DNA of 64,000 nucleotides from Curtobacterium sp. VKM Ac-1376 (GTDB taxonomy: Bacteria > Actinomycetota > Actinomycetes > Actinomycetales > Microbacteriaceae): NCBI RefSeq assembly GCF_015351025.1, contig NZ_JADKRV010000002.1:124001-188000 (forward strand), given 5' to 3'. Of the stretch, positions 1 through 64,000 are shown piece by piece (positions within the stretch are counted from its first letter, which is position 1; each line of letters starts with the position of its first letter). The notes below the pieces were generated by a model. It saw only the letters and a list, made by a program, of their open reading frames with translations. It was not told where the DNA came from and did no database searches. The translations under genes were made by a program, and so were the position numbers.

Positions 1-58
1 TGCCGGCGCCGAGGTCCTCGCGGAGCTTCTTCACGTCAGCAGCGGTGAAGTTTGCCAT
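1..58 (-). CDS. tsf: Elongation factor Ts, N-terminal fragment
   Basis: Only the first 19 codons lie in the window. They read MANFTAADVKKLREDLGAG, the usual actinobacterial EF-Ts start, where the N-terminal UBA-like domain binds EF-Tu. EF-Ts is the nucleotide-exchange factor of EF-Tu in translation. The gene lies directly downstream of rpsB on the same strand, the near-universal rpsB-tsf pair, with a hairpin in the 85-base gap. The ATG at 58 is preceded by an AGGA-like ribosome binding site. The rest of the gene is outside the window. Confidence 0.93.
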   Translation of the reverse strand, partial: MANFTAADVKKLREDLGAG

Positions 59-104
59 TGACTGGAGTCCTTTCTGGACTGTACGTGTGTGGAGAGTGGC
101 GAAG

Positions 105-136
105 CAGGCGCCGGACCCGGTCGGATCCGGCGCCTG
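105..136 (-). terminator. Hairpin between rpsB and tsf
   Basis: An 11-bp perfect inverted repeat (105-115 with 126-136) has a 10-base loop and lies between the rpsB stop and the tsf start. It has no U-tract. In rpsB-tsf operons such a hairpin usually attenuates readthrough into tsf. That role is inferred from position. Confidence 0.6.
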
Positions 137-143
137 CGACAGG

Positions 144-1076
144 TCACTCGGCGGGGGTGGTCTCCGCGGCTGCCTCGGCCTCGGCCGTGGGCTCCGCGTT
201 CTTCGCCTCGTCGGCGATCGGCTCGCCGATCTCCTTCGCGGCGACCTGCGCGTCAGCGTCGTTCTCCTCGACGGTGCTGCCTTCCGCCGGAGCGGCGGGC
301 GTCTCGGCCGTGGCCGCGTCGTCGCCACCGAGGAGCTCCTGCTCCCATGCGGCGAGGGGCTCGCTGGCCTCGTCGTCGTCCCCGCCGTTGTGACGGGTCT
401 TCAGGCCCTCGGCCGCGGCGTCGGCAACGATGCGGGTGAGGAGACCGACGGAGCGGATCGCGTCGTCGTTGCCCGGGATCGGGTAGGTGATCTCGTCGGG
501 GTCGCAGTTGGTGTCGAGGATGCCGATGATCGGGATACCGAGCTTCTGCGCCTCGTCGACTGCGAGGTGCTCCTTCTTCGTGTCGACGATCCAGAGCGCG
601 CTCGGGGTCCGCGTGAGGTTACGGATACCACCGAGGGTCTTGTGGAGCTTGTCCAGCTCGCGCTTCTTGATGAGGAGCTCCTTCTTGGTGAAGCCCTTCG
701 TCGTGTCGTCGAAGTCGATCTCCTCGAGCTCCTTCATGCGCGCGAGGCGCTTGGAGACCGTCTGGAAGTTCGTGAGCAGACCGCCGAGCCAACGCTGGTT
801 GACGTACGGCTGGCCGACGCGGGTCGCCTGCTCGGCGATGGAGCCCTGCGCCTGCTTCTTGGTGCCCACGAAGAGGATCGTGCCACCGTGCGCGACCGTC
901 TCCTTGACGAAGTCGTACGCGCGGTCGATGAAGGCCAGCGACTGCTGCAGGTCGATGATGTGGATACCCGAGCGCTCGGCGAGGATGAAGCGCTTCACCT
1001 TCGGGTTCCACCGACGGGTCTGGTGTCCGAAGTGGACGCCGCTGTCGAGCAGCTGGCGGATGGTGACGACGGCCAT
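144..1076 (-). CDS. rpsB: 30S ribosomal protein S2
   Basis: Ribosomal protein S2 of the small subunit, 310 residues. The family core covers about residues 1-235, with signature segments TRRWNPKMK-like ([11 protein letters not shown]), FVGTKKQAQ and [10 protein letters not shown]. The last 75 residues form an acidic Ala/Glu-rich tail, common in high-GC actinobacteria and absent from the 240-residue E. coli protein. The ATG at 1076 follows a strong AAGGAGGA site. It is the first gene of the rpsB-tsf operon, preceded by a leader of about 230 bases that could hold an autoregulatory S2 site, although no structure was confirmed. Confidence 0.98.
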
Positions 1077-1388
1077 GTGCCGTCCTCCTTCTGTGTTCTC
1101 GGCGCGCAGGCGTGCTCTCGCACATCGCTACGGACCTGTTGCGGTTGTGTCGACCACGACCGGGGGGCGTGGTCCCTGGTGTCCTGGCACACGACCGCCC
1201 ACTCGTGAGAGCGGGACCGGTGGTCGGGTGCCGAGCCGAAGACGGCGCTCCGTTGACGACCCTGTGGACACGCGAAGTCAGCGCGCATCAGCGCACTGCT
1301 GGATAGATGCTAACAGACGTCGCGGCCCGGATCACGTACGCCTCGCGGCTGACGCGATCCGGGCCTCCCAGCTGACGATCCGGGTGGA
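1077..1388. other. Intergenic region: rpsB leader and transporter terminator
   Basis: This 312-base gap holds the rpsB leader and the end of the transporter's transcript. On the minus strand a TAGCAT hexamer (1307-1312) is a possible rpsB -10 box, but there is no good -35 box at the right distance. The hairpin at 1325-1364 is listed separately. No convincing small gene was seen. Confidence 0.5.
1325..1364 (-). terminator. Probable terminator after the MFS sugar transporter gene
   Basis: The inverted repeat GCCCGGATC / GATCCGGGC (1325-1333 with 1356-1364) lies 25 bases past the transporter stop codon on the minus strand. The stem extends inward by a CG pair after one mismatch. It would insulate rpsB from upstream transcription. 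It lacks a U-tract, like most terminator candidates in this window. Confidence 0.55.
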
Positions 1389-2831
1389 TCAGGCCTTGGC
1401 GCTCACCGTGTCGCCCTCGGCGGAGATGCCCATCTCCTCGAGCGAACGGCCCTTCGTCTCCGGGATCTTGGCGATGACGAAGAACAGCGACAGCAGCGCG
1501 AACAGCGCGTAGATGCCGTAGGTGACGGTGAGGTTGAAGCCGGACAGCACCGGGAACGAGATCGTGACGATGAAGTTCGCGATCCAGTTGGCAGCGGAGC
1601 CGATGCCGAGCGCCGTCGCGCGGATGCGGTTCGGGAACATCTCGCCGAGCAGGACCCACATGAGCGGGCCCCAGGTGGCACCGAAGGAGACCACGAACAG
1701 GTTCGCGAAGATCAGCGCGATGACGCCCCACGAGCCGGGCAGGCTCGGGCTGCCGTCGACGATCACCGACTGCGAGAACGCGATCGCGACCATCGTGAGC
1801 GAGACGAACATGCCGGCGGAACCGGCGACGAGCAGCGGCTTGCGGCCGACCTTGTCCACCATGAAGATCGCGATGAAGGTGACGGCGACGTTCACCACCG
1901 AGGTGATGGTGGAGATCAGGAACGAGTCCTCCTCCTTGAACCCGACGGCCTGCCAGAGCGTCGTGGAGTAGTAGAAGATCACGTTGATCCCGACGAACTG
2001 CTGCAGCACGGCGAGGATGATGCCGACCCAGACGATGGGCTGGAGCCCGAAGCGGTTGCCCCGGATGGAGCCCTTCTTCTCGTTGGCCTCCTTCGCGATG
2101 CCGTCCTGGATCTCCTCGATACTCGTGTTGACGGTGTCACGCGGGACGATCTTCGTCATGACCTCGCGCGCGTCGTCGGTCCTGCCCTTGGTGAGCAGGT
2201 AGCGCGGCGACTCGGGCAGCGTGATCGCGAGGATGCCGTAGACCACCGACGGGATGACGCCGACCAGGAACATCCAGCGCCACGCCGGCAGGCCGAACAC
2301 CTCGGCCGACGCACTGCCAGCGGTGACCGCGAAGAACTGGTCGGAGAGCAGGGCGGCGAAGATGCCGAGGGTGATCGCGAGCTGCTGGAACGAGGCCAGA
2401 CGCCCACGGATCGCCTTCGGGGAGACCTCGGAGATGTACGCGGGGGCAATGACCGACGCGGTGCCGATGCCGAGACCGCCGATCAGGCGCCACAGGACGA
2501 AGTCCCATGTGGCGAAGGCGAAGCCGGACCCGACCGACGACACGAAGAACAGCACGGCGGCCCAGAACATCACGCGGGTGCGACCCCAGCGGTCGGCGAG
2601 ACGACCCGCGAAGTAGGCGCCGAACGCACACCCGATCAACGCCGACGCGACCGCGAAACCGCTCGCCCCGTCGGAGAGGTCGAACTCGCCCTTGATGGCC
2701 TCGACCGCGCCGTTGATGACCGACGAGTCGAAGCCGAACAGGAAGCCACCGACCGCCGCCGCGATGGCGAACAGGGTGACCTTCCCCTTGAACGCACGGT
2801 CTTCGCCGTGCCCGGTGGTCGTGGACGACAC
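1389..2831 (-). CDS. MFS sugar porter (sugar:H+ symporter family)
   Basis: A 480-residue inner-membrane transporter of the major facilitator superfamily, sugar porter branch (GalP/XylE/AraE-like), with 12 predicted helices. Family marks are GFLFGFDSSVING in helix 1, DRWGRTR after helix 2, PESPRYLL before the central loop, and PETKGRSLEEM at the C-terminus. The open frame extends to 3086, but the extra 85 residues are Arg/Pro-rich and unlike the family. GTG at 2831 is chosen because AGGGAG lies 4 bases upstream and it gives the normal length. It is likely a monocistronic proton-coupled hexose or pentose importer; the exact sugar cannot be read from sequence. Confidence 0.88.
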   Translation of the reverse strand: MSSTTTGHGEDRAFKGKVTLFAIAAAVGGFLFGFDSSVINGAVEAIKGEFDLSDGASGFAVASALIGCAFGAYFAGRLADRWGRTRVMFWAAVLFFVSSVGSGFAFATWDFVLWRLIGGLGIGTASVIAPAYISEVSPKAIRGRLASFQQLAITLGIFAALLSDQFFAVTAGSASAEVFGLPAWRWMFLVGVIPSVVYGILAITLPESPRYLLTKGRTDDAREVMTKIVPRDTVNTSIEEIQDGIAKEANEKKGSIRGNRFGLQPIVWVGIILAVLQQFVGINVIFYYSTTLWQAVGFKEEDSFLISTITSVVNVAVTFIAIFMVDKVGRKPLLVAGSAGMFVSLTMVAIAFSQSVIVDGSPSLPGSWGVIALIFANLFVVSFGATWGPLMWVLLGEMFPNRIRATALGIGSAANWIANFIVTISFPVLSGFNLTVTYGIYALFALLSLFFVIAKIPETKGRSLEEMGISAEGDTVSAKA

Positions 2832-3151
2832 GATGCTCCCTGAGTTCTGCCGCCGTGCGGTCGTGCAGCACGGTGCCCCGGCGGTCGGCTGGTTCGCCGT
2901 CCGAGCGGCGTTGCGTGGTCCGGAGCGGCCCCGACTGTACTCCTCGGTGGGGATCCGGTCACAACCGGGGGTGGGATCGGGTCGCGGAGGCCGGTGCGGA
3001 CGCGGAACGACAGGGTCGACGTCGTACGACAGCTTGGGTTTAGTCGCGCTCGTCGCGGCTCGATTCCTCCCCAGGCCGGGAGGCACGGCTCCCCCTCCAC
3101 GGATCGCCCCGCGCCCGCCACGGGTCGGCTTCCCCCTACCAGGCTGGGGTC
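2832..3151. other. Divergent intergenic region upstream of the transporter and M23-like gene
   Basis: This 320-base region separates divergently transcribed genes. On the plus strand CAGGCT (3140-3145), six bases before the ATG at 3152, fits the leaderless -10 pattern seen elsewhere in the window. No operator, RNA gene or small coding region could be supported. The overlapping open frames here have shadow-like composition. Confidence 0.4.
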
Positions 3152-3817
3152 ATGCGGCCCATCTCCCCTCGCAGGCACCCCACCTCCCCTGGTCGGCACG
3201 CGACGATGTTGCTCGAGGTACTCGCGGTGCTCGCGGCACTCGCGGTACTCGGATCGCTCGGAGCGCTCGGAGCGGGTACGGGTGCGACCACGAGCCCCGG
3301 AGCTGGTGGCGATCCTGGTGCCCTGGCACCACGGGTCGCGACGGCGACGGCGACGGAGCGGGCGGCGGCTCCGTCGCCGCGTCCCGGGTCTGCTGCGGCC
3401 CCCTGGGGCTGGCCGACGGGGTCTCGGGTGGTCGAGCGTGCGTGGGAAGCGCCGTCCTCCGACTACGCCGCCGGGCATCGGGGGCTCGACGTCCCCGCCG
3501 CACTCGGACGGGTCGCTTCGGCGGTGGACGACGGCACCGTGGCGTTCGCGGGGGCGGTGGGGGGCCGGACCGTCGTGACGATCGACCACGGCGGCGGGCT
3601 GGTCAGCACGCTCGACTCGGTGACACCGCTGGTCACCGCCGGTGACGAGGTCGAGCAGGGCGACCCGGTCGGGACGGTCTCGGTCGGGCACTGCCCGGCC
3701 GCGGCACCGTGCCTGCACCTCGGTGCCCGGGTCGACGGCCGCTACGTCGACCCGATGCCGTACCTGCCGCCCGCGGAGTGGCCCGTGCTGCTGCCCGAGT
3801 CGTCGTGGCCTGGTTGA
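3152..3817 (+). CDS. Secreted M23-family (LytM-like) protein with altered active site
   Basis: 221 residues. An N-terminal hydrophobic segment (about residues 19-40) should act as a signal or anchor, followed by an Ala/Pro/Thr-rich linker and a beta-barrel peptidase M23 domain (about 95-215). The first metal motif is kept (GHRGLD, His and Asp). The second, normally H-x-H, reads C-L-H in PCLHLG, so the catalytic His is Cys. To my recollection, M23-like proteins beside actinobacterial rpsB often show this change. The protein may bind or regulate peptidoglycan hydrolysis rather than cut. The gene converges on xerC with six bases between the stop codons. An alternative start is ATG at 3206. Confidence 0.75.
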   Translation: MRPISPRRHPTSPGRHATMLLEVLAVLAALAVLGSLGALGAGTGATTSPGAGGDPGALAPRVATATATERAAAPSPRPGSAAAPWGWPTGSRVVERAWEAPSSDYAAGHRGLDVPAALGRVASAVDDGTVAFAGAVGGRTVVTIDHGGGLVSTLDSVTPLVTAGDEVEQGDPVGTVSVGHCPAAAPCLHLGARVDGRYVDPMPYLPPAEWPVLLPESSWPG

Positions 3818-3823
3818 CGGGCT

Positions 3824-4780
3824 TCAGGCGCGAGGGTGGGCGGTGCGGTAGACCTCGCGCAGTCGCGCTGAGGAGACGTGCGTGTAGATCTGCGTCGTGC
3901 CGAGGCTCGCGTGGCCGAGGAGTTCCTGCACCGCGCGCAGGTCCGCTCCCCCGTCGAGCAGGTGCGTCGCAGCCGTGTGGCGGAAGGTGTGCGGGCCGCT
4001 CGGCCCTTCCCCGGGCAGGTCACCGAGCAACCGCGCGACGACACGGTAGGCGCTGCGGACCCCGAGCCGGGCACCGCGGTCGCCGAGGAACAGCGCTGTC
4101 CCGGCCGGCCTCTCAGCCCTGGCGGCGAGCGCCGGTCGTCCGCGCTCCAGCCAGGCCTCGAGGGCATCCCGGGCCGGCACCCCGAACGGCACCACCCGCT
4201 CCTTGCTGCCCTTGCCGAGTACCCGAACGGTGAGTCGCCCGCGATCGAGATCCGTGACGTCGAGCCCGACGAGTTCGCTGACCCGGATGGCCGCGGCGTA
4301 CAGGAGCTCCACCAGCGCCAGGTCCCGGAGCGCCGTCGGATCGTCCGTCGCCGCCCGCGCTCCGAGGCCGTCGAGCATCGTGCGTACCTGGTCCGTGGAC
4401 ACGATGCGCGGCAGGTGGGAAGCGCCCTTCGGCGCGCGCAGCCGGACTCCGGCGTCGGTCGCGGTCACCCCGGTCTCGCTCGCCCACCGGGTGAAGGCCC
4501 GCACCGACGACGACCGTCGCGCGATCGTCGACCTGGCGAGCCGCCGCTGATCGGCCTCCCACAGCCAGTCGCGCAGGAGTTCGAGTCCGACGTCGGAGGC
4601 ATGGTCGGTGCCGCGTGCGGACGCGAACGCCACGAACTGCTCGAGGTCGTTCGCGTAGGCGCGGAGCGTCTGCTCGCTGAGCCCGCGGGCGTGCCGGGCG
4701 TGAGCGAGGAACGCATCCACCGCCGCCACGAGCCGGTCACCCGCTCGCTCCTGCTCGGCCTGCTCCGACTGTTCCGCCAC
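3824..4780 (-). CDS. xerC: Tyrosine recombinase XerC
   Basis: A 318-residue XerC/D-type recombinase that resolves chromosome dimers at dif with its partner XerD. A SAM-like core-binding domain covers about 15-105 and the catalytic domain about 120-305. All catalytic residues are present: Arg in RVSELVGL, Lys in GKGSKERV, the HTFRH box, the second His in LLGHAS and the nucleophile Tyr in IYTHV. The open frame reaches 5839, but that extension is the antisense-like shadow of dprA. GTG at 4780 gives family length, 25 bases after the dprA stop, so translation is probably coupled. It is housekeeping, not a phage integrase. Confidence 0.9.
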   Translation of the reverse strand: MAEQSEQAEQERAGDRLVAAVDAFLAHARHARGLSEQTLRAYANDLEQFVAFASARGTDHASDVGLELLRDWLWEADQRRLARSTIARRSSSVRAFTRWASETGVTATDAGVRLRAPKGASHLPRIVSTDQVRTMLDGLGARAATDDPTALRDLALVELLYAAAIRVSELVGLDVTDLDRGRLTVRVLGKGSKERVVPFGVPARDALEAWLERGRPALAARAERPAGTALFLGDRGARLGVRSAYRVVARLLGDLPGEGPSGPHTFRHTAATHLLDGGADLRAVQELLGHASLGTTQIYTHVSSARLREVYRTAHPRA

Positions 4781-4805
4781 GTCGTCAGGGTACGGCCGTG
4801 CACCG

Positions 4806-6047
4806 TCATGCTCGGCCCCACCCGCCGCCGCTCGGGACGACGAGCCCCTGCAGCTGTGCAAGAGCGAGCGCATCGGCGACCTCGGCCGCCGACATCCCGG
4901 AGCGCCGGGCGATCTCCTCCTGCGGCAACGCCCGACGGCCGAGGGCATCGAGCACCCTGAGCACCTCGGGGTCCTGGCGCGCGGACAGGAGCGGTTCGTC
5001 CGGCACCGCTCCCCCGATGTCCCCCACCGCAGCAGCCCGGCTCCCCGCGACGGGATCACGCGGGTGCACGACGATCTGAGCCCGCCCCTGGGCGATGAGC
5101 CGGTGACACCCCACCGACGCCGAGGACGCGAACGCCCCGGGCACCGCGAACACCGGCCGGCCGAGCTGCGCCGCGTGGTGAGCGGTGTTGAGTGCTCCCG
5201 AGCGGGCACCGGCCTCGACCACGACCGTGGCGTCGGCCAGAGCAGCGATGAGCCGGTTCCGCGCCAGGAAGCGCCACCGCGTCGGCCGCGTCCCCGGTGC
5301 CGACTCGGCCACGAGCGCGCCCTGCCTCGCCACGTTGTGGAGCAGCTGCACGTTGCCGGCCGGGTAGAGCTGGTCGATCCCGCCTGCCAGGACGGCGATC
5401 GTCGGGGTCCCGGCGGCGATCGCCACCCGGTGTGCGACGGCATCGATGCCGTAGGCACCGCCGCTGACGATCGCGCAGCCGGCGTCCGCTGCCGTCGAGG
5501 TGATCTCAGCCGCTGCCTCGGCACCGGCGACGGTGTTCGCTCGGGAGCCGACCACCCCGAGCGCCACGCGGTCGCTCCCGGGGAGCGGCGCGGCGCTGCG
5601 GGTCCAGAGGACGACCGGAGCGTGGGGGCCGAGGTCGTCGACGGCCGACGGCCACCCGTCGGACTCGGGGACGAGCAGGCGCGCCCCGACGGCGGCAGCA
5701 GCGGCGAGGGCCTCGCCGACGTCCAGATTGGCGAGCCGCGGCCGCCAACGCTCCACCGCGGTCCGCAGCACGCCCAGCAGCTCCGCGGGGTCCTCTGCTC
5801 CGGGTACCTCGGCCTCGACGCACCCGCCGAGCAGCGCATCGAACTCCTGGTCGACCGCCAGCAGGACAGCGCCGAGCGCCCGCTCCGGTCCCAGTCCGGC
5901 GAGGAGGTCCCCCGCGACGGAGTCTCCCGGCTCCACGATGACGGACCACGCCACCCGCGACGCCGCCTGCACGAGGTCCACCGAAGCTCCGCCCGCGCCG
6001 AGCGCGCGGGCCACCGCGTCGAGCAGGTCGGTCCCCGCCGGCTTCAC
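4806..6047 (-). CDS. dprA: DNA-processing protein DprA
   Basis: 413 residues. DprA loads RecA onto incoming single-stranded DNA during transformation. The Rossmann-like DNA-binding core carries GVVGSR, SGGAYGIDAVAH, AVLAGGIDQLYP and FLARNRLIAALAD, in that order, at about residues 165-320. A C-terminal winged-helix-like domain follows (about 345-405). The GTG start at 6047 overlaps the comM TGA by four bases, which fixes the start and indicates translational coupling. The yraN-comM-dprA order is conserved in actinobacteria whether or not they are known to be competent. Confidence 0.95.
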   Translation of the reverse strand: MKPAGTDLLDAVARALGAGGASVDLVQAASRVAWSVIVEPGDSVAGDLLAGLGPERALGAVLLAVDQEFDALLGGCVEAEVPGAEDPAELLGVLRTAVERWRPRLANLDVGEALAAAAAVGARLLVPESDGWPSAVDDLGPHAPVVLWTRSAAPLPGSDRVALGVVGSRANTVAGAEAAAEITSTAADAGCAIVSGGAYGIDAVAHRVAIAAGTPTIAVLAGGIDQLYPAGNVQLLHNVARQGALVAESAPGTRPTRWRFLARNRLIAALADATVVVEAGARSGALNTAHHAAQLGRPVFAVPGAFASSASVGCHRLIAQGRAQIVVHPRDPVAGSRAAAVGDIGGAVPDEPLLSARQDPEVLRVLDALGRRALPQEEIARRSGMSAAEVADALALAQLQGLVVPSGGGWGRA

Positions 6048-7567
6048 AGCGCACTCCGCAGGGCGAGCGCGGCGCGGACGTGTCCAGCCGTCGGGCGGTC
6101 GGCCGCGTCGAGGTCGGCGAGTGTCCACGCCAGGCGCATCACCCGGTCCCATCCGCGCATGGTCAGCGTGCCGAGGTCGAGCGCCCGGTCGAGTTCCTTC
6201 GTCGATCCGGACTCGGCCCGTCCGTCGGCCCGCAGCCACGTGCCGTTGACCTCGGCGTTCCGCGACCAGCCGGTGCCCCGCAGCCGCTCCGTCATGCGGC
6301 CCCGCGCCGCCGCCACCTCCGCGCGTGCCTCGGTCGTGGTCGGGGTGCTGCCGTCGGCGCCGCGCATCCGCCCCGTGGTGACGCGGGGCACGAGCACCCG
6401 GATGTCCATACGGTCGAGGAGCGGCCCGGACATCCGCCCGAGGTACCGGCGGACAGTGCTCGGCGAGCACTCGCAGGGCTGTCCGTGGGCCCCGCCCGCG
6501 TTGCCGCACGGACAGGGGTTGGCGGCGAGCACGACCTGGCACCGAGCGGGGAAGTCGGCGGCACCGGCCGCGCGGTGGATCGTGATCCGCCCAGACTCCA
6601 GCGGCTGCCGCAACGCGTCGAGCACCGCCCTGGGGAACTCGGGTGCCTCGTCGAGGAACAGGACGCCGCCGGTGGCCCGCGACACCGCGCCCGGACGCAA
6701 CATCCCCGACCCGCCGCCGATGAGGGAGACAGCGGAGGCGGAGTGGTGCGGCGCCTCCCACGGCGGCTTGGTGCTCCACGATGCCGGTCCCAGTCCGGCG
6801 ACCGACCGGACGGCGGCGACCTCGAGCGCGGCCTCGTCGTCGAGGTCCGGCAGCAGGCCGGGCAGACGCTCGGCGAGCATGGTCTTACCCGCTCCGGGTG
6901 GACCGAGCAGGAGCGCGTGGTGCCCGCCTGCGGCCGCAGCGATCAGGGCTCGGACGCCGATCGGGTTCCCGACCACGTCCGACAGTTCCGCCACGGGCCG
7001 CGGGGCCGCGGGCACCGGGACCTGCAGCACCGGGTCGACCTCGACCGGCGGCAGGAGCGCGCCGGCGTCGATCACCGCCGCCCGGAGCGAGTCGACGCCG
7101 CGGATCCGGACTCCGGCGACCACGCGTGCCTCGGTCAGGTTGCCGACGGGCAGCACGACCCGGTCGACTCCGGCGTCGCGTGCGGCGAGCACCATCGGGA
7201 TCACCCCGGGCACCGGGCGCACCCGGCCGTCGAGTCCGAGCTCTCCGATGTACACGATCCGCTCGGAGACGTCCGGGGCCAGACCGGCCCCCGCGAGCAC
7301 CGCCATCGCGATGGCGAGGTCGAAGCCGGATCCCCGCTTCGGGATAGCAGCCGGAGTGAGGTTGACCGTGATCCGACGTGCCGGCAGCGGGCAGCCGGCA
7401 TTCGCCGCGGCCGCACGCACCCGCTCGCGCGCTTCGGCGAGCGACGTGTCCGGCAGACCGATGATGCTGAACGCCGGCAGCTGACTCGTGAGGTGGGCTT
7501 CGACCTCGATGCGCCGACCGGTGACGCCGAGCAGGGCGACCGCCGCTGCACGTCCGATGTCCGTCAC
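6044..7567 (-). CDS. comM: YifB/ComM-family Mg-chelatase-like AAA+ ATPase
   Basis: 507 residues, the standard length of the ComM/YifB family. ComM is a hexameric helicase that promotes branch migration during natural transformation in Vibrio. The N-terminal Lon-like domain (about 1-180) contains FSIIGLPDTSLAEAR. The AAA+ domain has Walker A GPPGAGKT and Walker B GVLFLDE, followed by a CPCG...CECSP cysteine segment and the arginine-finger region LLDRMDIRV. The GTG start at 7567 overlaps the yraN stop by four bases. The C-terminal Mg-chelatase subdomain is complete. Confidence 0.94.
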   Translation of the reverse strand: MTDIGRAAAVALLGVTGRRIEVEAHLTSQLPAFSIIGLPDTSLAEARERVRAAAANAGCPLPARRITVNLTPAAIPKRGSGFDLAIAMAVLAGAGLAPDVSERIVYIGELGLDGRVRPVPGVIPMVLAARDAGVDRVVLPVGNLTEARVVAGVRIRGVDSLRAAVIDAGALLPPVEVDPVLQVPVPAAPRPVAELSDVVGNPIGVRALIAAAAGGHHALLLGPPGAGKTMLAERLPGLLPDLDDEAALEVAAVRSVAGLGPASWSTKPPWEAPHHSASAVSLIGGGSGMLRPGAVSRATGGVLFLDEAPEFPRAVLDALRQPLESGRITIHRAAGAADFPARCQVVLAANPCPCGNAGGAHGQPCECSPSTVRRYLGRMSGPLLDRMDIRVLVPRVTTGRMRGADGSTPTTTEARAEVAAARGRMTERLRGTGWSRNAEVNGTWLRADGRAESGSTKELDRALDLGTLTMRGWDRVMRLAWTLADLDAADRPTAGHVRAALALRSAL

Positions 7568-7953
7568 AGGACACCCGCCAGGTGCTCGACGACGGTTCGC
7601 GGTCCGTCGACGTGGACCGCGACGGCGTCGATGCGCACGGACCGCGCGGAGACCTCCGGGTGGGCCTCGAACCACTCGGGGACCAGGCGCCGTAGACGGG
7701 CGAGCTTCGTGGCCGTGATCGCCTCGAACGGATGCCCGGTTGCTGCTCCCGAGCGCGTCTTCACCTCGATGAACGCGAGGGTGCAGGAATCCCACGCGAC
7801 GATGTCGATCTCACCTCTGGCACATCGCCAGTTCCGATCGAGCACGCGGAAACCCCGCGCCTCGAGCCACGTCGCTGCCTGTTCTTCCCCGAATCGCCCG
7901 AGTCGGCCGTTCCGGAGTGTTCGTCCCGGTGGACGTTGCACGCTCTGTTCCAT
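7564..7953 (-). CDS. yraN: UPF0102 family YraN-like nuclease-fold protein
   Basis: 129 residues. UPF0102 proteins have a restriction-endonuclease-like fold; the PD-(D/E)xK marks are visible as GEIDIVAWD followed by FIEVKTRSG. Biochemical function is poorly defined; a role in processing DNA ends near DprA and ComM is suggested only by conserved gene order. It starts at ATG 7953 and is the first gene of the coupled yraN-comM-dprA set. A 150-base gap with the lsr2 terminator separates it from lsr2. Confidence 0.88.
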   Translation of the reverse strand: MEQSVQRPPGRTLRNGRLGRFGEEQAATWLEARGFRVLDRNWRCARGEIDIVAWDSCTLAFIEVKTRSGAATGHPFEAITATKLARLRRLVPEWFEAHPEVSARSVRIDAVAVHVDGPRTVVEHLAGVL

Positions 7954-8055
7954 GTGGTTGCCTCCACGGCAACGATCGCGTGCGACGGAACGCCTCGGGA
8001 GGTGGGCGGAAGAACTGTGGAATCAGTCGGAGGAAACCGCCCTGTGGAGGAAAGA

Positions 8056-8093
8056 AGAAGGACCCGGATGATCGTGATCACCCGGGTCCTTCT
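8056..8093 (-). terminator. Terminator after lsr2
   Basis: A 12-bp perfect inverted repeat, AGAAGGACCCGG (8056-8067) with CCGGGTCCTTCT (8082-8093), has a 14-base loop and begins 11 bases past the lsr2 stop codon on the minus strand. It is a strong GC hairpin with short A/T flanks. It separates lsr2 from yraN. Confidence 0.75.
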
Positions 8094-8103
8094 GCACGGT
8101 CGC

Positions 8104-8454
8104 TCAGTGGGCGGCTGCGTACGCTTCCTGCACCTGCGTCGAGATGCGGCCTCGCGAGGAGACCTCGTAGCCGTTCTCCTTCGCCCACTCGCGGATCTTG
8201 CCGAGCTCTTCGGAGTTGCCGCGCTTCGGAGCGGACTTCGGCGCGGCGCCGCCGCCCGTCCGGCGACCCGAGACCTTGCGTGCCGCGGCGATGTAGTCGG
8301 AGATCGCCTCGCGGAACTTGTCGACGTTGTCGTTCGTCAGGTCGATCTCGTATGACGAGCCGTCGAAAGCGAATTCGACGGTGCGGCCTTCACCGGTGGT
8401 GATGGGGGAATCATCGAGGTCGTCAACGAGCTGGACGGTGACCTTCTGCGCCAT
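8104..8454 (-). CDS. lsr2: Lsr2-family nucleoid-associated protein
   Basis: 116 residues, the usual size for Lsr2, the actinobacterial H-NS analogue that bridges DNA and silences AT-rich, often horizontally acquired genes. The N-terminal dimerisation region (about 1-60) begins MAQKVTVQLVDDLD. A basic linker follows, then the C-terminal DNA-binding domain with the AT-hook-like RGR in EVSSRGRIS. The open frame extends 17 codons upstream, but ATG 8454 matches the family start and has a GGAG site. It appears to be monocistronic. Confidence 0.96.
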   Translation of the reverse strand: MAQKVTVQLVDDLDDSPITTGEGRTVEFAFDGSSYEIDLTNDNVDKFREAISDYIAAARKVSGRRTGGGAAPKSAPKRGNSEELGKIREWAKENGYEVSSRGRISTQVQEAYAAAH

Positions 8455-8558
8455 GTGGTGCTCCTGTTCGTGGGCGGGAAATCCACCCCAGAATAGCGCG
8501 GACAATCACCGGAGAGTCCAGATCAGCGGCGATTCCCCGAAAGGACGACAATTGACGA

Positions 8559-8882
8559 TCACTCGTCGAGTGCCAGTTCCTTCGGCAGTTCGAGTTCCCG
8601 CGTCGTGAGTTCCTCGACATTAACGTCCTTGAACGTGAGGACGCGCACACCCTTCACGAAGCGGTCGGAACGGTAGACGTCCCACACCCACACGTCGTTC
8701 ATGGTCAGTTCGAAGTAGAAGTCGTGCTCCGTGTCGCGGCGCACCAACTCGACCTCGTTCGCCAGGTAGAAACGCCGCTCCGTCTCGACCACGTAGCGGA
8801 ACTGCGACACCACATCTCGGTACTCGCGGTACAGGGCCAGCTCGACCTCGCGGTCGTAGTCGTCGAATTCGTCCTCATCCAT
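8559..8882 (-). CDS. DUF2469 family protein
   Basis: 107 residues of the DUF2469 family, restricted to actinobacteria and nearly always found beside rnhB and lepB as here. It is acidic at the N-terminus, followed by the conserved segment ALYREYRDVV, and contains no membrane segment. The function is unknown. ATG 8882 is preferred over GTG 8891 because it matches the family start; TAGACT (minus strand, 8892-8897) lies nine bases upstream and may be a -10 box giving a near-leaderless mRNA separate from rnhB. Confidence 0.87.
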   Translation of the reverse strand: MDEDEFDDYDREVELALYREYRDVVSQFRYVVETERRFYLANEVELVRRDTEHDFYFELTMNDVWVWDVYRSDRFVKGVRVLTFKDVNVEELTTRELELPKELALDE

Positions 8883-8927
8883 TGCGCCCACAGTCTACGG
8901 CGACGAACGGCCCCACGGACGACTGCG

Positions 8928-9635
8928 TCAGCCGACGAGGGCGTCGAGTTCGTCGAACCCGTCGAGGGAGACGCTCGAGGCCTGGTGCAGCCAGGACTTC
9001 CGGTGCAGCGCGTGCGCCCCGATCGTCCGGATCGCGTCGTAGTGCGCCGTCGACCCGTAGCCCTTGTTGGACACCCAGCCGTAGTGCGGTGCCTCGTCGT
9101 GCGCGGCGATCATCACGGCATCGCGCGCCACCTTCGCGACGACTGACGCCGCAGCCACCGACGCGCAGTCGCGGTCGGCCTTCACCCGCACGACGACCTC
9201 GAGCGGTTCCGTCGCGGGGCGGAGCGAGGCCGGCAGCGCACGGCTCAGCCAGTCGAACGAACCGTCGAGCACGACCACGGCGCGGTCGAGGGACAGCCCC
9301 TCGGCGACCAGGGACCCGAGCGCCTGCGCACCCGCCGCACCCAGTGCCGGGACGATCCCCTGCCGGTCGACGAACTCCGCCGGTGCCATGCCCACCGCCG
9401 TCCGTGCCCACCGTTGCACGACGGGCACGAGGTCGGTCCGACGGGTCTCCGACAGCAGCTTCGAGTCGGCGAGCCCCTGCGGCACCCGTCCGATGTCGAG
9501 CGTCACCGCGGCGACACCGACCCCGACGGGTCCGGCGATCGCACCGCGGCCGACCTCGTCCATGCCGATGACCGTCACACGGCCCTCGGCGAGCAGGCGT
9601 TTCTCGACCCGCAGCGACGGGCGCACGGCGGTCAC
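8928..9635 (-). CDS. rnhB: Ribonuclease HII
   Basis: 235 residues. RNase HII cuts RNA-DNA hybrids and removes single ribonucleotides from DNA. The signature GMDEVGRGAIAGPV, with catalytic Asp and Glu, lies near residues 23-37, and the later conserved segment DRDCASVAAASVVAKVARD carries the further acidic residue. The open frame runs to 9707, but GTG at 9635 overlaps the lepB TGA by four bases, indicating coupled translation and the correct start. Confidence 0.95.
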   Translation of the reverse strand: MTAVRPSLRVEKRLLAEGRVTVIGMDEVGRGAIAGPVGVGVAAVTLDIGRVPQGLADSKLLSETRRTDLVPVVQRWARTAVGMAPAEFVDRQGIVPALGAAGAQALGSLVAEGLSLDRAVVVLDGSFDWLSRALPASLRPATEPLEVVVRVKADRDCASVAAASVVAKVARDAVMIAAHDEAPHYGWVSNKGYGSTAHYDAIRTIGAHALHRKSWLHQASSVSLDGFDELDALVG

Positions 9636-10375
9636 TCCTTGCGCTCCTCCACGCCCGCGAACACCTCGGGGTGGTCGTCGAGCCAGGTCCAGCGGCTCAC
9701 CGGCCACGAGATGACGAACGCGCGCCCGGTGACGTCGGACAGCGGCACGAAGCCCTTCGACGGGGTGTCCCCGTTGTAGCGGGAGTCCTTCGAGTCGTTG
9801 CGGTTGTCGCCCATCACCCAGATCGTGCCCTTGGGGACGGTGACGGAGAAGTCGGTGGCGGAGGCCGGAGCGCCGGCGGGCAGCTTCAGGTACGGCTCCT
9901 TGATCGGCACGCCGTTCACCGACATCTGCCCGAGGTCGTTGCAGCAGGAGACCTCGTCACCGGGAAGACCGATGACACGCTTGATGAGGTGGTCGTCGCT
10001 GTCACCGGTACCGAGGCCGACCTGCGTCAGGGCCCAGTCGATCGCCTTGGCGGGCTGGGTGTCCGGCGTGGCGCTCGGCACCTCGGACCCGGCGAGCCAG
10101 CCGCCCGGGTCCTTGAACACCACGACGTCCCCGCGCTTGAGCGAGACCATGTCCGGAACGAGTTCGTTCACGATCACGCGGTCGTTGATCTGCAGCGTGT
10201 TCTCCATCGACGCGGACGGGATGTAGAACGAGCGGATCAGGAAGGTCTTCACCAGGAACGACACGAGCAGTGCGGCGATGAAGATGATGACGAGGTCGCG
10301 GAGGAATGTGAGGACGCCGTTCCGCTGCTTCTCAGCACGTGGCCTGCGCCTGGAATCCTCTGTCGTATCCGTCAT
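9632..10375 (-). CDS. lepB: Signal peptidase I
   Basis: 247 residues. Type I signal peptidase cleaves signal peptides of secreted proteins at the outer face of the membrane. One transmembrane helix (about residues 24-45) precedes the nucleophile box PSASMENTL with catalytic Ser. The general-base Lys is in LIKRVIGLPGDEV, and the GDNRNDSKDSR box is present. The open frame extends 37 codons further upstream, but ATG 10375 gives the family start. It is coupled to rnhB downstream. Confidence 0.95.
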   Translation of the reverse strand: MTDTTEDSRRRPRAEKQRNGVLTFLRDLVIIFIAALLVSFLVKTFLIRSFYIPSASMENTLQINDRVIVNELVPDMVSLKRGDVVVFKDPGGWLAGSEVPSATPDTQPAKAIDWALTQVGLGTGDSDDHLIKRVIGLPGDEVSCCNDLGQMSVNGVPIKEPYLKLPAGAPASATDFSVTVPKGTIWVMGDNRNDSKDSRYNGDTPSKGFVPLSDVTGRAFVISWPVSRWTWLDDHPEVFAGVEERKE

Positions 10376-10414
10376 TTCCGCTCTCGTTCGAACCACCGAC
10401 TCCCCGCAATGGGA

Positions 10415-10458
10415 AGAGCCCCCCGCCGATGCACAACCGTACATGGACGAGGGGCTCT
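10415..10458 (-). terminator. Possible terminator after rplS
   Basis: AGAGCCCC (10415-10422) pairs with GGGGCTCT (10451-10458), leaving a 28-base loop in the gap between rplS and lepB on the minus strand. The long loop and absent U-tract make termination uncertain. Confidence 0.4.
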
Positions 10459-10497
10459 CAGCGTCGTCCGGCTCGCGGACGGTCACTGTGAAGGCGA

Positions 10498-10854
10498 TCA
10501 GGCGTCGCGCTTCTCCTTGATCTTGCGGCGGGCCGCCTTGCCACGGAGTTCGCGCAGGTAGTAGAGCTTCGCACGACGGACGTCACCCTTGGTGACGATC
10601 TCGATGTGGTCGATGATCGGCGAGTGCACCGGGAACCAGCGCTCGACGCCGACCTGGAAGCTCACCTTGCGGACCTTGAAGGTCTCGCCGATGCCGTGAC
10701 CCTGACGGCCGATGACGACACCCTGGAAGACCTGGATACGCGAACGCGTGCCTTCGACGATGTTGACGTGCACCTTGATGGTGTCGCCGGGGCGGAAGTC
10801 CGGGACGTCGGTACGCAGCGATACTGCGTCGACGTTGTCGAGGAGCTGGCTCAT
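10498..10854 (-). CDS. rplS: 50S ribosomal protein L19
   Basis: 118 residues, full length for L19, which sits at the interface of the ribosomal subunits. Signature parts are [11 protein letters not shown] near the N-terminus, [10 protein letters not shown] and the basic tail [12 protein letters not shown]. The start is ATG 10854; the open frame continues far upstream but only as non-family sequence. The gene is divergent from map, with about 170 bases between them that must hold both promoters. Confidence 0.98.
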
Positions 10855-11022
10855 GTTCGGTTCACTCTCTGCGGACGCACACGGGTCGCCGCGGATCGAT
10901 GTCTGGAAGATTTGGTGGTGCGTGCCCGGAATCGGCGACTCCCCCGTGGCAGAGTCCAGCCAGGGCACATCGGTCAATACTGCCACAGAGAGCGCGTGGG
11001 ACAAAACAGCGAGGATGGACCC

Positions 11023-11805
11023 ATGATCGAACTGCGTACCCCCGCCGAGCTGGACGGCCTGCGCGTCGCCGGCCGGTTCGTGGCCGACGTCCTCGACGAG
11101 TTGCTCGACGCCATCGACGTGGGTGTGAACCTCCTCGACCTGGATCGGGTCGCCGCGCGGATGATCGCCGAACGCGGCGCCGAGAGCTGCTACGTCGACT
11201 ACCACCCGTCCTTCGGCAAGTCGCCGTTCGGCAAGAACCTCTGCACGTCCGTGAACGACGCCGCCCTGCACGGCCTCCCCCACGATGCCGCGTTGCAGGA
11301 CGGCGACCTGGTGAGCCTCGACTTCGCGGCGAGCGTCGACGGCTGGGTCGCGGACTCCGCGGTCAGCGTGCAGGTGGGCACGCCCCGCGACGAGGACCAG
11401 GCACTGATCGCCACGGTCGAGCGCGCACTGGCCGCCGGCATCGCGCAGGCGGCCCCCGGCAACAAGCTCGGCGACGTCTCGCACGCCATCGGTCACGTCG
11501 CGCACCAGGCGGGTCACGACGTCAACCTGCAGTTCGGCGGGCACGGGGTCGGCCGCACGATGCACGGCGATCCGCACGTGCCGAACGACGGACGCCCTGG
11601 TCGCGGGCTGAAGCTCCGCCCCGGCCTGGTCGTCGCGATCGAGCCGTGGCTCATGCAGACCACCGACGAGCTCTACCAGGACGACGACGGTTGGACGCTG
11701 CGGAGCGTCGACGGCTCGCGCGCCGCGCACGTCGAGCACACCGTGGCGGTCACCGAGACCGGCCCCGAGGTCCTGACCCTGCGCCGCGCCGAGCGCGCCG
11801 GCTGA
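11023..11805 (+). CDS. map: Type I methionine aminopeptidase
   Basis: 260 residues. It removes the initiator Met from nascent proteins, using a two-metal centre. Metal ligands are visible in order: Asp in SLDFAAS, Asp in WVADSAVS, His in [11 protein letters not shown], Glu in VAIEPW and Glu in HVEHTVAV. The open frame extends 139 codons upstream, but ATG 11023 matches the family. GAGGAT six bases before the start can be read as a Shine-Dalgarno site or as a weak -10 box of a leaderless message. It is the only plus-strand gene in this block. Confidence 0.94.
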
Positions 11806-11903
11806 ACCGAACGCGGCCCCGGAAGCGACAGATCGCGGATCGAACCGCCGTCAGGTCCGCGAGAGCGACAGTTGTCCGCGGTCGTTCCGCGGCAGGCTGT
11901 CGC

Positions 11904-11945
11904 GTCAGCGTCAGCGTCAGCGTCAGCGTCAGCGTCAGCGTCAGC
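11904..11945 (+). repeat. Seven tandem copies of GTCAGC
   Basis: Seven perfect copies of the hexamer GTCAGC lie between the convergent map and trmD genes. No product is predicted. Perfect short-unit repeats like this are prone to copy-number change by replication slippage. Confidence 0.97.
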
Positions 11946-11964
11946 GCCGCCGTCGGCGCCGCCC

Positions 11965-12672
11965 TCAGCAGCGACCGCGCGGCTCCGCGCCGAGCAGCAG
12001 GTCCGGACGGACGCGACGCGTCCGCTCCACCTGCTGCTCGTGCCGCCACGCGGCGACCCGGCCGTGGTGCCCGCTGAGCAACACCTCGGGCACGGAGTAG
12101 TCTCGCCAGGACGCAGGCTTGGTGTACGAGGGGTACTCGAGCAGGCCGTCCTCGTGGGACTCCTCGACCAGGGACTCGGGATTGCCGACGACCCCGGGGA
12201 CGAGCCGTCCGACGGCCTCGATCATCGCCATCGCGGCGACCTCGCCGCCGTTGAGCACGTAGTCACCGAGCGAGAGCTCGACCACGGTCGCGCGGGTCGA
12301 CGCCCACTCGAAGACGCGGGCGTCGATGCCCTCGTACCGACCACAGGCGAAGACGAGGTGGTCGTGCTCGGCGAGCGAGCGCGCGATGGACTGCTTGAAC
12401 GGCGTGCCGGCCGGCGTCGGGACCACCAGGGTCGACGACCCGTCATCACGGAGCAACGATGACAGCGCCTGGGCCCACGGCTCCGGCTTCATCACCATGC
12501 CGGCACCGCCGCCGTACGGGGTGTCGTCGACGGTCCGGTGCCGGTCCGTGGTCCACGAACGCAGGTCGTGCACGTGCAGGTCGAGGATCTTCTCCTGGCG
12601 CGCCCTGCCCAGCAGGGAGACGTCCAGTACGGAGAAGAACTCCGGGAAGATCGTCACGATGTCGATGCGCAC
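11965..12672 (-). CDS. trmD: tRNA (guanine-37-N1)-methyltransferase
   Basis: 235 residues. TrmD methylates G37 of tRNAs with SAM and prevents frameshifting. It belongs to the SPOUT class; the trefoil-knot SAM-binding segment is visible as [12 protein letters not shown], and the N-terminus [13 protein letters not shown] and [10 protein letters not shown] are typical. The start at ATG 12672 lies four bases after the rimM stop, so the two genes form one unit with khpA and rpsP upstream. Confidence 0.96.
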
Positions 12673-12676
12673 GGGG

Positions 12677-13237
12677 CTACGCCTCGTCGGTCGGCGGCGT
12701 GATCGTCTCCGGGCGCGACGTGTCCTCCGGGTCCTCGAACAGACCGGCCGGCGGCGTCACGGTGACGGTGCCGGCGGCGATGTCGACCGCGGGCACGATG
12801 GCCGAGACGAACGGCACGAGGACCTCACCGCTGGACGGCGTGTCGATCGCGAGCAGGTCCTGCGCGGGCATGTGGTCCACGCGGGCGACGGTGCCGACCT
12901 CGACGCCGTCGCGCAGGACCTTCAGCCCGACGAGCTGGTGGTCGTACCAGGCGTCGTCCTCACCCGTTTCGGCGTCGGCGTCCTGCTCGACCCAGAGGAT
13001 GATGCGCGCCAAGGACTCAGCCCCGGTGCGGTCGTCGATCCCGGCGAAGAACGCGACGGGGTGACCGTTGTACCAGCGGAGTTCGTCCAGCTCGAGGGTC
13101 TTGCCCGACCACGGTGAGTCGTCGGGGACCTGGAGCGTGAAGGTGGCGCCCGGGGTGAACCGACGATCCGGGTCGTCGGTGTAGAGCTCGAGCTTGATGC
13201 CGCCCTTGAGCCCGTGCGCCTTGGTGATTCGACCCAC
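12677..13237 (-). CDS. rimM: Ribosome maturation factor RimM
   Basis: 186 residues. RimM binds S19 and helps mature the 30S head. The N-terminal RimM barrel begins [12 protein letters not shown] and the C-terminal PRC-like barrel covers about 100-165. Homologues usually have a few residues (xQLR) before VGRI; these are encoded here, but no ATG, GTG or TTG precedes them, so GTG 13237 is the start used. GGGAG is 15 bases upstream, further than usual. Confidence 0.92.
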
Positions 13238-13256
13238 CCGGAGCTGGGTCGTCTCC

Positions 13257-13493
13257 CTAGGAATCGGTGTCCACCACGTCGACCCGCACGCGCTTGCCGT
13301 CGGCGAGAGCCGCGACGAGGGTACGGAGCGCCTTCGCGGTGCGCCCGGAGCGGCCGATCACGCGGCCGAGGTCCTCGGGGTGCACACGCACCTCGAGGAC
13401 CTCGCCGCGTGGGGAGGTGGAGCTGGCGACGCGCACGTCGTCAGGGTGATCGACGATCCCCTTGACGAGGTGCGTCAGCGCGGATTCGAGCAA
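13257..13493 (-). CDS. khpA: KH-domain RNA-binding protein KhpA
   Basis: 78 residues with a single KH domain; the GXXG loop is visible in VIGRSGRTAKALR. KhpA proteins bind RNA and in other Gram-positive bacteria partner KhpB in cell-division control. Location between rpsP and rimM is the standard arrangement. The start is TTG 13493, three bases after the rpsP stop codon, implying translational coupling. Confidence 0.92.
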   Translation of the reverse strand: MLESALTHLVKGIVDHPDDVRVASSTSPRGEVLEVRVHPEDLGRVIGRSGRTAKALRTLVAALADGKRVRVDVVDTDS

Positions 13494-13496
13494 GGA

Positions 13497-13910
13497 CTAC
13501 GCCTCGGTCGTCTCGTCGGCGGTCTCGGCCTCGTCAGCCTTGGCGGCGGGGGCCGTCTTCTCCGACTTGGGCTTGAGGACGGCCTTCTTCGAGGAGTCGA
13601 CCTGGAAGGGCTGCTTCGGCTCAGCGAGCTTGACCTTGGACTCGGTGTCCTTCTCGCCCTTGAACTTGGCCCAGTCGCCGGTCAGCTTGAGGAGGGCCGC
13701 GACCTGCTCGGTCGGCTGTGCGCCGACGCCGAGCCAGTAGAGCGCACGCTCGGACTGGACCTTGATGACCGAGGGCTCCTCGGTCGGGTGGTACTGACCG
13801 ATCTCCTCGAGGACACGACCATCGCGCTTGGTGCGCGAGTCGGCGACGACGATGCGGTAGTAGGGCGCACGGATCTTACCGAGACGCTTCAGACGGATCT
13901 TGACAGCCAC
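13497..13910 (-). CDS. rpsP: 30S ribosomal protein S16
   Basis: 137 residues: an S16 core of about 80 ([20 protein letters not shown] at the start) plus an acidic/basic Ala-rich tail of about 50 residues typical of high-GC actinobacteria. It starts at GTG 13910 with GGAG 6-9 bases upstream. It is the first gene of rpsP-khpA-rimM-trmD. The 164 bases upstream should contain its promoter and the end of the flavoenzyme operon. Confidence 0.97.
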
Positions 13911-14074
13911 AATTGCTCCTGTTTGCTTTCGTTGTGGTTGAACTGGAACCGCGGGCGTGGGGGCACACACGGCGAAAGCTCGAGAGAGATCGCTCACAGC
14001 TGGATAGAGGGTCGAGCTGCGGCGATTCGACCGTTCATTCTTGCAGATTCCTGGCCGGGATGCGAGCCGACTCG

Positions 14075-16210
14075 CTACGGGGCGAGTCGGCGGACCGCTT
14101 CGAGGGCTTCGGACGTCGCCCGAACCGCGTCCACGCTCCGCGCGTCGCGTGCACCACCGACGACGGCGTACGGCACGCCGGCCGACCGGAGGCCCGTGAC
14201 GAGCCCGTCAGGCGTGTCGCCCTCGGCGTCGATCGCGCGCTCCTGCCCGGCGCAGACCACGACGGTGTCCGCCGGCACCCCGACCTCGTCCCCGTGCTCG
14301 TCACGGATCCAGAGCACCCCGGGTTCGACGCGCAGGTACTCCTGGACGCCGCCGATCATCCGCACGCCGGCGTCACGCAGTCGGCCGATGGCGACCCAGC
14401 GCGAGGTGATCCCGATCCCCTGCCCGAACTTGCCCGCTCGGCGCAGCACCGTCACCTGCGACCCCGGCCGGGTGGTGCGCGGCGCCGTGGGGAGCCGCTG
14501 CGGGACGTCGCCGACGAGCACCTCGGAGACGTCGAGGTCCCACCGCGCCGCGAACTCCCCGGCCCGCACGACCTCGTCCGGCGACTCGGTCAGGAACGCC
14601 GCGGTGTCGACACCGATGCCGCCACCGCCGATGATCGCGACGGTGCCCTCGGGGACGCCGTCGCGCAGCGCCCGTTCGTAGGACAGCACGTGCGGCAGGT
14701 CGCTGCCGGGGACGTCGATGCTCCGCGGGACCACCCCGGCCGCGAGCACGACGGCGTCGCTGTCGACGAGGTCCCGAGCCGTGGCCGGGCGTCCGAGGCG
14801 GATCGTCGCGCCCCGCTCCGCGAGCTCGGCACGGGCGGACCGCACCGTGGCGGCGTAGTCCTCCTTGCCCGGCACGAGTGCAGCGAGGCCGAACTGGCCA
14901 CCCAGGCGGTCGGACGCCTCCCAGAGGGTGACGTCGTGGCCCCGTCGAGCGGCGTCCACGGCGGCGGCGAGTCCGGCCGGCCCGCCCCCGACGACGTCGA
15001 CGCGCTTCGGGTCGGTCGTCGGGCGTGCGGGGAACGCGACTTCGCGGGCGGCCCGGGGGTTGACGAGGCAGGACACCGGGGCGCCGACGATGGAACGGTC
15101 GAGGCACGCCTGGTTGCAGCCGATGCACGTGTTCACCAGGGCGAACCCGCCGGCGAGTGAGCGCGAGACGATGGCCGGGTCGGCGAGGAACGGCCGGGCC
15201 AGGGCGACGGCGTCGATCAGCCCGTCCTGCAGCACCGTTTCACCGTCGCGCAGGTCCGTCATCCGGTTCGAGGCGATCACCCGGACGTCCGGGTACGCCG
15301 ATGCCCGGACGACGCCGGCGATCCGGGCGGCGTAGGCGAGCCAGGCGCCGTGCGGCACAGCAGCCTGCACGGTCGGGGTACGGGACTCGTGCCAGCCGAT
15401 GCCGACCGAGATCCCGTCGAGTCCGAGCGGGAGCAGGTCGTGCACGAGGGCGTCGACGTCGTCGTCGGTCGACGAGCCGGGCATCAGGTCCGCGCCGGAC
15501 AGCCGGATCGTCACGGCGAGCTCGGGCACCGCGGTGCGCACGGCCCGGACGACCTCGATGGCGAAGCGCCGACGTCGGACTGCGTCGCCGCCCCACTCGT
15601 CGTCGCGCAGGTTGGTGAGCGGCGACTGGAACTGGTTGATCAGGTACCCCTCGGACGCCATGATCTCGACGCCGTCGAACCCGACCTCGCGGGCGGTGCG
15701 GGCGGCGGCGGCGAAGTCGTCGATGGTCCGCTCGACCTCGGCCGACGTCAGCTCGGTGGGCACCACGCCGCGGGCAGCCGCCCAGGGCAGCGCTGACGGG
15801 GCCACGACGCGCTGCGGGTCGCCGTGTCGATCCGCCAACCCTGCGGCGAGCGCGTACCGCCCCGCGTGGAACAGCTGCGCGAGGATCGTCCCACCCTCGT
15901 CGTGCACGGCCCGGACCGCGACGCGGAACCGTTCGTCCGCTCCCCCGGCGCCGAAGACCGCGAAGTCCGGACCACCCCGCGCCTCGTCGTTCACGGCGAT
16001 GCCGCCGGTGATGATGCACGCGGCCCCGCCGGCCGCACGTTCGCGGTAGAACGCTGCCATGCCGGCGCCGCCGTCGTCGCGCACCTCGAGCCCGGTGTGC
16101 ATCGAGCCCATCACCACCCGGTTCGCCAGGTGCAGGGGCCCGAGGGTCCAGGGTGACGCGACGGTCAGGAGGGAGTCCGGCACGACGGGGGCGGAAGCGA
16201 CGCTGCTCAT
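14075..16210 (-). CDS. FadH/Old-Yellow-Enzyme-like dienoyl-CoA reductase
   Basis: 711 residues with the architecture of 2,4-dienoyl-CoA reductase (FadH) and related iron-sulfur flavoenzymes. The N-terminal OYE TIM barrel binding FMN covers about 15-350. The 4Fe-4S cysteines are in CIGCNQAC and a later SCLVNP. The FAD/NAD(P) domain (about 400-705) has dinucleotide motifs [12 protein letters not shown] and [12 protein letters not shown]. These enzymes reduce conjugated C=C bonds of enoyl- or dienoyl-CoAs with NAD(P)H. It starts at ATG 16210, four bases after the SDR stop, as the last gene of the proposed cyclohexanecarboxyl-CoA operon. Its substrate could be a cyclohexadiene-carboxyl-CoA (inference). 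Confidence 0.85.
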
Positions 16211-16214
16211 ACGC

Positions 16215-17078
16215 CTATTCTGCGGCGTCCACGCCCGGACCGTCAGCGGGCAGCACCGCGTCGCGGAGGGGCGACGTGGTGTCCGACCAGTACGGCGGCG
16301 CGATGACGGTCAGGCCGCCGTCGACCGACAGCACCTGGCCGGTGATGTAGCCGGCCTTGTCGGACAGCAGGAAGTCGACGGCGTCGGCCATGTCGTCGGC
16401 GGTCCCGGGGCGCTGCAGCGGGAGCTTCTCGAGCACGCTGTCCATGGGCGCCTGACCGGGGACCCTCGTGTAGAAGTACTCGAGCGAGTCGGTGTCGATG
16501 AGCCCGCCGTTCACCGCGTTGACGGTGATCTGCCGTGGGCCGAACTCGACCGCCATGTACTTCATGTAGGCCTCGCTCATCGCCTTCGCGGCCCCGAGCG
16601 CGGCGTAGGTCGGGAACGCGCGGAGCGACCCGTACGACGTCACGACGACGATGCGGCCGCCGCGGTCCATGAGTGCGGCGGCCCGCTGCGCACCGAGCAC
16701 GAACGAGCGCGCGTTCGTCGCGTAGCTGCGGTCGAGGTGGTGCAGCTTGAGGTCCGCCACGGGCTTGAAGGCGCTCGCGGCGGCGTTCGCGACGAACATG
16801 TCGAGGCGCCCGTAGGTGTCGCGGACCAGGTCGAACAGGGCGTCGATCGACTCCGGCTGCTCGATGTCGACCTGCGCCGTGATGCCGTCGCCGCCGGCGG
16901 CCCTGACGTCGGCCAGCGATTCCTCGGCCAGGTCGGCGTTGCCCTTGTAGGTCACCACGACGGTGACGCCGCGCTGGCCGAGCTTCTGCGCGAGCAGGCG
17001 GCCGATGCCGCGCGACGCGCCCGTGATCAGTGCGATAGGCGCGCTCAGCGCGATGGGTACGTTGGTGCTGTCGGTCAC
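16215..17078 (-). CDS. SDR enoyl reductase, FabL/ChcA-like
   Basis: 287 residues, a short-chain dehydrogenase/reductase. The NADP-binding motif TGASRGIG lies at about residues 19-26. The active site reads TSYGSLRAFPTYAALGAAKA, so Tyr and Lys are six residues apart; this Y-x6-K spacing is typical of enoyl reductases such as FabL rather than the Y-x3-K of ordinary SDR alcohol dehydrogenases. That fits a ChcA-like role, reducing 1-cyclohexenylcarbonyl-CoA to cyclohexanecarboxyl-CoA. It lies between the acyl-CoA dehydrogenase and the flavoenzyme. A hairpin in the 84-base gap upstream may lower its expression relative to the first two genes. FabI-like fatty-acid enoyl reductase is the alternative. 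Confidence 0.8.
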   Translation of the reverse strand: MTDSTNVPIALSAPIALITGASRGIGRLLAQKLGQRGVTVVVTYKGNADLAEESLADVRAAGGDGITAQVDIEQPESIDALFDLVRDTYGRLDMFVANAAASAFKPVADLKLHHLDRSYATNARSFVLGAQRAAALMDRGGRIVVVTSYGSLRAFPTYAALGAAKAMSEAYMKYMAVEFGPRQITVNAVNGGLIDTDSLEYFYTRVPGQAPMDSVLEKLPLQRPGTADDMADAVDFLLSDKAGYITGQVLSVDGGLTVIAPPYWSDTTSPLRDAVLPADGPGVDAAE

Positions 17079-17106
17079 TGCGGTCCTTCAGGTGAGTGGG
17101 AGACGA

Positions 17107-17144
17107 ACTGGAGGCGCGGGGCGGGCCCGCCACGGGCCTCCAGT
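17107..17144 (-). terminator. Intra-operon hairpin (GGAGGC type)
   Basis: A 9-bp perfect inverted repeat, ACTGGAGGC (17107-17115) with GCCTCCAGT (17136-17144), lies between the acyl-CoA dehydrogenase and SDR genes. Its loop is GC-rich and partly self-complementary. It could be a partial terminator or a 3'-end stabiliser for the first two genes. Confidence 0.55.
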
Positions 17145-17162
17145 CCGGTGGTTGGTTGCGGT

Positions 17163-18338
17163 CTAGAACCCGGCCCGGCCGGTCACGACGGCGCGACCGA
17201 CGATCAGCTTCTGGATCTCGTTGGTCCCCTCTTCGAAGCGCTGCGCGCGCGCGTCGCGGTAGACGCGCTCGATGGCGTTGCGCTTCCAGTAGCCCTGTCC
17301 ACCGTGCACCTGCAGGGCCTTGTCGGTGACCCGCGCAAGCATGTCGACCGCGACCATCTTCGAGGCACTGGAGAGCGTGCCGGCGTCCGGGCGGTCCTCT
17401 TCGTAGGCGCGGGCGGCCTCGAGCACCAGGGCGCGGGCCGCGGCGATGTCGGCGTAGTTCTCGGCCAGGTAGAACTGGATCGCCTGCCGGCTGGAGAGCT
17501 GCTTGCCGAACGTCTCGCGCGTGTTCGCGTACTCGACGGCGAGCTCGTTCGCGCGCTCGGCGAGGCCGACGGCGCTCATCGCGACGGACACGCGGCTCGG
17601 CAGCAGGAAGCCGCCGAGTGCGACCTCGAGGCCCTGGCCCTCGTCGCCGAGCAGCGCGCTGGCGGGGACCGGCACGTCGGTGAAGCGCAGGATCGCGTGG
17701 TCGGTGCCGCGGATGCCCATGGTGTCCGAGTCGTCGATGACCTCTGCACCGGGCAGGCCGCTGTTCGGCATCAGGAACGCGACGGTGCCGTCCTGGCCGG
17801 TGGTGCCCTCGAGGCGGGCGGCGATGAGCCAGTAGTCGGCCTTGACGCCGAACGTGATGAGGTGCTTCTCACCGTTCATCACGTACGTGTCACCCTCGCG
17901 GCGGACGGTGGTGCGGATGTCTGCGCCGGTGCCCGCGGTCGCCTCGGTCAGCGTGAAGGCGACGAGCTTGTCACCGGCGACGCTCGGCTTGACGACCTGC
18001 TCGATCTGCTCGGGCGTCGCGTACGGGGCCATCGCGCGCCAGGTGCCGTTGATGACGTGCACGAGCATGCGGATGGAGGCATGCGAGCGGGAGATGGTCT
18101 CCATGATCTCGAGGTAGCGCGAGAACGGGATGTCCCGGCCGCCGAGCTCCGTCGGGGCGGCGAGACTCAGCCACCCCTTGTCCTTGAGCTCCTGGAACAG
18201 CTCGGGCGCGACCTGACCGGTGCGCTCGATCTCCTCGGCCCACTCCTCACCCCGACCGCGGACCCACTCGGTGACCTCGGCCTTGAGCTGCTGGAACGTG
18301 GTCTCGTCCAGCGACTGGTCGGTGGCGGTGATCGTCAT
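17163..18338 (-). CDS. Acyl-CoA dehydrogenase family flavoprotein
   Basis: 391 residues with complete acyl-CoA dehydrogenase architecture: N-terminal helical domain (about 5-120), middle beta domain with AFTLTEATAGTGADI (FAD and substrate binding) and the C-terminal four-helix domain. The C-terminal Glu in FEEGTNEIQK matches the catalytic-base position of this family, and LQVHGGQGY is the FAD contact. The ATG at 18338 overlaps the stop of the fusion gene (ATGA), so the two are translated together. In the proposed pathway it could introduce or, in reverse, reduce a ring C=C bond on the CoA thioester; cyclohexanecarboxyl-CoA dehydrogenase is a known activity of this family. The direction is not decidable from sequence. 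Confidence 0.88.
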   Translation of the reverse strand: MTITATDQSLDETTFQQLKAEVTEWVRGRGEEWAEEIERTGQVAPELFQELKDKGWLSLAAPTELGGRDIPFSRYLEIMETISRSHASIRMLVHVINGTWRAMAPYATPEQIEQVVKPSVAGDKLVAFTLTEATAGTGADIRTTVRREGDTYVMNGEKHLITFGVKADYWLIAARLEGTTGQDGTVAFLMPNSGLPGAEVIDDSDTMGIRGTDHAILRFTDVPVPASALLGDEGQGLEVALGGFLLPSRVSVAMSAVGLAERANELAVEYANTRETFGKQLSSRQAIQFYLAENYADIAAARALVLEAARAYEEDRPDAGTLSSASKMVAVDMLARVTDKALQVHGGQGYWKRNAIERVYRDARAQRFEEGTNEIQKLIVGRAVVTGRAGF

Positions 18339-21300
18339 CGTGTCTGGTTCTCCTTCGTCGCGACGAGCGCGGCTGCCTGCTCGCGCAGGACGTTCTTCTG
18401 GACCTTGCCCACCGCGTTGCGCGGGAGTTCGGCGGTGTACTCGAGTCGTTCCGGCCAGTAGTACTTGCTCACGCCGGCGTTGTCGAGGTACTGCTGCATC
18501 CCCGCGAAGTCGAGCGGCTCGTCGGTCCGCGCGTTGACGACCCAGGCGCAGGCGCGCTCGCCGAGCCGCTCGTCGGGCATCGCCACGATCGCGATGTCGG
18601 TGACGAGCGGGTGCTGGTACAGCAGGTTCTCGATCTCCACCACGGGGATCTTCTCGCCACCGCGGTTGATGACGTCCTTGACGCGCCCGGTGATCGACAG
18701 GAAGCCCTTCTCGTCGACCTTCGCCAGGTCGCCGGTGCGGTACCAGCCGTCCGCGGTGAAGACGTCGTCGGTCAGGTCGGGGCGGTCGAGGTAGCCGTCG
18801 AACATCGTCGGCGAGTGCAGCTCGAAGTTGCCCTCGGTGTCGGCGGGCAGCTCGTGGCCCTCGTCGTCGACGATGCGGATCCGGATGCCCGGCAGCCCCC
18901 GGCCGTCGTGTCCGTAGGCCTCGGCAGGGTCGTCACTCGGGCTGGACAGGGCCCCGAGGCAGGTCTCGCTCGTGCCGAAGGCGCCGAGGATGGCGCTGCC
19001 GAGCACCGTGCTCGCCCGCTGGGCCAGGGCCCGGGGCACCGCGGCACCGGTCGGCACGAAGATCCGGAGCGACTCGGGCTGCGGTGCGCCGGCCTCGACC
19101 AGGTCGACGAGGTCGGTCAGGAACGGCGTCGCGCACTGCACGAAGGATGCCCCCGCGACGCCGAACGCCTGCTCGAGCGCGACCCGCCCGTCCCACACCG
19201 GCTGGAGGACCTGCGGTGCTCCGAGCCGGAACGCCAGCAGCATGCCGTACAGGAACCCGGTCTGGTGGGCCAGCGGCGACGGGATGTAGATCCGGTCCGC
19301 GCTCGTCAGGCCGGACTGCGCCACGTGCATCGCGGTCGCGAGCCCGAGCGTGCGATGCGGGTGTTGGACGCCCTTCGGCTCCCCCGTGGTGCCCGACGTG
19401 AAGAGCAGCTGGCAGACGTCGTCCGGGCCGGGGGCGTGCGAGGCGATCTGGTCGAGGTCGACGTGCACGGCCGCGAGGGCGTTGTCGAAGTAGCGCCAGT
19501 GCCAGGCGCTCGCGACGACGCGGTGCAGGGCGTCGGCGGGCAGCGGCGGCTGGTTCGTCGGGGTGTCCCCCTGGCCGCGTGCCTCGGCGCGCAGGACGAT
19601 GACGTGCTCGACCGACAGCCGGCGGTCCTGGGCCTTCGCCTCGTCGATGACGTCGAGCAGCTCGAGCGCGGGCCGGCGCTTCCGGAACACGTTCGGCAGG
19701 AACACCACGCGGGCGTGGGACCGAGCGAGGGTCATGGTCGTCTCGCGCGGGCCGAAGACCGGCATGATCGGGGTCGCGACGGCACCGATCTGGATCGTTC
19801 CGAGGGTGATCGAGACGAACTCGCGCCAGTTCGGCAGCTGCATCGCCACCGATTCGCCCCGGCGGACGCCGAGTTCGAGGAGCAGGGCGGAGACGCGGTC
19901 GGCCTCGTCCTGCAGCTCCTTCCACGTCGTGTTCACCGGTGCGGCACCTCCGACCTCGATGACGGCGAGGCCGTCGGGGTCGGCCTGCGACAGCGCGCGG
20001 ACCTTCTCGCTGAGGACCAGGGGGTCGGCGTCGAGGCCGGGGAGTTCGGGCAGGGCGGGGGTGGGCCGAGCGGCAGGGGCGGGCTGCGCGGCAGGGGAGG
20101 GCCGCACGGCGTCGAGCGCTTCGTCCCTGCCGTCCGTCGCCGTGGTCGGGGGCGTCTGCGCCGGCGTGCCGAGGTGCGTCCGGACACCGGCGGCCTCGGC
20201 TTCCTCGATCCGGTCGTCGTGCGCCGCCCGGGCAGCGAGTCCGTCGCCGACGGACATGTCGAGGCCGACGGTGTTCATCGCCTCGAGGAAGGTGGGGTAG
20301 GAGATCCGGTAGGCGCGCGGGTAGGTGAGCCCCGACGTCCCCTCGGCCCGCGACGCTGCGACGGCGAGCGACATGAGCACGCGGTGGTCGTTGAACGACG
20401 ACATGGGTGCGCCGTGCAGGCCCCCGGGTCCGACACCGGTGACGCGCAGTTCGTCCGCGCCCTGCTCGGCGCGGCCGCCCATCCGGTTCAGCTGGAGCAT
20501 CGCCGCCACGCGGTCGGACTCCTTCAGCCGGATGTGCGCCACGTTCCAGAGTCGCGTCGTGCCCTCGGCGAAGGTCGCCATCGTCGACAGGATCGGCAGC
20601 AGGTCCGGGATCGGCTGGCAGTCGATGTCGAGCGGGCGCAGCGGGGACCCGTCGTGCTCGATCCGCACGAAGCCGGTCTCCTCGTCGATCCGCATCGGTA
20701 CCCCCATCGCCGTCGCGAGGTCGAGGAACTCGCTCTCGGGGTGGTCCGTCTCGGCGGTGGTCGTCGCCGTCATGCCGCGCAGCAGCAGGTTCGACTCGCG
20801 GATGCCCGCAGCGGCGATGCCGAACGCGGCCGAGCCGATGTCCGGCGGGATGACGTAGTCGTGCGGGGTGGCCTGCTGGCCCGCCGGGATCCGGTACTCG
20901 AGCCAGTCGTCGGAGACGTCGACCCGGAGCCCGAACTGGCGCATCATCCGCACGGTGAGTTCGACGTACGGCTGCTCGTTGAGTCGCCCCCCTGTGATGT
21001 GGATCCGGGTCTCCTGCTCGGCGAACGGCGCCACCAGGAGCAGCCCGGACACCCACTGCGAGAGCGTGCCGGCGATCGAGACGTCGCCGCCGCGGGGCCG
21101 CTTCGGCTGGACGGTCACGGGCGGGCAGTCGTTCGTCGCCTCGAGGTCGATGCCCATCTGCTCGAGCGAGGTGAGCAGCGCCTTGATCGGTCGGCGCTGG
21201 AAGTACTTCATGCCCGACAGCGTCATCGGTCGGTCGGCCAGCGAGGCCAGGCCGGTCATGAAGTACAGGGTGGTGCCGGAAGACCCCATGTTGAGCAGGC

Positions 21301-21583
21301 CGTCCGCACCGCGCGAGCCGTGGTCGACCACGTCGGTGGCCTCGTACCGGCCGCCGAGCCCGGTGACGTGGTAAGCGTTGCCGCGGCGCTTGATGTCGAC
21401 GCCGAGGGCGCGGAGCGTCCCCACCGTCCACTCCACCTGCCGGGTGGCGCTGATCCCGGAGACGACACTCGTACCCCTCGCGAGCGACGCGAGCACCAGC
21501 GCGCGGTGCGCGTGGTACTTCGAGACCGGGATGTCAAGTGCTCCGACGAGCGGGCCAGTCGTCCCGCGCACCACCAGCTGCAT
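18335..21583 (-). CDS. Fusion: EPSP-synthase-like domain + acyl-CoA ligase
   Basis: One uninterrupted 1082-residue frame encodes two enzymes. Residues 1-442 are an AroA (EPSP synthase)-type double barrel, with SK (21-22), R27, LSQW, PIPD, RLKESDR and FNDHR retained. The residues equivalent to E. coli Ser23, Arg100, Arg124 and Lys411 are Tyr23, Tyr107, Tyr127 and Ile by hand alignment, so phosphoenolpyruvate use is doubtful. Residues 443-515 are an Ala/Pro/Thr linker. Residues 515-1082 are an AMP-forming CoA ligase with FTSGTTGEPKG, GAFGTSET, YRTGD, INRGGEKI and the catalytic Lys in AVGKVQK. Start ATG 21583; the stop overlaps the next gene. I infer shikimate-derived acid activation plus an elimination step. 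This is not the housekeeping AroA. Confidence 0.87.
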   Translation of the reverse strand: MQLVVRGTTGPLVGALDIPVSKYHAHRALVLASLARGTSVVSGISATRQVEWTVGTLRALGVDIKRRGNAYHVTGLGGRYEATDVVDHGSRGADGLLNMGSSGTTLYFMTGLASLADRPMTLSGMKYFQRRPIKALLTSLEQMGIDLEATNDCPPVTVQPKRPRGGDVSIAGTLSQWVSGLLLVAPFAEQETRIHITGGRLNEQPYVELTVRMMRQFGLRVDVSDDWLEYRIPAGQQATPHDYVIPPDIGSAAFGIAAAGIRESNLLLRGMTATTTAETDHPESEFLDLATAMGVPMRIDEETGFVRIEHDGSPLRPLDIDCQPIPDLLPILSTMATFAEGTTRLWNVAHIRLKESDRVAAMLQLNRMGGRAEQGADELRVTGVGPGGLHGAPMSSFNDHRVLMSLAVAASRAEGTSGLTYPRAYRISYPTFLEAMNTVGLDMSVGDGLAARAAHDDRIEEAEAAGVRTHLGTPAQTPPTTATDGRDEALDAVRPSPAAQPAPAARPTPALPELPGLDADPLVLSEKVRALSQADPDGLAVIEVGGAAPVNTTWKELQDEADRVSALLLELGVRRGESVAMQLPNWREFVSITLGTIQIGAVATPIMPVFGPRETTMTLARSHARVVFLPNVFRKRRPALELLDVIDEAKAQDRRLSVEHVIVLRAEARGQGDTPTNQPPLPADALHRVVASAWHWRYFDNALAAVHVDLDQIASHAPGPDDVCQLLFTSGTTGEPKGVQHPHRTLGLATAMHVAQSGLTSADRIYIPSPLAHQTGFLYGMLLAFRLGAPQVLQPVWDGRVALEQAFGVAGASFVQCATPFLTDLVDLVEAGAPQPESLRIFVPTGAAVPRALAQRASTVLGSAILGAFGTSETCLGALSSPSDDPAEAYGHDGRGLPGIRIRIVDDEGHELPADTEGNFELHSPTMFDGYLDRPDLTDDVFTADGWYRTGDLAKVDEKGFLSITGRVKDVINRGGEKIPVVEIENLLYQHPLVTDIAIVAMPDERLGERACAWVVNARTDEPLDFAGMQQYLDNAGVSKYYWPERLEYTAELPRNAVGKVQKNVLREQAAALVATKENQTR

Positions 21584-21712
21584 GCGTACCTCTTCCCTGG
21601 AGCGAACATTTCAACGGTACGCCCGGGGTGGAACTACCGAGAGTTCCATCCGCACGATCGGGACAACCGATCGTTGTGCGTGTCCGACAACGATCCGGGC
21701 AGGATGTACAGC

Positions 21713-22843
21713 ATGGACATCCGCTTCACCGAGTCCCGCCCGTCGACCATCGGCGTCGAGTGGGAACTCCCGCTGGTCGACCGCTCGACCGGCGACCTCG
21801 CGCCCCGCGCCCCCGCCGTCATCGCCGCCGTGCACGAACGGCTCGGTGACCACGACCGCGTCACCGAGGAGCTGCTGACCAACACCGTCGAGGTCGTCTC
21901 GAGCGTCCACGACCGCGTGGGCGCGGCGACGAGTGAGTTGTCCGGCATCATCGGCGAGGTCGTCGACGCCGCCGAACCGCTCGACGCGCAGGTGATGTGC
22001 TCCGGCACGCACCCGTTCGCACAGTGGGACCAGCAGGAGATCACCCCGGACAGTGAGCACTACACGACCCTCATCGACCGCACACGCTGGTGGGGACGCC
22101 AGATGCTCATCTGGGGCGTCCACGTGCACATCGGTATCGACGACCGTGACAAGGCGCTCCCGATCCTCGGTGCGATGCTCGCCTACGTCCCGCACGTGCA
22201 GGCGTTCACGGCATCCAGCCCGTTCTGGGCCGGCATCGACACCGGGTACGCCTCGAACCGGGCGCTCATGTTCCAACAGCTGCCGACGGGCGGCTTGCCT
22301 CCTGCCCTCGGCGCCTGGGCCAACTTCGAAGAGGTCGTGGGCGACCTCACGCACACCGGTGTCATCGACAGCGTCAAGGACCTGCGCTGGGACATCCGCC
22401 CGTCGCCGGGGTGGGGCACGCTCGAGAACCGTGTCTCCGACGGTATCTCGACACTGCACGAGGTCGGGGCCGTCACCGCGCTCGTGCAGTGCCTGGTCAC
22501 CGACATGTCCGACCGCCTCGACGCCGGTGAGACCCTGTCGACGATGCAGCCCTGGTTCGTCCGCGAGAACAAGTGGCGAGCGGCCCGCTACGGCATGGAG
22601 GCGGAGATCATCCTCAACGCCGGGGGCGACGAGCGACTCGTCACCGACGACGTGCACGATCTGGTCGAGCGACTCGACCCGGTGGCCGAACGCCTCGGCT
22701 GCCAGGACGAGCTGCACCACCTCGACACCATGATCGCGAACGGCGCGTCGTACCAGCGTCAGCTCCAGGTCGCGCAGGAGAACGGCGGCGACCTGCGCGA
22801 GGTCGTCCGCCACCTGGTGACGGAGTTCCGCGACGCGCTCTAG
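21713..22843 (+). CDS. YbdK-type glutamate-cysteine ligase-like carboxylate-amine ligase
   Basis: 376 residues of the GCS2/YbdK family, ATP-dependent ligases joining a carboxylate (often glutamate) to an amine. The start region TIGVEWELPLVD carries metal-binding glutamates and the central WWGRQMLIWGVHVHIGI segment is characteristic. Relatives serve in glutathione, ergothioneine or gamma-glutamyl amide formation; actinobacteria mostly lack glutathione, so the substrate is open. The frame is open far upstream, but ATG 21713 has AGGA eight bases before it and matches the family start. It is divergent from the fusion gene; about 130 bases between them hold both promoters. Confidence 0.87.
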   Translation: MDIRFTESRPSTIGVEWELPLVDRSTGDLAPRAPAVIAAVHERLGDHDRVTEELLTNTVEVVSSVHDRVGAATSELSGIIGEVVDAAEPLDAQVMCSGTHPFAQWDQQEITPDSEHYTTLIDRTRWWGRQMLIWGVHVHIGIDDRDKALPILGAMLAYVPHVQAFTASSPFWAGIDTGYASNRALMFQQLPTGGLPPALGAWANFEEVVGDLTHTGVIDSVKDLRWDIRPSPGWGTLENRVSDGISTLHEVGAVTALVQCLVTDMSDRLDAGETLSTMQPWFVRENKWRAARYGMEAEIILNAGGDERLVTDDVHDLVERLDPVAERLGCQDELHHLDTMIANGASYQRQLQVAQENGGDLREVVRHLVTEFRDAL

Positions 22844-22940
22844 CAGACCTGGTCGTTTCGCGCGTACCTGGCCGGTTCTTTCGACCGGGTACGCCCGATT
22901 CGACTTCCCAGCGCGCGTGCGGTGGGAAGGAACGTGCGCA

Positions 22941-22988
22941 GACGGACGGGAGGCCCGTGGCGGATCCGCCACGGGCCTCCCGTCCGTC
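22941..22988. terminator. Perfect 48-bp palindrome between gcs2-like gene and ffh
   Basis: Every base pairs in this 48-bp palindrome (24-bp arms, centre GGATCC at 22962-22967). It lies between convergent genes, 97 bases after the ligase stop and 12 bases beyond the ffh stop. Its arms contain GGGAGGC, the shared core of several intergenic palindromes here. It is best read as a bidirectional terminator. Confidence 0.8.
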
Positions 22989-23000
22989 AGGTGGTCGCGA

Positions 23001-24551
23001 CTAGCGACCCAGGAACTTCTGCAGCGACGCGAGCTCTTCCTCGGTCGGCGCCTTGCCGCCCTTGGCGCCGCCGAGTCCGAGTCCGGACCCCTGCGGGGCA
23101 GCCTGCGGCGCAGCCGCGGCACCGGCCGCGAGGGCCGCGCGCTTGGCCGGGTTACCGACCTTGGACTTCTTCTTGCCGCCCTGCTGCTGCTTCTTGCCGC
23201 CGTGCATGCCCGGGATCGGCCCCATGCCCGGCATCTGCGGCACGCCACCGCGGGCGACGGTCTTCATCATCTTCGCCGCCTGCTCGAACCGGTTCACGAG
23301 GGCATTCACCTCGGTGACGGTGGAGCCCGCACCGCGCGCGATGCGGAGTCGGCGCGAGCCGTTCAGCAGCTTCGGGAGCTCGCGCTCCTGCGGAGTCATC
23401 GACTGGATGATCGCCTCGGTCCGGACGATCTCGCGCTCGTCGAAGTTGTCGAGCGCCTCGCGCATGCCCTTCGCGCCGGGGAGCATGCCGAGCATGCCCT
23501 TGATCGACCCGGCCTTGCGGAGCTGCTGCATCTGCTGCAGGAAGTCGTTCAGGGTGAAGTTGTCGGTCGCGATCTTGTCCGCGACCTTGCGTGCCTCTTC
23601 CTCGTCGAAGGCACCCTGCGCCTGCTCGATGAGGGACAGGATGTCGCCGAGGTCGAGGATGCGGCTCGCCATGCGGTCCGGGTGGAAGGGCTCGAAGTCA
23701 TCGAGCGACTCACCCGTCGACGCGAACATGATCGGCCGGCCCGTGATGCTGGCGACCGACAGGGCCGCACCACCGCGGGCATCACCGTCGAGCTTCGACA
23801 GGACGACACCGGTGAAGTCGACGCCTTCCTGGAAGGCACGCGCGGTGTTGACGGCGTCCTGACCGATCATCGCGTCGATGACGAACAGGACCTCGTCCGG
23901 GTTGACCGCCTTGCGGATGTTCGCGGCCTGCTTCATGAGCTCGGCGTCGACGCCGAGACGACCGGCGGTGTCCACGATGACGGTGTCGTACTGCTGGTCG
24001 ACCGCGGCCTTGATGGCGTTCTTGGCGACCTTGACCGGGTCGCCGACGCCGTTGCCGGGCTCCGGCGCGAAGACGTGCACGCCGGCCTGCTCGCCGACGA
24101 CCTGCAGCTGCTGCACGGCGTTCGGTCGCTGGAGGTCCGCCGCGACGAGCATCGGGGTGTGGCCGTCCTTCTTGAGCCACTTGCCGAGCTTGCCCGCGAG
24201 GGTGGTCTTCCCCGCACCCTGCAGCCCCGCGAGCATGATGACCGTCGGCGGCTTCTTCGCGAACTCGAGGCGTCGCTGCTGCCCGCCCAAGATGCCGACG
24301 AGTTCCTCGTTGACGATCTGGACGACCTGCTGGGCCGGGTTCAGCGCGCGGTTGACCTCGTCGGAGAGGGCACGCTCGCGCACGGAAGCGGTGAACGCCT
24401 TGACGACCTCGAGCGCGACGTCGGCGTCGAGGAGCGCCCGCCGGATCTCGCGGACGGTGCCGTCGACGTCGGACGGAGTCAGCCGACCCTTGCTCCGCAG
24501 ATTGCGGAAGGTCTCGGTCAGCCGATCGGAGAGTGAGCCGAATTGCGCCAT
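23001..24551 (-). CDS. ffh: Signal recognition particle protein Ffh
   Basis: 516 residues. Ffh is the SRP54 GTPase that carries membrane-protein nascent chains to FtsY. The N domain begins MAQFGSLSDRLTETFRNLR. GTPase motifs are GLQGAGKTT (G1), DTAGRLGVD (G3) and LSKLDGDARGG (G4). The Met-rich M domain, binding 4.5S RNA and signal sequences, covers about 300-440 (GMLGMLPGAKGM). A C-terminal Lys/Gln/Gly-rich tail is normal for this phylum. It starts at ATG 24551 and ends next to the 48-bp palindrome. Confidence 0.97.
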   Translation of the reverse strand: MAQFGSLSDRLTETFRNLRSKGRLTPSDVDGTVREIRRALLDADVALEVVKAFTASVRERALSDEVNRALNPAQQVVQIVNEELVGILGGQQRRLEFAKKPPTVIMLAGLQGAGKTTLAGKLGKWLKKDGHTPMLVAADLQRPNAVQQLQVVGEQAGVHVFAPEPGNGVGDPVKVAKNAIKAAVDQQYDTVIVDTAGRLGVDAELMKQAANIRKAVNPDEVLFVIDAMIGQDAVNTARAFQEGVDFTGVVLSKLDGDARGGAALSVASITGRPIMFASTGESLDDFEPFHPDRMASRILDLGDILSLIEQAQGAFDEEEARKVADKIATDNFTLNDFLQQMQQLRKAGSIKGMLGMLPGAKGMREALDNFDEREIVRTEAIIQSMTPQERELPKLLNGSRRLRIARGAGSTVTEVNALVNRFEQAAKMMKTVARGGVPQMPGMGPIPGMHGGKKQQQGGKKKSKVGNPAKRAALAAGAAAAPQAAPQGSGLGLGGAKGGKAPTEEELASLQKFLGR

Positions 24552-24960
24552 GATCCGTCGATTCTACAAGGCTCCCGCCGACGTCACCGGCCGGTTCACC
24601 ACCGGAGGACGTCCTCGGTGGTTCGACGGCACGGCACAGGCCCCGCCGGGCGGTCCGGAGCCGATCACGGACAGACGGGAGGCGCGGTGCCAGCTGGCAC
24701 CGCGCCTCCCGTCCGTCTGCCGGGTGCGTCGACGGCTGCCGCCCGGTCCGCGGGCCGGTGAGCGGTCCCGACCCGCCGCGTGCGCGACGCCGAGGTCGCG
24801 TGGAGTGTCGTCCGGCGGCGCGGCGGGCGACAGATCGTGCGACCTCGGCGAACCCGAGCGGCGCGTCCTCTGACCGGCAACACCTCGGTGTGCACGAGAC
24901 GCGGCCGAGTTCGAAGGCGTCTCGCGATGACGCCGGCGTCTCTTGCCCCTTCCTCCCGCG
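24552..24960. other. 409-base intergenic region between menC and ffh
   Basis: It holds a 40-bp perfect palindrome (24674-24713), the presumed ffh promoter near 24560-24600, and a stretch around 24827-24850 containing GCGACAGATCG, a string also seen as GCGACAGATCGCGG near 11826. No coding region with normal codon structure was found; the open frames here are shadows. Confidence 0.5.
24674..24713. terminator. Perfect 40-bp palindrome after menC
   Basis: The arms 24674-24693 and 24694-24713 are exact reverse complements, centre AGCT, core GGGAGGCGCGGTG. It lies about 250 bases past the menC stop on the minus strand and upstream of ffh. Same family as the palindromes at 22941 and 59373. Probable terminator. 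Confidence 0.7.
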
Positions 24961-25941
24961 TCAGGCCGCGGCGAGCCGAGCGTGCACGCGCTCCAGGCGG
25001 GCGCGCCACCACGCCGTGCGGTCGGGAGACGCGGCGAACCGCTCCACCATCGCCGAGGAGACCTCGACCCGACGCACGGGCACGCGACCGTCGACCGGTA
25101 CCAGCGGGTCCACCGTGACGTCGCCCGCGAACATCGCCGCCGTCCCGAGCCCCGCGGCGTACCCCGGGGTCATCGCCGCGGCGGCGAGGAACGTCCCCAT
25201 GCCGAGGCCGACCGAGGTGTCGAGGGCACTCGAGACCACGCACGGCAGCCCGGCCGACGCGATGACCGCCCGCGCCGCCGTGATCCCACCGAGCGGCTGT
25301 GCCTTCACGACGAGCACGTCGGCGGCGCCGGCCCGGGCGACCGCGAGCGGATCCGTGGCCTTCCGCACGCTCTCGTCCGCGGCGATCCGGACACCGAGGC
25401 CCGCGATCCGCGACCGCAGCTCTGCCAGCTCGGGCACGGTCGCAGCCGGCTGTTCGGCGTACTGCAGGTCGAACGGCGCGAGGCGCTCGAGCGCGACCAC
25501 AGCCTGCTCGACGCTCCACAGGCCGTTCGCGTCGACCCGGACGGCAGCATCCGGCCCCATCACCCGCCGGACCGCCGCGACCCGGGCGACGTCGTCGTCG
25601 ACGGTCGTGCCGGGCTCGGCGACCTTGACCTTGGCGGTGGTGCAACCCGGGTACCGCGCGAGCAGGTCGGCGACGTCGTCGGGGGCGATCCCCGGGACGG
25701 TGGCGTTGACCGGCACTGAGTCGGCGGCGGGCTCGTGGTCGGTCCACCCGAAGTCGATCGCCGCTCGCAGCCAAGCCGCGGCCTCGGCATCGTCGTACTC
25801 GACGAACGGCGAGAACTCCGTCCATCCCGAGGGGCCGCGGAGGACGACGGCCTCCCGAGTGGTGATGCCGCGGAACCGCACCCGCATGGGCAGGGCGACC
25901 ACGTGCGCGTCGGCGAGGAGTTCGGCGAGGTCGGGGAGCAC
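24961..25941 (-). CDS. menC: o-Succinylbenzoate synthase
   Basis: 326 residues of the enolase superfamily. MenC dehydrates SHCHC to o-succinylbenzoate in menaquinone biosynthesis. Active-site elements appear in order: Lys pair in TAKVKVAEP, Asp in VRVDANGLW, Glu in the EQPA segment, Asp in IAADES, and Lys in VVKAQPLGG. The frame is open to 26019, but GTG 25941 has GGGAGGAT seven bases upstream and gives the actinobacterial MenC length. It is transcribed away from menB, with a small membrane-protein gene between. Confidence 0.92.
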   Translation of the reverse strand: MLPDLAELLADAHVVALPMRVRFRGITTREAVVLRGPSGWTEFSPFVEYDDAEAAAWLRAAIDFGWTDHEPAADSVPVNATVPGIAPDDVADLLARYPGCTTAKVKVAEPGTTVDDDVARVAAVRRVMGPDAAVRVDANGLWSVEQAVVALERLAPFDLQYAEQPAATVPELAELRSRIAGLGVRIAADESVRKATDPLAVARAGAADVLVVKAQPLGGITAARAVIASAGLPCVVSSALDTSVGLGMGTFLAAAAMTPGYAAGLGTAAMFAGDVTVDPLVPVDGRVPVRRVEVSSAMVERFAASPDRTAWWRARLERVHARLAAA

Positions 25942-26067
25942 CTCGCCATCCTCCCACCGCACCCAGGGGCCCCGCCGGTTCCTCGGAGGGGACCGCCAGG
26001 GCAGGGCACTAGCATGCATCGGTCGGCCCAGGTCGGCGGAGGGACGACCCGGAACGAGGGAGGCTCG

Positions 26068-26553
26068 GTGGCGGCGGAACCGCAGCAGCGCGCGTCACAG
26101 CAGCGCGCATCGCAGCGCACGACCGACCCGGCACGCGCCGGGAAGCCAGCGGTCGCCCGTTCCGTCGGCGCGGTGCCACCCCGCGACTCCGACGAGTTCG
26201 CCCGGCTCATGCACCGGAACACGGTCGACGTCCGGCAGACCGGCGAACGCAAGCGTCGCAACCCCGTCGTCGGGAAGATCGCCCTCGGCCTCGCGGTGGT
26301 GTCCGCCGCGGTCGACGCCAGCGCCTTCGCCGTGTTCATGGGTGGCGACACGAACTTCGCGTTCGGCATCTGCTTCGTCGTCGTGTTCCTCACCCTCATC
26401 GCCGCCGTCCTCGGCTTCGTCGCGGCGGTCGGGTCGTTCGGCCGCTGGTACGGGGCGATCGGTGTCGTCCTGGCCTTCTTCGCGAACCCCGTGATCCTCA
26501 TCGTGATCATGGTGTTCGTGGCGCCGGAGATCCTCACCGACATGGGCGCCTGA
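26068..26553 (+). CDS. Small integral membrane protein, unknown function
   Basis: 161 residues. The N-terminal 65 residues are hydrophilic and Ala/Gln/Arg-rich; then three hydrophobic helices follow (about 72-90, 95-120 and 128-150). No enzymatic motif was recognised. GTG 26068 is chosen because GGGAGG lies five bases upstream. It sits between menC and menB in the menaquinone locus; many Microbacteriaceae carry short membrane proteins at this position, but a role in quinone synthesis is not established. Confidence 0.75.
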   Translation: MAAEPQQRASQQRASQRTTDPARAGKPAVARSVGAVPPRDSDEFARLMHRNTVDVRQTGERKRRNPVVGKIALGLAVVSAAVDASAFAVFMGGDTNFAFGICFVVVFLTLIAAVLGFVAAVGSFGRWYGAIGVVLAFFANPVILIVIMVFVAPEILTDMGA

Positions 26554-26600
26554 CGGAGCGCACCCGCACGGCCTGACCCGGCCCCACCGGCGCTCGGCGG

Positions 26601-26606
26601 TACGTT
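26601..26606 (+). promoter_or_regulatory. menB -10 box (leaderless type)
   Basis: TACGTT lies six bases before the menB ATG at 26613, with no Shine-Dalgarno sequence. The spacing predicts transcription starting at or next to the start codon. Confidence 0.55.
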
Positions 26607-26612
26607 GGGGAC

Positions 26613-27542
26613 ATGGCTGCTCCCGTCTCCGACCTGTTCGACCCCGACGTCTGGACCGCGGCTCCGATCGCGGCGCAGTTCACGGACATCACGTACCACA
26701 AGCACCTCTCGAAGGGCATCGTGCGGGTCGCGTTCGACCGGCCCGAGGTACGGAACGCCTTCCGCCCGCGCACCGTCGACGAGCTGTACCGCGCCCTCGA
26801 CGACGCACGCCAGGACCCCCGTGTCGGCGTCGTCCTGCTCACCGGCAACGGCCCGAGCCCGAAGGACGGCGGCTGGGCGTTCTGCTCCGGCGGCGACCAG
26901 CGCATCCGCGGGCGCAGCGGGTACCAGTACGTCGGTGACGAGGGCGCGCCGCCCGAGGGGGTCGACCCCGCCGCCGCGCAGGCCTCGATGGGTCGGCTGC
27001 ACATCCTCGAGGTCCAGCGCCTCATCCGCATGATGCCCAAGGTCGTCATCGCCGTCGTCCCCGGGTGGGCGGCCGGCGGTGGGCATTCGCTGCACGCCAT
27101 CTGCGACCTCACCATCGCCAGCGCCGAGCACGGCAGGTTCAAGCAGACCGACGCCGACGTCGGCTCGTTCGACGGCGGCTACGGCAGCGCCTACTACGCC
27201 AAGCAGATCGGCCAGAAGTTCGCCCGTGAGGTCTTCTTCCTGGCTCAGGAGTACTCGGCGCAGCGCGCGTACGAGATGGGGGCGGTGAACGCCGTCGTCC
27301 CGCACGAGGACCTGGAGCGCGAGGCGATCCGCTGGGGAGAGATCGTCCTGGGCAAGTCGCCGACGGCCATCCGGATGCTCAAGTACGCCTTCAACGCCGT
27401 GGACGACGGCATGGTCGGCCAGCAGGTCTTCGCCGGCGAGGCCACGCGGCTGGCCTACGGCACCGACGAGGCCGTCGAGGGCCGCGACTCGTTCCTCGAG
27501 AAGCGCGCCCCCGAGTGGACCGCGTTCCCCTGGCACTACTGA
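26613..27542 (+). CDS. menB: 1,4-Dihydroxy-2-naphthoyl-CoA synthase
   Basis: 309 residues of the crotonase superfamily. MenB cyclises o-succinylbenzoyl-CoA. The oxyanion-hole segments are FCSGGDQRIRG and GWAAGGGHSLHAICD, and the substrate-contact segment FDGGYGSAYYAKQIG is specific for MenB. Length matches the actinobacterial form. Its stop TGA overlaps the menE ATG (TGATG), so menB-menE are coupled. Confidence 0.96.
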   Translation: MAAPVSDLFDPDVWTAAPIAAQFTDITYHKHLSKGIVRVAFDRPEVRNAFRPRTVDELYRALDDARQDPRVGVVLLTGNGPSPKDGGWAFCSGGDQRIRGRSGYQYVGDEGAPPEGVDPAAAQASMGRLHILEVQRLIRMMPKVVIAVVPGWAAGGGHSLHAICDLTIASAEHGRFKQTDADVGSFDGGYGSAYYAKQIGQKFAREVFFLAQEYSAQRAYEMGAVNAVVPHEDLEREAIRWGEIVLGKSPTAIRMLKYAFNAVDDGMVGQQVFAGEATRLAYGTDEAVEGRDSFLEKRAPEWTAFPWHY

Positions 27543-28681
27543 TGGCCCGTCCGCTGGTCGCGACCGGTACGTCGGACCCGATGGCCGTGCTGCGCGGCCT
27601 GGAGGCAGCGCTCGCCGGCGGCCCCGCCCTGCTCCCCGTCGCCGAGGGGGCTCCGGCGCTGCCGGCGCCGCCACCGGTCGAGGTCAGGCAGCCGGTCGCC
27701 CTGGTCGTCGAGACGAGCGGGTCCACCGGCACGGGCAAACGCGTGGCGCTCTCGTCCGAGGCGCTCCTCGCCGGTGCGGCGGCGGCGGACGCGGCCCTCG
27801 GCGGGCCTGGCCGGTGGTTGCTCGCGCTGCCGACGCACTACATCGCGGGCCTCAACGTCCTGACCCGCTCGATCACCGCGGGGACCGAGCCCGTCGTCGT
27901 GGCGCCGGGGCACTTCGCGGCGGCGGCCTTCGCCGAGGCGGCCGACCGGCTGGTCACCGGACCAGCAGCACCCCGTCGCTACACCTCGCTCGTCCCGGTA
28001 CAGCTCGCCCGGGTGCTCGACGACCCCGGTGCCACCCGGGCCCTCGCCCGCTTCGACGCCGTGCTCGTCGGCGGCCAGGCGACCCCGGCGCCACTGCGGC
28101 AGCGGGCGCTCGACGCCGGGGTGGGGATCGTGACGACGTACGGCGCGAGTGAGACGAGCGGCGGTTGCGTGTACGACGGCGTCCCGTTCGGCACGGTCCG
28201 CACGGCACTCGTCGACGGCGAACTGCACCTGGCCGGGCCGATGCTCGCCGAGGGGTACCTGGCCGACGACGCCAGGACGGCGGCCGCCTTCGTCGAGCGG
28301 GACGGGCTGCGCTGGTACCGGACCGGTGACGCCGCGGCCGTGTCCGACGGGGTCGTCCGGGTGCTCGGCCGTCTGGACGACGTGGTGATCTCGGGTGGCG
28401 AGAAGGTCCATCTCGGTGCGGTCGAGCGGCTGGTGCGCGAGCTGCCCGGGCAGGAGGCCGCGGTCGTCACCCGACGGCCGGCGGGGGCGTGGGGCGAGGT
28501 GCCGGTCGTCGTCACCGACCGACCGCTCGACCTCGGCGTCGTCCGCGGGCACGTCGGAGCGGTCCTCGGCCGTGCGGCACGGCCCGTTGAGGTCCTCGTC
28601 CTGGACCGGCTCCCGATGCTGGCATCGGGCAAACCCGATCGTCGGACCGTGCAGGCGCTCGCCGATCCGGCGCACCCGTAG
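27542..28681 (+). CDS. menE: o-Succinylbenzoate-CoA ligase
   Basis: 379 residues, an AMP-forming ligase of the short actinobacterial MenE type. Motifs: ETSGSTGTGKRV (ATP loop), TYGASETSGGCVYDG, WYRTGD, RLDDVVISGGEKV and the C-terminal catalytic Lys in ASGKPDRR. It makes o-succinylbenzoyl-CoA, the substrate of MenB. The ATG overlaps the menB stop codon. The frame extends nine codons upstream inside menB, which is not needed. Confidence 0.93.
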   Translation: MARPLVATGTSDPMAVLRGLEAALAGGPALLPVAEGAPALPAPPPVEVRQPVALVVETSGSTGTGKRVALSSEALLAGAAAADAALGGPGRWLLALPTHYIAGLNVLTRSITAGTEPVVVAPGHFAAAAFAEAADRLVTGPAAPRRYTSLVPVQLARVLDDPGATRALARFDAVLVGGQATPAPLRQRALDAGVGIVTTYGASETSGGCVYDGVPFGTVRTALVDGELHLAGPMLAEGYLADDARTAAAFVERDGLRWYRTGDAAAVSDGVVRVLGRLDDVVISGGEKVHLGAVERLVRELPGQEAAVVTRRPAGAWGEVPVVVTDRPLDLGVVRGHVGAVLGRAARPVEVLVLDRLPMLASGKPDRRTVQALADPAHP

Positions 28682-28726
28682 CGACTGCGAGTCCGCCGGG
28701 GCAAGTCGGCAATAGGATCGGTGGTC

Positions 28727-29722
28727 GTGGCACGAACGAAGAACACGACGCAGAAGCAGGGCCGATCGGGCAACCCGGCGAAGGCCGCTGCCCCGGCCCG
28801 CACGAAGCGCAGGGCGACCGCACGCGACTGGATCGGCGGCGCACGACTGCGCACCCTGACGCTCGGTGTCGTCCCGGTCGTGATGGGCACCGCCGTCGCG
28901 TTCGTCGACAGCGGTGAACCGGGCGACTTCGGCGACTGGATGGCGAAGGACGGACACCTCGCCGTCGCGCTGCTCGCACTCGCCGTCGCGCTGTTCCTGC
29001 AGATCGGCGTGAACTACAGCAACGACTACTCGGACGGCGTCCGCGGCACGGACCAGTACCGCGTGGGTCCCGCCCGGCTCACCGGCGCGGGACTCGCGAA
29101 GCCCCGCACCGTGCTCACCGTCGCGCTGACCTTCTTCGGGTCGGCCGCGGTCGCCGGGCTCGTCATCGTGCTGCTCACCCAGCTGTGGTGGCTGCTGCTC
29201 GTCGGGGCTGCCGCCATCGCCGCGGCGTGGTTCTACACCGGCGGCAAGAAGCCGTACGGGTACAACGCCCTCGGCGAGGTCTTCGTCTTCGTCTTCTTCG
29301 GTCTGGTCGCCGTGCTCGGAACGCAGTTCGTGCAGATCCGCGAGGTCACGATCAGCGGGTGGGCGGCCGCGGTCGCCGCCGGGTTCTTCGCGTGTGCGGT
29401 CCTCATGGTGAACAACATCCGTGACATCGACGAGGACCGCCTCGCCGGCAAGCGCACGCTCGCCGTGGTCGTCGGCCGTCCGGTGGCGCGGGTGCTCTTC
29501 GGCCTGTTCCTGCTGCTGCCGTACGTCGTGCTGCTCTGGTTCGTGCTGCTCTACTTCCGCACGGGCTTCACGTACTTCTCGCTGCTGCTGGCGTTGCCGG
29601 CACTCGCGATCGGGGTGTCGTCGCGGAAACCGCGCGAGCTCATCACCGCGCTGCAGCTGTCCTCGTTCGCCTCGCTCGCGTTCGGAGTGGTGCTCGGGGT
29701 GACGCTGGCCGTCCAGCCGTAG
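28727..29722 (+). CDS. menA: 1,4-Dihydroxy-2-naphthoate polyprenyltransferase
   Basis: 331 residues, UbiA superfamily, about eight or nine membrane helices. MenA attaches the polyprenyl chain to DHNA. Both Asp-rich motifs that bind Mg-pyrophosphate are present: NDYSDGVRGTD and DIDEDRLAGKR. The N-terminal 30 residues are basic and cytoplasmic. Start choice is uncertain: GTG 28721 or GTG 28727. The second lies eight bases after TAGGAT, which can serve as -10 box or contain AGGA. Confidence 0.94.
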   Translation: MARTKNTTQKQGRSGNPAKAAAPARTKRRATARDWIGGARLRTLTLGVVPVVMGTAVAFVDSGEPGDFGDWMAKDGHLAVALLALAVALFLQIGVNYSNDYSDGVRGTDQYRVGPARLTGAGLAKPRTVLTVALTFFGSAAVAGLVIVLLTQLWWLLLVGAAAIAAAWFYTGGKKPYGYNALGEVFVFVFFGLVAVLGTQFVQIREVTISGWAAAVAAGFFACAVLMVNNIRDIDEDRLAGKRTLAVVVGRPVARVLFGLFLLLPYVVLLWFVLLYFRTGFTYFSLLLALPALAIGVSSRKPRELITALQLSSFASLAFGVVLGVTLAVQP

Positions 29723-29771
29723 CGACGCTGTCCGTCCACCCGGAGCGGCGCCGGGGCCCAGCCGGACCGGC

Positions 29772-30104
29772 TCAGTCGGTGTCGGTGTCGCCGCGGGTCT
29801 CGTGCCGGTCGGCCTTCGACACCGGGCGGACGACCGGGGTGGTGGCGTCCGAGTCCGCGGCGTCGACGAAGTCGTCCTCGAAGTCCGAGTCGGCGTCCCG
29901 CTCCGGCGCGCCGCGGCGGTTCGCCAGGCTCAGGGCGACCTGCGTGCGCAGTCTGGACAGCGCGATGTACGAGACGAGCAGGCCGACCAGGGCGGCGACG
30001 ATCGTCGCCCAGTACCAGGGCATCGGCGTCAGGAGCAGGAGGAGCACGAGCGCCGCCGCGAAGATGCCGAGCCGGGCCAGGGTGTACAGGAGCCACGCTT
30101 TCAC
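29772..30104 (-). CDS. DUF4229 family membrane protein
   Basis: 110 residues with two hydrophobic helices in the first 50 residues and an acidic tail rich in Asp. DUF4229 proteins are small actinobacterial membrane proteins commonly found beside menaquinone genes; function unknown. GTG 30104 lies six bases after TAGACT on the minus strand, a leaderless arrangement. It converges on menA and is divergent from the PLDc_N gene. Confidence 0.82.
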   Translation of the reverse strand: MKAWLLYTLARLGIFAAALVLLLLLTPMPWYWATIVAALVGLLVSYIALSRLRTQVALSLANRRGAPERDADSDFEDDFVDAADSDATTPVVRPVSKADRHETRGDTDTD

Positions 30105-30169
30105 ACGGTGAGTCTACGGAAGCGCCGATGGGCAGGGGCGTCACAGGGTCCCGACCTAGACTTCACGAC
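30105..30169. promoter_or_regulatory. Divergent pair of leaderless promoters
   Basis: The same hexamer, TAGACT, serves both genes: on the minus strand at 30111-30116, six bases before the DUF4229 GTG, and on the plus strand at 30157-30162, seven bases before the PLDc_N ATG. Neither gene has a Shine-Dalgarno site. The gap is only 65 bases, so the two polymerase sites are close. Confidence 0.6.
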
Positions 30170-30529
30170 ATGGTCCGCTTGTGGTTGATCGTCGCTGTCG
30201 CCGCCGTCGCCTTCACGGTGTACGCGGCCATCGACTGTGCCACGATGCCCCACCAGCGCGTCCGTTCCCTGCGCCGCGGCGTGTGGGTACTGCTCGTCAT
30301 CGTCCTGCCCGTGCTCGGCGGGGTCCTGTGGTTCCTGCTCGGTCGCACGCCGGCAGCCGACCCGGGCACATCCGCCCGGTACCGTGGACCCGAAGACGAC
30401 CCGGACTTCCTCGGCAGCACGCCGCCTCCGGGGGACACCCTGATGGACAAGGACCAGGACGACGCGACCCTCCGAGACCTCGAAGACCAGTTCCACGACC
30501 GAGACGACGACGGCCGCACCGATCGCTGA
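30170..30529 (+). CDS. PLDc_N-domain small membrane protein
   Basis: 119 residues. Two transmembrane helices (about 3-22 and 38-58) form the phospholipase-D-nuclease N-terminal (PLDc_N) module, here without any catalytic domain. The second half is charged, Asp-rich and probably cytoplasmic. Function is unknown. It lies just upstream of menD and its stop codon is inside the region where menD translation should begin. Confidence 0.82.
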   Translation: MVRLWLIVAVAAVAFTVYAAIDCATMPHQRVRSLRRGVWVLLVIVLPVLGGVLWFLLGRTPAADPGTSARYRGPEDDPDFLGSTPPPGDTLMDKDQDDATLRDLEDQFHDRDDDGRTDR

Positions 30530-30569
30530 CGGTCCGGTCGGTTCCGGCAGTCCCGCGACCGACACCGCC

Positions 30570-32270
30570 CTGGCACTCCTGCAGGAGCTCGCGCGCGCCG
30601 GCGTCACCGACGTCGTGGTCAGCCCGGGCTCACGCTCCCAGGCGCTCGCGCTGGCCGCCGTCGCGCTGGAACGCGCCGGCGGTGTCACGGTCCACGTGCG
30701 ACTCGACGAGCGCACGGCGGGCTTCTTCGCGCTCGGGCTCGCCGTCGAGACGCACCGACCCGCCGCGGTGGTCACCACCTCGGGCACCGCGGTCGCGAAC
30801 CTGCACCCCGCCGTGCTCGAGGCCCACCACTCCGGCGTGCCGATGATCGTCCTCAGCGCCGACCGACCCGACGAACTCCGGGGGATCGGCAGCAACCAGA
30901 CCACGGTGCAGCCCGGGATCTTCGGTCAGGCCGTCGCGTTCGTCCGCGACGTCGAAGCGCCGTCGTCACACGGCATGGACGCCTCGATCCGCGGCACCCT
31001 CCGCACCCTCGCCCGGCAGGCGGTCGCAGCAGCAGCCGGACACGCCGGGCAGCCGGGGCCTGCGCAGCTCAACGTCGCGTTCCGCGAACCGCTGTCGGCG
31101 GGACTCTCCGACGACCGGGTCGAGGGGGTCCCGGACGACGAGATCGACCTCGGGTTCGCCACCCGCCGGGCGCACACCGGGCTACCGGTCGCCGACCTCG
31201 CCCCCGACGACGAACCCGGCACCGTCGTCATCGCCGGACACGACGCCGGCGAGGACGCCGAGCGGATCGCCTGGGAACTCGGGGCACCGCTCCTCGCCGA
31301 GGTGTCGAGCGGTGCGCGCTTCGGCCGCAACCTGGTCGTGACGTACCGCGAGCTGCTGCACGACGCGGACTTCGGCGGCGCCGTCCGCCGAGCCGTCGTG
31401 CTCGGCCACCCGACCCTCAGCCGAGAGGTCCCCGCGCTCCTGCAGCGCGACGACGTGGAGACGATCGTGGTCCGAGGACCGGCGGCCGACCCGTTCGACC
31501 CGGCCCGTGCCTCCCGACCGGACGCCGCGACCACCTTCGCGTCCGACGTCCGCGTGACGGGCCGGACCGGCCCGGAGCACAGGGCGTGGGTCGGCCGCTG
31601 GGTCGGTGCGAGCCGCCAGCTGCTCGGCGCCGGTGACGCGGGCCCGGACCTGGACGCGAAGCGCTCGGCCGACCGAGCAGAGCGGAACAGGTTCCTGCGC
31701 GACGAGGTCACGCTCCGGCGCCGCCCCGTCGACCGCGCCATGCTCGCCGACGCCGTGTGGGGCGTGACCTGGCCGCACGACCGGCTCGTGCTCGGCGCCT
31801 CGCAGATCATCCGCGTCGCGGACGGGCGGGTGCTCGGCAAGAAGCTGCGGGTGCACGCGAGCCGCGGCCTCGCGGGCATCGACGGCACGGTGTCGACCGC
31901 GCTCGGCATCGCGGCGGCCCTCGAGCAGTCGTCGGCCTCGGTCGGCACCACGCGCGTGCTCCTCGGCGACCTGACGCTGCTGCACGACCTGGGTGCCTTC
32001 GTCACCGGCACCGAGGAACGCACGCACCGGGTGCAGGTCATCGTCGGCAACGACCACGGCGGAGCGATCTTCCGCGGGCTCGAGGTGGCACGCACGACGC
32101 CCGAGGCGGACATGCGGCGGATGATGTCCACCCCGCAGCACGTCGACGTCGAGCGCGTCGTCACGGGCCTCGGCTGGGAGTACCGCCGCGCGGAGACCTG
32201 GGGCGACCTCGAGCGCGTGCTCACCGACCCGGCCGAACGCGTCGTCATCGAGGTACCCCTGGCCGACTGA
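30570..32270 (+). CDS. menD: SEPHCHC synthase MenD
   Basis: Thiamine-diphosphate enzyme that joins isochorismate and 2-oxoglutarate. Recognised by VVSPGSRSQALALAA, RLDERTAGFFALG (TPP-activating Glu), TTSGTAVANLHPA and SADRPDELRG, and by position between menA and menF. The start is a puzzle: the frame opens at 30444, yet its first ATG/GTG/TTG is GTG 30615, inside the conserved region. CTG 30570 would keep nearly the whole first helix and is used here; a non-canonical start near ATC 30522 is also possible. With CTG the protein is 566 residues. Confidence 0.85.
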   Translation: MALLQELARAGVTDVVVSPGSRSQALALAAVALERAGGVTVHVRLDERTAGFFALGLAVETHRPAAVVTTSGTAVANLHPAVLEAHHSGVPMIVLSADRPDELRGIGSNQTTVQPGIFGQAVAFVRDVEAPSSHGMDASIRGTLRTLARQAVAAAAGHAGQPGPAQLNVAFREPLSAGLSDDRVEGVPDDEIDLGFATRRAHTGLPVADLAPDDEPGTVVIAGHDAGEDAERIAWELGAPLLAEVSSGARFGRNLVVTYRELLHDADFGGAVRRAVVLGHPTLSREVPALLQRDDVETIVVRGPAADPFDPARASRPDAATTFASDVRVTGRTGPEHRAWVGRWVGASRQLLGAGDAGPDLDAKRSADRAERNRFLRDEVTLRRRPVDRAMLADAVWGVTWPHDRLVLGASQIIRVADGRVLGKKLRVHASRGLAGIDGTVSTALGIAAALEQSSASVGTTRVLLGDLTLLHDLGAFVTGTEERTHRVQVIVGNDHGGAIFRGLEVARTTPEADMRRMMSTPQHVDVERVVTGLGWEYRRAETWGDLERVLTDPAERVVIEVPLAD

Positions 32271-32296
32271 GCCGATCGGGGCACCCGGTCCCGGCG

Positions 32297-33556
32297 TCAG
32301 GCCAGCGCGTCCGTGATCGGGCGGAACTTCAGTGCGGTCTCGGCGACCTCGCGGGCCGGGTCCGATCCGGCCACGATCCCCGCCCCGGCCCAGGCGCGGA
32401 CGGTCCCGTCCTCGTCGATCCGGGCGCTCCGGAGCGCGAGCATCCACTCGCCGTCGCCCGTCGCGCTCATCCAGCCGACCGGCCCGGCGTAGCGCCCGCG
32501 ATCGACGTCCTCGAGCTCAGCGACGAGCCGGACGGCCACGTCGGTCGGGGTGCCGGCCACCGCCGCCGTCGGGTGCAGGGCGTCGGCCACGTCGAGCGAG
32601 GTGGTGTGCGGCGGCAGCGTGGCCTGCACGTCCGTCGCCAGGTGCCACAGGTTCGGCAGCTGCAGCCGGAACGGCTCGGGGTCGGCACGCAGGTCGGTCG
32701 CGAGCGGTCGCAGTGCCGCGAGCAGGCTGTCGATCGCGAACGCGTGTTCCTCGACGTCCTTCGTGCTCGCGGCGAGGGCCTCGGCCGCTGCACGGTCGGA
32801 CTCCTCGTCGGCACCCCGCGCGGCGCTGCCGGCGAGCACCCGGGCGGTCAACCGCGTGCCGTCGGTGCGGGCGAGCGTCTCCGGGGTGGCCCCGACGAGC
32901 CCGTCGACGGCGAAGGTCACGCACTGGGGGTAGGTGGTGGCCAGGTCGAGCAGCAGGGCGCGGTGGTCGGCCCCCTCGGGCAGGGTGCCGACGAGGTCCC
33001 GTGCCAGGACGACCTTCTGCGCCGTACCGGCGAGGATGCGCCGGACGGCCTCGGCGACGTTCGTGGTGTAGGTGGCCTCGTCGATGCGACCGGCGCGGAG
33101 CACGACGGAGACGTGCGGGCCGACGTGGGGGACCGGCACCGAGGTCCGGGTGAAGGCGAGAGGCTCCGCGCCGACCGTGGTGTCGATCGCGGTGAGCCAG
33201 GCCTTGCCGCGACGGCGGCCGACGACCACACGGGGGACGATCAGCACGCTCTCGTCGGCGGAGTCGTCGGCGAACGCGAACGAGCCGAACGCGACGAGTC
33301 CCGACCCGCGCAGCTGCACCGGGTCGTCGACGGTCGCGGCCTCGACGACGGCGCGCCAGGTCGCCGCCGCGTCCCGCATCCGGTCCGGGCCGGTGAAGGT
33401 GAACCGGACGGCCTCGCCGATTCCGACGATGCCGTCGCCGTTCCGGACGAAGGCGAGGGGACGGTCGCGGAGCGTGTGGCGGAGGACGGCGCCCGGGTCG
33501 TCGAGGATCCGGGTCGAGACCGTCAGCGGGGGTGCCGCCGTGGTGGTTCGGGTCAC
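32297..33556 (-). CDS. menF: Isochorismate synthase
   Basis: 419 residues of the chorismate-binding superfamily. It converts chorismate to isochorismate, the first menaquinone step. The C-terminal domain carries [41 protein letters not shown] and GPVGWM, in family order. The convergent neighbour menD ends 26 bases away. GTG 33556 has GGAG only two bases upstream, so initiation is uncertain by a few codons; the open frame beyond it is non-family sequence. Trp-type salicylate synthases are related, but this context favours MenF. Confidence 0.91.
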
Positions 33557-33628
33557 GGCTCCGATGCTACGCGCGCTCGGGGACCCGCCTGGTCGCTGCG
33601 AGTCCGGTGATCGCTCGGTCCGGACCTC

Positions 33629-33634
33629 TAGGAT
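33629..33634 (+). promoter_or_regulatory. menG -10 box (leaderless type)
   Basis: TAGGAT lies seven bases before GTG 33642. The AGGA inside it could also act as a ribosome binding site, so the leaderless reading is favoured only by analogy with neighbours. Confidence 0.45.
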
Positions 33635-33641
33635 GGATCGG

Positions 33642-34433
33642 GTGAGCAGAGCGGACCTGAACAAGCGGCCGGACGAGGTTGCGGCGATGTTCGACGACGT
33701 CGCGGCCAAGTACGACCTCACGAACGACATCCTCTCGGCGGGCAACGCCCCGCTGTGGCGTGTCGCGACCGTCCGTGCCGTCGATCCCCAGCCGGGCGAG
33801 AAGATCCTCGACATCGCGGCGGGCACGGGGACGAGTGCCGCTGCCTTCGCCAAGAAGGGTGCCGAGGTCACCGCACTCGACCTCTCCGCCGGCATGATCG
33901 CCGTCGGCCGCGAGCGCCACCCCGAGATCATCTTCGTCGAGGGTGATGCCGAGCAGCTGCCCTTCGACGACGACACGTTCGACGCCGTCACGATCTCGTT
34001 CGGGCTGCGCAACGTCAACGACCCGAAGCAGGCGCTCGCCGAGATGCTCCGCGTCCTGAAGCCCGGCGGCCGCGTCGTCATCTGCGAGTTCTCGACGCCG
34101 CCCCGTGCGCTGCTGCGGTTCGGCTACGGCACCTACCTGAAGCGCGTGCTCCCCGGCATCGCGCGGCTCTCGAGCAGCAACCCCGCCGCCTACCGCTACC
34201 TGGCCGAGTCGATCGACGCCTGGCCCGACCAGCAGGTGCTGACCCAGTGGCTCCGGGGCGTCGGGTTCTCCCTGGTGGCCTACCGCAACCTGACCGCCGG
34301 TATCGTCGCACTGCACCGCGGTCGCAAGCCGGTGGCGGACACGGTGCGCGAGTCCGCGGCCCGCCGTGCGAAGGCGCGACGCGACCACCAGAACACCGGC
34401 GAGCAGCCGCGCGTCGACCCGGCCGGCGACTGA
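33642..34433 (+). CDS. menG: Demethylmenaquinone methyltransferase
   Basis: 263 residues, UbiE/MenG family. It C-methylates demethylmenaquinone with SAM, the last step of menaquinone synthesis. Motif I is [12 protein letters not shown]; the UbiE marks FGLRNVNDP and the C-terminal [12 protein letters not shown] are present. ATG 33633 is an alternative start nine bases upstream; GTG 33642 has better spacing. It is followed after 32 bases by the polyprenyl synthase gene. Confidence 0.94.
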
Positions 34434-34465
34434 CCGGTCACCCCCACCCGAAGACGGAGCAGCAC

Positions 34466-35542
34466 TTGAATCCGAGCGTCCCGGTCGCGCGTCGCGCGCC
34501 GAGCCTCCGCGCCTCGCTGGGCATCGGCGAGCGGTTGTTCGCCACCCCTGCCGACCGGCGCTTCATCTCCGCCGTGGACGACGGGCTCGAGCTCGTCGAG
34601 CAGGGGCTCGAGGACGCCATGCGCTCCACTGACACCCTGGCCGACACGACCAGCCGGTACCTGCTGTCCGCCGGCGGCAAGCGCATCCGCCCGACGTTGA
34701 CCCTGCTCATCGCGCAGCTCGGTGACGGCGTGACCGACGCCGTGGTCAAGGCCGCCGTCAGCATCGAGACCACGCACCTGGCCTCGCTCTACCACGACGA
34801 CGTCATGGACGAGGCTCCCGTCCGGCGCGGCGTCCCCGCCGCCCAGATCACCTACGGCAACAACGTCGCGATCCTCACCGGAGACCTGCTCTTCGCCCGC
34901 GCCAGCCTCATCACCGCCGACCTCGGTACCGAGGGCATCCGGATGCAGGCGGAGACCTTCCAACGCCTGTGCATGGGCCAGCTGCACGAGACCACCGGCC
35001 CGCAGCCCGAGGACGACCCCGTACAGCACTACATCCAGGTGCTCAGTGACAAGACGGGTTCGCTCATCGCGACCGCCGCCCGCGCCGGCGTGATGTTCTC
35101 CGGCGCAGACCGTTCCTACCTCGGAGCCGTCGGGACGTTCGGCGAGAAGGTCGGTGTCGCCTTCCAGCTCGTCGACGACGTCATCGACCTGGCCCCGGCC
35201 ACGGACAAGACCGGCAAGATCGCGGGCAACGACCTGCGCGCCGGCGTCGACACCCTGCCGGTCCTGCAGCTGCGTCGGATGGCCGCGACCGACCCGTCGG
35301 CCCACGACCTGGTCGAGCGCATCGAGCGCGACGTCAACGGTGCCCCCGACGAGGCCGTCGGCTCGGCCCCGTACCAGTCCGCGGTCGCCGCACTGCGCGA
35401 GCACGAGGCCACCGCGGCGACGCGGGCGGTCGCCGTCACCTGGGCGCGCCAAGCCGTCGACGCCCTCGACCCGCTGCCCGACGGCACCGTGAAACGGGCG
35501 CTCACCCGGTTCGCCGAATCCGTCGTCGACCGCAGCCGCTGA
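34466..35542 (+). CDS. Long-chain polyprenyl diphosphate synthase
   Basis: 358 residues, trans-prenyltransferase family. It builds the menaquinone side chain. Both aspartate-rich motifs are intact: YHDDVMDEAP (first) and QLVDDVIDL (second), and GGKRIRPTL is the isopentenyl diphosphate-binding segment. TTG 34466 is taken as start because GGAG lies six bases upstream; no ATG or GTG gives a family-like N-terminus. The location after menG makes a menaquinone role likely; chain length cannot be read directly. Confidence 0.93.
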   Translation: MNPSVPVARRAPSLRASLGIGERLFATPADRRFISAVDDGLELVEQGLEDAMRSTDTLADTTSRYLLSAGGKRIRPTLTLLIAQLGDGVTDAVVKAAVSIETTHLASLYHDDVMDEAPVRRGVPAAQITYGNNVAILTGDLLFARASLITADLGTEGIRMQAETFQRLCMGQLHETTGPQPEDDPVQHYIQVLSDKTGSLIATAARAGVMFSGADRSYLGAVGTFGEKVGVAFQLVDDVIDLAPATDKTGKIAGNDLRAGVDTLPVLQLRRMAATDPSAHDLVERIERDVNGAPDEAVGSAPYQSAVAALREHEATAATRAVAVTWARQAVDALDPLPDGTVKRALTRFAESVVDRSR

Positions 35543-35628
35543 ACAACCCCTCCCGACACGGCGCGCCCACCGCAGCCGGACGGAAGGCCCCCGGGAACCC
35601 CCACCCGAACGAACTGGAGACGATCACA

Positions 35629-37002
35629 GTGCCCACCCTCCGACTCGCCATCGTCGGCGCCGGCCCGGCTGGCATCTACGCCGCGGACATCCTGCTGCGC
35701 GAGGCCCACGGCTACGACGTGTCGATCGACCTGTTCGAGCAGCTCCCCGCACCCTACGGTCTGGTCCGCTACGGCGTCGCCCCGGACCACCCGCGCATCA
35801 AGGGCATCATCAACGCCCTGCGCGACGTCCTCGACCGCGGTGTCGTCCGGCTGTTCGGCAACGTCCGCTACGGCGAGGACATCACCCTCGAGGACCTCAA
35901 GAAGCACTACAACGCCGTCGTCTTCTCGACGGGTGCGATCAAGGACGCCGACCTCGACGTCCCCGGCGTCGACCTCGACGGCTCGTACGGTGCAGCCGAG
36001 TTCGTGAGCTGGTTCGACGGGCACCCGGACGTCCCCCGAACCTGGCCGCTGAACGCCGAGAGCGTCGCCGTGATCGGTGTCGGCAACGTCGCCCTCGACG
36101 TCTCCCGCATCCTGGCGAAGCACGCCGAGGACCTGCTGCCGACCGAGATCCCGGCGAACGTCCACGAGGGGCTCAAGGCATCACCCGTCACGGACGTGCA
36201 CGTCTTCGGGCGCCGCGGCCCCGCGCAGGTGAAGTTCACGCCGCTCGAGCTCCGCGAGCTCGGTGAGATGCGCGACGTCGACATGGTCGTGTACGACGAG
36301 GACTTCGACCACGACGAGGCCTCGAAGACCGCCATCGCCACCAACAAGCAGGTCATGGTGATCAACCGCGTGCTCGAGCAGTGGCGCACGCGAGAGGTCG
36401 GTCAGGCGAGCCGCCGACTGCACCTGCACTTCTACGCGAAGCCGGTCGAGTTCGTCGGCGACGAGCAGGGCAAGCTGACCGCCATCCGCTACGAGCGCAC
36501 CCGCCCGAACGGTGAGGGCGGCGTCGAGGGGACCGGCGAGATCCGCGAGATCCCGATCCAGGCCGCCTACCGCGCGGTCGGGTACTTCGGCTCACCGCTG
36601 CCCGGCGTCCCGTTCGACGAGCGACACGGGGTGATCCCGAACCACGAGGGCCAGGTCCTCGACGACGACAACCAGCAGATCCCCGGTGTCTACGCAACCG
36701 GCTGGATCAAGCGCGGCCCGGTCGGCCTGATCGGACACACGAAGTCCGACGCGATGGAGACCGTCCAGCACATCGTCAACGACCAGGCGAGCTGGTGGAC
36801 CCCGGAGGATCCGTCCGACGCCGCGATCCCCGCCCTGCTCCGCGAGCGTGGTGTCGAGTACACCGACCTCGAGGGCTGGCACAACCTGGACACCCACGAG
36901 CAGGCCCTCGGCGCGCGCGACGGTCGTGAACGCATCAAGGTCGTGCCCCGCGACGAGATGATCGACGTCTCGCTCGGACGCGCCGACGAGCCGACGAGCT
37001 GA
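35629..37002 (+). CDS. fprA: Ferredoxin-NADP reductase, FprA type
   Basis: 457 residues, the glutathione-reductase-like FprA branch (adrenodoxin reductase family). FAD-binding IVGAGPAGIYAADIL is at residues 7-21 and NADP-binding VIGVGNVALDVSR at about 147-159; AYRAVGYFG and GPVGLIGHTKSDA are family marks. It passes electrons from NADPH to ferredoxins. GTG 35629 follows a GGAGA site. It is probably expressed with the menaquinone genes, and the next gene begins five bases after its stop. Confidence 0.93.
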   Translation: MPTLRLAIVGAGPAGIYAADILLREAHGYDVSIDLFEQLPAPYGLVRYGVAPDHPRIKGIINALRDVLDRGVVRLFGNVRYGEDITLEDLKKHYNAVVFSTGAIKDADLDVPGVDLDGSYGAAEFVSWFDGHPDVPRTWPLNAESVAVIGVGNVALDVSRILAKHAEDLLPTEIPANVHEGLKASPVTDVHVFGRRGPAQVKFTPLELRELGEMRDVDMVVYDEDFDHDEASKTAIATNKQVMVINRVLEQWRTREVGQASRRLHLHFYAKPVEFVGDEQGKLTAIRYERTRPNGEGGVEGTGEIREIPIQAAYRAVGYFGSPLPGVPFDERHGVIPNHEGQVLDDDNQQIPGVYATGWIKRGPVGLIGHTKSDAMETVQHIVNDQASWWTPEDPSDAAIPALLRERGVEYTDLEGWHNLDTHEQALGARDGRERIKVVPRDEMIDVSLGRADEPTS

Positions 37003-37007
37003 CCGCG

Positions 37008-38183
37008 ATGACCGGCCCGCGCCCCGCCCCGCCCACCGCGGAGCGGGGCGCGTCCGTCATCGGCGCGCGGCTGCAGGGCGTCGACGTCGCGCGCGCGGTC
37101 GCGTTGCTCGGCATGATGGCCGCCCACGTCGGCGGCGTCGCGGACCAGCTCGAGTGGACCGATCCGGCCACCTGGTCCGCCGTGGCACACGGTCGTCCGT
37201 CCGCCCTGTTCGCGGTGCTCGCCGGCGTCTCGATCGGCCTCACGAGCGGTCGGACCGCTCCGCCGGCGCCACCGACGATCGGACGCGTCCGCGCACGCCT
37301 GGCGGTCCGCGCCGCGGTGGTGGTCGCGATCGGGTTCGTCCTGATCGCCCTCGACACCCCGGTGTACGTCATCCTGCCGACCTACGGCGTGCTGTTCCTG
37401 CTGGTGGTCCCCGTGCTCCGACTCCGTCCCGCGCCGTTGCTCGGCATCGCGGCCTGCGCCGCGGTGCTGTCGCCGATCGTGGCGACCGCGATCGCTCCCG
37501 CCTACGCGGACGCCGGCATGGTCGGCGTGCAGCTCGGCCTGGTGTACCCCGTGGTCACGTTCCTGGCGTACGTCCTGGTCGGACTGGCGGTCGCCCGTTC
37601 CGGCCTGGGCCCACGCCGCCGGTTCCCGGACGACGCGCCAGCGGCGTGTGGGCCGTGCCGGTGGGGAGAGGCCCGGGGCCGGCAGGTCGCGCTCCTCGCG
37701 TCCGGTGCGCTGGTCGCCGCCGCCGCGTACGTCGTCGGCGCGGTCCTCGCCCCGCTGCCGGACGACGCGGCCCTGGCGTTCCCGGGGGTTCCGTACGCGG
37801 GGGCGAGCAGCACGCCCGCCGAAGCCCTCGCCCAGCTGTTCCTGTCGCCGCGCGACCACTCGTCGTCGATCGTCGACGTGATCGGTTCCGCAGGGGTGGC
37901 GGTCGCGGTCATCGCACTCTGCACGCTCGTGTTCGACGGTCGCGGCCGGATCGCCGAGCGGATCGCGTTCCCGCTCGCCGCGGTCGGCTCGATGCCGCTG
38001 ACGATCTACTCGGGGCACCTCGTGGTGATCGCCCTGCTGCCCGCGTACCCGGGGTCGGCCGAGGCGTGGGGGTGGTTCGCCCTCGGCTCGGTGGTCTTCG
38101 CGATGCTCTGGCGGCGGTTCCTCGGCCGGGGCCCGCTCGAGCGCGTGGTCGGGGCACTGGCGTCCCTCGTCCCGATGCGCTGA
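37008..38183 (+). CDS. DUF418/DUF1624-like multipass membrane protein
   Basis: 391 residues with about ten hydrophobic helices. The start GARLQGVDVARAVALLGMMAAH and the later PLTIYSGHLVVIALL resemble membrane acyltransferase-like proteins of the DUF418/DUF1624 (heparan N-acetyltransferase-like) group. Substrate unknown. Residues 200-225 are hydrophilic with two Cys and are encoded by a copy of a 78-base repeat that also occurs between yajQ and tRNA-Tyr (37605-37682 and 40237-40314), so this loop appears to be an in-frame insertion. ATG 37008 is the natural start. Confidence 0.8.
   Translation: MTGPRPAPPTAERGASVIGARLQGVDVARAVALLGMMAAHVGGVADQLEWTDPATWSAVAHGRPSALFAVLAGVSIGLTSGRTAPPAPPTIGRVRARLAVRAAVVVAIGFVLIALDTPVYVILPTYGVLFLLVVPVLRLRPAPLLGIAACAAVLSPIVATAIAPAYADAGMVGVQLGLVYPVVTFLAYVLVGLAVARSGLGPRRRFPDDAPAACGPCRWGEARGRQVALLASGALVAAAAYVVGAVLAPLPDDAALAFPGVPYAGASSTPAEALAQLFLSPRDHSSSIVDVIGSAGVAVAVIALCTLVFDGRGRIAERIAFPLAAVGSMPLTIYSGHLVVIALLPAYPGSAEAWGWFALGSVVFAMLWRRFLGRGPLERVVGALASLVPMR
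37605..37682. repeat. Dispersed 78-base repeat, copy A (inside a gene)
   Basis: It aligns without gaps to 40237-40314 with 67 of 78 identical bases (counted by hand). It contains an imperfect palindrome around GCGCCAGCGGC. Copy A lies in frame inside the membrane protein gene, in a loop between helices. It has features of a REP-like or miniature element. Confidence 0.85.
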
Positions 38184-38194
38184 GCGTGCTTGGC

Positions 38195-38213
38195 GGAGGC
38201 GATCCGCGCCTCC
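38195..38213. terminator. Short GGAGGC hairpin between convergent genes
   Basis: GGAGGCG (38195-38201) pairs with CGCCTCC (38207-38213) across a 5-base loop. It lies 11 bases past the membrane-protein stop and 15 bases beyond the cls stop, so it can terminate both transcripts. Confidence 0.65.
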
Positions 38214-38228
38214 CGAACGCCCGGTGCG

Positions 38229-39689
38229 CTACTGCAGCGCCGCCGTCAGCCGCGCGACGTTGTCGAGCACCTGCGACCGACGCGGCCGGTCGAGCCACGC
38301 GTCGAGCGTGAGCTCGAAGCTGTGCTCCTTGTAGGCGTCCTGCACCTCGCGCAGCGCTTCGACGAAGCGGCGCCCGCGCACCATGACGGACACCTCGAGG
38401 TTCAGGCTGAACGACCGCATGTCCATGTTGCTCGAGCCGATCACCGACACCTCGTCATCGATCGTGAAGTGCTTCGCGTGCAGGATCGTCGGTGCTCGGT
38501 ACAGCCAGATCCTGACGCCGGCGCGCAGGAGTTCCTCGTAGTACGAGCGCTGCGCGTGCCACGTCATCGTGTGGTCGCCCATCTCGCCGACGAACAGTTC
38601 GACCTCGACCCCGCGCTGGGCCGTCGTGGTGATGGCGTAGAGCATCGAGTCGTCCGGTACGAAGTACGGCGACGTGATCGAGACCTTCCGCTGGGCCGAG
38701 TAGAGCAGCGCGTTGAAGAGGCGGAGGTTGTTCTCGCCGTCGAAGCCCGGGCCGGACGGCACCACCTGGCAGTCGAGGGCGTCGCCGCGGTCGGCGCGCT
38801 GCACGGGGTCGCTCTCACGCAGGAGCAGCTCGTCGGTCTCGCTGTACCAGTCGGTGACGAACAGGGCGTTGAGTCCGGCGACGACCGGGCCCTCGAACCG
38901 GGCGAACAGGTCCTTGTAGACCATGCCCTTCTCGACGTGCGCCTTGATGTCGTACGACGCGTCGATCAGGTTCTGTGACCCGGTGAACGCGACCGAGCCG
39001 TCGATGACCATGATCTTCCGGTGGTTGCGCAGGTCGGGGCGCTGGAACTTCCCCTGCAGCGGCAGGAGCGGCAGCATGAGGTGCCACTCGAGGCCGGCGC
39101 CGTCCATGAACGCGAGCGTGTCCCGGTAGCCGGGGTAGCCGCGGCTGGCCCAGTGGTCGAGCAGGAACCGGACCGTGACCCCGCGGGCCTGGGCGCGGGC
39201 GAGCGCCTCGAAGAACGGGCGCGTCGTGTCGTCGAGGGTCGCGATGTAGAACTCGACGTGCACGAACCGGCGCGACTGGTCGATCGCCCTGGTCATCTCG
39301 GCGATGGACCCCTCGGAGTCGGGGTAGAGCTCTGCGGAGTTGCCACCGACCAGGGGCATCGAGCCGAGCTCGCGGTTCAGCTTCGTGATGCTCTCGAGCC
39401 ACAGCGGCCACGGGTGGTCGCGGCGTACGCGTTCGATGCCCTCGGTCTGCTCGAGGATGTAGGCGTTGATCTCGGTCTGCTTCTCACGGCGTGCGCGCGG
39501 CAGCTTCGTCGACCCGATGACCAGGAAGACGATGAACCCGATGTAGGGGATGAGGAAGATGGCGAGCAGCCAGGCGGTCGCGGTCTGCGGCTTCCGGTTG
39601 ATCGGGACGTAGATGATCGAGAAGACGCGGATCGCCAGGTCCAACAGGACGAGCAGGACGGTGATCGCGACGCTGAGCCAGTGCTCCAC
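38229..39689 (-). CDS. cls: Cardiolipin synthase (phospholipase D type)
   Basis: 486 residues. Two N-terminal membrane helices (about 5-25 and 38-58) are followed by two phospholipase-D catalytic motifs: NHRKIMVIDGSVAFTGSQN and LHAKHFTIDDEVSVIGSSN, each with H-x-K-x4-D. It condenses phosphatidylglycerol molecules to cardiolipin. The open frame extends upstream into yajQ; GTG 39689 gives a normal N-terminus, 37 bases after the yajQ stop, though no clear ribosome binding site is seen, so coupling to yajQ is possible. Confidence 0.91.
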   Translation of the reverse strand: MEHWLSVAITVLLVLLDLAIRVFSIIYVPINRKPQTATAWLLAIFLIPYIGFIVFLVIGSTKLPRARREKQTEINAYILEQTEGIERVRRDHPWPLWLESITKLNRELGSMPLVGGNSAELYPDSEGSIAEMTRAIDQSRRFVHVEFYIATLDDTTRPFFEALARAQARGVTVRFLLDHWASRGYPGYRDTLAFMDGAGLEWHLMLPLLPLQGKFQRPDLRNHRKIMVIDGSVAFTGSQNLIDASYDIKAHVEKGMVYKDLFARFEGPVVAGLNALFVTDWYSETDELLLRESDPVQRADRGDALDCQVVPSGPGFDGENNLRLFNALLYSAQRKVSITSPYFVPDDSMLYAITTTAQRGVEVELFVGEMGDHTMTWHAQRSYYEELLRAGVRIWLYRAPTILHAKHFTIDDEVSVIGSSNMDMRSFSLNLEVSVMVRGRRFVEALREVQDAYKEHSFELTLDAWLDRPRRSQVLDNVARLTAALQ

Positions 39690-39726
39690 GGGGTGCCGGT
39701 GTCGGGTGTCGTTCAGGCGCCGCGCG

Positions 39727-40215
39727 TCAGCGGAAGTTGATGAACTGCAGCGGCACGTCGAACTCTTCACCCTTGAGGAGCTGGATCGTGTTCTGCAGGT
39801 CGTCGCGGCTCTTCGAGGAGACGCGGAGCTCGTCGCCCTGGATCTGGCTCTTCACGCTCTTCGCGGCGTTGGCCCGCAGGAAGGCGCCGATCTTCTTCGC
39901 GACGTCCTGCTCGATGCCGTTCTTGAACTTCACCTCGATGCGGTACTCCTTGCCCGAGGGGTACGGGTCACCGGCGTCGAGGCTCTTCAGGCTGATGTTG
40001 CGCTTGATCGCCTTGCTCTGCAGCACGTCGAGCACGGCCTTCGCCCGCTCTTCGGAGTTCGCCTTGATGAGGACGTCCTCACCGCTGAAGGCGATCGAAG
40101 CGTCGGCACCCTTGAAGTCGTACCGCTGCTCGATCTCCTTGGCGGCCTGGTTGAGGGCGTTCTCCGCCTCCATCTTGTCGACCTTGCTCACCACGTCGAA
40201 GGAACTGTCTGCCAT
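39727..40215 (-). CDS. yajQ: YajQ family nucleotide-binding protein
   Basis: 162 residues, full length. YajQ/UPF0234 proteins consist of two ferredoxin-like repeats and bind nucleotides; in Xanthomonas a member binds cyclic di-GMP. Signature parts: MADSSFDVVSKVD, RYDFKGADAS, KSIQGDELRV-like (KSQIQGDELRVSSKSRDDLQ) and the end LQFINFR. The start is ATG 40215. Confidence 0.95.
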   Translation of the reverse strand: MADSSFDVVSKVDKMEAENALNQAAKEIEQRYDFKGADASIAFSGEDVLIKANSEERAKAVLDVLQSKAIKRNISLKSLDAGDPYPSGKEYRIEVKFKNGIEQDVAKKIGAFLRANAAKSVKSQIQGDELRVSSKSRDDLQNTIQLLKGEEFDVPLQFINFR

Positions 40216-40236
40216 GCGGGACAGCCTAACGGCGGA

Positions 40237-40314
40237 CTGGGCCCACGTCGCCGGTACCCGGATGCCGCGCCAGCGGCGTCCGGGCCGTGCCGATGGGGGG
40301 AGGGCCGGTTCCGG
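40237..40314. repeat. Dispersed 78-base repeat, copy B (intergenic)
   Basis: Second copy of the element at 37605-37682, 86% identical. It lies 22 bases upstream of the yajQ start, so it may overlap the yajQ promoter region. It can form an imperfect hairpin. No open frame of its own. Confidence 0.85.
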
Positions 40315-40361
40315 CCGCGTGGAGCGGCTCGTGGTGGTCACGACCACCGTCCCGGATCCGC

Positions 40362-40367
40362 TATGCT
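40362..40367 (+). promoter_or_regulatory. tRNA-Tyr -10 box
   Basis: TATGCT lies 45 bases before the mature tRNA end. The -35 region has no good match to TTGACA. Upstream GTGGTCACGACCAC (40332-40345) is a near-perfect dyad of unknown role. Confidence 0.5.
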
Positions 40368-40412
40368 CTTGTGCGCGCCTTCGGTTGGTGATCACACCGG
40401 CTGGGTGCGCAT

Positions 40413-40497
40413 GGCAAGTTACCCAAGCGGCCAAAGGGATCTGACTGTAAATCAGCCGGCGTAGCCTTCGGGGGTTCGAATCCCTCACTTGCCACCA
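40413..40497 (+). tRNA. tRNA-Tyr (GTA)
   Basis: Complete class II tRNA: acceptor GGCAAGT pairs with ACTTGCC, the anticodon GTA is at 40447-40449, a long variable arm follows, and the T loop is GGTTCGAATCC. CCA is encoded (40495-40497), unlike the other three tRNAs here. A strong terminator begins six bases later. Confidence 0.97.
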
Positions 40498-40502
40498 GCA
40501 CC

Positions 40503-40538
40503 GAGAACGGCCCCGTCCATGCGGACGGGGCCGTTCTC
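40503..40538 (+). terminator. Terminator after tRNA-Tyr
   Basis: A 16-bp perfect stem (40503-40518 with 40523-40538) closes a 4-base ATGC loop. It is followed by CGTCTCC rather than a U-run. It separates the tRNA from the downstream phosphatase gene. Confidence 0.85.
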
Positions 40539-40579
40539 GTCTCCGGACGCGCTTCCTCCCTTTCCGGGAGGATGGTCGC

Positions 40580-41407
40580 ATGGCCGACCTCACCCCGTCC
40601 CAGTTCGCCGACCTCGCCGAGTCGATCGCCCGCGACGCAGCGGCCCTGGCCGCACGGCGGCGCGCCGAGGGCGTCGAGGTCGCCGATCGGAAGTCGAGCA
40701 TCGTCGACGTGGTGACCGCCGCCGACCGGGAGGTCGAGGCCCTCATCCGCGCCCGCATCGCCGAGGCCCGCCCCGACGACGCCTTCCACGGTGAGGAGTC
40801 CGGCTCCGCCTCCGGTGCGTCCGGTTTCACGTGGGTGGTCGATCCGATCGACGGCACGGTCAACTACCTGTACGGCAGCGCCGAGTACGGGGTGAGCGTC
40901 GGCGTCGTGCGCGGTGCCCCGGACCCGATGACGTGGGAGCCCGTCGCCGGGATCGTCGTCGCCCCCGCCACCGGGACCGTCTTCCGAGCGGCGGCCGGGC
41001 AGGGTGCGACGCGCGACGGGGTGCCGCTGTCCGTCGGGTCGCCGGCCTCGCTCGCCGAGACGCTCGTCGCCACCGGTTTCGGGTACACGGCCGACCGCCG
41101 TCGGGAGCAGGTCCGCGTGCTCGCTGGCCTGATCGGCGAGGTGCGCGACATCCGCCGCGGGGGAGCAGCGTCGCTGGACTGCTGCGCGGTCGGAGCCGGG
41201 GTCGTCGATGCCTACTACGAGCGCGGGATCAACCCGTGGGACATGGCGGGCGGGGCGCTCGTGGCGCAGGAGGCCGGGGCGTCGATCCGGATCTGGGAGG
41301 CCGGCGGCACCCGGTCCTTCCTGTTCGCGAGCCCGGCGGTCGCCGACGAACTCGAGGCTCTGGTGCGCGGCCTCGAGACCGACGCGCTCGGCGCCCTCCA
41401 CGCCTGA
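40580..41407 (+). CDS. Inositol monophosphatase family protein
   Basis: 275 residues. Metal-dependent sugar-phosphatase superfamily: FHGEESG carries the metal-binding Glu pair, WVVDPIDGTVNYLYG is motif A with Asp ligands, and NPWDMAGGALVAQEAG is motif B. Members hydrolyse inositol-1-phosphate, histidinol phosphate or other sugar phosphates; the substrate cannot be assigned. ATG 40580 follows GGGAGGAT. Confidence 0.92.
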   Translation: MADLTPSQFADLAESIARDAAALAARRRAEGVEVADRKSSIVDVVTAADREVEALIRARIAEARPDDAFHGEESGSASGASGFTWVVDPIDGTVNYLYGSAEYGVSVGVVRGAPDPMTWEPVAGIVVAPATGTVFRAAAGQGATRDGVPLSVGSPASLAETLVATGFGYTADRRREQVRVLAGLIGEVRDIRRGGAASLDCCAVGAGVVDAYYERGINPWDMAGGALVAQEAGASIRIWEAGGTRSFLFASPAVADELEALVRGLETDALGALHA

Positions 41408-41495
41408 CGACCCGCCGGCCCCTCGGCCCGGGGTGCCCGACGGACGGGTCAGGACTGGCGACGTGCGGCGACGTTTGCTAGCGTGCTCAGGTCCC

Positions 41496-41512
41496 GTTAT
41501 CTGCTCGTTACC
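41496..41512 (+). promoter_or_regulatory. Direct repeat GTTATC-N5-GTTACC upstream of M23 peptidase
   Basis: Two near-identical hexamers 11 bases apart lie 42 bases before the peptidase start and just downstream of a TAGCGT hexamer (41479-41484). The pattern resembles binding sites of the actinobacterial regulator MtrA, which controls cell-wall hydrolase genes including M23 peptidases. By inference this is a regulatory site. Confidence 0.4.
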
Positions 41513-41553
41513 ATCGAGCGAGCCCTTCCCCGATCAGGATCGCCACCGCACGC

Positions 41554-42744
41554 ATGCCGCATTCCCCTCTGTCGTCCGCTCCCACCGACGGTTCCGTCGA
41601 CGCCGCCACCCCGGTCGTCCACCTGACCCGACGAGCTCGGATCGAGGCGGAGCGCGCAGCGGCCAAGGGCTCGACCACGCTGTCGGCGCAGACCCCGGCG
41701 TCCCCGTCCTTCGACGACGTGGTCGGGCCGGCGACGCCGATGACCCCGGCGGCCCCCGTCTCGCCCGTCGACTTCGCGCCGGCCTCGCCCGCGCGGCCGG
41801 CGTCCCGGATCGCCACGCCGCCGGCCCCCACCTCGCCGATCGTCCAGGCCGTTCCGGCCCGTACGTCCGCGCGCGCAGCCGCGGCCGCACCGTCCGTCCC
41901 GCAGCGGCGTCGCGTCTCCGGCCAGGTCCCCGCGTCCCGCCGTCGGGCTGCGGGCGCCACACGGGCCGCGGCGGCGACCGCCCCGGTCGACCGCGCGACC
42001 CGGCACATCGCCGCGTCCTCTCCCCGGACGATCCCCGCCCCGAAGCAGGGCGCCTCGTTCCGCCGAGCGGCCTCGCGTGTCACCGCCGTCGGCGCACTGC
42101 TCTTCGTCGCCGGTCTCGTCGTCTCGACGTCCCTGCCCGCGCAGGCACTGTGGGTGCCCGAGTCCGGTTCCACTGCGGCGCGTTCGAGCGCGGGCGGTGC
42201 GACCCAGTCGATGAGCGTCGGTGCCTCGGCAGACGGTTCGACCGCGCGCGACCAGTACACGGTGTCGGACGCCACCCAGTACGCCAACGTCGACTCGTCG
42301 AGCTTCACGAACGACCCGACCGGCACCATCCAGTGGCCGTTCCTGACCGGGGTCCCGATCACCTCGGGCTTCGGCGGGCGCCAGGTCGCCGGCTGCTCGT
42401 TCTGCTCGACGAACCACATGGGCGTCGACTTCGCTCCCGGCGAGGGCACCCCGATCGGCGTCATCGCCGCCGGCACCGTCATCAAGGTGCAGGCGAACGA
42501 CGGCGGCTTCGGCAACGACGTCTGGGTGGAGCACGACGTGGACGGCAAGCAGTTCGTCAGTGTCTACGGCCACATGGAGGACAACTCCTTCAAGGTGGTC
42601 ACCGGCCAGCAGGTCGAGGTGGGCGACGTCCTCGGTCTCGTCGGCAGCACGGGCAACTCCACCGGTCCCCACCTGCACCTCGAGGTGCACGTCGACGGGG
42701 TCCCCGTGGACCCCCTCGCGTGGCTCAAGGCCAACGCGAACTAG
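41554..42744 (+). CDS. Secreted or membrane-anchored M23 peptidoglycan endopeptidase
   Basis: 396 residues. The first 165 residues are an Ala/Pro/Thr/Arg-rich cytoplasmic segment, unusual in length; one membrane helix follows (about 175-195, AVGALLFVAGLVVS). The C-terminal M23 domain (about 270-385) has the complete active site: NHMGVDF (His, Asp) and HLHLEV (H-x-H), so unlike the protein at 3152 it should be active. It cuts peptide cross-links in peptidoglycan. ATG 41554 is the only good start; a possible MtrA-like box lies upstream. Confidence 0.9.
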   Translation: MPHSPLSSAPTDGSVDAATPVVHLTRRARIEAERAAAKGSTTLSAQTPASPSFDDVVGPATPMTPAAPVSPVDFAPASPARPASRIATPPAPTSPIVQAVPARTSARAAAAAPSVPQRRRVSGQVPASRRRAAGATRAAAATAPVDRATRHIAASSPRTIPAPKQGASFRRAASRVTAVGALLFVAGLVVSTSLPAQALWVPESGSTAARSSAGGATQSMSVGASADGSTARDQYTVSDATQYANVDSSSFTNDPTGTIQWPFLTGVPITSGFGGRQVAGCSFCSTNHMGVDFAPGEGTPIGVIAAGTVIKVQANDGGFGNDVWVEHDVDGKQFVSVYGHMEDNSFKVVTGQQVEVGDVLGLVGSTGNSTGPHLHLEVHVDGVPVDPLAWLKANAN

Positions 42745-42806
42745 CGGTCGACGACGCGGCACGCCCGGGCGTCGTCACCGGTTCCGGAGCCGTGTCGGAG
42801 TTCTGC

Positions 42807-42812
42807 TATCCT
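42807..42812 (+). promoter_or_regulatory. Promoter -10 box for tRNA-Thr/tRNA-Met
   Basis: TATCCT lies 25 bases before tRNA-Thr. Only one promoter is seen for the two tRNAs, which are 32 bases apart and share the terminator at 43022-43044. Confidence 0.5.
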
Positions 42813-42837
42813 CGTGTGGTGCCGTTCGCGGCACATC

Positions 42838-42909
42838 GCCCCGATAGCTCAGTGGTAGAGCACCTCCATGGTAAGGAGGGGGTCGTCAGTTCAATCCTGA
42901 CTCGGGGCT
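42838..42909 (+). tRNA. tRNA-Thr (GGT)
   Basis: Acceptor GCCCCGA pairs with TCGGGGC; the anticodon stem CCTCC/GGAGG closes the loop ATGGTAA with anticodon GGT at 42870-42872. CCA is not encoded. First of a two-tRNA unit with tRNA-Met. Confidence 0.96.
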
Positions 42910-42941
42910 CCGACCCGGTGCGCGTGTCGCTCCGGATCTCT

Positions 42942-43015
42942 GGCGGGGTAGCTCAGTTGGTTAGAGCACACGACTCATAATCGTGGGGTCGCGGGTTCAA
43001 GTCCCGCCCTCGCTA
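42942..43015 (+). tRNA. tRNA-Met (CAT), elongator type
   Basis: Anticodon stem CACGA/TCGTG closes the loop CTCATAA with anticodon CAT. The acceptor stem contains two G-U pairs, including the first pair. The A1-U72-like mismatch and three-GC-pair anticodon stem of initiator tRNA are absent, so an elongator is likely; a lysidine-modified tRNA-Ile is the alternative. CCA is not encoded. Confidence 0.9.
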
Positions 43016-43021
43016 CCGCAA

Positions 43022-43044
43022 GCCCGGCGATCTCCTCGCCGGGC
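43022..43044 (+). terminator. Terminator after tRNA-Met
   Basis: GCCCGGCGA (43022-43030) pairs with TCGCCGGGC (43036-43044) over a 5-base loop, followed by TTTCGTCGTTC. It is the most classical rho-independent terminator in the window. Confidence 0.88.
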
Positions 43045-43112
43045 TTTCGTCGTTCCCGGCACCACTCGGCGGTGCACCGAAGCGCGGGACCCCGGCGTCC
43101 CTCCGAGACGCC

Positions 43113-43226
43113 GCCTCGTGCGTGAGGCGCTCCCTCGTGCGTGAGACGCCGCCTGGTGGGTGAGGCGCCGCCGAACACCGCGGCGTCTCACCGGCACCAC
43201 GGCGTCCTCCGAACACGACGGCGTCG
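43113..43226. repeat. Six degenerate 19-base repeat units
   Basis: Units begin at 43113, 43132, 43151, 43170, 43189 and 43208. Units 1-3 share (C/G)CCT-G-TG-GTGAG-CGC and units 4-6 share CCG--CAC--CGGCGTC; the second set partly resembles the reverse complement of the first. It ends ten bases before the stop of the minus-strand hypothetical gene. No open frame with normal composition. Confidence 0.75.
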
Positions 43227-43236
43227 TGCGAACGCG

Positions 43237-43635
43237 CTACCGCGTCCGGTGCGATCCCGTGTCGGTACGGACCGCGAGCACCCCGGCCGTGCGGAACGCG
43301 CTCTCGATCGCGGCGGTGACCTCCTGCCAGTCCGCTCGACGGCGGTTCGCGCCGATGCTGCCGCCCGACACCGCCGTGACGTGGCCAGCCCGCCGCAGCG
43401 TGATCGTGGTGGACGCGCCGTCGACGGTCATCGACAGCTCGTACCGGCGGTACTCCCGCGACGGGTGCGCGAGCGCCCCGAGCAGGATGGTGAGCAGCCG
43501 GCTGCCGGCGGTCGCGGTGAGCGTGCCGCCCGTCGACTCGACGTGGTGGCCGGTGCTGCGGAGCGCCGCGCCGGCGACCTCCATCGCGGTGCAGCGGTCG
43601 CCCGTGTGCACGGCGAACTCCGTCGCGGTGTCCAT
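43237..43635 (-). CDS. Hypothetical protein
   Basis: 132 residues, no recognised family. Alternating polar and hydrophobic segments such as YELSMTVDGASTTITLRR suggest a beta-rich fold; there is no signal peptide or membrane helix. ATG 43635 is selected over the longer frame to 43740 because GGGGAGG lies just upstream. It is convergent with the tRNA unit and divergent from hadA, 129 bases apart. Codon use is like its neighbours. Confidence 0.65.
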   Translation of the reverse strand: MDTATEFAVHTGDRCTAMEVAGAALRSTGHHVESTGGTLTATAGSRLLTILLGALAHPSREYRRYELSMTVDGASTTITLRRAGHVTAVSGGSIGANRRRADWQEVTAAIESAFRTAGVLAVRTDTGSHRTR

Positions 43636-43752
43636 CGGCCCTCCCCGTCCCGAACGAACTCGTGCCGTGGCACGCGCCGATTCCCCCGAACCGGACGAGG
43701 TCACTCTATCCGATGCATCCTCACGGACGGCAGGCCCCAAGACGGGCGTCGG

Positions 43753-43758
43753 TACACT
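43753..43758 (+). promoter_or_regulatory. hadA-like gene -10 box (leaderless type)
   Basis: TACACT lies six bases before GTG 43765 with no Shine-Dalgarno sequence. The first transcribed base should be at or within a base of the start codon. Confidence 0.6.
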
Positions 43759-43764
43759 GCCGTG

Positions 43765-44214
43765 GTGTCAGTGAACCCCGAGCTCGTCGGCAGGACGTTC
43801 CCGCCGGCCCTGCCCTACCTGGTCGGCCGCGAGAAGGTGCGCGAGTTCTCGCGTGCGGTGTTCGCGACCAACCCCGTCCACCACGACCCCGAGGCCGCGC
43901 GTGCCGCCGGCTACGACGACGTGGTCGCTCCGCCGACCTTCGCGGTCGTCGTGCAGGAGGCCACACTCGCGCAGCTCCTCAACGAGCCCGACGCCGGCAT
44001 CGACTTCTCCCGGGTCGTCCACGGCGAGCAGGCCTTCACCTACGACCGGCCGATCGTCGCCGGTGACGAACTCACCGCCACGTTGACGGTGACCAGCGTG
44101 AAGACCCTCGGGGGCAACGCGATGGTCACGGCCCAGAGCATCATGAACGACGCCGCGGGGGAGCACGTCGTCACGGCGACCTCCACCCTCGTGGTCCGAG
44201 GAGACGACGCATGA
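43765..44214 (+). CDS. hadA: MaoC-like dehydratase subunit, HadA type
   Basis: 149 residues, FAS1/MaoC N-terminal-domain hot-dog protein. In mycobacteria HadA pairs with HadB or HadC as (3R)-hydroxyacyl-ACP dehydratase of FAS-II; HadA supplies substrate binding and lacks the catalytic pair. The segment NPVHHDPEAARAAGYDDVVAPPTF is typical. It overlaps hadB by four bases (ATGA). The hadA-hadB set beside trnW-secE-nusG-rplK-rplA mirrors the Mycobacterium order, although mycolic acids are not expected in Microbacteriaceae. A role in ordinary or unusual fatty acid elongation is likely. Confidence 0.85.
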   Translation: MSVNPELVGRTFPPALPYLVGREKVREFSRAVFATNPVHHDPEAARAAGYDDVVAPPTFAVVVQEATLAQLLNEPDAGIDFSRVVHGEQAFTYDRPIVAGDELTATLTVTSVKTLGGNAMVTAQSIMNDAAGEHVVTATSTLVVRGDDA

Positions 44215-44636
44215 CCGCCGCACCCACCACCGCGCTCGAGGTCGGCACCGTCGTCGCCCAGCGTGACGTGCACATCACCCGCGATTCGCTCGTCCGGTAC
44301 GCCGGTGCCTCCGGGGACTTCAACCCGATCCACTACCGCGACGACGTCGCCGCGACGGTCGGGCTGCCCGGCGTCCTCGCCCACGGCATGCTCACCATGG
44401 GCATCGCGGTGCAGCCCGTGTCCGAGTGGCTCGGCGACAGTGGCTGGGTCGCGGGCTACGGCGTCCGTTTCACCCGCCCCGTGGTCGTCGACCCGAAGGA
44501 CGGTGCCACCGTCGGCATCATCGCGAAGGTCGGCACCGTCGACGACGACGGTCGCCCGGTGCGCATCGACCTCACCGTGACCGCCGCCGGGCAGACCGTG
44601 CTCGGCAAGGCGCAGGTCACGGTGGTGTTCCGCTGA
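44211..44636 (+). CDS. hadB: MaoC-like dehydratase catalytic subunit, HadB type
   Basis: 141 residues, MaoC/R-hydratase hot-dog fold. The catalytic segment is present: YAGASGDFNPIHYRDD (Asp and His dyad) followed by LPGVLAHGMLTMG. It dehydrates 3-hydroxyacyl thioesters, here probably ACP-bound, as a heterodimer with the upstream subunit. ATG 44211 overlaps the hadA stop; the murB GTG begins two bases after its own stop, so the three genes are co-translated. Confidence 0.9.
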   Translation: MTAAPTTALEVGTVVAQRDVHITRDSLVRYAGASGDFNPIHYRDDVAATVGLPGVLAHGMLTMGIAVQPVSEWLGDSGWVAGYGVRFTRPVVVDPKDGATVGIIAKVGTVDDDGRPVRIDLTVTAAGQTVLGKAQVTVVFR

Positions 44637-44638
44637 CC

Positions 44639-45667
44639 GTGTCGGAGCCGGTGCTCGCCGACCTGACGACGCTCCGCGTCGGTGGTCCGGCAGCCCGGTT
44701 GCTCACGGCCACGACGACCGATGAACTCGTCGTCCACGCATCCGAGGCGTTCGACGACCACGAGTGGCTCGTCCTCGGCGGCGGCAGCAACCTGCTGGTC
44801 GCCGACCAGGGCTTCGACGGCACGGTCGTGCTGGTCCGCACCACCGGCCTCGACGCGGACCGCGATGCCGACGGCGTCACCGTCCGCGTCGCCGCGGGGG
44901 AACCCTGGGATCCCTTCGTCGCCACGACCGTCGCGAACGGCTGGACCGGCCTGGAGGCCCTCAGCGGCATCCCGGGCACCGTCGGTGCGTCTCCGGTGCA
45001 GAACATCGGCGCCTACGGGGTCGAGCTCTCCGACGTGCTCACCCGCGTCGAGTTCCTCGATGCGGCCACGGGTGAGCGCGCGTGGGTGCCAGGAGCCGAG
45101 CTGGCGCTCGGCTACCGCACGTCGACGCTCAAGCGCGGCCGACGCGGTGTCGTGCTGACGGTCGAGTTCCGGCTCGGTCTGGCAGGGGAGCACGGCGTGC
45201 CCGTGCGGTACGCGCAGCTGGCCGGTTCGCTCGGCGTCTCGCTCGGTGCCCTCGTGGCGCCCACCACCGTCCGCGACGAGGTCCTCCGGCTCCGAGCCTC
45301 GAAGGGCATGGTGCTGGACGCCGACGACCCCGACACCTGGAGTGCCGGGTCGTTCTTCACGAACCCGATCGTCTCCCAGGCCTTCGCCGAGACCCTGCCC
45401 GCCGAGGCTCCCCGCTGGCCGGCCGGCTCCGACGTGAAGCTCAGCGCGGCCTGGCTCATCGAGCACGCCGGTGTCCACCGCGGGTACGCGGTGCCGGGGT
45501 CGCGCGCGGCGATCTCGTCGAAGCACACGCTCGCCCTCACCAACCGCGGCGGCGCGACGGCAGCGCAGGTCGCCGAGCTCGCCCGCTTCGTCCAGGTGAC
45601 CGTCCTGAACCGATTCGGTGTCTCGCTCGTTCCGGAACCCGTCGTGGTCGGGGACCTGGTCGGCTGA
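44639..45667 (+). CDS. murB: UDP-N-acetylenolpyruvoylglucosamine reductase
   Basis: 342 residues. MurB makes UDP-MurNAc in the cytoplasm with FAD and NADPH. FAD-binding PCMH domain: LTTLRVGGPAARL, LVLGGGSNLLVAD and IPGTVGASPVQNIGAYG. The catalytic Ser lies in AGSFFTNP and the C-terminal acid region contains SKHTLALTNRG. Type I MurB by its YRTST loop. GTG 44639 follows the hadB stop by two bases. The hadA-hadB-murB arrangement recurs in actinobacteria. Confidence 0.95.
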   Translation: MSEPVLADLTTLRVGGPAARLLTATTTDELVVHASEAFDDHEWLVLGGGSNLLVADQGFDGTVVLVRTTGLDADRDADGVTVRVAAGEPWDPFVATTVANGWTGLEALSGIPGTVGASPVQNIGAYGVELSDVLTRVEFLDAATGERAWVPGAELALGYRTSTLKRGRRGVVLTVEFRLGLAGEHGVPVRYAQLAGSLGVSLGALVAPTTVRDEVLRLRASKGMVLDADDPDTWSAGSFFTNPIVSQAFAETLPAEAPRWPAGSDVKLSAAWLIEHAGVHRGYAVPGSRAAISSKHTLALTNRGGATAAQVAELARFVQVTVLNRFGVSLVPEPVVVGDLVG

Positions 45668-45707
45668 AGGGGCGCGCACGACGCCCCACGGGCCTCCCGG
45701 AACACCG

Positions 45708-45734
45708 ACGGGCCACCTCGATGAGGTGGCCCGT
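45708..45734. terminator. Bidirectional terminator between murB and the aminotransferase
   Basis: A 12-bp perfect stem (45708-45719 with 45723-45734) has a 3-base loop and is centred between convergent stop codons at 45667 and 45750. It suits both transcripts. Confidence 0.85.
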
Positions 45735-45749
45735 TCTGCGTGGTCGGGA

Positions 45750-47015
45750 CTAGGAGAAGAACGTCGCCAGGCGCGCGACGCCCTCGGCGATGTCGTCGTC
45801 ACCCAGGGCGTACGACAGGCGCAGGTACCCGGAGGGACCGAAGGCCTCACCGGGCACCACGGCGACCTCAGCGTGCTCGAGGATCAGGTCGGCGAGCTCG
45901 AGCGTCGTGGTCGGCGTGCTACCGGCCCACTCTCGTCCGAGCAGCTCCGTGACGTCCGGGTACACGTAGAAGGCGCCCTGTGGGGTCGGCGTCGTGAAGC
46001 CCGGGATCGCGTTGAGGCCGTCGACGATCGACTTCCGGCGGCGGTCGAACGCCTCGCGCATGGCGGTGACGGGTTCCTGCGGGCCGGTCAGCGCGGCGAT
46101 CGCGGCGCGCTGCGAGACGTTCGAGACGTTCGACGACAGGTGGGACTGCAGGTTCGACGCGGCCTTGACGGCGTCGATCGGCCCGATGAGCCACCCGACG
46201 CGCCAGCCGGTCATCGCGTAGGTCTTCGCGACGCCGTTGACCAGGATCGCGGTGTCGGCGAGGGCGGGCACTTCGTGCAGGATGCCGGAGAACCGGACGC
46301 CGTCGTACACCAGGTCCTGGTAGATCTCGTCGCTGATCACCCAGATGCCGTGCTCGAGCGCCCACTCGCCGATGGCCCGGGTCTGCTCGGCTGAGTACAC
46401 GGCGCCGGTCGGGTTCGACGGCGAGCAGAACAGCAGTGCCTTCGTCTTCGGCGTGCGGGCGGCCTCGAGCTGCTCGACCGTGACGAGGTAGTCCTGGTCG
46501 CTGCCGGCGAAGACCTCGACGGGCTCGCCGCCGGCCAGCCGGATCGCCTCGGGGTAGGTGGTCCAGTACGGGGCGGGGAGCAGGACCTCGTCACCGGCGT
46601 CCACGATGGTCTGGAAGGCCTGGTAGACGGCCTGCTTGCCGCCGTTCGTGACGATGACCTGCGACGGGTCGACGGTGATCCCGGACACCCGTGCGGTCTT
46701 CTCGGCGATCGCCCGCTTCAGTTCGGGCAGGCCGGTGGCCGGCGTGTACCGATGGTTCTTCGGGTCCTGCGCGGCCTGGACGGCAGCGTCGACGACGTGC
46801 TGTGGCGTCGCGAAGTCGGGCTCGCCCGCGGCGAACGAGATCACCGGTCGTCCTGCGGCCTTGAGCGCCTTCGCCTTCGCATCGACCTTGAGCGTCGCGG
46901 ACTCCGCGATCGCCGCGATGCGGGTCGCGATGCGCTGCCGATCGGTCGGGGCGGGGGCGAGGGTGTCGACGGACACGGGGGCGGTGGACTCGGGGCCGGG
47001 GGCTGCGGTGCTCAC
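45750..47015 (-). CDS. aspC: Class I pyridoxal-phosphate aminotransferase (aspartate type)
   Basis: 421 residues, fold type I, AspC/AatA-like subgroup Ib. PLP-binding elements: [32 protein letters not shown] and the Schiff-base Lys in [15 protein letters not shown]. The Arg for substrate carboxylate is in GYLRLSYA. It interconverts aspartate and oxaloacetate with 2-oxoglutarate; some relatives act on prephenate or alanine. The start GTG 47015 drops a spurious extension through the tRNA region. It stands alone, opposite to trnW. Confidence 0.9.
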
Positions 47016-47058
47016 GGGTGCCAGCCTATCGGCGCGGCACGCCGTGGCGGGGGCCAAG

Positions 47059-47088
47059 TGGACACCGTGTGACGGACTCCCGTACACT
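47059..47088 (+). promoter_or_regulatory. Promoter of trnW-secE-nusG
   Basis: TGGACA (47059-47064) and TACACT (47083-47088) are 18 bases apart, a good vegetative sigma-factor promoter, 40 bases upstream of tRNA-Trp. Confidence 0.65.
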
Positions 47089-47128
47089 CGACCACCGGAA
47101 CACGGAACGGTATCGGGCCGTGTCTCGA

Positions 47129-47201
47129 AGGGCGGTGGCTCAATTGGTAGAGCAGCGGTCTCCAAAACCGCAGGTTGCAGGTTCGAGTCCTGTCCGCCCT
47201 G
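47129..47201 (+). tRNA. tRNA-Trp (CCA)
   Basis: Acceptor AGGGCGG pairs with CCGCCCT; anticodon stem GCGGT/ACCGC encloses CTCCAAA with anticodon CCA at 47162-47164. Discriminator G as expected for Trp. No encoded CCA end. It begins the trnW-secE-nusG unit conserved in actinobacteria. Confidence 0.97.
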
Positions 47202-47221
47202 CAACTCTGGAAGGGTAAAAG

Positions 47222-47500
47222 TTGGCGAGCAAAGACATGGAGACGACGGCGGACGACGTCGTCGCCAAGGCGAAGCAGGACCGGGCCGAGCGCCGCGGAC
47301 CCATCGCTGCCATCGTGCTCTTCATCCGCCAGGTGATCGGCGAACTGCGCAAGGTCGTGACGCCGACCCGCAAGGAACTCTTCAGCTACACGGGCGTCGT
47401 CCTCGTGTTCGTCGTCGTCATGATGATCCTGGTGTCGATCCTGGACTTCGTGTTCGGACTCGGCGTCGGGTACGTCTTCGGCAACGGGCCCACGGCCTGA
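47222..47500 (+). CDS. secE: Preprotein translocase subunit SecE
   Basis: 92 residues with one C-terminal membrane helix (about 58-80), the short actinobacterial SecE form. It clamps SecY in the translocon. The amphipathic segment [20 protein letters not shown] before the helix is the conserved SecE motif. TTG 47222 is preferred because GGAAGGG lies six bases upstream; ATG 47237 is possible. It lies between trnW and nusG. Confidence 0.94.
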
Positions 47501-47634
47501 CCCGGACGTCGGCGGCCGTCCGCGGCCGCCCCGAGGAGTACGGTCGCCCGAGACGGCGTCGATCGTGACGGCGTCGACCAGGACCACGACCGCACGCCAC
47601 CCCGACCCGAACCACCGAACGGAAAGAACCGACT

Positions 47635-48690
47635 GTGTCTGACAACTCCCGCGATGACATCGACCTCGCGACGGCTGCCGAGCAGTCCTCCGAGGTCGAG
47701 GAGAACCAGGAAGGCGACGTCGAGACCGGCGAGGGACGCTCCGTCGAGTCCGCTGAAGAGCGTGCGATCTCGATCGAGAGCGACGACGACGAGTCGCTCG
47801 GCCTCAGCTCGGAGCCCGACGACGGCAGCGTCGACGCCGGCCTCGATGAAGCACTGACCGCCCTGCAGGAAGCCCGCGACCCCGAGGCAGACGCTGTCGT
47901 CGACGACGCGCTCGAGATCGACTCCGCCGACGAGGCCGAGGCCGCCGTCGAGGCCGTCGAGGACGAGGAAGAGGTCGAGCTCGAGACCGAGACCGCCGCG
48001 GAGGCGAACGAGACGCTCGCCGCCGACGAGGCACTCGACGCCGAGGACGACGAAGACGACGAGCCCGCCGAGGTCGACCCGTACGAGGCCTTCAAGGCCG
48101 AGCTGCGGATGAAGCCGGGCAAGTGGTACGTCATCCACTCCTACGCCGGCTTTGAGCGCCGCGTGAAGTCGAACATCGAGAACCGCATGGTCTCGATGTC
48201 GATGGAGGACTACATCTACCAGGTCGAGGTCCCGATGGAGGACGTCGTCGAGATCAAGAACGGTCAGCGCAAGCTCGTCACGCGCGTCCGGATCCCCTCG
48301 TACGTGCTCGTCCGCATGGACCTCAACGAGGACTCGTGGTCCGTCGTCCGGCACACTCCCGGCGTCACCGGCTTCGTCGGCAACGCCCACAACCCGACCC
48401 CGCTCCGTTTCGACGAGGCGTTCGGGATGCTGAAGTCCCTCGTGCAGGTCGCAGAGGCCGCCCCGACCAAGGGTGGCGCGAAGGGCAGTGGGTCGCTGCA
48501 GGCACAGCCCGCGGCCGAGGTCGACTTCGAGGTCGGCGAGACGATCACCATCAAGGAAGGCTCGTTCGCGGGTCTGCCGGGTTCGATCTCCGAGATCAAG
48601 CCGGAGAGCGGCAAGCTCACCGTCCTCGTCTCGCTGTTCGAGCGCGAGACCCCGGTCGAGCTCAGCTTCGACCAGGTCACCAAGCTGTAG
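47635..48690 (+). CDS. nusG: Transcription termination/antitermination factor NusG
   Basis: 351 residues. The NGN domain that binds RNA polymerase starts near residue 160 ([19 protein letters not shown]) and the KOW domain near 300 ([17 protein letters not shown]). The first 150 residues are an extremely acidic low-complexity extension, far longer than in E. coli NusG (181 residues in all); extensions are usual in actinobacteria but this is at the long end. A Gly/Lys linker lies between NGN and KOW. Start GTG 47635. Confidence 0.95.
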
Positions 48691-48722
48691 CGCTCAGCGC
48701 AGACGAACACAGCCACATCCAC

Positions 48723-48765
48723 TACACTGAACGGGTTTTGGCCCGCACGCCTCGTGCGTGTGGGC
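48723..48765 (+). promoter_or_regulatory. rplK-rplA promoter and leader hairpin
   Basis: TACACT (48723-48728) is a good -10 box. A 10-bp stem with one G-U pair (48741-48750 with 48756-48765) follows in the leader, 82 bases before rplK. In many bacteria L1 represses rplK-rplA by binding a similar leader structure; here that is an inference. The hairpin could also terminate nusG transcripts. Confidence 0.55.
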
Positions 48766-48846
48766 CTTCACCGCTGTCCGGAACGGCCGGACCAGCGGGA
48801 GAGTGCACGGGTCCCCGTGCGTTCGATTCCAGGAGGAAGACAAGTC

Positions 48847-49278
48847 ATGGCACCGAAGAAGAAGGTCACGGGCCTGATCAAGCTGCAGATCAACGCGGGA
48901 GCCGCCAACCCGGCCCCCCCGATCGGTCCGGCGCTCGGTCAGCACGGCGTCAACATCATGGAGTTCTGCAAGGCGTACAACGCGGCGACCGAGTCGCAGC
49001 GTGGCAACGTCGTGCCGGTCGAGATCACCGTCTACGAGGACCGTTCGTTCACGTTCGTCCTGAAGACCCCGCCGGCCGCCGAGCTCATCAAGAAGGCTGC
49101 TGGTGTGCAGAAGGGGTCATCGACCCCGCACACGGTGAAGGTCGCGAAGATCTCGATGGACCAGGTCCGTCAGATCGCCGAGACCAAGCAGGCCGACCTG
49201 AACGCCAACGACATCGAGCAGGCCGCGAAGATCATCGCCGGCACCGCACGCTCGATGGGCATCACGGTCGAGGCCTAA
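48847..49278 (+). CDS. rplK: 50S ribosomal protein L11
   Basis: 143 residues, full length. L11 forms the GTPase-associated stalk base on 23S rRNA. N-terminal segment [25 protein letters not shown] is diagnostic, and the C-terminal RNA-binding domain ends [14 protein letters not shown] 48847 follows AGGAGGA. It is co-transcribed with rplA, 90 bases downstream. Confidence 0.98.
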
Positions 49279-49368
49279 GCACCGATCGGGCTCCGGCCCA
49301 CCACCAGACACCTTTCCGTGGGAGAGCCTCGCCGGCTCGCCAACCACGTATCTCGCAAGGAGACCACC

Positions 49369-50058
49369 ATGGCGAAGAAGTCCAAGGCCTACCAGGCCGC
49401 GGCCGCGAAGATCGAGGCCGACAAGTTCTACACCCCGACCGAGGCAGTCGCCCTGGCCAAGGAGACCGGTTCCTCCAAGACCGACTCCACGGTCGAGGTC
49501 GCGCTGAAGCTCGGCGTCGACCCCCGCAAGGCCGACCAGATGGTCCGCGGCACGGTCATCCTGCCGCACGGCACGGGCAAGACCGCCCGCGTCATCGTGT
49601 TCGCGACGGGTGCAGCTGCTGAGGCAGCGATCGCTGCCGGCGCTGACGAGGTCGGTGGCGACGAGCTCATCGCGAAGGTCGCCGAGGGCTACACCTCGTT
49701 CGACTCCGCCGTCGCGACCCCGGAGCTCATGGGCAAGGTCGGTCGTCTCGGCAAGGTGCTCGGCCCGCGTGGCCTCATGCCGAACCCGAAGACCGGTACC
49801 GTGACCCCGAACGTGGCGCAGGCCGTCAACGACATCAAGGGCGGCAAGATCGAGTTCCGCGTCGACAAGCACGCCAACGTGCACTTCGTCGTCGGCAAGG
49901 CCTCGTTCACCCCGGAGCAGCTCGACGAGAACATCTCGACCGCGCTCGAGGAGATCAACCGCCTCAAGCCGTCGTCGTCGAAGGGCCGCTACGTCATGAA
50001 GGGCGCCGTCTCGACGACCTTCGGTCCCGGCATCCCGCTGGACGTCAACAGCATCTGA
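49369..50058 (+). CDS. rplA: 50S ribosomal protein L1
   Basis: 229 residues. L1 forms the mobile stalk that escorts deacylated tRNA and is usually the autogenous repressor of this operon. Signature [12 protein letters not shown] and the segment LGPRGLMP are present. ATG 49369 follows AAGGAG. A strong terminator ends the unit 16 bases after the stop. Confidence 0.98.
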
Positions 50059-50073
50059 GTCGAGTGACTCGTG

Positions 50074-50107
50074 GAAGGGCCCGCACCGGCGACGGTGCGG
50101 GCCCTTC
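50074..50107 (+). terminator. Terminator after rplA
   Basis: A 14-bp perfect stem (50074-50087 with 50094-50107) has a 6-base loop, 15 bases after the rplA stop codon. Confidence 0.87.
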
Positions 50108-50143
50108 CTGCACGTCGGACGACGGTCCCGATAGCGTGGGGCC

Positions 50144-50752
50144 GTGCGTACCCTCGTGAACTCGCTCCGGCTCATCGCCCTGATCGCCGTCGTCGTCGCG
50201 GTCGTCGCGCAGTGGCTGGAGAGCTCCCGGAGCCCGACGTACTCATTCTGGAACTTCTTCGGCTACTTCACGATCCAGTCGAACCTGATCATCGCCGTGG
50301 CACTCGCGGTGACGCTCGTCGCCGGGGCCCGTCGCAAGCGGGCGGAACTCGCCGTCTCGGTGCTCCGTGGTGCCGCGACGGTGTACATCGCGACGACCGG
50401 CATCGTCTACAACACCCTGTTGTCGAACGCCGACGTCTCGGCCTCCGTGCCGTGGTCGAACGACATCGTGCACAGGATCATCCCGGTGTACGCCGTCCTG
50501 GACTGGCTGCTGTTCTCCGACCGGGCGCGGCTGCTGTTCCGGCACGTGTGGTGGTTCCTGGTCTACCCCGCCGTGTGGGTCGTCGTCGTGCTGGTCCGCG
50601 GTGCCACGGACGGCTGGGTGCCGTACCCGTTCCTCGACCCGGCGCAGGGCTACGGCGTCGTGGCGATCTACGTCGTCGGGATCGCCGTGTCGATCGGGTT
50701 GCTCGGCGTCCTCGTGGTGGGGATGAGCCGACTCCGCCTGGTGCGGGTCTAG
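50144..50752 (+). CDS. Pr6Pr family membrane protein
   Basis: 202 residues with six predicted helices. Pr6Pr (FAR-17a/AIG1-like) proteins are actinobacterial; the family marks FFGYFTIQSNL, YNTLLS and IVHRIIPVYAVLDWLLF are seen. The function is unknown. GTG 50144 lies six bases after TAGCGT (50132-50137), another leaderless arrangement. Its stop codon overlaps the stop of the opposing YqaJ gene by three bases (50750-50752 against 50749-50751 on the other strand). Confidence 0.87.
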   Translation: MRTLVNSLRLIALIAVVVAVVAQWLESSRSPTYSFWNFFGYFTIQSNLIIAVALAVTLVAGARRKRAELAVSVLRGAATVYIATTGIVYNTLLSNADVSASVPWSNDIVHRIIPVYAVLDWLLFSDRARLLFRHVWWFLVYPAVWVVVVLVRGATDGWVPYPFLDPAQGYGVVAIYVVGIAVSIGLLGVLVVGMSRLRLVRV

Positions 50753-51432
50753 GAGCGGAAGCCGCGCAGCTTGTCGAGCACCAGGTCGGCCAGCTGCACG
50801 AGCCCGCGGATCTGCTCGTCGTCGCGGTCCACCCAGCGGCACTCCGGCTCGTCGGCGACCGGGACGAAGCCGTCGTGGCGTTCCCAGACGAACAGGGTGC
50901 GGTCGGCGCCGAGGACGTACTGCTGCCACCAGACCTGCCGCAGGTAGTGCCGGGGGATGCTGCGCCAGGCCTTCCCGGTGGTCTTGATCTCGGCGAGCAC
51001 CACGCGGGACGACCCGTCGACGCCGACGCCGTCCGGGGTGGCGAGGTGCGCACGGTTCGCGGCGGCGTGGAACAGGTGGGCCGAGGGCTGGATGCCGTGC
51101 GTGGCGGCCACCCACGCGGCGATCACCGGTTCGCGGTCCTTGCCGTGCTCGGTGAACGCGTTGCCGGAGAACCGGGAGCCGTAGCGCTTGTCGGTGACGA
51201 CGGCGTCGACGGCGCGCAGTGACGCGAGCCGGGCGACGTCGGTGGCGGTGATGCCCATCGCGCGGGCGCGGAGCCAGGCGACGCGGTCGGACGAGTGCGC
51301 GACGATGCGCTCGGTGTGGCCGCGCAGGGCGGTGAAGGCGTCACGAGCAGCCGGGGCCGGCGTACCGGGGGCGGGAAGGGCCTCCGAGCCGGGGTCCAGG
51401 TCGCCCCACAGGGTGGGCTGCACGGTCGTCAC
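50749..51432 (-). CDS. YqaJ-like recombinase/nuclease family protein
   Basis: 227 residues with a PD-(D/E)xK nuclease core like lambda exonuclease/YqaJ: an Arg/Lys region, GVGVDGSSRVVLAEIKTTGKAW (Asp then Glu-x-Lys) and HYLRQVWWQQYVLG (Gln-rich motif). These enzymes are often phage recombination exonucleases but chromosomal stand-alone copies are frequent in Microbacteriaceae. No recT-like partner or phage genes adjoin it. GTG 51432 drops a spurious extension to 53415. Confidence 0.82.
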   Translation of the reverse strand: MTTVQPTLWGDLDPGSEALPAPGTPAPAARDAFTALRGHTERIVAHSSDRVAWLRARAMGITATDVARLASLRAVDAVVTDKRYGSRFSGNAFTEHGKDREPVIAAWVAATHGIQPSAHLFHAAANRAHLATPDGVGVDGSSRVVLAEIKTTGKAWRSIPRHYLRQVWWQQYVLGADRTLFVWERHDGFVPVADEPECRWVDRDDEQIRGLVQLADLVLDKLRGFRS

Positions 51433-51500
51433 CCGACGATTGTCCCCCCGACCACCGGCAAGACCGAAACCGACGCGCTCACGCGACCTCGGGGTGTGCG

Positions 51501-52712
51501 TCAGGAGACCAGCTCGCGCCCCTCGGCGAAGGCGACCAGCTCGTCCACCCCGATGGGGGAGAGCGCGTACCCGATGGCGAGCGCGGCGGCGCCCTGCAGT
51601 GCGGCGAGGGACCCGGCACGGGACTGCGCGATGACCAGGTGTTCGGTGGCCAGCGGCATCGAGCGCGCGTACACGACCTCCCGGACGCCGGCGAGCAGGT
51701 GCTCTCCGGCCTGTGTGATCGAGCCGCCGAGGACGATCACCGACGGGTTCATCAGCGAGATGCACGTCGCCAGGACCTCGCCGATGTCGCGCCCCGCCTG
51801 CCGGACGGCGTAGATGGCGTCGAGGTCGGACCGGTTTACCAGGTCGATCACGTCCGCGCTCGTGTGCACGTCGTGGCCCTTGGCACGGAGTGCGCGGGCG
51901 ATGGCGGGCCCGGAGGCCACGGCCTCCAGGCAGCCGGTGTTGCCGCAGTGGCACGGGACGTCGCCGGCGCTCGAGACCCGGACGTGGCCGATGTCGCCAG
52001 CGGTACCCTGTGCCCCTCGCTGCAGCCGCCCCTCGGAGACGATGCCGGAGCCGATGCCGGTGGCCACCTTCACGAAGAGCAGGTGGTGGACGTCGGGCCA
52101 CCCGTGCTCCCGCTCGCCGAGTGCCGCGATGTTGACGTCGTTGTCGAGCAGGACGTGTGCCGCGATGTGCTGGTGGAGCCACGACGGGACGTCGAAGCCG
52201 TCCCAGCCGGGCATGATCGGGGGGTTCGCGGGGCGTCCGGTGGAGAACTCGACCGGACCGGGGACACCGATGCCGATCGCGATGATGTCCTGCCGGCTGC
52301 GACCGACCTCCGCGAGGAGCTCGTCGATGGTCTCGACGAGCCAGGACAGCGTGGGGAGAGGACCTGCGGCGATGTCGATCCGGGCCTCGCGGGTGGCGAG
52401 CGGTGTCGCGACCAGGTCGGTGACGGCGACGCGACCGTGCGACGCGCCGAGGTCGGCGGCGATCACGAGCCGGGCGCGCGGCTTCAGGGCCACCTGCGCC
52501 GGTGGCCGACCCCCCGTGGAGACCGCGGTGTCGACGGCGCCGACCAGCCCGATGTCGATCAGGGAGTCGAGGCGCACGCCGATGGTGGAGCGTGCGAGTC
52601 CTGTCAGGGCGGCGAGCTCGGCCCTGGTGCGCGGCACGCCGTCGCGGAGGATCTGGAAGAGCTCGCTCGTCCCGACCGGAGGCGACGTTGCCGTCCGGTT
52701 CAAGTCGACCAT
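51501..52712 (-). CDS. ROK family transcriptional repressor
   Basis: 403 residues. A winged helix-turn-helix (about 15-75, RAELAALTGLARSTIGVRLD) precedes a ROK sugar-kinase-like domain with DLGASHGRVAV and the zinc motif CHCGNTGCLE. Such XylR/NagC-like repressors lose DNA binding when their sugar binds. It is divergent from the sugar locus and the inverted repeat over that promoter is its likely operator. Catalytic Asp of ROK kinases is in LLDNDVNIAALGE; kinase activity is not expected with the DNA-binding domain. ATG 52712 matches the family start. Confidence 0.92.
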   Translation of the reverse strand: MVDLNRTATSPPVGTSELFQILRDGVPRTRAELAALTGLARSTIGVRLDSLIDIGLVGAVDTAVSTGGRPPAQVALKPRARLVIAADLGASHGRVAVTDLVATPLATREARIDIAAGPLPTLSWLVETIDELLAEVGRSRQDIIAIGIGVPGPVEFSTGRPANPPIMPGWDGFDVPSWLHQHIAAHVLLDNDVNIAALGEREHGWPDVHHLLFVKVATGIGSGIVSEGRLQRGAQGTAGDIGHVRVSSAGDVPCHCGNTGCLEAVASGPAIARALRAKGHDVHTSADVIDLVNRSDLDAIYAVRQAGRDIGEVLATCISLMNPSVIVLGGSITQAGEHLLAGVREVVYARSMPLATEHLVIAQSRAGSLAALQGAAALAIGYALSPIGVDELVAFAEGRELVS

Positions 52713-52771
52713 GTGGGGAGTGAAGCACACATCGATCGCGCCACGCAACGAAGTCCGTCGAGATTCCTCGG

Positions 52772-52808
52772 ACTTTTGCTTGACCGCCGACAAAAGTGCT
52801 CGTAGTGT
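52772..52808 (+). promoter_or_regulatory. Sugar operon promoter with overlapping operator
   Basis: TTGACC (52780-52785) and TAGTGT (52803-52808) are 17 bases apart, ideal spacing. The inverted repeat ACTTTTG (52772-52778) / CAAAAGT (52791-52797) flanks and overlaps the -35 box, so a bound dimer would block polymerase. The A/T-rich arms stand out in this GC-rich DNA. The ROK repressor encoded divergently is the obvious candidate. Confidence 0.8.
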
Positions 52809-52857
52809 GACGAACGGTCAGTGACGACCGCACCATCTCGACGAGGAGAACCCCCTG

Positions 52858-53604
52858 GTGACCCAACCGCTCTCGGTCCAGCTCTACACCGTGCGTGACG
52901 CGCTCTCGGCAGACCTGCCCGGCACGCTCCGCCGCATCGCCGACATCGGCTACACGAACGTGGAGGCCTTCGGCTTCGTCGACAACGCCGACGAACTCGC
53001 CGCGGCCCTGCGCGACGCCGGCCTCGCCGCTCCGAGCGGTCACGCCCGCCTGCTGGACGCGGGTGAGCAGGACCTCGAGCGCATCTTCCACGCCTCGGTC
53101 ACGATCGGTCTCGGCACGCTCATCGACCCGCACATCGACGAGGCCCGCTGGACCACCCGCGAGGACGTCGAGGCCATCGCCCGCGAACTCAGCGCCCTCG
53201 CACCGCGCGCGGCCGACCACGGGCTCGTCCTGGGCTACCACAACCACGCGTTCGAGTTCTCGAACCGCATCGACGGCGTCAGTGCCTACGAGGTCTTCGC
53301 CGACGCGCTGTCCGACGACGTCGTGCTCGAACTCGACACCTACTGGGTGCAGGTCGGCGGCGACGACCCGGTGGCGATCATCGGGAAGTACGGCGACCGC
53401 GTCCAGTTCCTGCACGTCAAGGACGGCGACGGCTCACACGACGACAAGCAGCAGGTGGCCGTGGGCAACGGCATCATGCCGATCCGCGAGATCATCGCCG
53501 CTGCGCCCGACGCGCTGCACGTCGTCGAGCTCGACGACCACGAGGGTGACGTGTTCCAGGCCGTCGCCGACTCCTACACGTTCCTCGAGGGGGCCCGCGC
53601 ATGA
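52858..53604 (+). CDS. Sugar phosphate isomerase/epimerase (xylose-isomerase-like TIM barrel)
   Basis: 248 residues, AP-endonuclease-2-type TIM barrel. Metal ligands expected for this family are seen: Glu in NVEAFGF, His in GYHNHAFEF, Glu/Asp in VLELDTYW, His in FLHVKD and Glu in VVELDD. Relatives isomerise or epimerise sugars and, in some loci, act on 3-keto-glycosides. GTG 52858 follows GAGGAGAA. It is the first gene of the operon and overlaps the next by four bases. Confidence 0.87.
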   Translation: MTQPLSVQLYTVRDALSADLPGTLRRIADIGYTNVEAFGFVDNADELAAALRDAGLAAPSGHARLLDAGEQDLERIFHASVTIGLGTLIDPHIDEARWTTREDVEAIARELSALAPRAADHGLVLGYHNHAFEFSNRIDGVSAYEVFADALSDDVVLELDTYWVQVGGDDPVAIIGKYGDRVQFLHVKDGDGSHDDKQQVAVGNGIMPIREIIAAAPDALHVVELDDHEGDVFQAVADSYTFLEGARA

Positions 53605-54746
53605 CCGACACCGTTGTGGACGACGAGACCACCAGCACCACCAAGACCGGCCCGGTCGGCGTCGGTGTCATCGGCGCCGGGGTCATCTCCGACCAGTACC
53701 TGTCGAACCTCACCGTCTTCCCCGACGTGGTGGTCCGCTTCATCGCCGACATCGACCTGCCCCGTGCCGCAGCGCAGGCCGAGAAGTGGGGCGTCCCCGG
53801 ATCGGGCACCGTCGAGGAGCTCCTGGCCGACGACGACATCGAGATCGTCGTCAACCTGACGATCCCGGCCGCCCACGTCGAGGTCGCCCTGCAGGCCCTC
53901 GCCGCAGGCAAGCACGTGTGGGGCGAGAAGCCCTACGCCCTCGACCGCGAGAGCGCCACGCAGCTCCGCGACGCCGCGGCAGCAGCGGGCAAGACCGTCA
54001 GCGTCGCCCCGGACACGTTCCTCGGCGCCGGACTGCAGACCGCGCTCCGCACGATCCGCGAGGGTCGGATCGGGAAGCCCCTCAACGGCCTGACGCTCTT
54101 CCAGAGCCCCGGCCCCGAGTCGTGGCACCCGAGCCCCGAGTTCCTCTTCGCGTACGGCGCCGGCCCGCTCTTCGACATCGGCCCGTACTACATCACGACG
54201 CTCGTGCAGACGTTCGGTGCGGTGAAGAAGGTCACCGCGACGGCCTCGAAGTCCCGTGCGACGCGCACCATCGGCTCCGGTCCGAAGGCGGGCACCGAGT
54301 TCCCGGTCGAGGTCCCGACGAACCACTCCGCGTTGATCGAGTTCGAGGACGGCGGGAGCGCGCAGAGCGTCTTCTCGTTCGAGTCGGACAGGGGTCGCAC
54401 CGGCTTCGTCGAGATCGCGGGGGAGACCGGCACAGTCGTGTTCCCCGACCCCAACAACTTCGACGGTGACACCGAGCTCTACGCGCTCGGCAGCGAGGAG
54501 CCCGAGACGATCCCCGCGGTCGGCTCGACCTACTCGCGCGGCACCGGCGTGGTCGACCTCGCACGCTCGCTGCGTGCGGGCGACGAGAACCGCGTCCCCG
54601 GTGCGCTCGCCTTCCACGTCCTCGACGTGATGGTCTCCATCGCCGAGGCCGCAGAACGTGGCGAGGCGGTGCTCGTCGAGAGCACCGTGTCGCCCTCCCA
54701 GACCCTCCCCGAGGGTTGGGATCCCGCGGAACACACCCTGGCCTGA
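53601..54746 (+). CDS. Gfo/Idh/MocA family oxidoreductase
   Basis: 381 residues. N-terminal Rossmann domain GVIGAGVISDQYL (NAD(P)-binding), the WGEKPYAL motif with catalytic Lys, and a C-terminal alpha/beta domain (about 150-360). Such enzymes oxidise or reduce sugar hydroxyls, for example at C2 or C3. It overlaps the isomerase by four bases (ATGA), so the two probably work in sequence on the sugar brought in by the adjacent transporter. Confidence 0.92.
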   Translation: MTDTVVDDETTSTTKTGPVGVGVIGAGVISDQYLSNLTVFPDVVVRFIADIDLPRAAAQAEKWGVPGSGTVEELLADDDIEIVVNLTIPAAHVEVALQALAAGKHVWGEKPYALDRESATQLRDAAAAAGKTVSVAPDTFLGAGLQTALRTIREGRIGKPLNGLTLFQSPGPESWHPSPEFLFAYGAGPLFDIGPYYITTLVQTFGAVKKVTATASKSRATRTIGSGPKAGTEFPVEVPTNHSALIEFEDGGSAQSVFSFESDRGRTGFVEIAGETGTVVFPDPNNFDGDTELYALGSEEPETIPAVGSTYSRGTGVVDLARSLRAGDENRVPGALAFHVLDVMVSIAEAAERGEAVLVESTVSPSQTLPEGWDPAEHTLA

Positions 54747-54788
54747 CCGGTCGCGTGCGTCCCGCACCCACAGCAGCACCACTGCCAC

Positions 54789-54851
54789 CACCACCCGCAC
54801 CACCCGCACCACCCGCACCACCCGCACCACCCGCACCACCCGCACCACCCG
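54789..54851 (+). repeat. Seven tandem copies of CACCACCCG
   Basis: Seven perfect 9-base units lie in the 158-base gap between the oxidoreductase and the binding-protein gene. They end 53 bases before the binding-protein start. Because the unit length is divisible by three the array is open in some frames, but no expressed peptide is supported. Confidence 0.97.
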
Positions 54852-54904
54852 CAAGATCCTTGCCCCATCCCTGCACCATCTCAACGACGAGAAAGTAGAG
54901 AGTC

Positions 54905-56206
54905 ATGCGCACTGTCACCCGCGCACTGGCCATCACCGCGGCCGCCGCACTCACCGTGTCCGGCCTCGCAGCCTGCTCCTCCGGATCGTCCGGCGACGCC
55001 GGCGACTCCAAGACGCTCACCTACTGGGCGTCCAACCAGGGCACGTCCCTGCAGAACGACAAGGAGGTGCTGACCCCCGTCCTCGAGAAGTTCACGAAGG
55101 AGACCGGGATCAAGGTCGACCTCCAGGTCATCGGCTGGAACGACCTGCAGACCAAGATCCAGACCGCCGTCACCTCGGGCCAGGGCCCGGACGTCGTCAA
55201 CATCGGCAACACCTGGGCGACCTCGCTGCAGGCCACCGGCGCCTTCCAGGAGTTCGGTGACGCCGAGATGAAGGCGATCGGCGGTGCCGACAAGTTCGGC
55301 AAGGTCGCGCTCTCCACCGGTGGCGCCCCCGGCGAGACGGTCACGAGCGTCCCGCTCTACGGGCTCGCCTACGGCCTGTACTACAACAAGAAGATGCTCG
55401 CGGACGCCGGGATCACCCCGCCCACCACGTGGGAGGACATGGTCGCGGACGCCAAGAAGCTGACCAAGGGTGACACCTACGGGTTCAGCCTCGCCGGCGG
55501 TTCGTACACCGAGAACTCGCACTTCGCCTTCATCAACTCGGCGCAGAACGGTGGCGAGTGGTTCGACGAGGACGGCAAGCCGACCTTCACGTCGAAGGCC
55601 AACGTCGACGGAATCAAGCGCTACCTCGACCTGATGCAGGACGCCAAGGTCGCGAACCCGTCGAACGCGCAGTACGACAACGCGACGCAGTCCACCACGG
55701 ACTTCGCGAAGAAGAAGGCCGCGTTCATCCTCAACCAGAACAACGCCAACGCGACCATCGAGTCCCTCGGGATGAAGTCGTCCGAGTACGGCGTCGTCGC
55801 CCTGCCCGCACCGACCGGCGGCGAGGAGATCGCCTCGTTCCCGGCCGGTATCAACCTCTCCGTCTTCAAGAACACGAAGAACAAGGAGGGCGCGCTCAAG
55901 TTCGTCAAGTACATGACGGACATGGACACGCAGACGACGCTGGACAAGCCGTACTCGGCTCTGCCGGTGCTCGCCGAGGCTGCTGACTCCGTCACCGACG
56001 AGCAGACGAAGACGTTCCTCGACATCTACAACAACAAGGCGAAGCCGCTCCCGCTCGTGCCCGCCGAGGACCAGTTCGAGTCCACGGTCGGCAAGGCGAT
56101 GAACGACATGTTCGCCAAGATCGCGACCGGCTCCAAGGTCTCCGAGGCCGACATCAAGTCGGCCCTGCAGACGGCTCAGGACCAGGTGTCCCAGGCCGCC
56201 GGTTGA
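54905..56206 (+). CDS. ABC transporter sugar-binding lipoprotein
   Basis: 433 residues, family 1 solute-binding protein. The signal peptide ends in lipobox LAAC with acylated Cys24, so it is tethered to the outer face of the membrane. The mature part has two lobes; YGLAYGLYYNKKML and FPAGINLSVFKNTKNKEGALKF are typical of oligosaccharide-binding members. The high Lys/Asn content is normal for secreted proteins here. A hairpin follows the gene, so it can be made in excess of the permeases. Sugar unknown. Confidence 0.93.
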   Translation: MRTVTRALAITAAAALTVSGLAACSSGSSGDAGDSKTLTYWASNQGTSLQNDKEVLTPVLEKFTKETGIKVDLQVIGWNDLQTKIQTAVTSGQGPDVVNIGNTWATSLQATGAFQEFGDAEMKAIGGADKFGKVALSTGGAPGETVTSVPLYGLAYGLYYNKKMLADAGITPPTTWEDMVADAKKLTKGDTYGFSLAGGSYTENSHFAFINSAQNGGEWFDEDGKPTFTSKANVDGIKRYLDLMQDAKVANPSNAQYDNATQSTTDFAKKKAAFILNQNNANATIESLGMKSSEYGVVALPAPTGGEEIASFPAGINLSVFKNTKNKEGALKFVKYMTDMDTQTTLDKPYSALPVLAEAADSVTDEQTKTFLDIYNNKAKPLPLVPAEDQFESTVGKAMNDMFAKIATGSKVSEADIKSALQTAQDQVSQAAG

Positions 56207-56214
56207 TCCTCCCT

Positions 56215-56254
56215 GGAGGCCCGGGTCGCGTCCGCCGGACGCGCCCGGGCCTCC
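56215..56254 (+). terminator. Long hairpin between binding protein and permease genes
   Basis: A stem of 19 pairs with one bulged T covers 56215-56254 and contains GGAGGCCCGGG. It begins eight bases after the stop codon. In malE-malF-type operons such elements stabilise the binding-protein mRNA and reduce readthrough. Confidence 0.8.
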
Positions 56255-56455
56255 GCCCCTGACGTTCCAGGGCCGACCACCCGTCGGCCGTGAGGCTCAC
56301 GCCCCACGCACCCCGCGCCTCTCCCCACGGCCTCGGCCGCCACGCTGCTCCGCAAGCTCCGCATCGCGTCGGAACCGGGCCGCGTGGGCCCACGCCGCTG
56401 CCACGGCCCCCGCGGACCGCACCTGCACGCCCCTCCTGCCGAAAGGCCACCGCCC

Positions 56456-57451
56456 ATGTCCACGACGGTCCTGCCCGACTCGGAGCGCATCGACCTGACG
56501 CACACGAAGGGTCCGACGATGTCGGGCCGTCCGCCAGGTCGCAAGCGCAAGACCCACTGGCTGCCCTACGCGCTCGTCGCGCCGGCCATCCTGTTCGAGC
56601 TGCTCATCCACATCGTCCCGATGCTCACCGGCATCTGGATCTCGTTCATCCAGCTCACCAAGTACTTCATCGCCAACTGGGGCGCCGCACCCTTCGACGG
56701 GTTCAAGAACTACCAGGTCGCGATCGACTTCGACCAGGCGATCGGCCGCGGGGTCCTCAACTCGTTCCTCATCACCTGTGCCTTCACGGTCCTGGTCGTC
56801 GGGCTCTCCTGGACCTTCGGCATGGCCGCGGCCGTCGCGCTGCAGAAGCCGTTCGCGGGTCGCGGGCTGTTCCGCACCCTGTTCCTGGTGCCCTACGCGC
56901 TGCCGATGTACGCCGGTGTGATCACGTGGAAGTTCATGTTCCAGCGTGACTCCGGAGCGCTCAACCACCTGTTGGTCGATCAACTCGGACTGTTCGGCGG
57001 GAACGCCCCGTTCTGGCTCATCGGCAACAACGCCTTCGTCGCGGTCGTCGTCGTGGCGATCTGGAAGACCTGGCCGTTCGCGTTCCTGATGCTCATGGCC
57101 GGCCTGCAGTCCGTCCCGAACGACGTCTACGAGGCCGCCTCGGTCGACGGTGCGAAGCCGTTCCGCCAGTGGCGCTCGATCACGCTGCCGATGGTCCGCC
57201 CCGTCAACGTGACGCTCGTGCTCGTGATGTTCCTGTGGACGTTCAACGACTTCAACACGCCGTTCGTGCTGTTCGGCTCGACCGCGCAGCCACCCGCCGC
57301 GGACCTGCTGAGCTTCCACATCTACAACGCGTCGTTCATCACCTGGAACTTCGGTTCGGGTGCCGCGATGAGCGTCCTGCTCCTCCTCTTCCTGCTCGTC
57401 GTCACCGGCATCTACCTCGCCGTGACCAACCGGAGGTCCGTCCGTGCGTGA
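56456..57451 (+). CDS. ABC sugar transporter permease, MalF type
   Basis: 331 residues, six main helices. The EAA loop that contacts the ATPase is DVYEAASVDGAKPFRQWRSITLP. N-terminal 30 residues are cytoplasmic. ATG 56456 has GAAAGG nine bases upstream; 249 bases separate it from the binding-protein gene. It overlaps the second permease by eight bases. Confidence 0.93.
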   Translation: MSTTVLPDSERIDLTHTKGPTMSGRPPGRKRKTHWLPYALVAPAILFELLIHIVPMLTGIWISFIQLTKYFIANWGAAPFDGFKNYQVAIDFDQAIGRGVLNSFLITCAFTVLVVGLSWTFGMAAAVALQKPFAGRGLFRTLFLVPYALPMYAGVITWKFMFQRDSGALNHLLVDQLGLFGGNAPFWLIGNNAFVAVVVVAIWKTWPFAFLMLMAGLQSVPNDVYEAASVDGAKPFRQWRSITLPMVRPVNVTLVLVMFLWTFNDFNTPFVLFGSTAQPPAADLLSFHIYNASFITWNFGSGAAMSVLLLLFLLVVTGIYLAVTNRRSVRA

Positions 57452-58283
57452 GACAACTGGCGCCAAGTCCTTCAAGATCATCACCCTGATCGTCCTGACC
57501 CTGTTCACGGTCGTTCCCTTGTACGTGATGGTCACCACGGCGATCAAGCCGCTCGGCGACGTGCAGGACAACTTCACGTGGATCCCGACCACCATCACCT
57601 TCCAGCCGTTCATCGACATGTGGTCGACGGTGCCGCTCGGCCGGTACTTCATCAACTCGCTCGTGGTGTGCACCGTGGCGACGGTGTTCTCGCTCATCAT
57701 CGCGACGTTCGCCGCCTACGGTGTCTCGCGCTGGAACTTCAAGGGCAAGAGCACCTTCACCACCGCGGTGCTCTCCACGCAGATGTTCCCCGGCGTGCTG
57801 TTCCTGCTCCCGCTGTTCCTCATCTTCACGAACCTCGGCAACACCCTGGGCATCCAGCTCGTCGGGTCGTGGCTCGGCCTGATCATCACCTACCTGACGT
57901 TCACGCTGCCGTTCTCGATCTGGATGCTCGCGGGCTACTTCGAGACGATCCCGCGCGAGCTCGACGAGGCCGCCATGGTGGACGGTTCGGGCCCGATGGG
58001 TGCGCTGTTCCGCGTCATCCTGCCGTCGGCCCGTCCGGGCATGGTGGCGGTCGGGATCTACTCGTTCATGACGGCCTGGGGTGAGGTCCTCTTCGCCTCG
58101 GTCATGACGAACGGTCTCGGCTCGACACTGGCGGTCGGTCTGCAGCAGTACTCGACGCAGACGAACGTGTACTGGAACCAGATCATGGCGGCGAGCCTCG
58201 TGGTCAGCATCCCGGTCGTGATCGCGTTCCTCGTGGTCCAGCGCCAGTTCGTCGCCGGTCTGACCGCCGGTGCGGTGAAGTAG
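57444..58283 (+). CDS. ABC sugar transporter permease, MalG type
   Basis: 279 residues with six helices; EAA loop is ELDEAAMVDGSGPMGALFRVILP. It forms the channel with the upstream MalF-type subunit. GTG 57444 lies inside the end of the preceding gene, preceded by CGGAGG. No ATP-binding subunit gene is in the locus, so a shared MsmK/MsiK-like ATPase encoded elsewhere must energise it. Confidence 0.93.
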   Translation: MRETTGAKSFKIITLIVLTLFTVVPLYVMVTTAIKPLGDVQDNFTWIPTTITFQPFIDMWSTVPLGRYFINSLVVCTVATVFSLIIATFAAYGVSRWNFKGKSTFTTAVLSTQMFPGVLFLLPLFLIFTNLGNTLGIQLVGSWLGLIITYLTFTLPFSIWMLAGYFETIPRELDEAAMVDGSGPMGALFRVILPSARPGMVAVGIYSFMTAWGEVLFASVMTNGLGSTLAVGLQQYSTQTNVYWNQIMAASLVVSIPVVIAFLVVQRQFVAGLTAGAVK

Positions 58284-58302
58284 GCGACAGCCCTTCCACA
58301 AG

Positions 58303-58361
58303 ACACCGGTGTTCGTGCTCGACACCCCCGCAGGACGCGGTGCCAGCGCGAACACCGGTGT
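58303..58361 (+). terminator. Paired ACACCGGTGT palindromes forming a hairpin
   Basis: The palindrome ACACCGGTGT occurs twice (58303-58312, 58352-58361); with flanks, 58303-58315 pairs perfectly with 58349-58361 (13 bp). It begins 20 bases after the permease stop. It is either a terminator or a two-site operator upstream of the beta-propeller gene. Confidence 0.6.
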
Positions 58362-58369
58362 TCTGCCGT

Positions 58370-58380
58370 CCCCCCCCCCC
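58370..58380 (+). repeat. Tract of eleven C
   Basis: Eleven consecutive C lie 31 bases upstream of the next start codon, about where the -35 region or spacer of its promoter should be. It is the longest single-base run noticed in the window. Confidence 0.95.
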
Positions 58381-58410
58381 GACCACGCGACGATCCGACA
58401 GGATGCGACC

Positions 58411-59352
58411 ATGACCGAGACCCGCGGGCGGCAGCTGCTGCCCGGACAGACCAGCCGCGTGCACGTGTACGACGTCGAGACCCGCACCTCGCGGCTCGTC
58501 TTCGAGTCCGACTCGGTGCTCGTCGAAGCACCGAACGTCCTCGACGCCGGCACCCTCGTGCTCAACGGGAACGGCGACCTCTGGCTGCTCCGGTTGCCGT
58601 CGTCCGACAGCGGTACCGTGCTCGACGAGACCGCACTCGTCCCCGTGCCGATGGACGGCGTCGACGAGATCAACAACGACCACGTGCTCGATCCCTCGGG
58701 GTCCTCGATCGTGGTGAGCGCCCGGGACGGTGAGCTCTACCGGGTCCCGCTGCCCGACGGCGGCCCGACGACCCGGATCACCGACGTCGCCGCTGCGCTG
58801 CCGGTCCGGCGCAAGTTCTACCTGCACGGCATCGCCCCGGACGGCAGCGCCCTCGCGGCCATCGTCGGCGACCTGTCCGACGAGGGCGTGTGGACCACCG
58901 ACGTCGCCCTCGTCGACCCGGAGACCGGTGCGCCCACCTTCGTCACACGCGACGAACACCCCGACGACGGCTGCACGTTCAGCCCGTCGGGCGGGATCCT
59001 GCTCTGGAACACAGAGCGCTTCACCCCGGGCACCGCGCAGCTGGCCGTGCTCTGGCCGGGGCACGACAGCCCGGTCCGCCTGACCGACGACGACCGCGTG
59101 AACTGGTTCCCGCACCTCTCCCCGGACGCTTCGCACCTGCTGTACCTGTCGTACGAGCCCGGCGTGCAGGGCCACCCGGCCGACCACCGCGTCGAGCTCC
59201 GGCTCATGCCGGGTTCGCTCGTGCGGGGCGCCCGGATCGCCGTGGTGCCGGAGACCCTCGTCGCGCTCCGCGGCGGGCAGGGGACGGTCAACGTGCCGCC
59301 GTGGGCGCCGGACTCGACCTGGTTCGCGTACTGCGACTACCCGGTGGCCTGA
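58411..59352 (+). CDS. TolB-like beta-propeller protein
   Basis: 313 residues, PD40/WD40-like repeats: for example LDPSGSSIVVSA, FSPSGGILLWN, LSPDASHLLYLS and WAPDSTWFAYC, each a propeller-blade signature. No signal peptide, so cytoplasmic. Function unknown; similar proteins sit beside sugar-utilisation genes, and some relatives are oligogalacturonate lyases, whose metal residues were not identified here. ATG 58411 is chosen; CAGGAT six bases upstream may be a -10 box. The longer frame back to 58309 runs through the C-tract and hairpin. Confidence 0.82.
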   Translation: MTETRGRQLLPGQTSRVHVYDVETRTSRLVFESDSVLVEAPNVLDAGTLVLNGNGDLWLLRLPSSDSGTVLDETALVPVPMDGVDEINNDHVLDPSGSSIVVSARDGELYRVPLPDGGPTTRITDVAAALPVRRKFYLHGIAPDGSALAAIVGDLSDEGVWTTDVALVDPETGAPTFVTRDEHPDDGCTFSPSGGILLWNTERFTPGTAQLAVLWPGHDSPVRLTDDDRVNWFPHLSPDASHLLYLSYEPGVQGHPADHRVELRLMPGSLVRGARIAVVPETLVALRGGQGTVNVPPWAPDSTWFAYCDYPVA

Positions 59353-59372
59353 GCCGCGGCACCGGACGCGAG

Positions 59373-59423
59373 CAGGCCGGGAGGCACGGTGCGCTGCGGA
59401 TGCGCGCCGTGCCTCCCGGCCTG
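59373..59423. terminator. Bidirectional GGAGGC terminator
   Basis: A 17-bp perfect stem (59373-59389 with 59407-59423) encloses a 17-base loop containing its own GCGC pairs. It is between convergent stops at 59352 and 59437. Confidence 0.82.
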
Positions 59424-59436
59424 TGCAGTGCGGACG

Positions 59437-60174
59437 CTAGTGGGCCTCGCGCACCTGCCCCTGCTTGATGTGGAGGCGGCGCTCCGCCCGCTTCGCCACC
59501 CACGAGTCGTGCGTGACGATCACGACCGTCAGGCCGCGCTCCTTCCACTGCTTCTCGATGAGGCCCATGATCTCGTCACGGGTCGCCTCGTCGAGTGCGC
59601 CCGTCGGTTCGTCGGCGAGCAGGACGCTCGGGTTCTTCACCAGCGCTCGAGCGATGGCGACGCGCTGCTGCTGCCCACCGGACAGCTCCGTCGGCAGGTG
59701 GTCGAGCCGCTCGCCCAGCCCGACCTCGCGGAGCGCCGCCGTCGCCCGCTCACGGACCTCGCTGCGTGACCGGTTCGCGAGCGACCCGGCGAACGCCGTC
59801 TCGACGTTCTCGAGCGCCGTCAGGGTCGGGATCAGGTTGAAGCTCTGGAACACGAACCCGATCTCGGTCGCCCGCAGGTCGGTCAGTGCACGGTCGCCGA
59901 GCTTCGCCACGTCGCGGTCGCCGCCGAGGTGGATCGACCCAGCGGTCGGCCGGTCCAGCGCGCCGAGCATCTGCAGCAGCGTCGACTTGCCGCCGCCGGT
60001 CGGCCCCTGGATCGCGACGAGCTGCCCCTGCGGGATCGTCAGGTCGACGTTCGTCAGGGCGGTCACGGTGCGGTTCTTCTGCTTGTACGTCTTGCTGACG
60101 TTCGTCAGCCGGTACATCGGACTGGAGGCGCGGTTCGCCTCCGCCGCGTCGGCTGCGGTGTCGGTGCTGGTCAC
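59437..60174 (-). CDS. ABC transporter ATP-binding protein, MacB/LolD type
   Basis: 245 residues. Walker A GPTGGGKST, Q-loop FVFQSFNLIP, signature LSGGQQQRVAIARAL, Walker B VLLADEPTGALDE and His-switch VIVTHD are complete. It belongs to the MacB/LolD/FtsE group that powers mechanotransmission permeases. GTG 60174 follows a perfect AGGAGGA. It pairs with the permease gene just upstream. Confidence 0.94.
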   Translation of the reverse strand: MTSTDTAADAAEANRASSPMYRLTNVSKTYKQKNRTVTALTNVDLTIPQGQLVAIQGPTGGGKSTLLQMLGALDRPTAGSIHLGGDRDVAKLGDRALTDLRATEIGFVFQSFNLIPTLTALENVETAFAGSLANRSRSEVRERATAALREVGLGERLDHLPTELSGGQQQRVAIARALVKNPSVLLADEPTGALDEATRDEIMGLIEKQWKERGLTVVIVTHDSWVAKRAERRLHIKQGQVREAH

Positions 60175-60245
60175 GGTGGTTCCTCCTGGTCGCGTGGTGG
60201 GGTTCGCATCGGTGGTCGGGACGGCGCCCGTGGCCGGTCCGGGCA

Positions 60246-61787
60246 TCAGGCGACGCTCCGCAGTGCCTCGGCCGGACGGAGCCGGCTCGCACGCCAGCCA
60301 CCGAGCGCGCCCGCGAGCAGACCGCCGAGGATCGCCAGGCCGATCGCCAGCAGGATCACCTCGACCGTGACCGGGGCGTGCAGGACGACGTCGGTCGTCG
60401 ACGCTGTGCTCGCGCCGCCGCCACCGCCGAACCCGCCGGCCGGGGCGCCGCCGCCCGCGCCGCTGCCCGCCGCTGCGGTCGCCGCGCCGCCGGGCATGCC
60501 GCCGCCTGCCCCGCCGCCCGCGCCGCCGCCACCGGCGGTCGTGCTCGAGGCGCTCGCCGAGATCGTCGGGCTGATGATGTTCACCACGAGGATGCCGATC
60601 AGGCCGGCCGCGGCGCCGAGGACACCGCCGATCAGGCCCTGGACCAGGGACTCACCGGCGACCTGCCGGGTGATCCGGCCGTTCGACCAGCCGATCGCCT
60701 TCAGCGTGCCGAATTCGCGGGTGCGTCGGGTGACGCCGGAGATCGTGAACAGGATCGCGATGAGGAAGGCCGCTGCCAGGACCACGATCGACAGCCACTT
60801 GCCGAGGTTGGAGACCAGGCTCGACGCGGTGCTCAGGGAGCCGGACACGCTGGAGGCCAGGTCCGCCTCGGTGGAGACGGTCGCCGTGGTGAGTTGCTTC
60901 TGCAGCGTGGTCTTGATCGTGCTGACGTCCGACGACGACTCGGCGGACACGTAGATCGAGGTGACCTTGCCGTCGAGGTCGGCCAGCGCCTGTGCGGTGT
61001 CGAGCGGGATGTAGGTGTTCGAGCCCGTCGTCGAGGACGACCCGGTCGAGCTGACGATGCCGATCACGGTGAAGTCCGAGCCACCGATGTCGATCGTGTC
61101 GCCGACCGCCTTGGACTCGCTCTTCGCGTAGGACGCGTCGAGCACGACGACGTCCTTGCCGGCGTCCTTCGACGTGAACGAGCGCCCCTTCGTGAGCTCG
61201 GTGCTGGTCAGCGGACCGACGGCGTCACCGGACACCGGGATACCGGTGACGGTGAACGAGTCGACGCTGAACGAGCCACCGCCGAAGCCGCCGCCGCCGC
61301 CACCGCTCGGCGGACCCTGCTGCGTCGTGCTGCTGTCGCTGCTGCTGTCGTCGGTGGACTGCTGCTGGACCTGGCCGGAGAACGTGCTGTTCTCGAGGGT
61401 CAGCACGCCCGTCGCCGCGGAGACCCCGTCGGTGCTCGTGATCGTCGACAGGTTCGACGCGTTCAGCGTGCTCGTGCCGCGCGAGACCGCGAGCCTCGAC
61501 TGGGAGAGGTCCGTCGAGCCGCTGTCGTCGCTGCTGCTGTCGCCCTGGCTGCCGAAGTCGAAGCTCGGACGTCCTCCGCTCGCCGACTGGGTCGCGGTCT
61601 TCGTCACCGTGATGTCGGTGCCGACGCCGTAGACGGACTGCAGCACGCTCTTCTGGGCCGCCTGCACGCCGCCCGAGATCGAGGACACGATCACCACGAG
61701 GGCGATGGCCAGGGCCATGCCGATCGCGATGATGACGGTCTGCTTCTTGCGGTTGGTGAGCTCGCGCCTGAGGTAGGTCAGGAACAT
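60246..61787 (-). CDS. ABC transporter permease, MacB/FtsX type
   Basis: 513 residues with four helices in MacB topology: one near the N-terminus (about 18-38), then a large extracytoplasmic domain (about 40-350) and three C-terminal helices. Two low-complexity runs are inserted: a Ser/Asp stretch (about 88-170, ending in a Gly-rich segment) and a Gly/Ala/Met-rich stretch between the last helices (about 425-470). ATG 61787 follows GAGGAGA. With the ATPase it forms an exporter or envelope-stress pump; the divergent two-component system may control it. Confidence 0.9.
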   Translation of the reverse strand: MFLTYLRRELTNRKKQTVIIAIGMALAIALVVIVSSISGGVQAAQKSVLQSVYGVGTDITVTKTATQSASGGRPSFDFGSQGDSSSDDSGSTDLSQSRLAVSRGTSTLNASNLSTITSTDGVSAATGVLTLENSTFSGQVQQQSTDDSSSDSSTTQQGPPSGGGGGGFGGGSFSVDSFTVTGIPVSGDAVGPLTSTELTKGRSFTSKDAGKDVVVLDASYAKSESKAVGDTIDIGGSDFTVIGIVSSTGSSSTTGSNTYIPLDTAQALADLDGKVTSIYVSAESSSDVSTIKTTLQKQLTTATVSTEADLASSVSGSLSTASSLVSNLGKWLSIVVLAAAFLIAILFTISGVTRRTREFGTLKAIGWSNGRITRQVAGESLVQGLIGGVLGAAAGLIGILVVNIISPTISASASSTTAGGGGAGGGAGGGMPGGAATAAAGSGAGGGAPAGGFGGGGGASTASTTDVVLHAPVTVEVILLAIGLAILGGLLAGALGGWRASRLRPAEALRSVA

Positions 61788-62011
61788 GGTTCTCCTCGGT
61801 GGTGGCCGGCGGGGATCACCGGCCGCGCAGAGCACGCGGCGGGGCCGACGAGGAGAACCTATGGAGCGTTGTTGTGGTGCACACTGCCACTTCCGATGAA
61901 CTGTCTAAGGGGCGCACAGTCGGAACGAACCTCGGGAAGACCGCGCGCTCCGAGCAGGGGAGTACACAGATCGGCCAGGGGCTGCCCACAGATCGCTCAT
62001 AGGAAACTCTC

Positions 62012-62017
62012 GATACT
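62012..62017 (+). promoter_or_regulatory. Response regulator -10 box (leaderless type)
   Basis: GATACT lies seven bases before GTG 62025, without a ribosome binding site. Farther upstream, in the divergent region shared with the exporter, an inverted repeat with a 4-base bulge (ACTGT/ACAGT continuing to TTCCG/CGGAA, 61891-61925) may be a control site. Confidence 0.55.
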
Positions 62018-62024
62018 CGAAGAC

Positions 62025-62765
62025 GTGACCATCTCCCAGCCTGCAGCAGCCCCGCGCCTCACGCGTGCCGACGGAACCCCGTTGCGCATCCTCGTCGTCG
62101 ACGACGAAGCCAGCCTCACCGACCTCCTGTCCATGGCGCTCCGGTACGAGGGCTGGGACGTGAAGAGCGCGAACGGCGGGCAGGACGCCCTGACCACGGC
62201 GCGGGAGTTCAAGCCCGACGCCATGGTGCTCGACGTGATGATGCCGGACCTCGACGGCCTGCAGGTGCTGAGCCGGCTCCGGCAGAACAACGACGACACC
62301 CCGGTGCTGTTCCTCACCGCGAAGGACAGCGTCGAGGACCGCGTCACCGGCCTCACCGCCGGCGGCGACGACTACGTCACGAAGCCGTTCTCGCTCGAGG
62401 AAGTCGTGGCGCGCCTCCGTGGGCTCATCCGCCGCTCGCAGATCTCGATCTCGGAGGCCGGGGACTCTCGCATCGTCGTGGGCGACCTGGTGCTCGACGA
62501 GGAGTCCTACGAGGTCACCCGTGCCGGACGCTCCATCGAGCTGACCGCCACCGAGTTCGAGTTGCTCCGGTTCCTCATGCGCAACCCCCGACGTGTGCTG
62601 TCGAAGGCGCAGATCCTCGATCGCGTGTGGTCGTACGACTTCGGCGGCAAGTCGTCGGTGGTCGAGATCTACATCTCCTACCTGCGCAAGAAGATCGACG
62701 CGGGCGAGACCCCGATGATCCACACGGTGCGCGGCGTCGGGTACGTCATCAAGCCGACCTCGTGA
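62025..62765 (+). CDS. OmpR-family response regulator
   Basis: 246 residues. Receiver domain (about 22-135) has the acidic pair VDDE, phospho-acceptor Asp in MVLDVMMPDLDG, Thr in FLTAKD and Lys in VTKPFS. The C-terminal winged helix (about 150-243) has TATEFELLRFL and VWSYDFGGKSSVVEIYISYLRKK. GTG 62025 is the start. It overlaps the kinase gene by four bases (GTGA). It resembles MprA/TcrA-type actinobacterial regulators; signal unknown. Confidence 0.94.
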   Translation: MTISQPAAAPRLTRADGTPLRILVVDDEASLTDLLSMALRYEGWDVKSANGGQDALTTAREFKPDAMVLDVMMPDLDGLQVLSRLRQNNDDTPVLFLTAKDSVEDRVTGLTAGGDDYVTKPFSLEEVVARLRGLIRRSQISISEAGDSRIVVGDLVLDEESYEVTRAGRSIELTATEFELLRFLMRNPRRVLSKAQILDRVWSYDFGGKSSVVEIYISYLRKKIDAGETPMIHTVRGVGYVIKPTS

Positions 62766-64000
62766 CCCTGCGGCGTCGGCTCGTCCTGAGCATCGTCGCC
62801 CTCGTCGTGGCCGTCAGCGCGGTGATCGGGGCGGCGAGCATCGTCGCCCTCGCGTCGATCCAGACCGACGCGATCGACAAGCAGATCACGAGCGCCACCC
62901 ACCGAGCGCAGCGGTACCTGCAGGAGAACGAGTCGGGGCAACCCGGCATCGACCTGTCCCGTCCGTCCGGGCAGGCGGCCGGGACCCTGACCGCGTACTT
63001 CGTCGACGGCCAGGTCGTGATCGCGAGCATCCTGGACGAGTACGGACGTCCGAGCGGCATCACCCAGTCGAGCGCGCAGGCCCTCGGCACCGTGCGCGTC
63101 GGCGCTGAGCCGGCCACGGTCGACGTCGGGGCCGACATCGGTCGGTACCGGGTCGCGGCCGTCACCGTCGGACCCGCTGTCCTGGTCGTCGGCCTGCCGA
63201 TGGCGCCCGTGGACGACAGCGTGTGGAAGCTGTTCGGCGTCGTGATGACCGTCGTCGCCGCGGCGCTGCTGGCAGGTTCGATCGTCGCCGCGGTCGTCGT
63301 CCGGAGATCCCTCCGCCCGCTCGAGCGCGTCGCCGAGACCGCTTCGACCGTCGCCCGGATGCCCCTCGACCGCAGCGACGCCCTCGACGGTGTCCGGGTC
63401 CCCGACACCGATCCCCGCACCGAGGTCGGCCGGGTCGGCAGCGCGTTCAACCGGATGCTCGGGCACATCAGCGGCGCCATGCAGGCCCGGGAGCGCTCGG
63501 AGCAGAAGGTCCGGCAGTTCGTCGCGGATGCCTCGCACGAGCTCCGCACCCCGCTCGCCTCGGTCCGCGGGTACGCCGAGCTCACCCGACGGATGGGCGG
63601 CGACCTGCCGAAGGACGTCGTGTACGCGATGAGCCGCATCGAGTCGGAGTCCATCCGGATGACCTCGATGGTCGAGGACCTGCTGCTCCTCGCCCGCCTC
63701 GACGAGGGCCGGGAGATCCAGTTCGACGAGGTCGACCTCACCGGCCTGGTGCTGGACGCCGTGAACGACGCGCACGCGGCGTCGCCCGGCCACGTCATCG
63801 AGGTCGACGTCCCGCCGGAACCCGTCTCCGTCGTCGGGGACGCCGCGCGCCTGCACCAGGTCATCGTGAACCTCGTCACGAACGCCAGGACCCACACGCC
63901 CGAGGGCACGCGCATCACGGTGGGCATCGCCTCGGCCGCCGGCGGAGTGGACCTGACCGTGCGGGACACGGGCCAGGGCATCGACCCCGAGTTCCTGCCG
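62762..64000 (+). CDS. Sensor histidine kinase, C-terminus beyond window
   Basis: 413 codons are in the window without a stop. Two membrane helices (about 8-35 and 155-180) bracket an extracytoplasmic sensor region of about 120 residues. A HAMP segment follows (RRSLRPLERVAE), then the H-box FVADASHELRTPLASVRGY with the phospho-acceptor His, the N-box VNLVTNARTHTPEG and the G1 box DTGQGIDPEF at the edge. The last part of the ATPase domain is missing because the window ends. Cognate kinase of the preceding regulator. Confidence 0.94.
   Translation, partial: MTLRRRLVLSIVALVVAVSAVIGAASIVALASIQTDAIDKQITSATHRAQRYLQENESGQPGIDLSRPSGQAAGTLTAYFVDGQVVIASILDEYGRPSGITQSSAQALGTVRVGAEPATVDVGADIGRYRVAAVTVGPAVLVVGLPMAPVDDSVWKLFGVVMTVVAAALLAGSIVAAVVVRRSLRPLERVAETASTVARMPLDRSDALDGVRVPDTDPRTEVGRVGSAFNRMLGHISGAMQARERSEQKVRQFVADASHELRTPLASVRGYAELTRRMGGDLPKDVVYAMSRIESESIRMTSMVEDLLLLARLDEGREIQFDEVDLTGLVLDAVNDAHAASPGHVIEVDVPPEPVSVVGDAARLHQVIVNLVTNARTHTPEGTRITVGIASAAGGVDLTVRDTGQGIDPEFLP

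Follow-up and report, generated by a model that had tools for sequence, protein, structure and literature searches.

Gene clusters of the ansJKLM-chcA type for cyclohexanecarboxyl-CoA (CHC-CoA) combine genes for an EPSP synthase (EPSPS)-like enzyme, a CoA ligase, an acyl-CoA dehydrogenase, a ChcA-type reductase and a dienoyl-CoA-reductase-like enzyme. Gene sets of this kind have a precedent in Streptomyces, where enzymes of these kinds lead from shikimate to CHC-CoA; the ansatrienin producer Streptomyces collinus, likened here to our locus by description only, reportedly carries ansJKLM plus chcA. The asukamycin producer's cassette was described by Rui et al. 2010, as cited in PMC4147253. ω-Cyclohexyl fatty acids, rare membrane components with a terminal six-membered ring, are on record for Curtobacterium pusillum and Propionibacterium cyclohexanicum (PMC5023266, PMC3426160, PMC4190135), in reports dating from 1981 and 1997, respectively, as cited in PMC3426160 and PMC5023266. 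In the relevant passages of PMC5023266, PMC3426160 and PMC4190135, C. pusillum is the only Curtobacterium producer named; a preliminary description of our locus had called this species known for these lipids. The C. pusillum label is itself loose, because the four genomes bearing it fall in four genomospecies (PMC8929003). A search of the open literature found no account of genes for CHC-CoA in either Curtobacterium or Propionibacterium, which, with few subscription papers covered, is weak evidence of absence.

The locus studied here lies in a 64,000-nt stretch of Curtobacterium sp. VKM Ac-1376 (the window; GCF_015351025.1, NZ_JADKRV010000002.1, positions 124,001–188,000), whose numbering is used throughout. 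The coordinates agreed with the preliminary description of four same-strand genes, the first two overlapping and the last two four bases apart, and Pfam matches bore out its naming of an EPSPS-like/CoA-ligase fusion, an acyl-CoA dehydrogenase, a Y-x6-K short-chain reductase (SDR) and a dienoyl-CoA-reductase-like flavoenzyme. These genes occupy the minus strand from 21583 to 14075. The first (18335–21583, ATG start, 1082 aa) joins an EPSPS-like domain (20219–21583, aa 1–455; PF00275 at residues 10–436, 3.4e-77) to an acyl-CoA ligase domain (18335–20083, aa 501–1082; PF00501 at 535–932, PF13193 at 983–1060), and overlaps by 4 bp (18335–18338) the gene for an acyl-CoA dehydrogenase-family flavoenzyme with N, M and C domains (17163–18338, ATG, 391 aa). 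An 84-bp gap with a strong GC-rich hairpin repeat (17106–17145; −34.7 kcal/mol, z −2.45) separates the latter from the gene for a FabL-like SDR enoyl reductase (16215–17078, GTG, 287 aa; PF13561; Y158-x6-K165), which is followed after 4 bp (16211–16214) by that for a FadH-type 2,4-dienoyl-CoA reductase (14075–16210, ATG, 711 aa; PF00724 plus Pyr_redox_2). All five enzyme kinds of the CHC-CoA cassette were found clustered here. The leader and promoter region on the minus strand (21584–21703), between the operon and a divergent plus-strand GCS2-family, glutamate-cysteine ligase-like gene (21704–22843; PF04107, 1.1e-62; start ATG 21704 or 21713), was aligned with those of 20 hand-chosen named loci. 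Upstream of the ATG at 21583, a −10-like box TACCGT (21619–21614) was exact in 18 of these 21 carrier leaders, and a Shine-Dalgarno-like stretch was well conserved. Farther upstream lies ffh (SRP54; 23001–24551, minus strand) and downstream rpsP (ribosomal protein S16; 13497–13919, minus strand), followed by khpA (13257–13493), rimM (12677–13237) and trmD (11965–12672).

The best 80 named relatives, out of 209, were compared; 72 of them had all five domains in one order and on one strand, and in 70 the ligase shared an open frame with the EPSPS-like domain. Between carriers, dN/dS was 0.04–0.19 in 20/20 comparisons (four genome pairs by five domains), and the operon genes are under purifying selection there; together with the constant order, this indicated a gene set that is more than a chance neighbourhood. 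Exceptions, within the stretches examined, were Arthrobacter L141 and three genomes of a distant family (no adjoining FadH-like gene), Cellulomonas L149 (no SDR), and Herbiconiux oxytropis L122 and the metagenome-assembled genome L123 (neither). Flank-gene clustering of 27 chosen loci was confounded by shadow ORFs in GC-rich DNA, and few clusters were Pfam-scanned; a further AMP-binding enzyme was seen in the flank of locus L137.

The EPSPS-like domain matched 8umj at 179.6 bits and showed 33% identity to the AroA of the host (G000:C12:75432). A tblastn search of PLSDB with this domain returned 24 records, all below 32% identity, and plasmid carriage was rejected; identity to AroA in that plasmid collection was 27–32%, and about 29% in its E. 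coli records. Aligned with E. coli EPSP synthase (1g6s; E. coli K-12 aroA numbering), the domain shares K22, R27, R124, S170, Q171, Y200, D313, K340, E341, R344 and R386, and differs by S23Y, N94S, R100Y, absence of S169, S197E, N336H and K411I/V. All seven differing residues, which belong to what we take to be the ligand set for PEP and shikimate-3-phosphate, were changed in 17/17 orthologs. Since the host AroA likewise departs at N94 and N336 and is gapped at K411, the telling positions are S23, R100, S169 and S197, all of which it retains; the window residues at these four were kept in 78–80 of 80 loci, with gaps counted as misses. The shared fold, the many common catalytic residues and the two positions at which the normal AroA also departs would suit a spare, for example inhibitor-tolerant, EPSP synthase in a chance neighbourhood, but the four telling changes, the single frame with a CoA ligase and the normal AroA encoded elsewhere in the genome make this extremely unlikely, and such an identity was rejected on the changed ligand residues. 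The consistent alteration of both ligand sites, with fold and most catalytic residues kept, suggested instead that the domain is probably an elimination enzyme.

The best NCBIfam model for the ligase domain was cyclohexanecarboxylate-CoA ligase (TIGR03208; 422 bits, cut-off 792), and for the dehydrogenase, whose presumed catalytic Glu370 was kept in 78/79 loci and gapped in one, acryloyl-CoA reductase ranked first and cyclohexane-1-carbonyl-CoA dehydrogenase second, all far below cut-off. These sub-threshold resemblances to cyclohexanecarboxylate-degradation enzymes, and the plant-associated life of Curtobacterium, could be taken to indicate a catabolic operon that activates and breaks down a plant cyclohexane or shikimate-like carboxylate via its CoA ester. 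However, the operon and the six scanned flanking genes encode no hydratase, hydroxyacyl-CoA dehydrogenase, ring-opening hydrolase or thiolase, and the operon holds reductases and an EPSPS-like enzyme instead; moreover, the cassette occurs in species with ω-cyclohexyl lipids and, in 14/80 loci, none from Microbacteriaceae, beside a FabF-like ketosynthase gene. We consider breakdown very improbable. The SDR resembles the FabL-type enoyl reductase (3oic; 176.6 bits over residues 15–259) and shares its Y-x6-K signature, the catalytic Tyr and Lys being present in 73/73 SDR-bearing loci, but reached only 228 bits against the NCBIfam FabL cut-off of 328. The operon context points this SDR to CoA esters, and we propose it as a ChcA-type 1-cyclohexenylcarbonyl-CoA reductase.

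An orthologous operon was present in C. pusillum ATCC 19096, AA3, DE0370 and DE0005 and in P. cyclohexanicum DSM 16859, the sole Propionibacterium of the 80 relatives compared. Because both species are reported to contain ω-cyclohexyl fatty acids, the reading that the operon makes CHC-CoA to prime type II fatty-acid synthesis is well supported, and we regard ω-cyclohexyl fatty acids as its very probable end product. The EPSPS-like domain would remove a hydroxyl from shikimate by 1,4-elimination with no PEP used, and the fused ligase would activate the carboxylate as a CoA ester; the dehydrogenase-like flavoenzyme and the ChcA-type SDR, aided by the FadH-like flavoenzyme, would then reach CHC-CoA through reductions and further eliminations, and FabH would take this ester as primer. 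PF08545, a FabH-type family, had five matches in the genome; no ketosynthase gene was seen adjoining the window's operon. No Alicyclobacillus turned up in the top 80 of 209 relatives, perhaps because its genes are different or score below that range. Carriers also included C. flaccumfaciens LMG 3645 and C. luteum JCM 1480, species for which we know of no reports of cyclohexyl lipids, and three named Herbiconiux species with all five domains. The description of that genus states that cyclohexyl-C17:0 may be present (PMC10011130).

In a Streptomyces-type genus, the EPSPS-like domain was found in 3/150 genomes and the full cassette in 2/150, a rarity that fits a starter for secondary metabolites. 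The Streptomyces loci found had the five domains in the order seen in the window, the first two encoded by a single frame; between two Streptomyces-type loci and the window, the four biosynthetic domains were 52–63% identical and the FadH-like gene 47–48%. Use of CHC-CoA, or of a partly reduced relative such as cyclohexenyl-CoA, for a secondary metabolite rather than for membrane lipids would match the priming of antibiotics such as asukamycin in Streptomyces (PMC4147253) and the lack, to our knowledge, of reported cyclohexyl lipids in several Curtobacterium carriers. Yet CHC-CoA feeds ω-cyclohexyl fatty acids as well, according to the same article, the lipids occur in both C. pusillum and P. 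cyclohexanicum, and the six scanned flanks (ffh, GCS2, rpsP, khpA, rimM and trmD) are not polyketide genes, which leaves this alternative very improbable. In contrast to the Streptomyces cassettes, the window operon sits in a housekeeping neighbourhood and most likely feeds fatty acids.

This ffh-rpsP location is shared by several Microbacteriaceae genera and by 34/34 Curtobacterium carriers in which a single contig holds both ffh and trmD. In some non-carriers, the FadH start is preceded by about 10–16 bases that match the SDR gene's end. Horizontal insertion within Curtobacterium was disfavored because of the common site within and beyond the genus and these remnants, although the matching stretch is short and may owe its retention to a role as promoter for FadH. 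The GCS2 gene was matched in 5/5 non-carrier sites compared as DNA, and the operon has probably been lost about seven times within Curtobacterium, leaving the FadH-like gene behind. In one clade, the leader of the seven non-carriers is of another type, and deletion alleles may have spread by recombination. The FadH-like protein combines OYE and FAD/NADPH domains with a CX2CX3CX11C iron-sulfur motif (C362, 365, 369 and 381), matches FadH (1ps9) over nearly its full length at 480.9 bits and shares its 4Fe-4S cysteines, all four being kept in 71/73 loci and gapped in two. Its gene, which accompanies the CHC genes in carriers but stands without them in non-carriers, remained in 18/18 Curtobacterium non-carrier sites retrieved and so has a job of its own. 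Because the genome encodes no other full-length enzyme of this type and the gene survives loss of the others, the FadH-like enzyme would have a second role, probably ordinary 2,4-dienoyl-CoA reduction. The preliminary description's CHC-CoA operon is supported by its carriers in two lipid-containing species, with the corrections that this fourth gene is not CHC-specific and that the gene set has its Streptomyces forerunner.

Taken together, these comparisons suggest a fuller picture that we put forward tentatively, at somewhat under even chances: an EPSPS fold turned into a PEP-independent shikimate dehydratase (invariant E203 at the phosphate site, S169 missing, PEP ligands R100 and K411 gone), whose ligase fusion would pass an unstable diene acid to activation, and a Microbacteriaceae lipid trait at ffh-rpsP switched off by repeated deletion with FadH left. 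Beyond the Streptomyces precedent, the new details are the altered EPSPS-like sites, the ffh-rpsP location, the repeated loss sparing the FadH-like gene and the occasional FabF-like neighbor (14/80). The EPSPS-like domain is a readily studied example of a familiar fold whose reaction has probably changed, and close relatives in which this site lacks the biosynthetic genes are natural knock-outs. The operon would provide a concrete genetic basis for the ω-cyclohexyl fatty acids of C. pusillum and P. cyclohexanicum, and its distribution predicts many more producers across Microbacteriaceae and beyond.

The four genes of the preliminary description were borne out as real at the coordinates given there; they lie on the minus strand, running from 21583 to 14075. 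Gene 1 codes for a two-domain protein, an EPSP synthase (EPSPS)-like domain fused to an acyl-CoA ligase, and overlaps by 4 bp the acyl-CoA dehydrogenase gene (gene 2), which is separated by an 84-bp spacer containing a strong hairpin from a Y-x6-K SDR gene (gene 3); the gene for a FadH-type flavoenzyme (gene 4) starts 4 bp after the SDR gene. We take this set to be a cassette for cyclohexanecarboxyl-CoA (CHC-CoA) of the same type as that described in Streptomyces. An alignment of 21 carrier leaders, from the window plus 20 named loci of our choosing, showed a TACCGT −10-like box upstream of gene 1 unchanged in 18/21 and a conserved Shine-Dalgarno-like stretch. Among carriers, dN/dS was 0.04–0.19 in all 20 comparisons (four genome pairs by five domains). 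A GC-rich palindromic repeat (GGAGGC...GCCTCC) recurs between genes of the window at 17106–17145, 22945–22984 and ~24678, and was also seen near trmD of relatives; the pattern matched five times compared to 0.22 expected, once (14184) inside the FadH-like gene. The repeat copy between genes 2 and 3 may tune expression.

The fusion or its two halves were found in 41/66 genomes of the genus, one of them (G010) fragmentary, in 29/249 genomes and 13/85 genera of an even draw from the family (five of the genomes belonging to the window's own genus), and in 5/396 genomes of a phylum draw, the window counted, at E ≤ 1e-110. Among 150 genomes of a Streptomyces-type genus, the EPSPS-like profile matched in three and the whole cassette was present in two; in one Streptomyces-type genome (L072, 11962–12975) an EPSPS-like piece of ~350 residues was found, the rest of the cassette being absent from the stretches fetched. 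A named-genome scan turned up 209 relatives, of which the best 80 were analysed: 72 shared the order and strand of all five domains, four were incomplete at contig ends (L082, L088, L112, L114), and four lacked parts within the stretch examined at the thresholds used, namely FadH in L141, SDR in L149, and both in L122 (Herbiconiux oxytropis) and L123 (a Herbiconiux MAG), where only the EPSPS-like, ligase and dehydrogenase domains were present. The EPSPS-like and ligase domains shared a single open frame in 70/80 loci. Two Eremiobacterota MAG contigs (L144, L148) have the cassette, with 54% identity in the EPSPS-like domain, suggesting inter-phylum transfer or misbinning.

The operon is bounded by ffh and a divergent GCS2-family gene on one side and by rpsP-khpA-rimM-trmD on the other. 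It lay between ffh and trmD in all 34 carriers having both on one contig (gap 9.1–16.6 kb), and the gap was 4.8–9.5 kb in 22 non-carriers; no call was possible for the other 10 of the 66 genomes. The same site was occupied in loci of Frondihabitans, Humibacter, Gryllotalpicola and Lacisediminihabitans, among others; ffh, rpsP, rimM and trmD were not found in the stretches examined near the Herbiconiux, Subtercola, Luteimicrobium, Streptomyces and Propionibacterium loci.

Carriers among the best 80 of 209 relatives included C. pusillum ATCC 19096, AA3, DE0370 and DE0005 and Propionibacterium cyclohexanicum DSM 16859, and omega-cyclohexyl fatty acids are recorded for both species in passages of PMC5023266, for C. 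pusillum in PMC3426160 and for P. cyclohexanicum in PMC4190135. All five domains were also present in Herbiconiux ginsengi, H. solani and H. moechotypicola; the description of that genus allows for the occurrence of cyclohexyl-C17:0, and gives anteiso-C15:0, anteiso-C17:0 and iso-C16:0 as the predominant acids of H. oxytropis (PMC10011130). CHC-CoA in Streptomyces is described, in a section of PMC4147253, as an antibiotic starter and a precursor of omega-cyclohexyl fatty acids. A FabF-like ketosynthase adjoins the cassette in 14/80 named loci, none of them Microbacteriaceae, and 12 of the 13 other copies are 63–90% identical to that of L137, the remaining one (L144) being 41% identical. These loci (including L137, L138, L139 and L150–L152) come from Streptomyces, Streptosporangium, Solirubrobacterales, Acidothermus and other MAGs, one of them Eremiobacterota. 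Against the lipid link, the operon is also present in C. flaccumfaciens LMG 3645 and C. luteum JCM 1480, species for which we are not aware of any published cyclohexyl lipids. A further point against it is that PMC8929003 assigns the four genomes labelled C. pusillum to four genomospecies.

All 17 aligned orthologs of the EPSPS-like domain share K22, R27, R124, S170, Q171, Y200, D313, K340, E341, R344 and R386 with E. coli AroA, and all 17 differ from it by S23Y, N94S, R100Y, a missing S169, S197E and N336H; in place of K411, 16 have I and one has V. The matching window residues recurred in 80/80 named loci, or in 78/80 with two gapped near the N-terminus, an invariance that is partly by construction at window residues 19–26 and 168–177, which the scan patterns span. 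The host's separate AroA retains S23, R100, S169 and S197 and itself departs from the E. coli enzyme at N94, Y200, D313, N336 and K340 (the K411 column was gapped in the alignment), and thus the operon enzyme is distinguished by S23Y, R100Y, the absence of S169, and S197E. Judged by the known functions of these residues, the pocket for the S3P phosphate and the binding of PEP are altered, and the residues for acid-base chemistry are retained; the simplest inference would be elimination on shikimate itself.

We agree with the earlier stoichiometry, in which conversion of shikimate to cyclohexanecarboxylate removes three waters and adds four H2. The EPSPS-like domain would perform the first elimination, the ligase domain the activation, and the SDR the alpha,beta-reductions, several of which are performed in Streptomyces by ChcA; the remaining redox or elimination steps would fall to the acyl-CoA dehydrogenase and FadH-like enzymes. 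FadH may be replaceable in the cassette, since cassettes without a nearby FadH exist (L141, and L060–L062 from three genomes of a distant family).

At the 18 of 22 non-carrier sites fetched, the FadH-like gene was retained in place in all 18 and the other operon genes were absent from 17, L164 additionally retaining SDR. In one non-carrier (L155, 2644–4944), the retained gene is interrupted by an extra ~170 bp. A tree of five flanking genes from 45 taxa (nine of 54 were dropped for missing genes) required seven changes of carrier state, at least six of them forced by well-supported branches, compared to 14.3 with shuffled labels; the direction of change is partly set by the five outgroup rows, all carriers and chosen for carrying the operon. 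Taken with the common site and the remnant of SDR (~10–16 bases matching the SDR gene end before the FadH start in some non-carriers), these changes are still most simply read as about seven losses of operon genes. A search of the open literature, with most older papers outside it, provides weak evidence for the novelty of assigning the cassette to Curtobacterium and P. cyclohexanicum, and of the conserved operon site, the probable repeated loss sparing FadH and the changed EPSPS site. FadH in non-carriers is under purifying selection (dN/dS 0.10–0.18 in four pairs), and the window's genome encodes no other full-length protein of this type. Its retention, this selection and the lack of a second full-length copy therefore indicate that FadH has a job beyond CHC-CoA.
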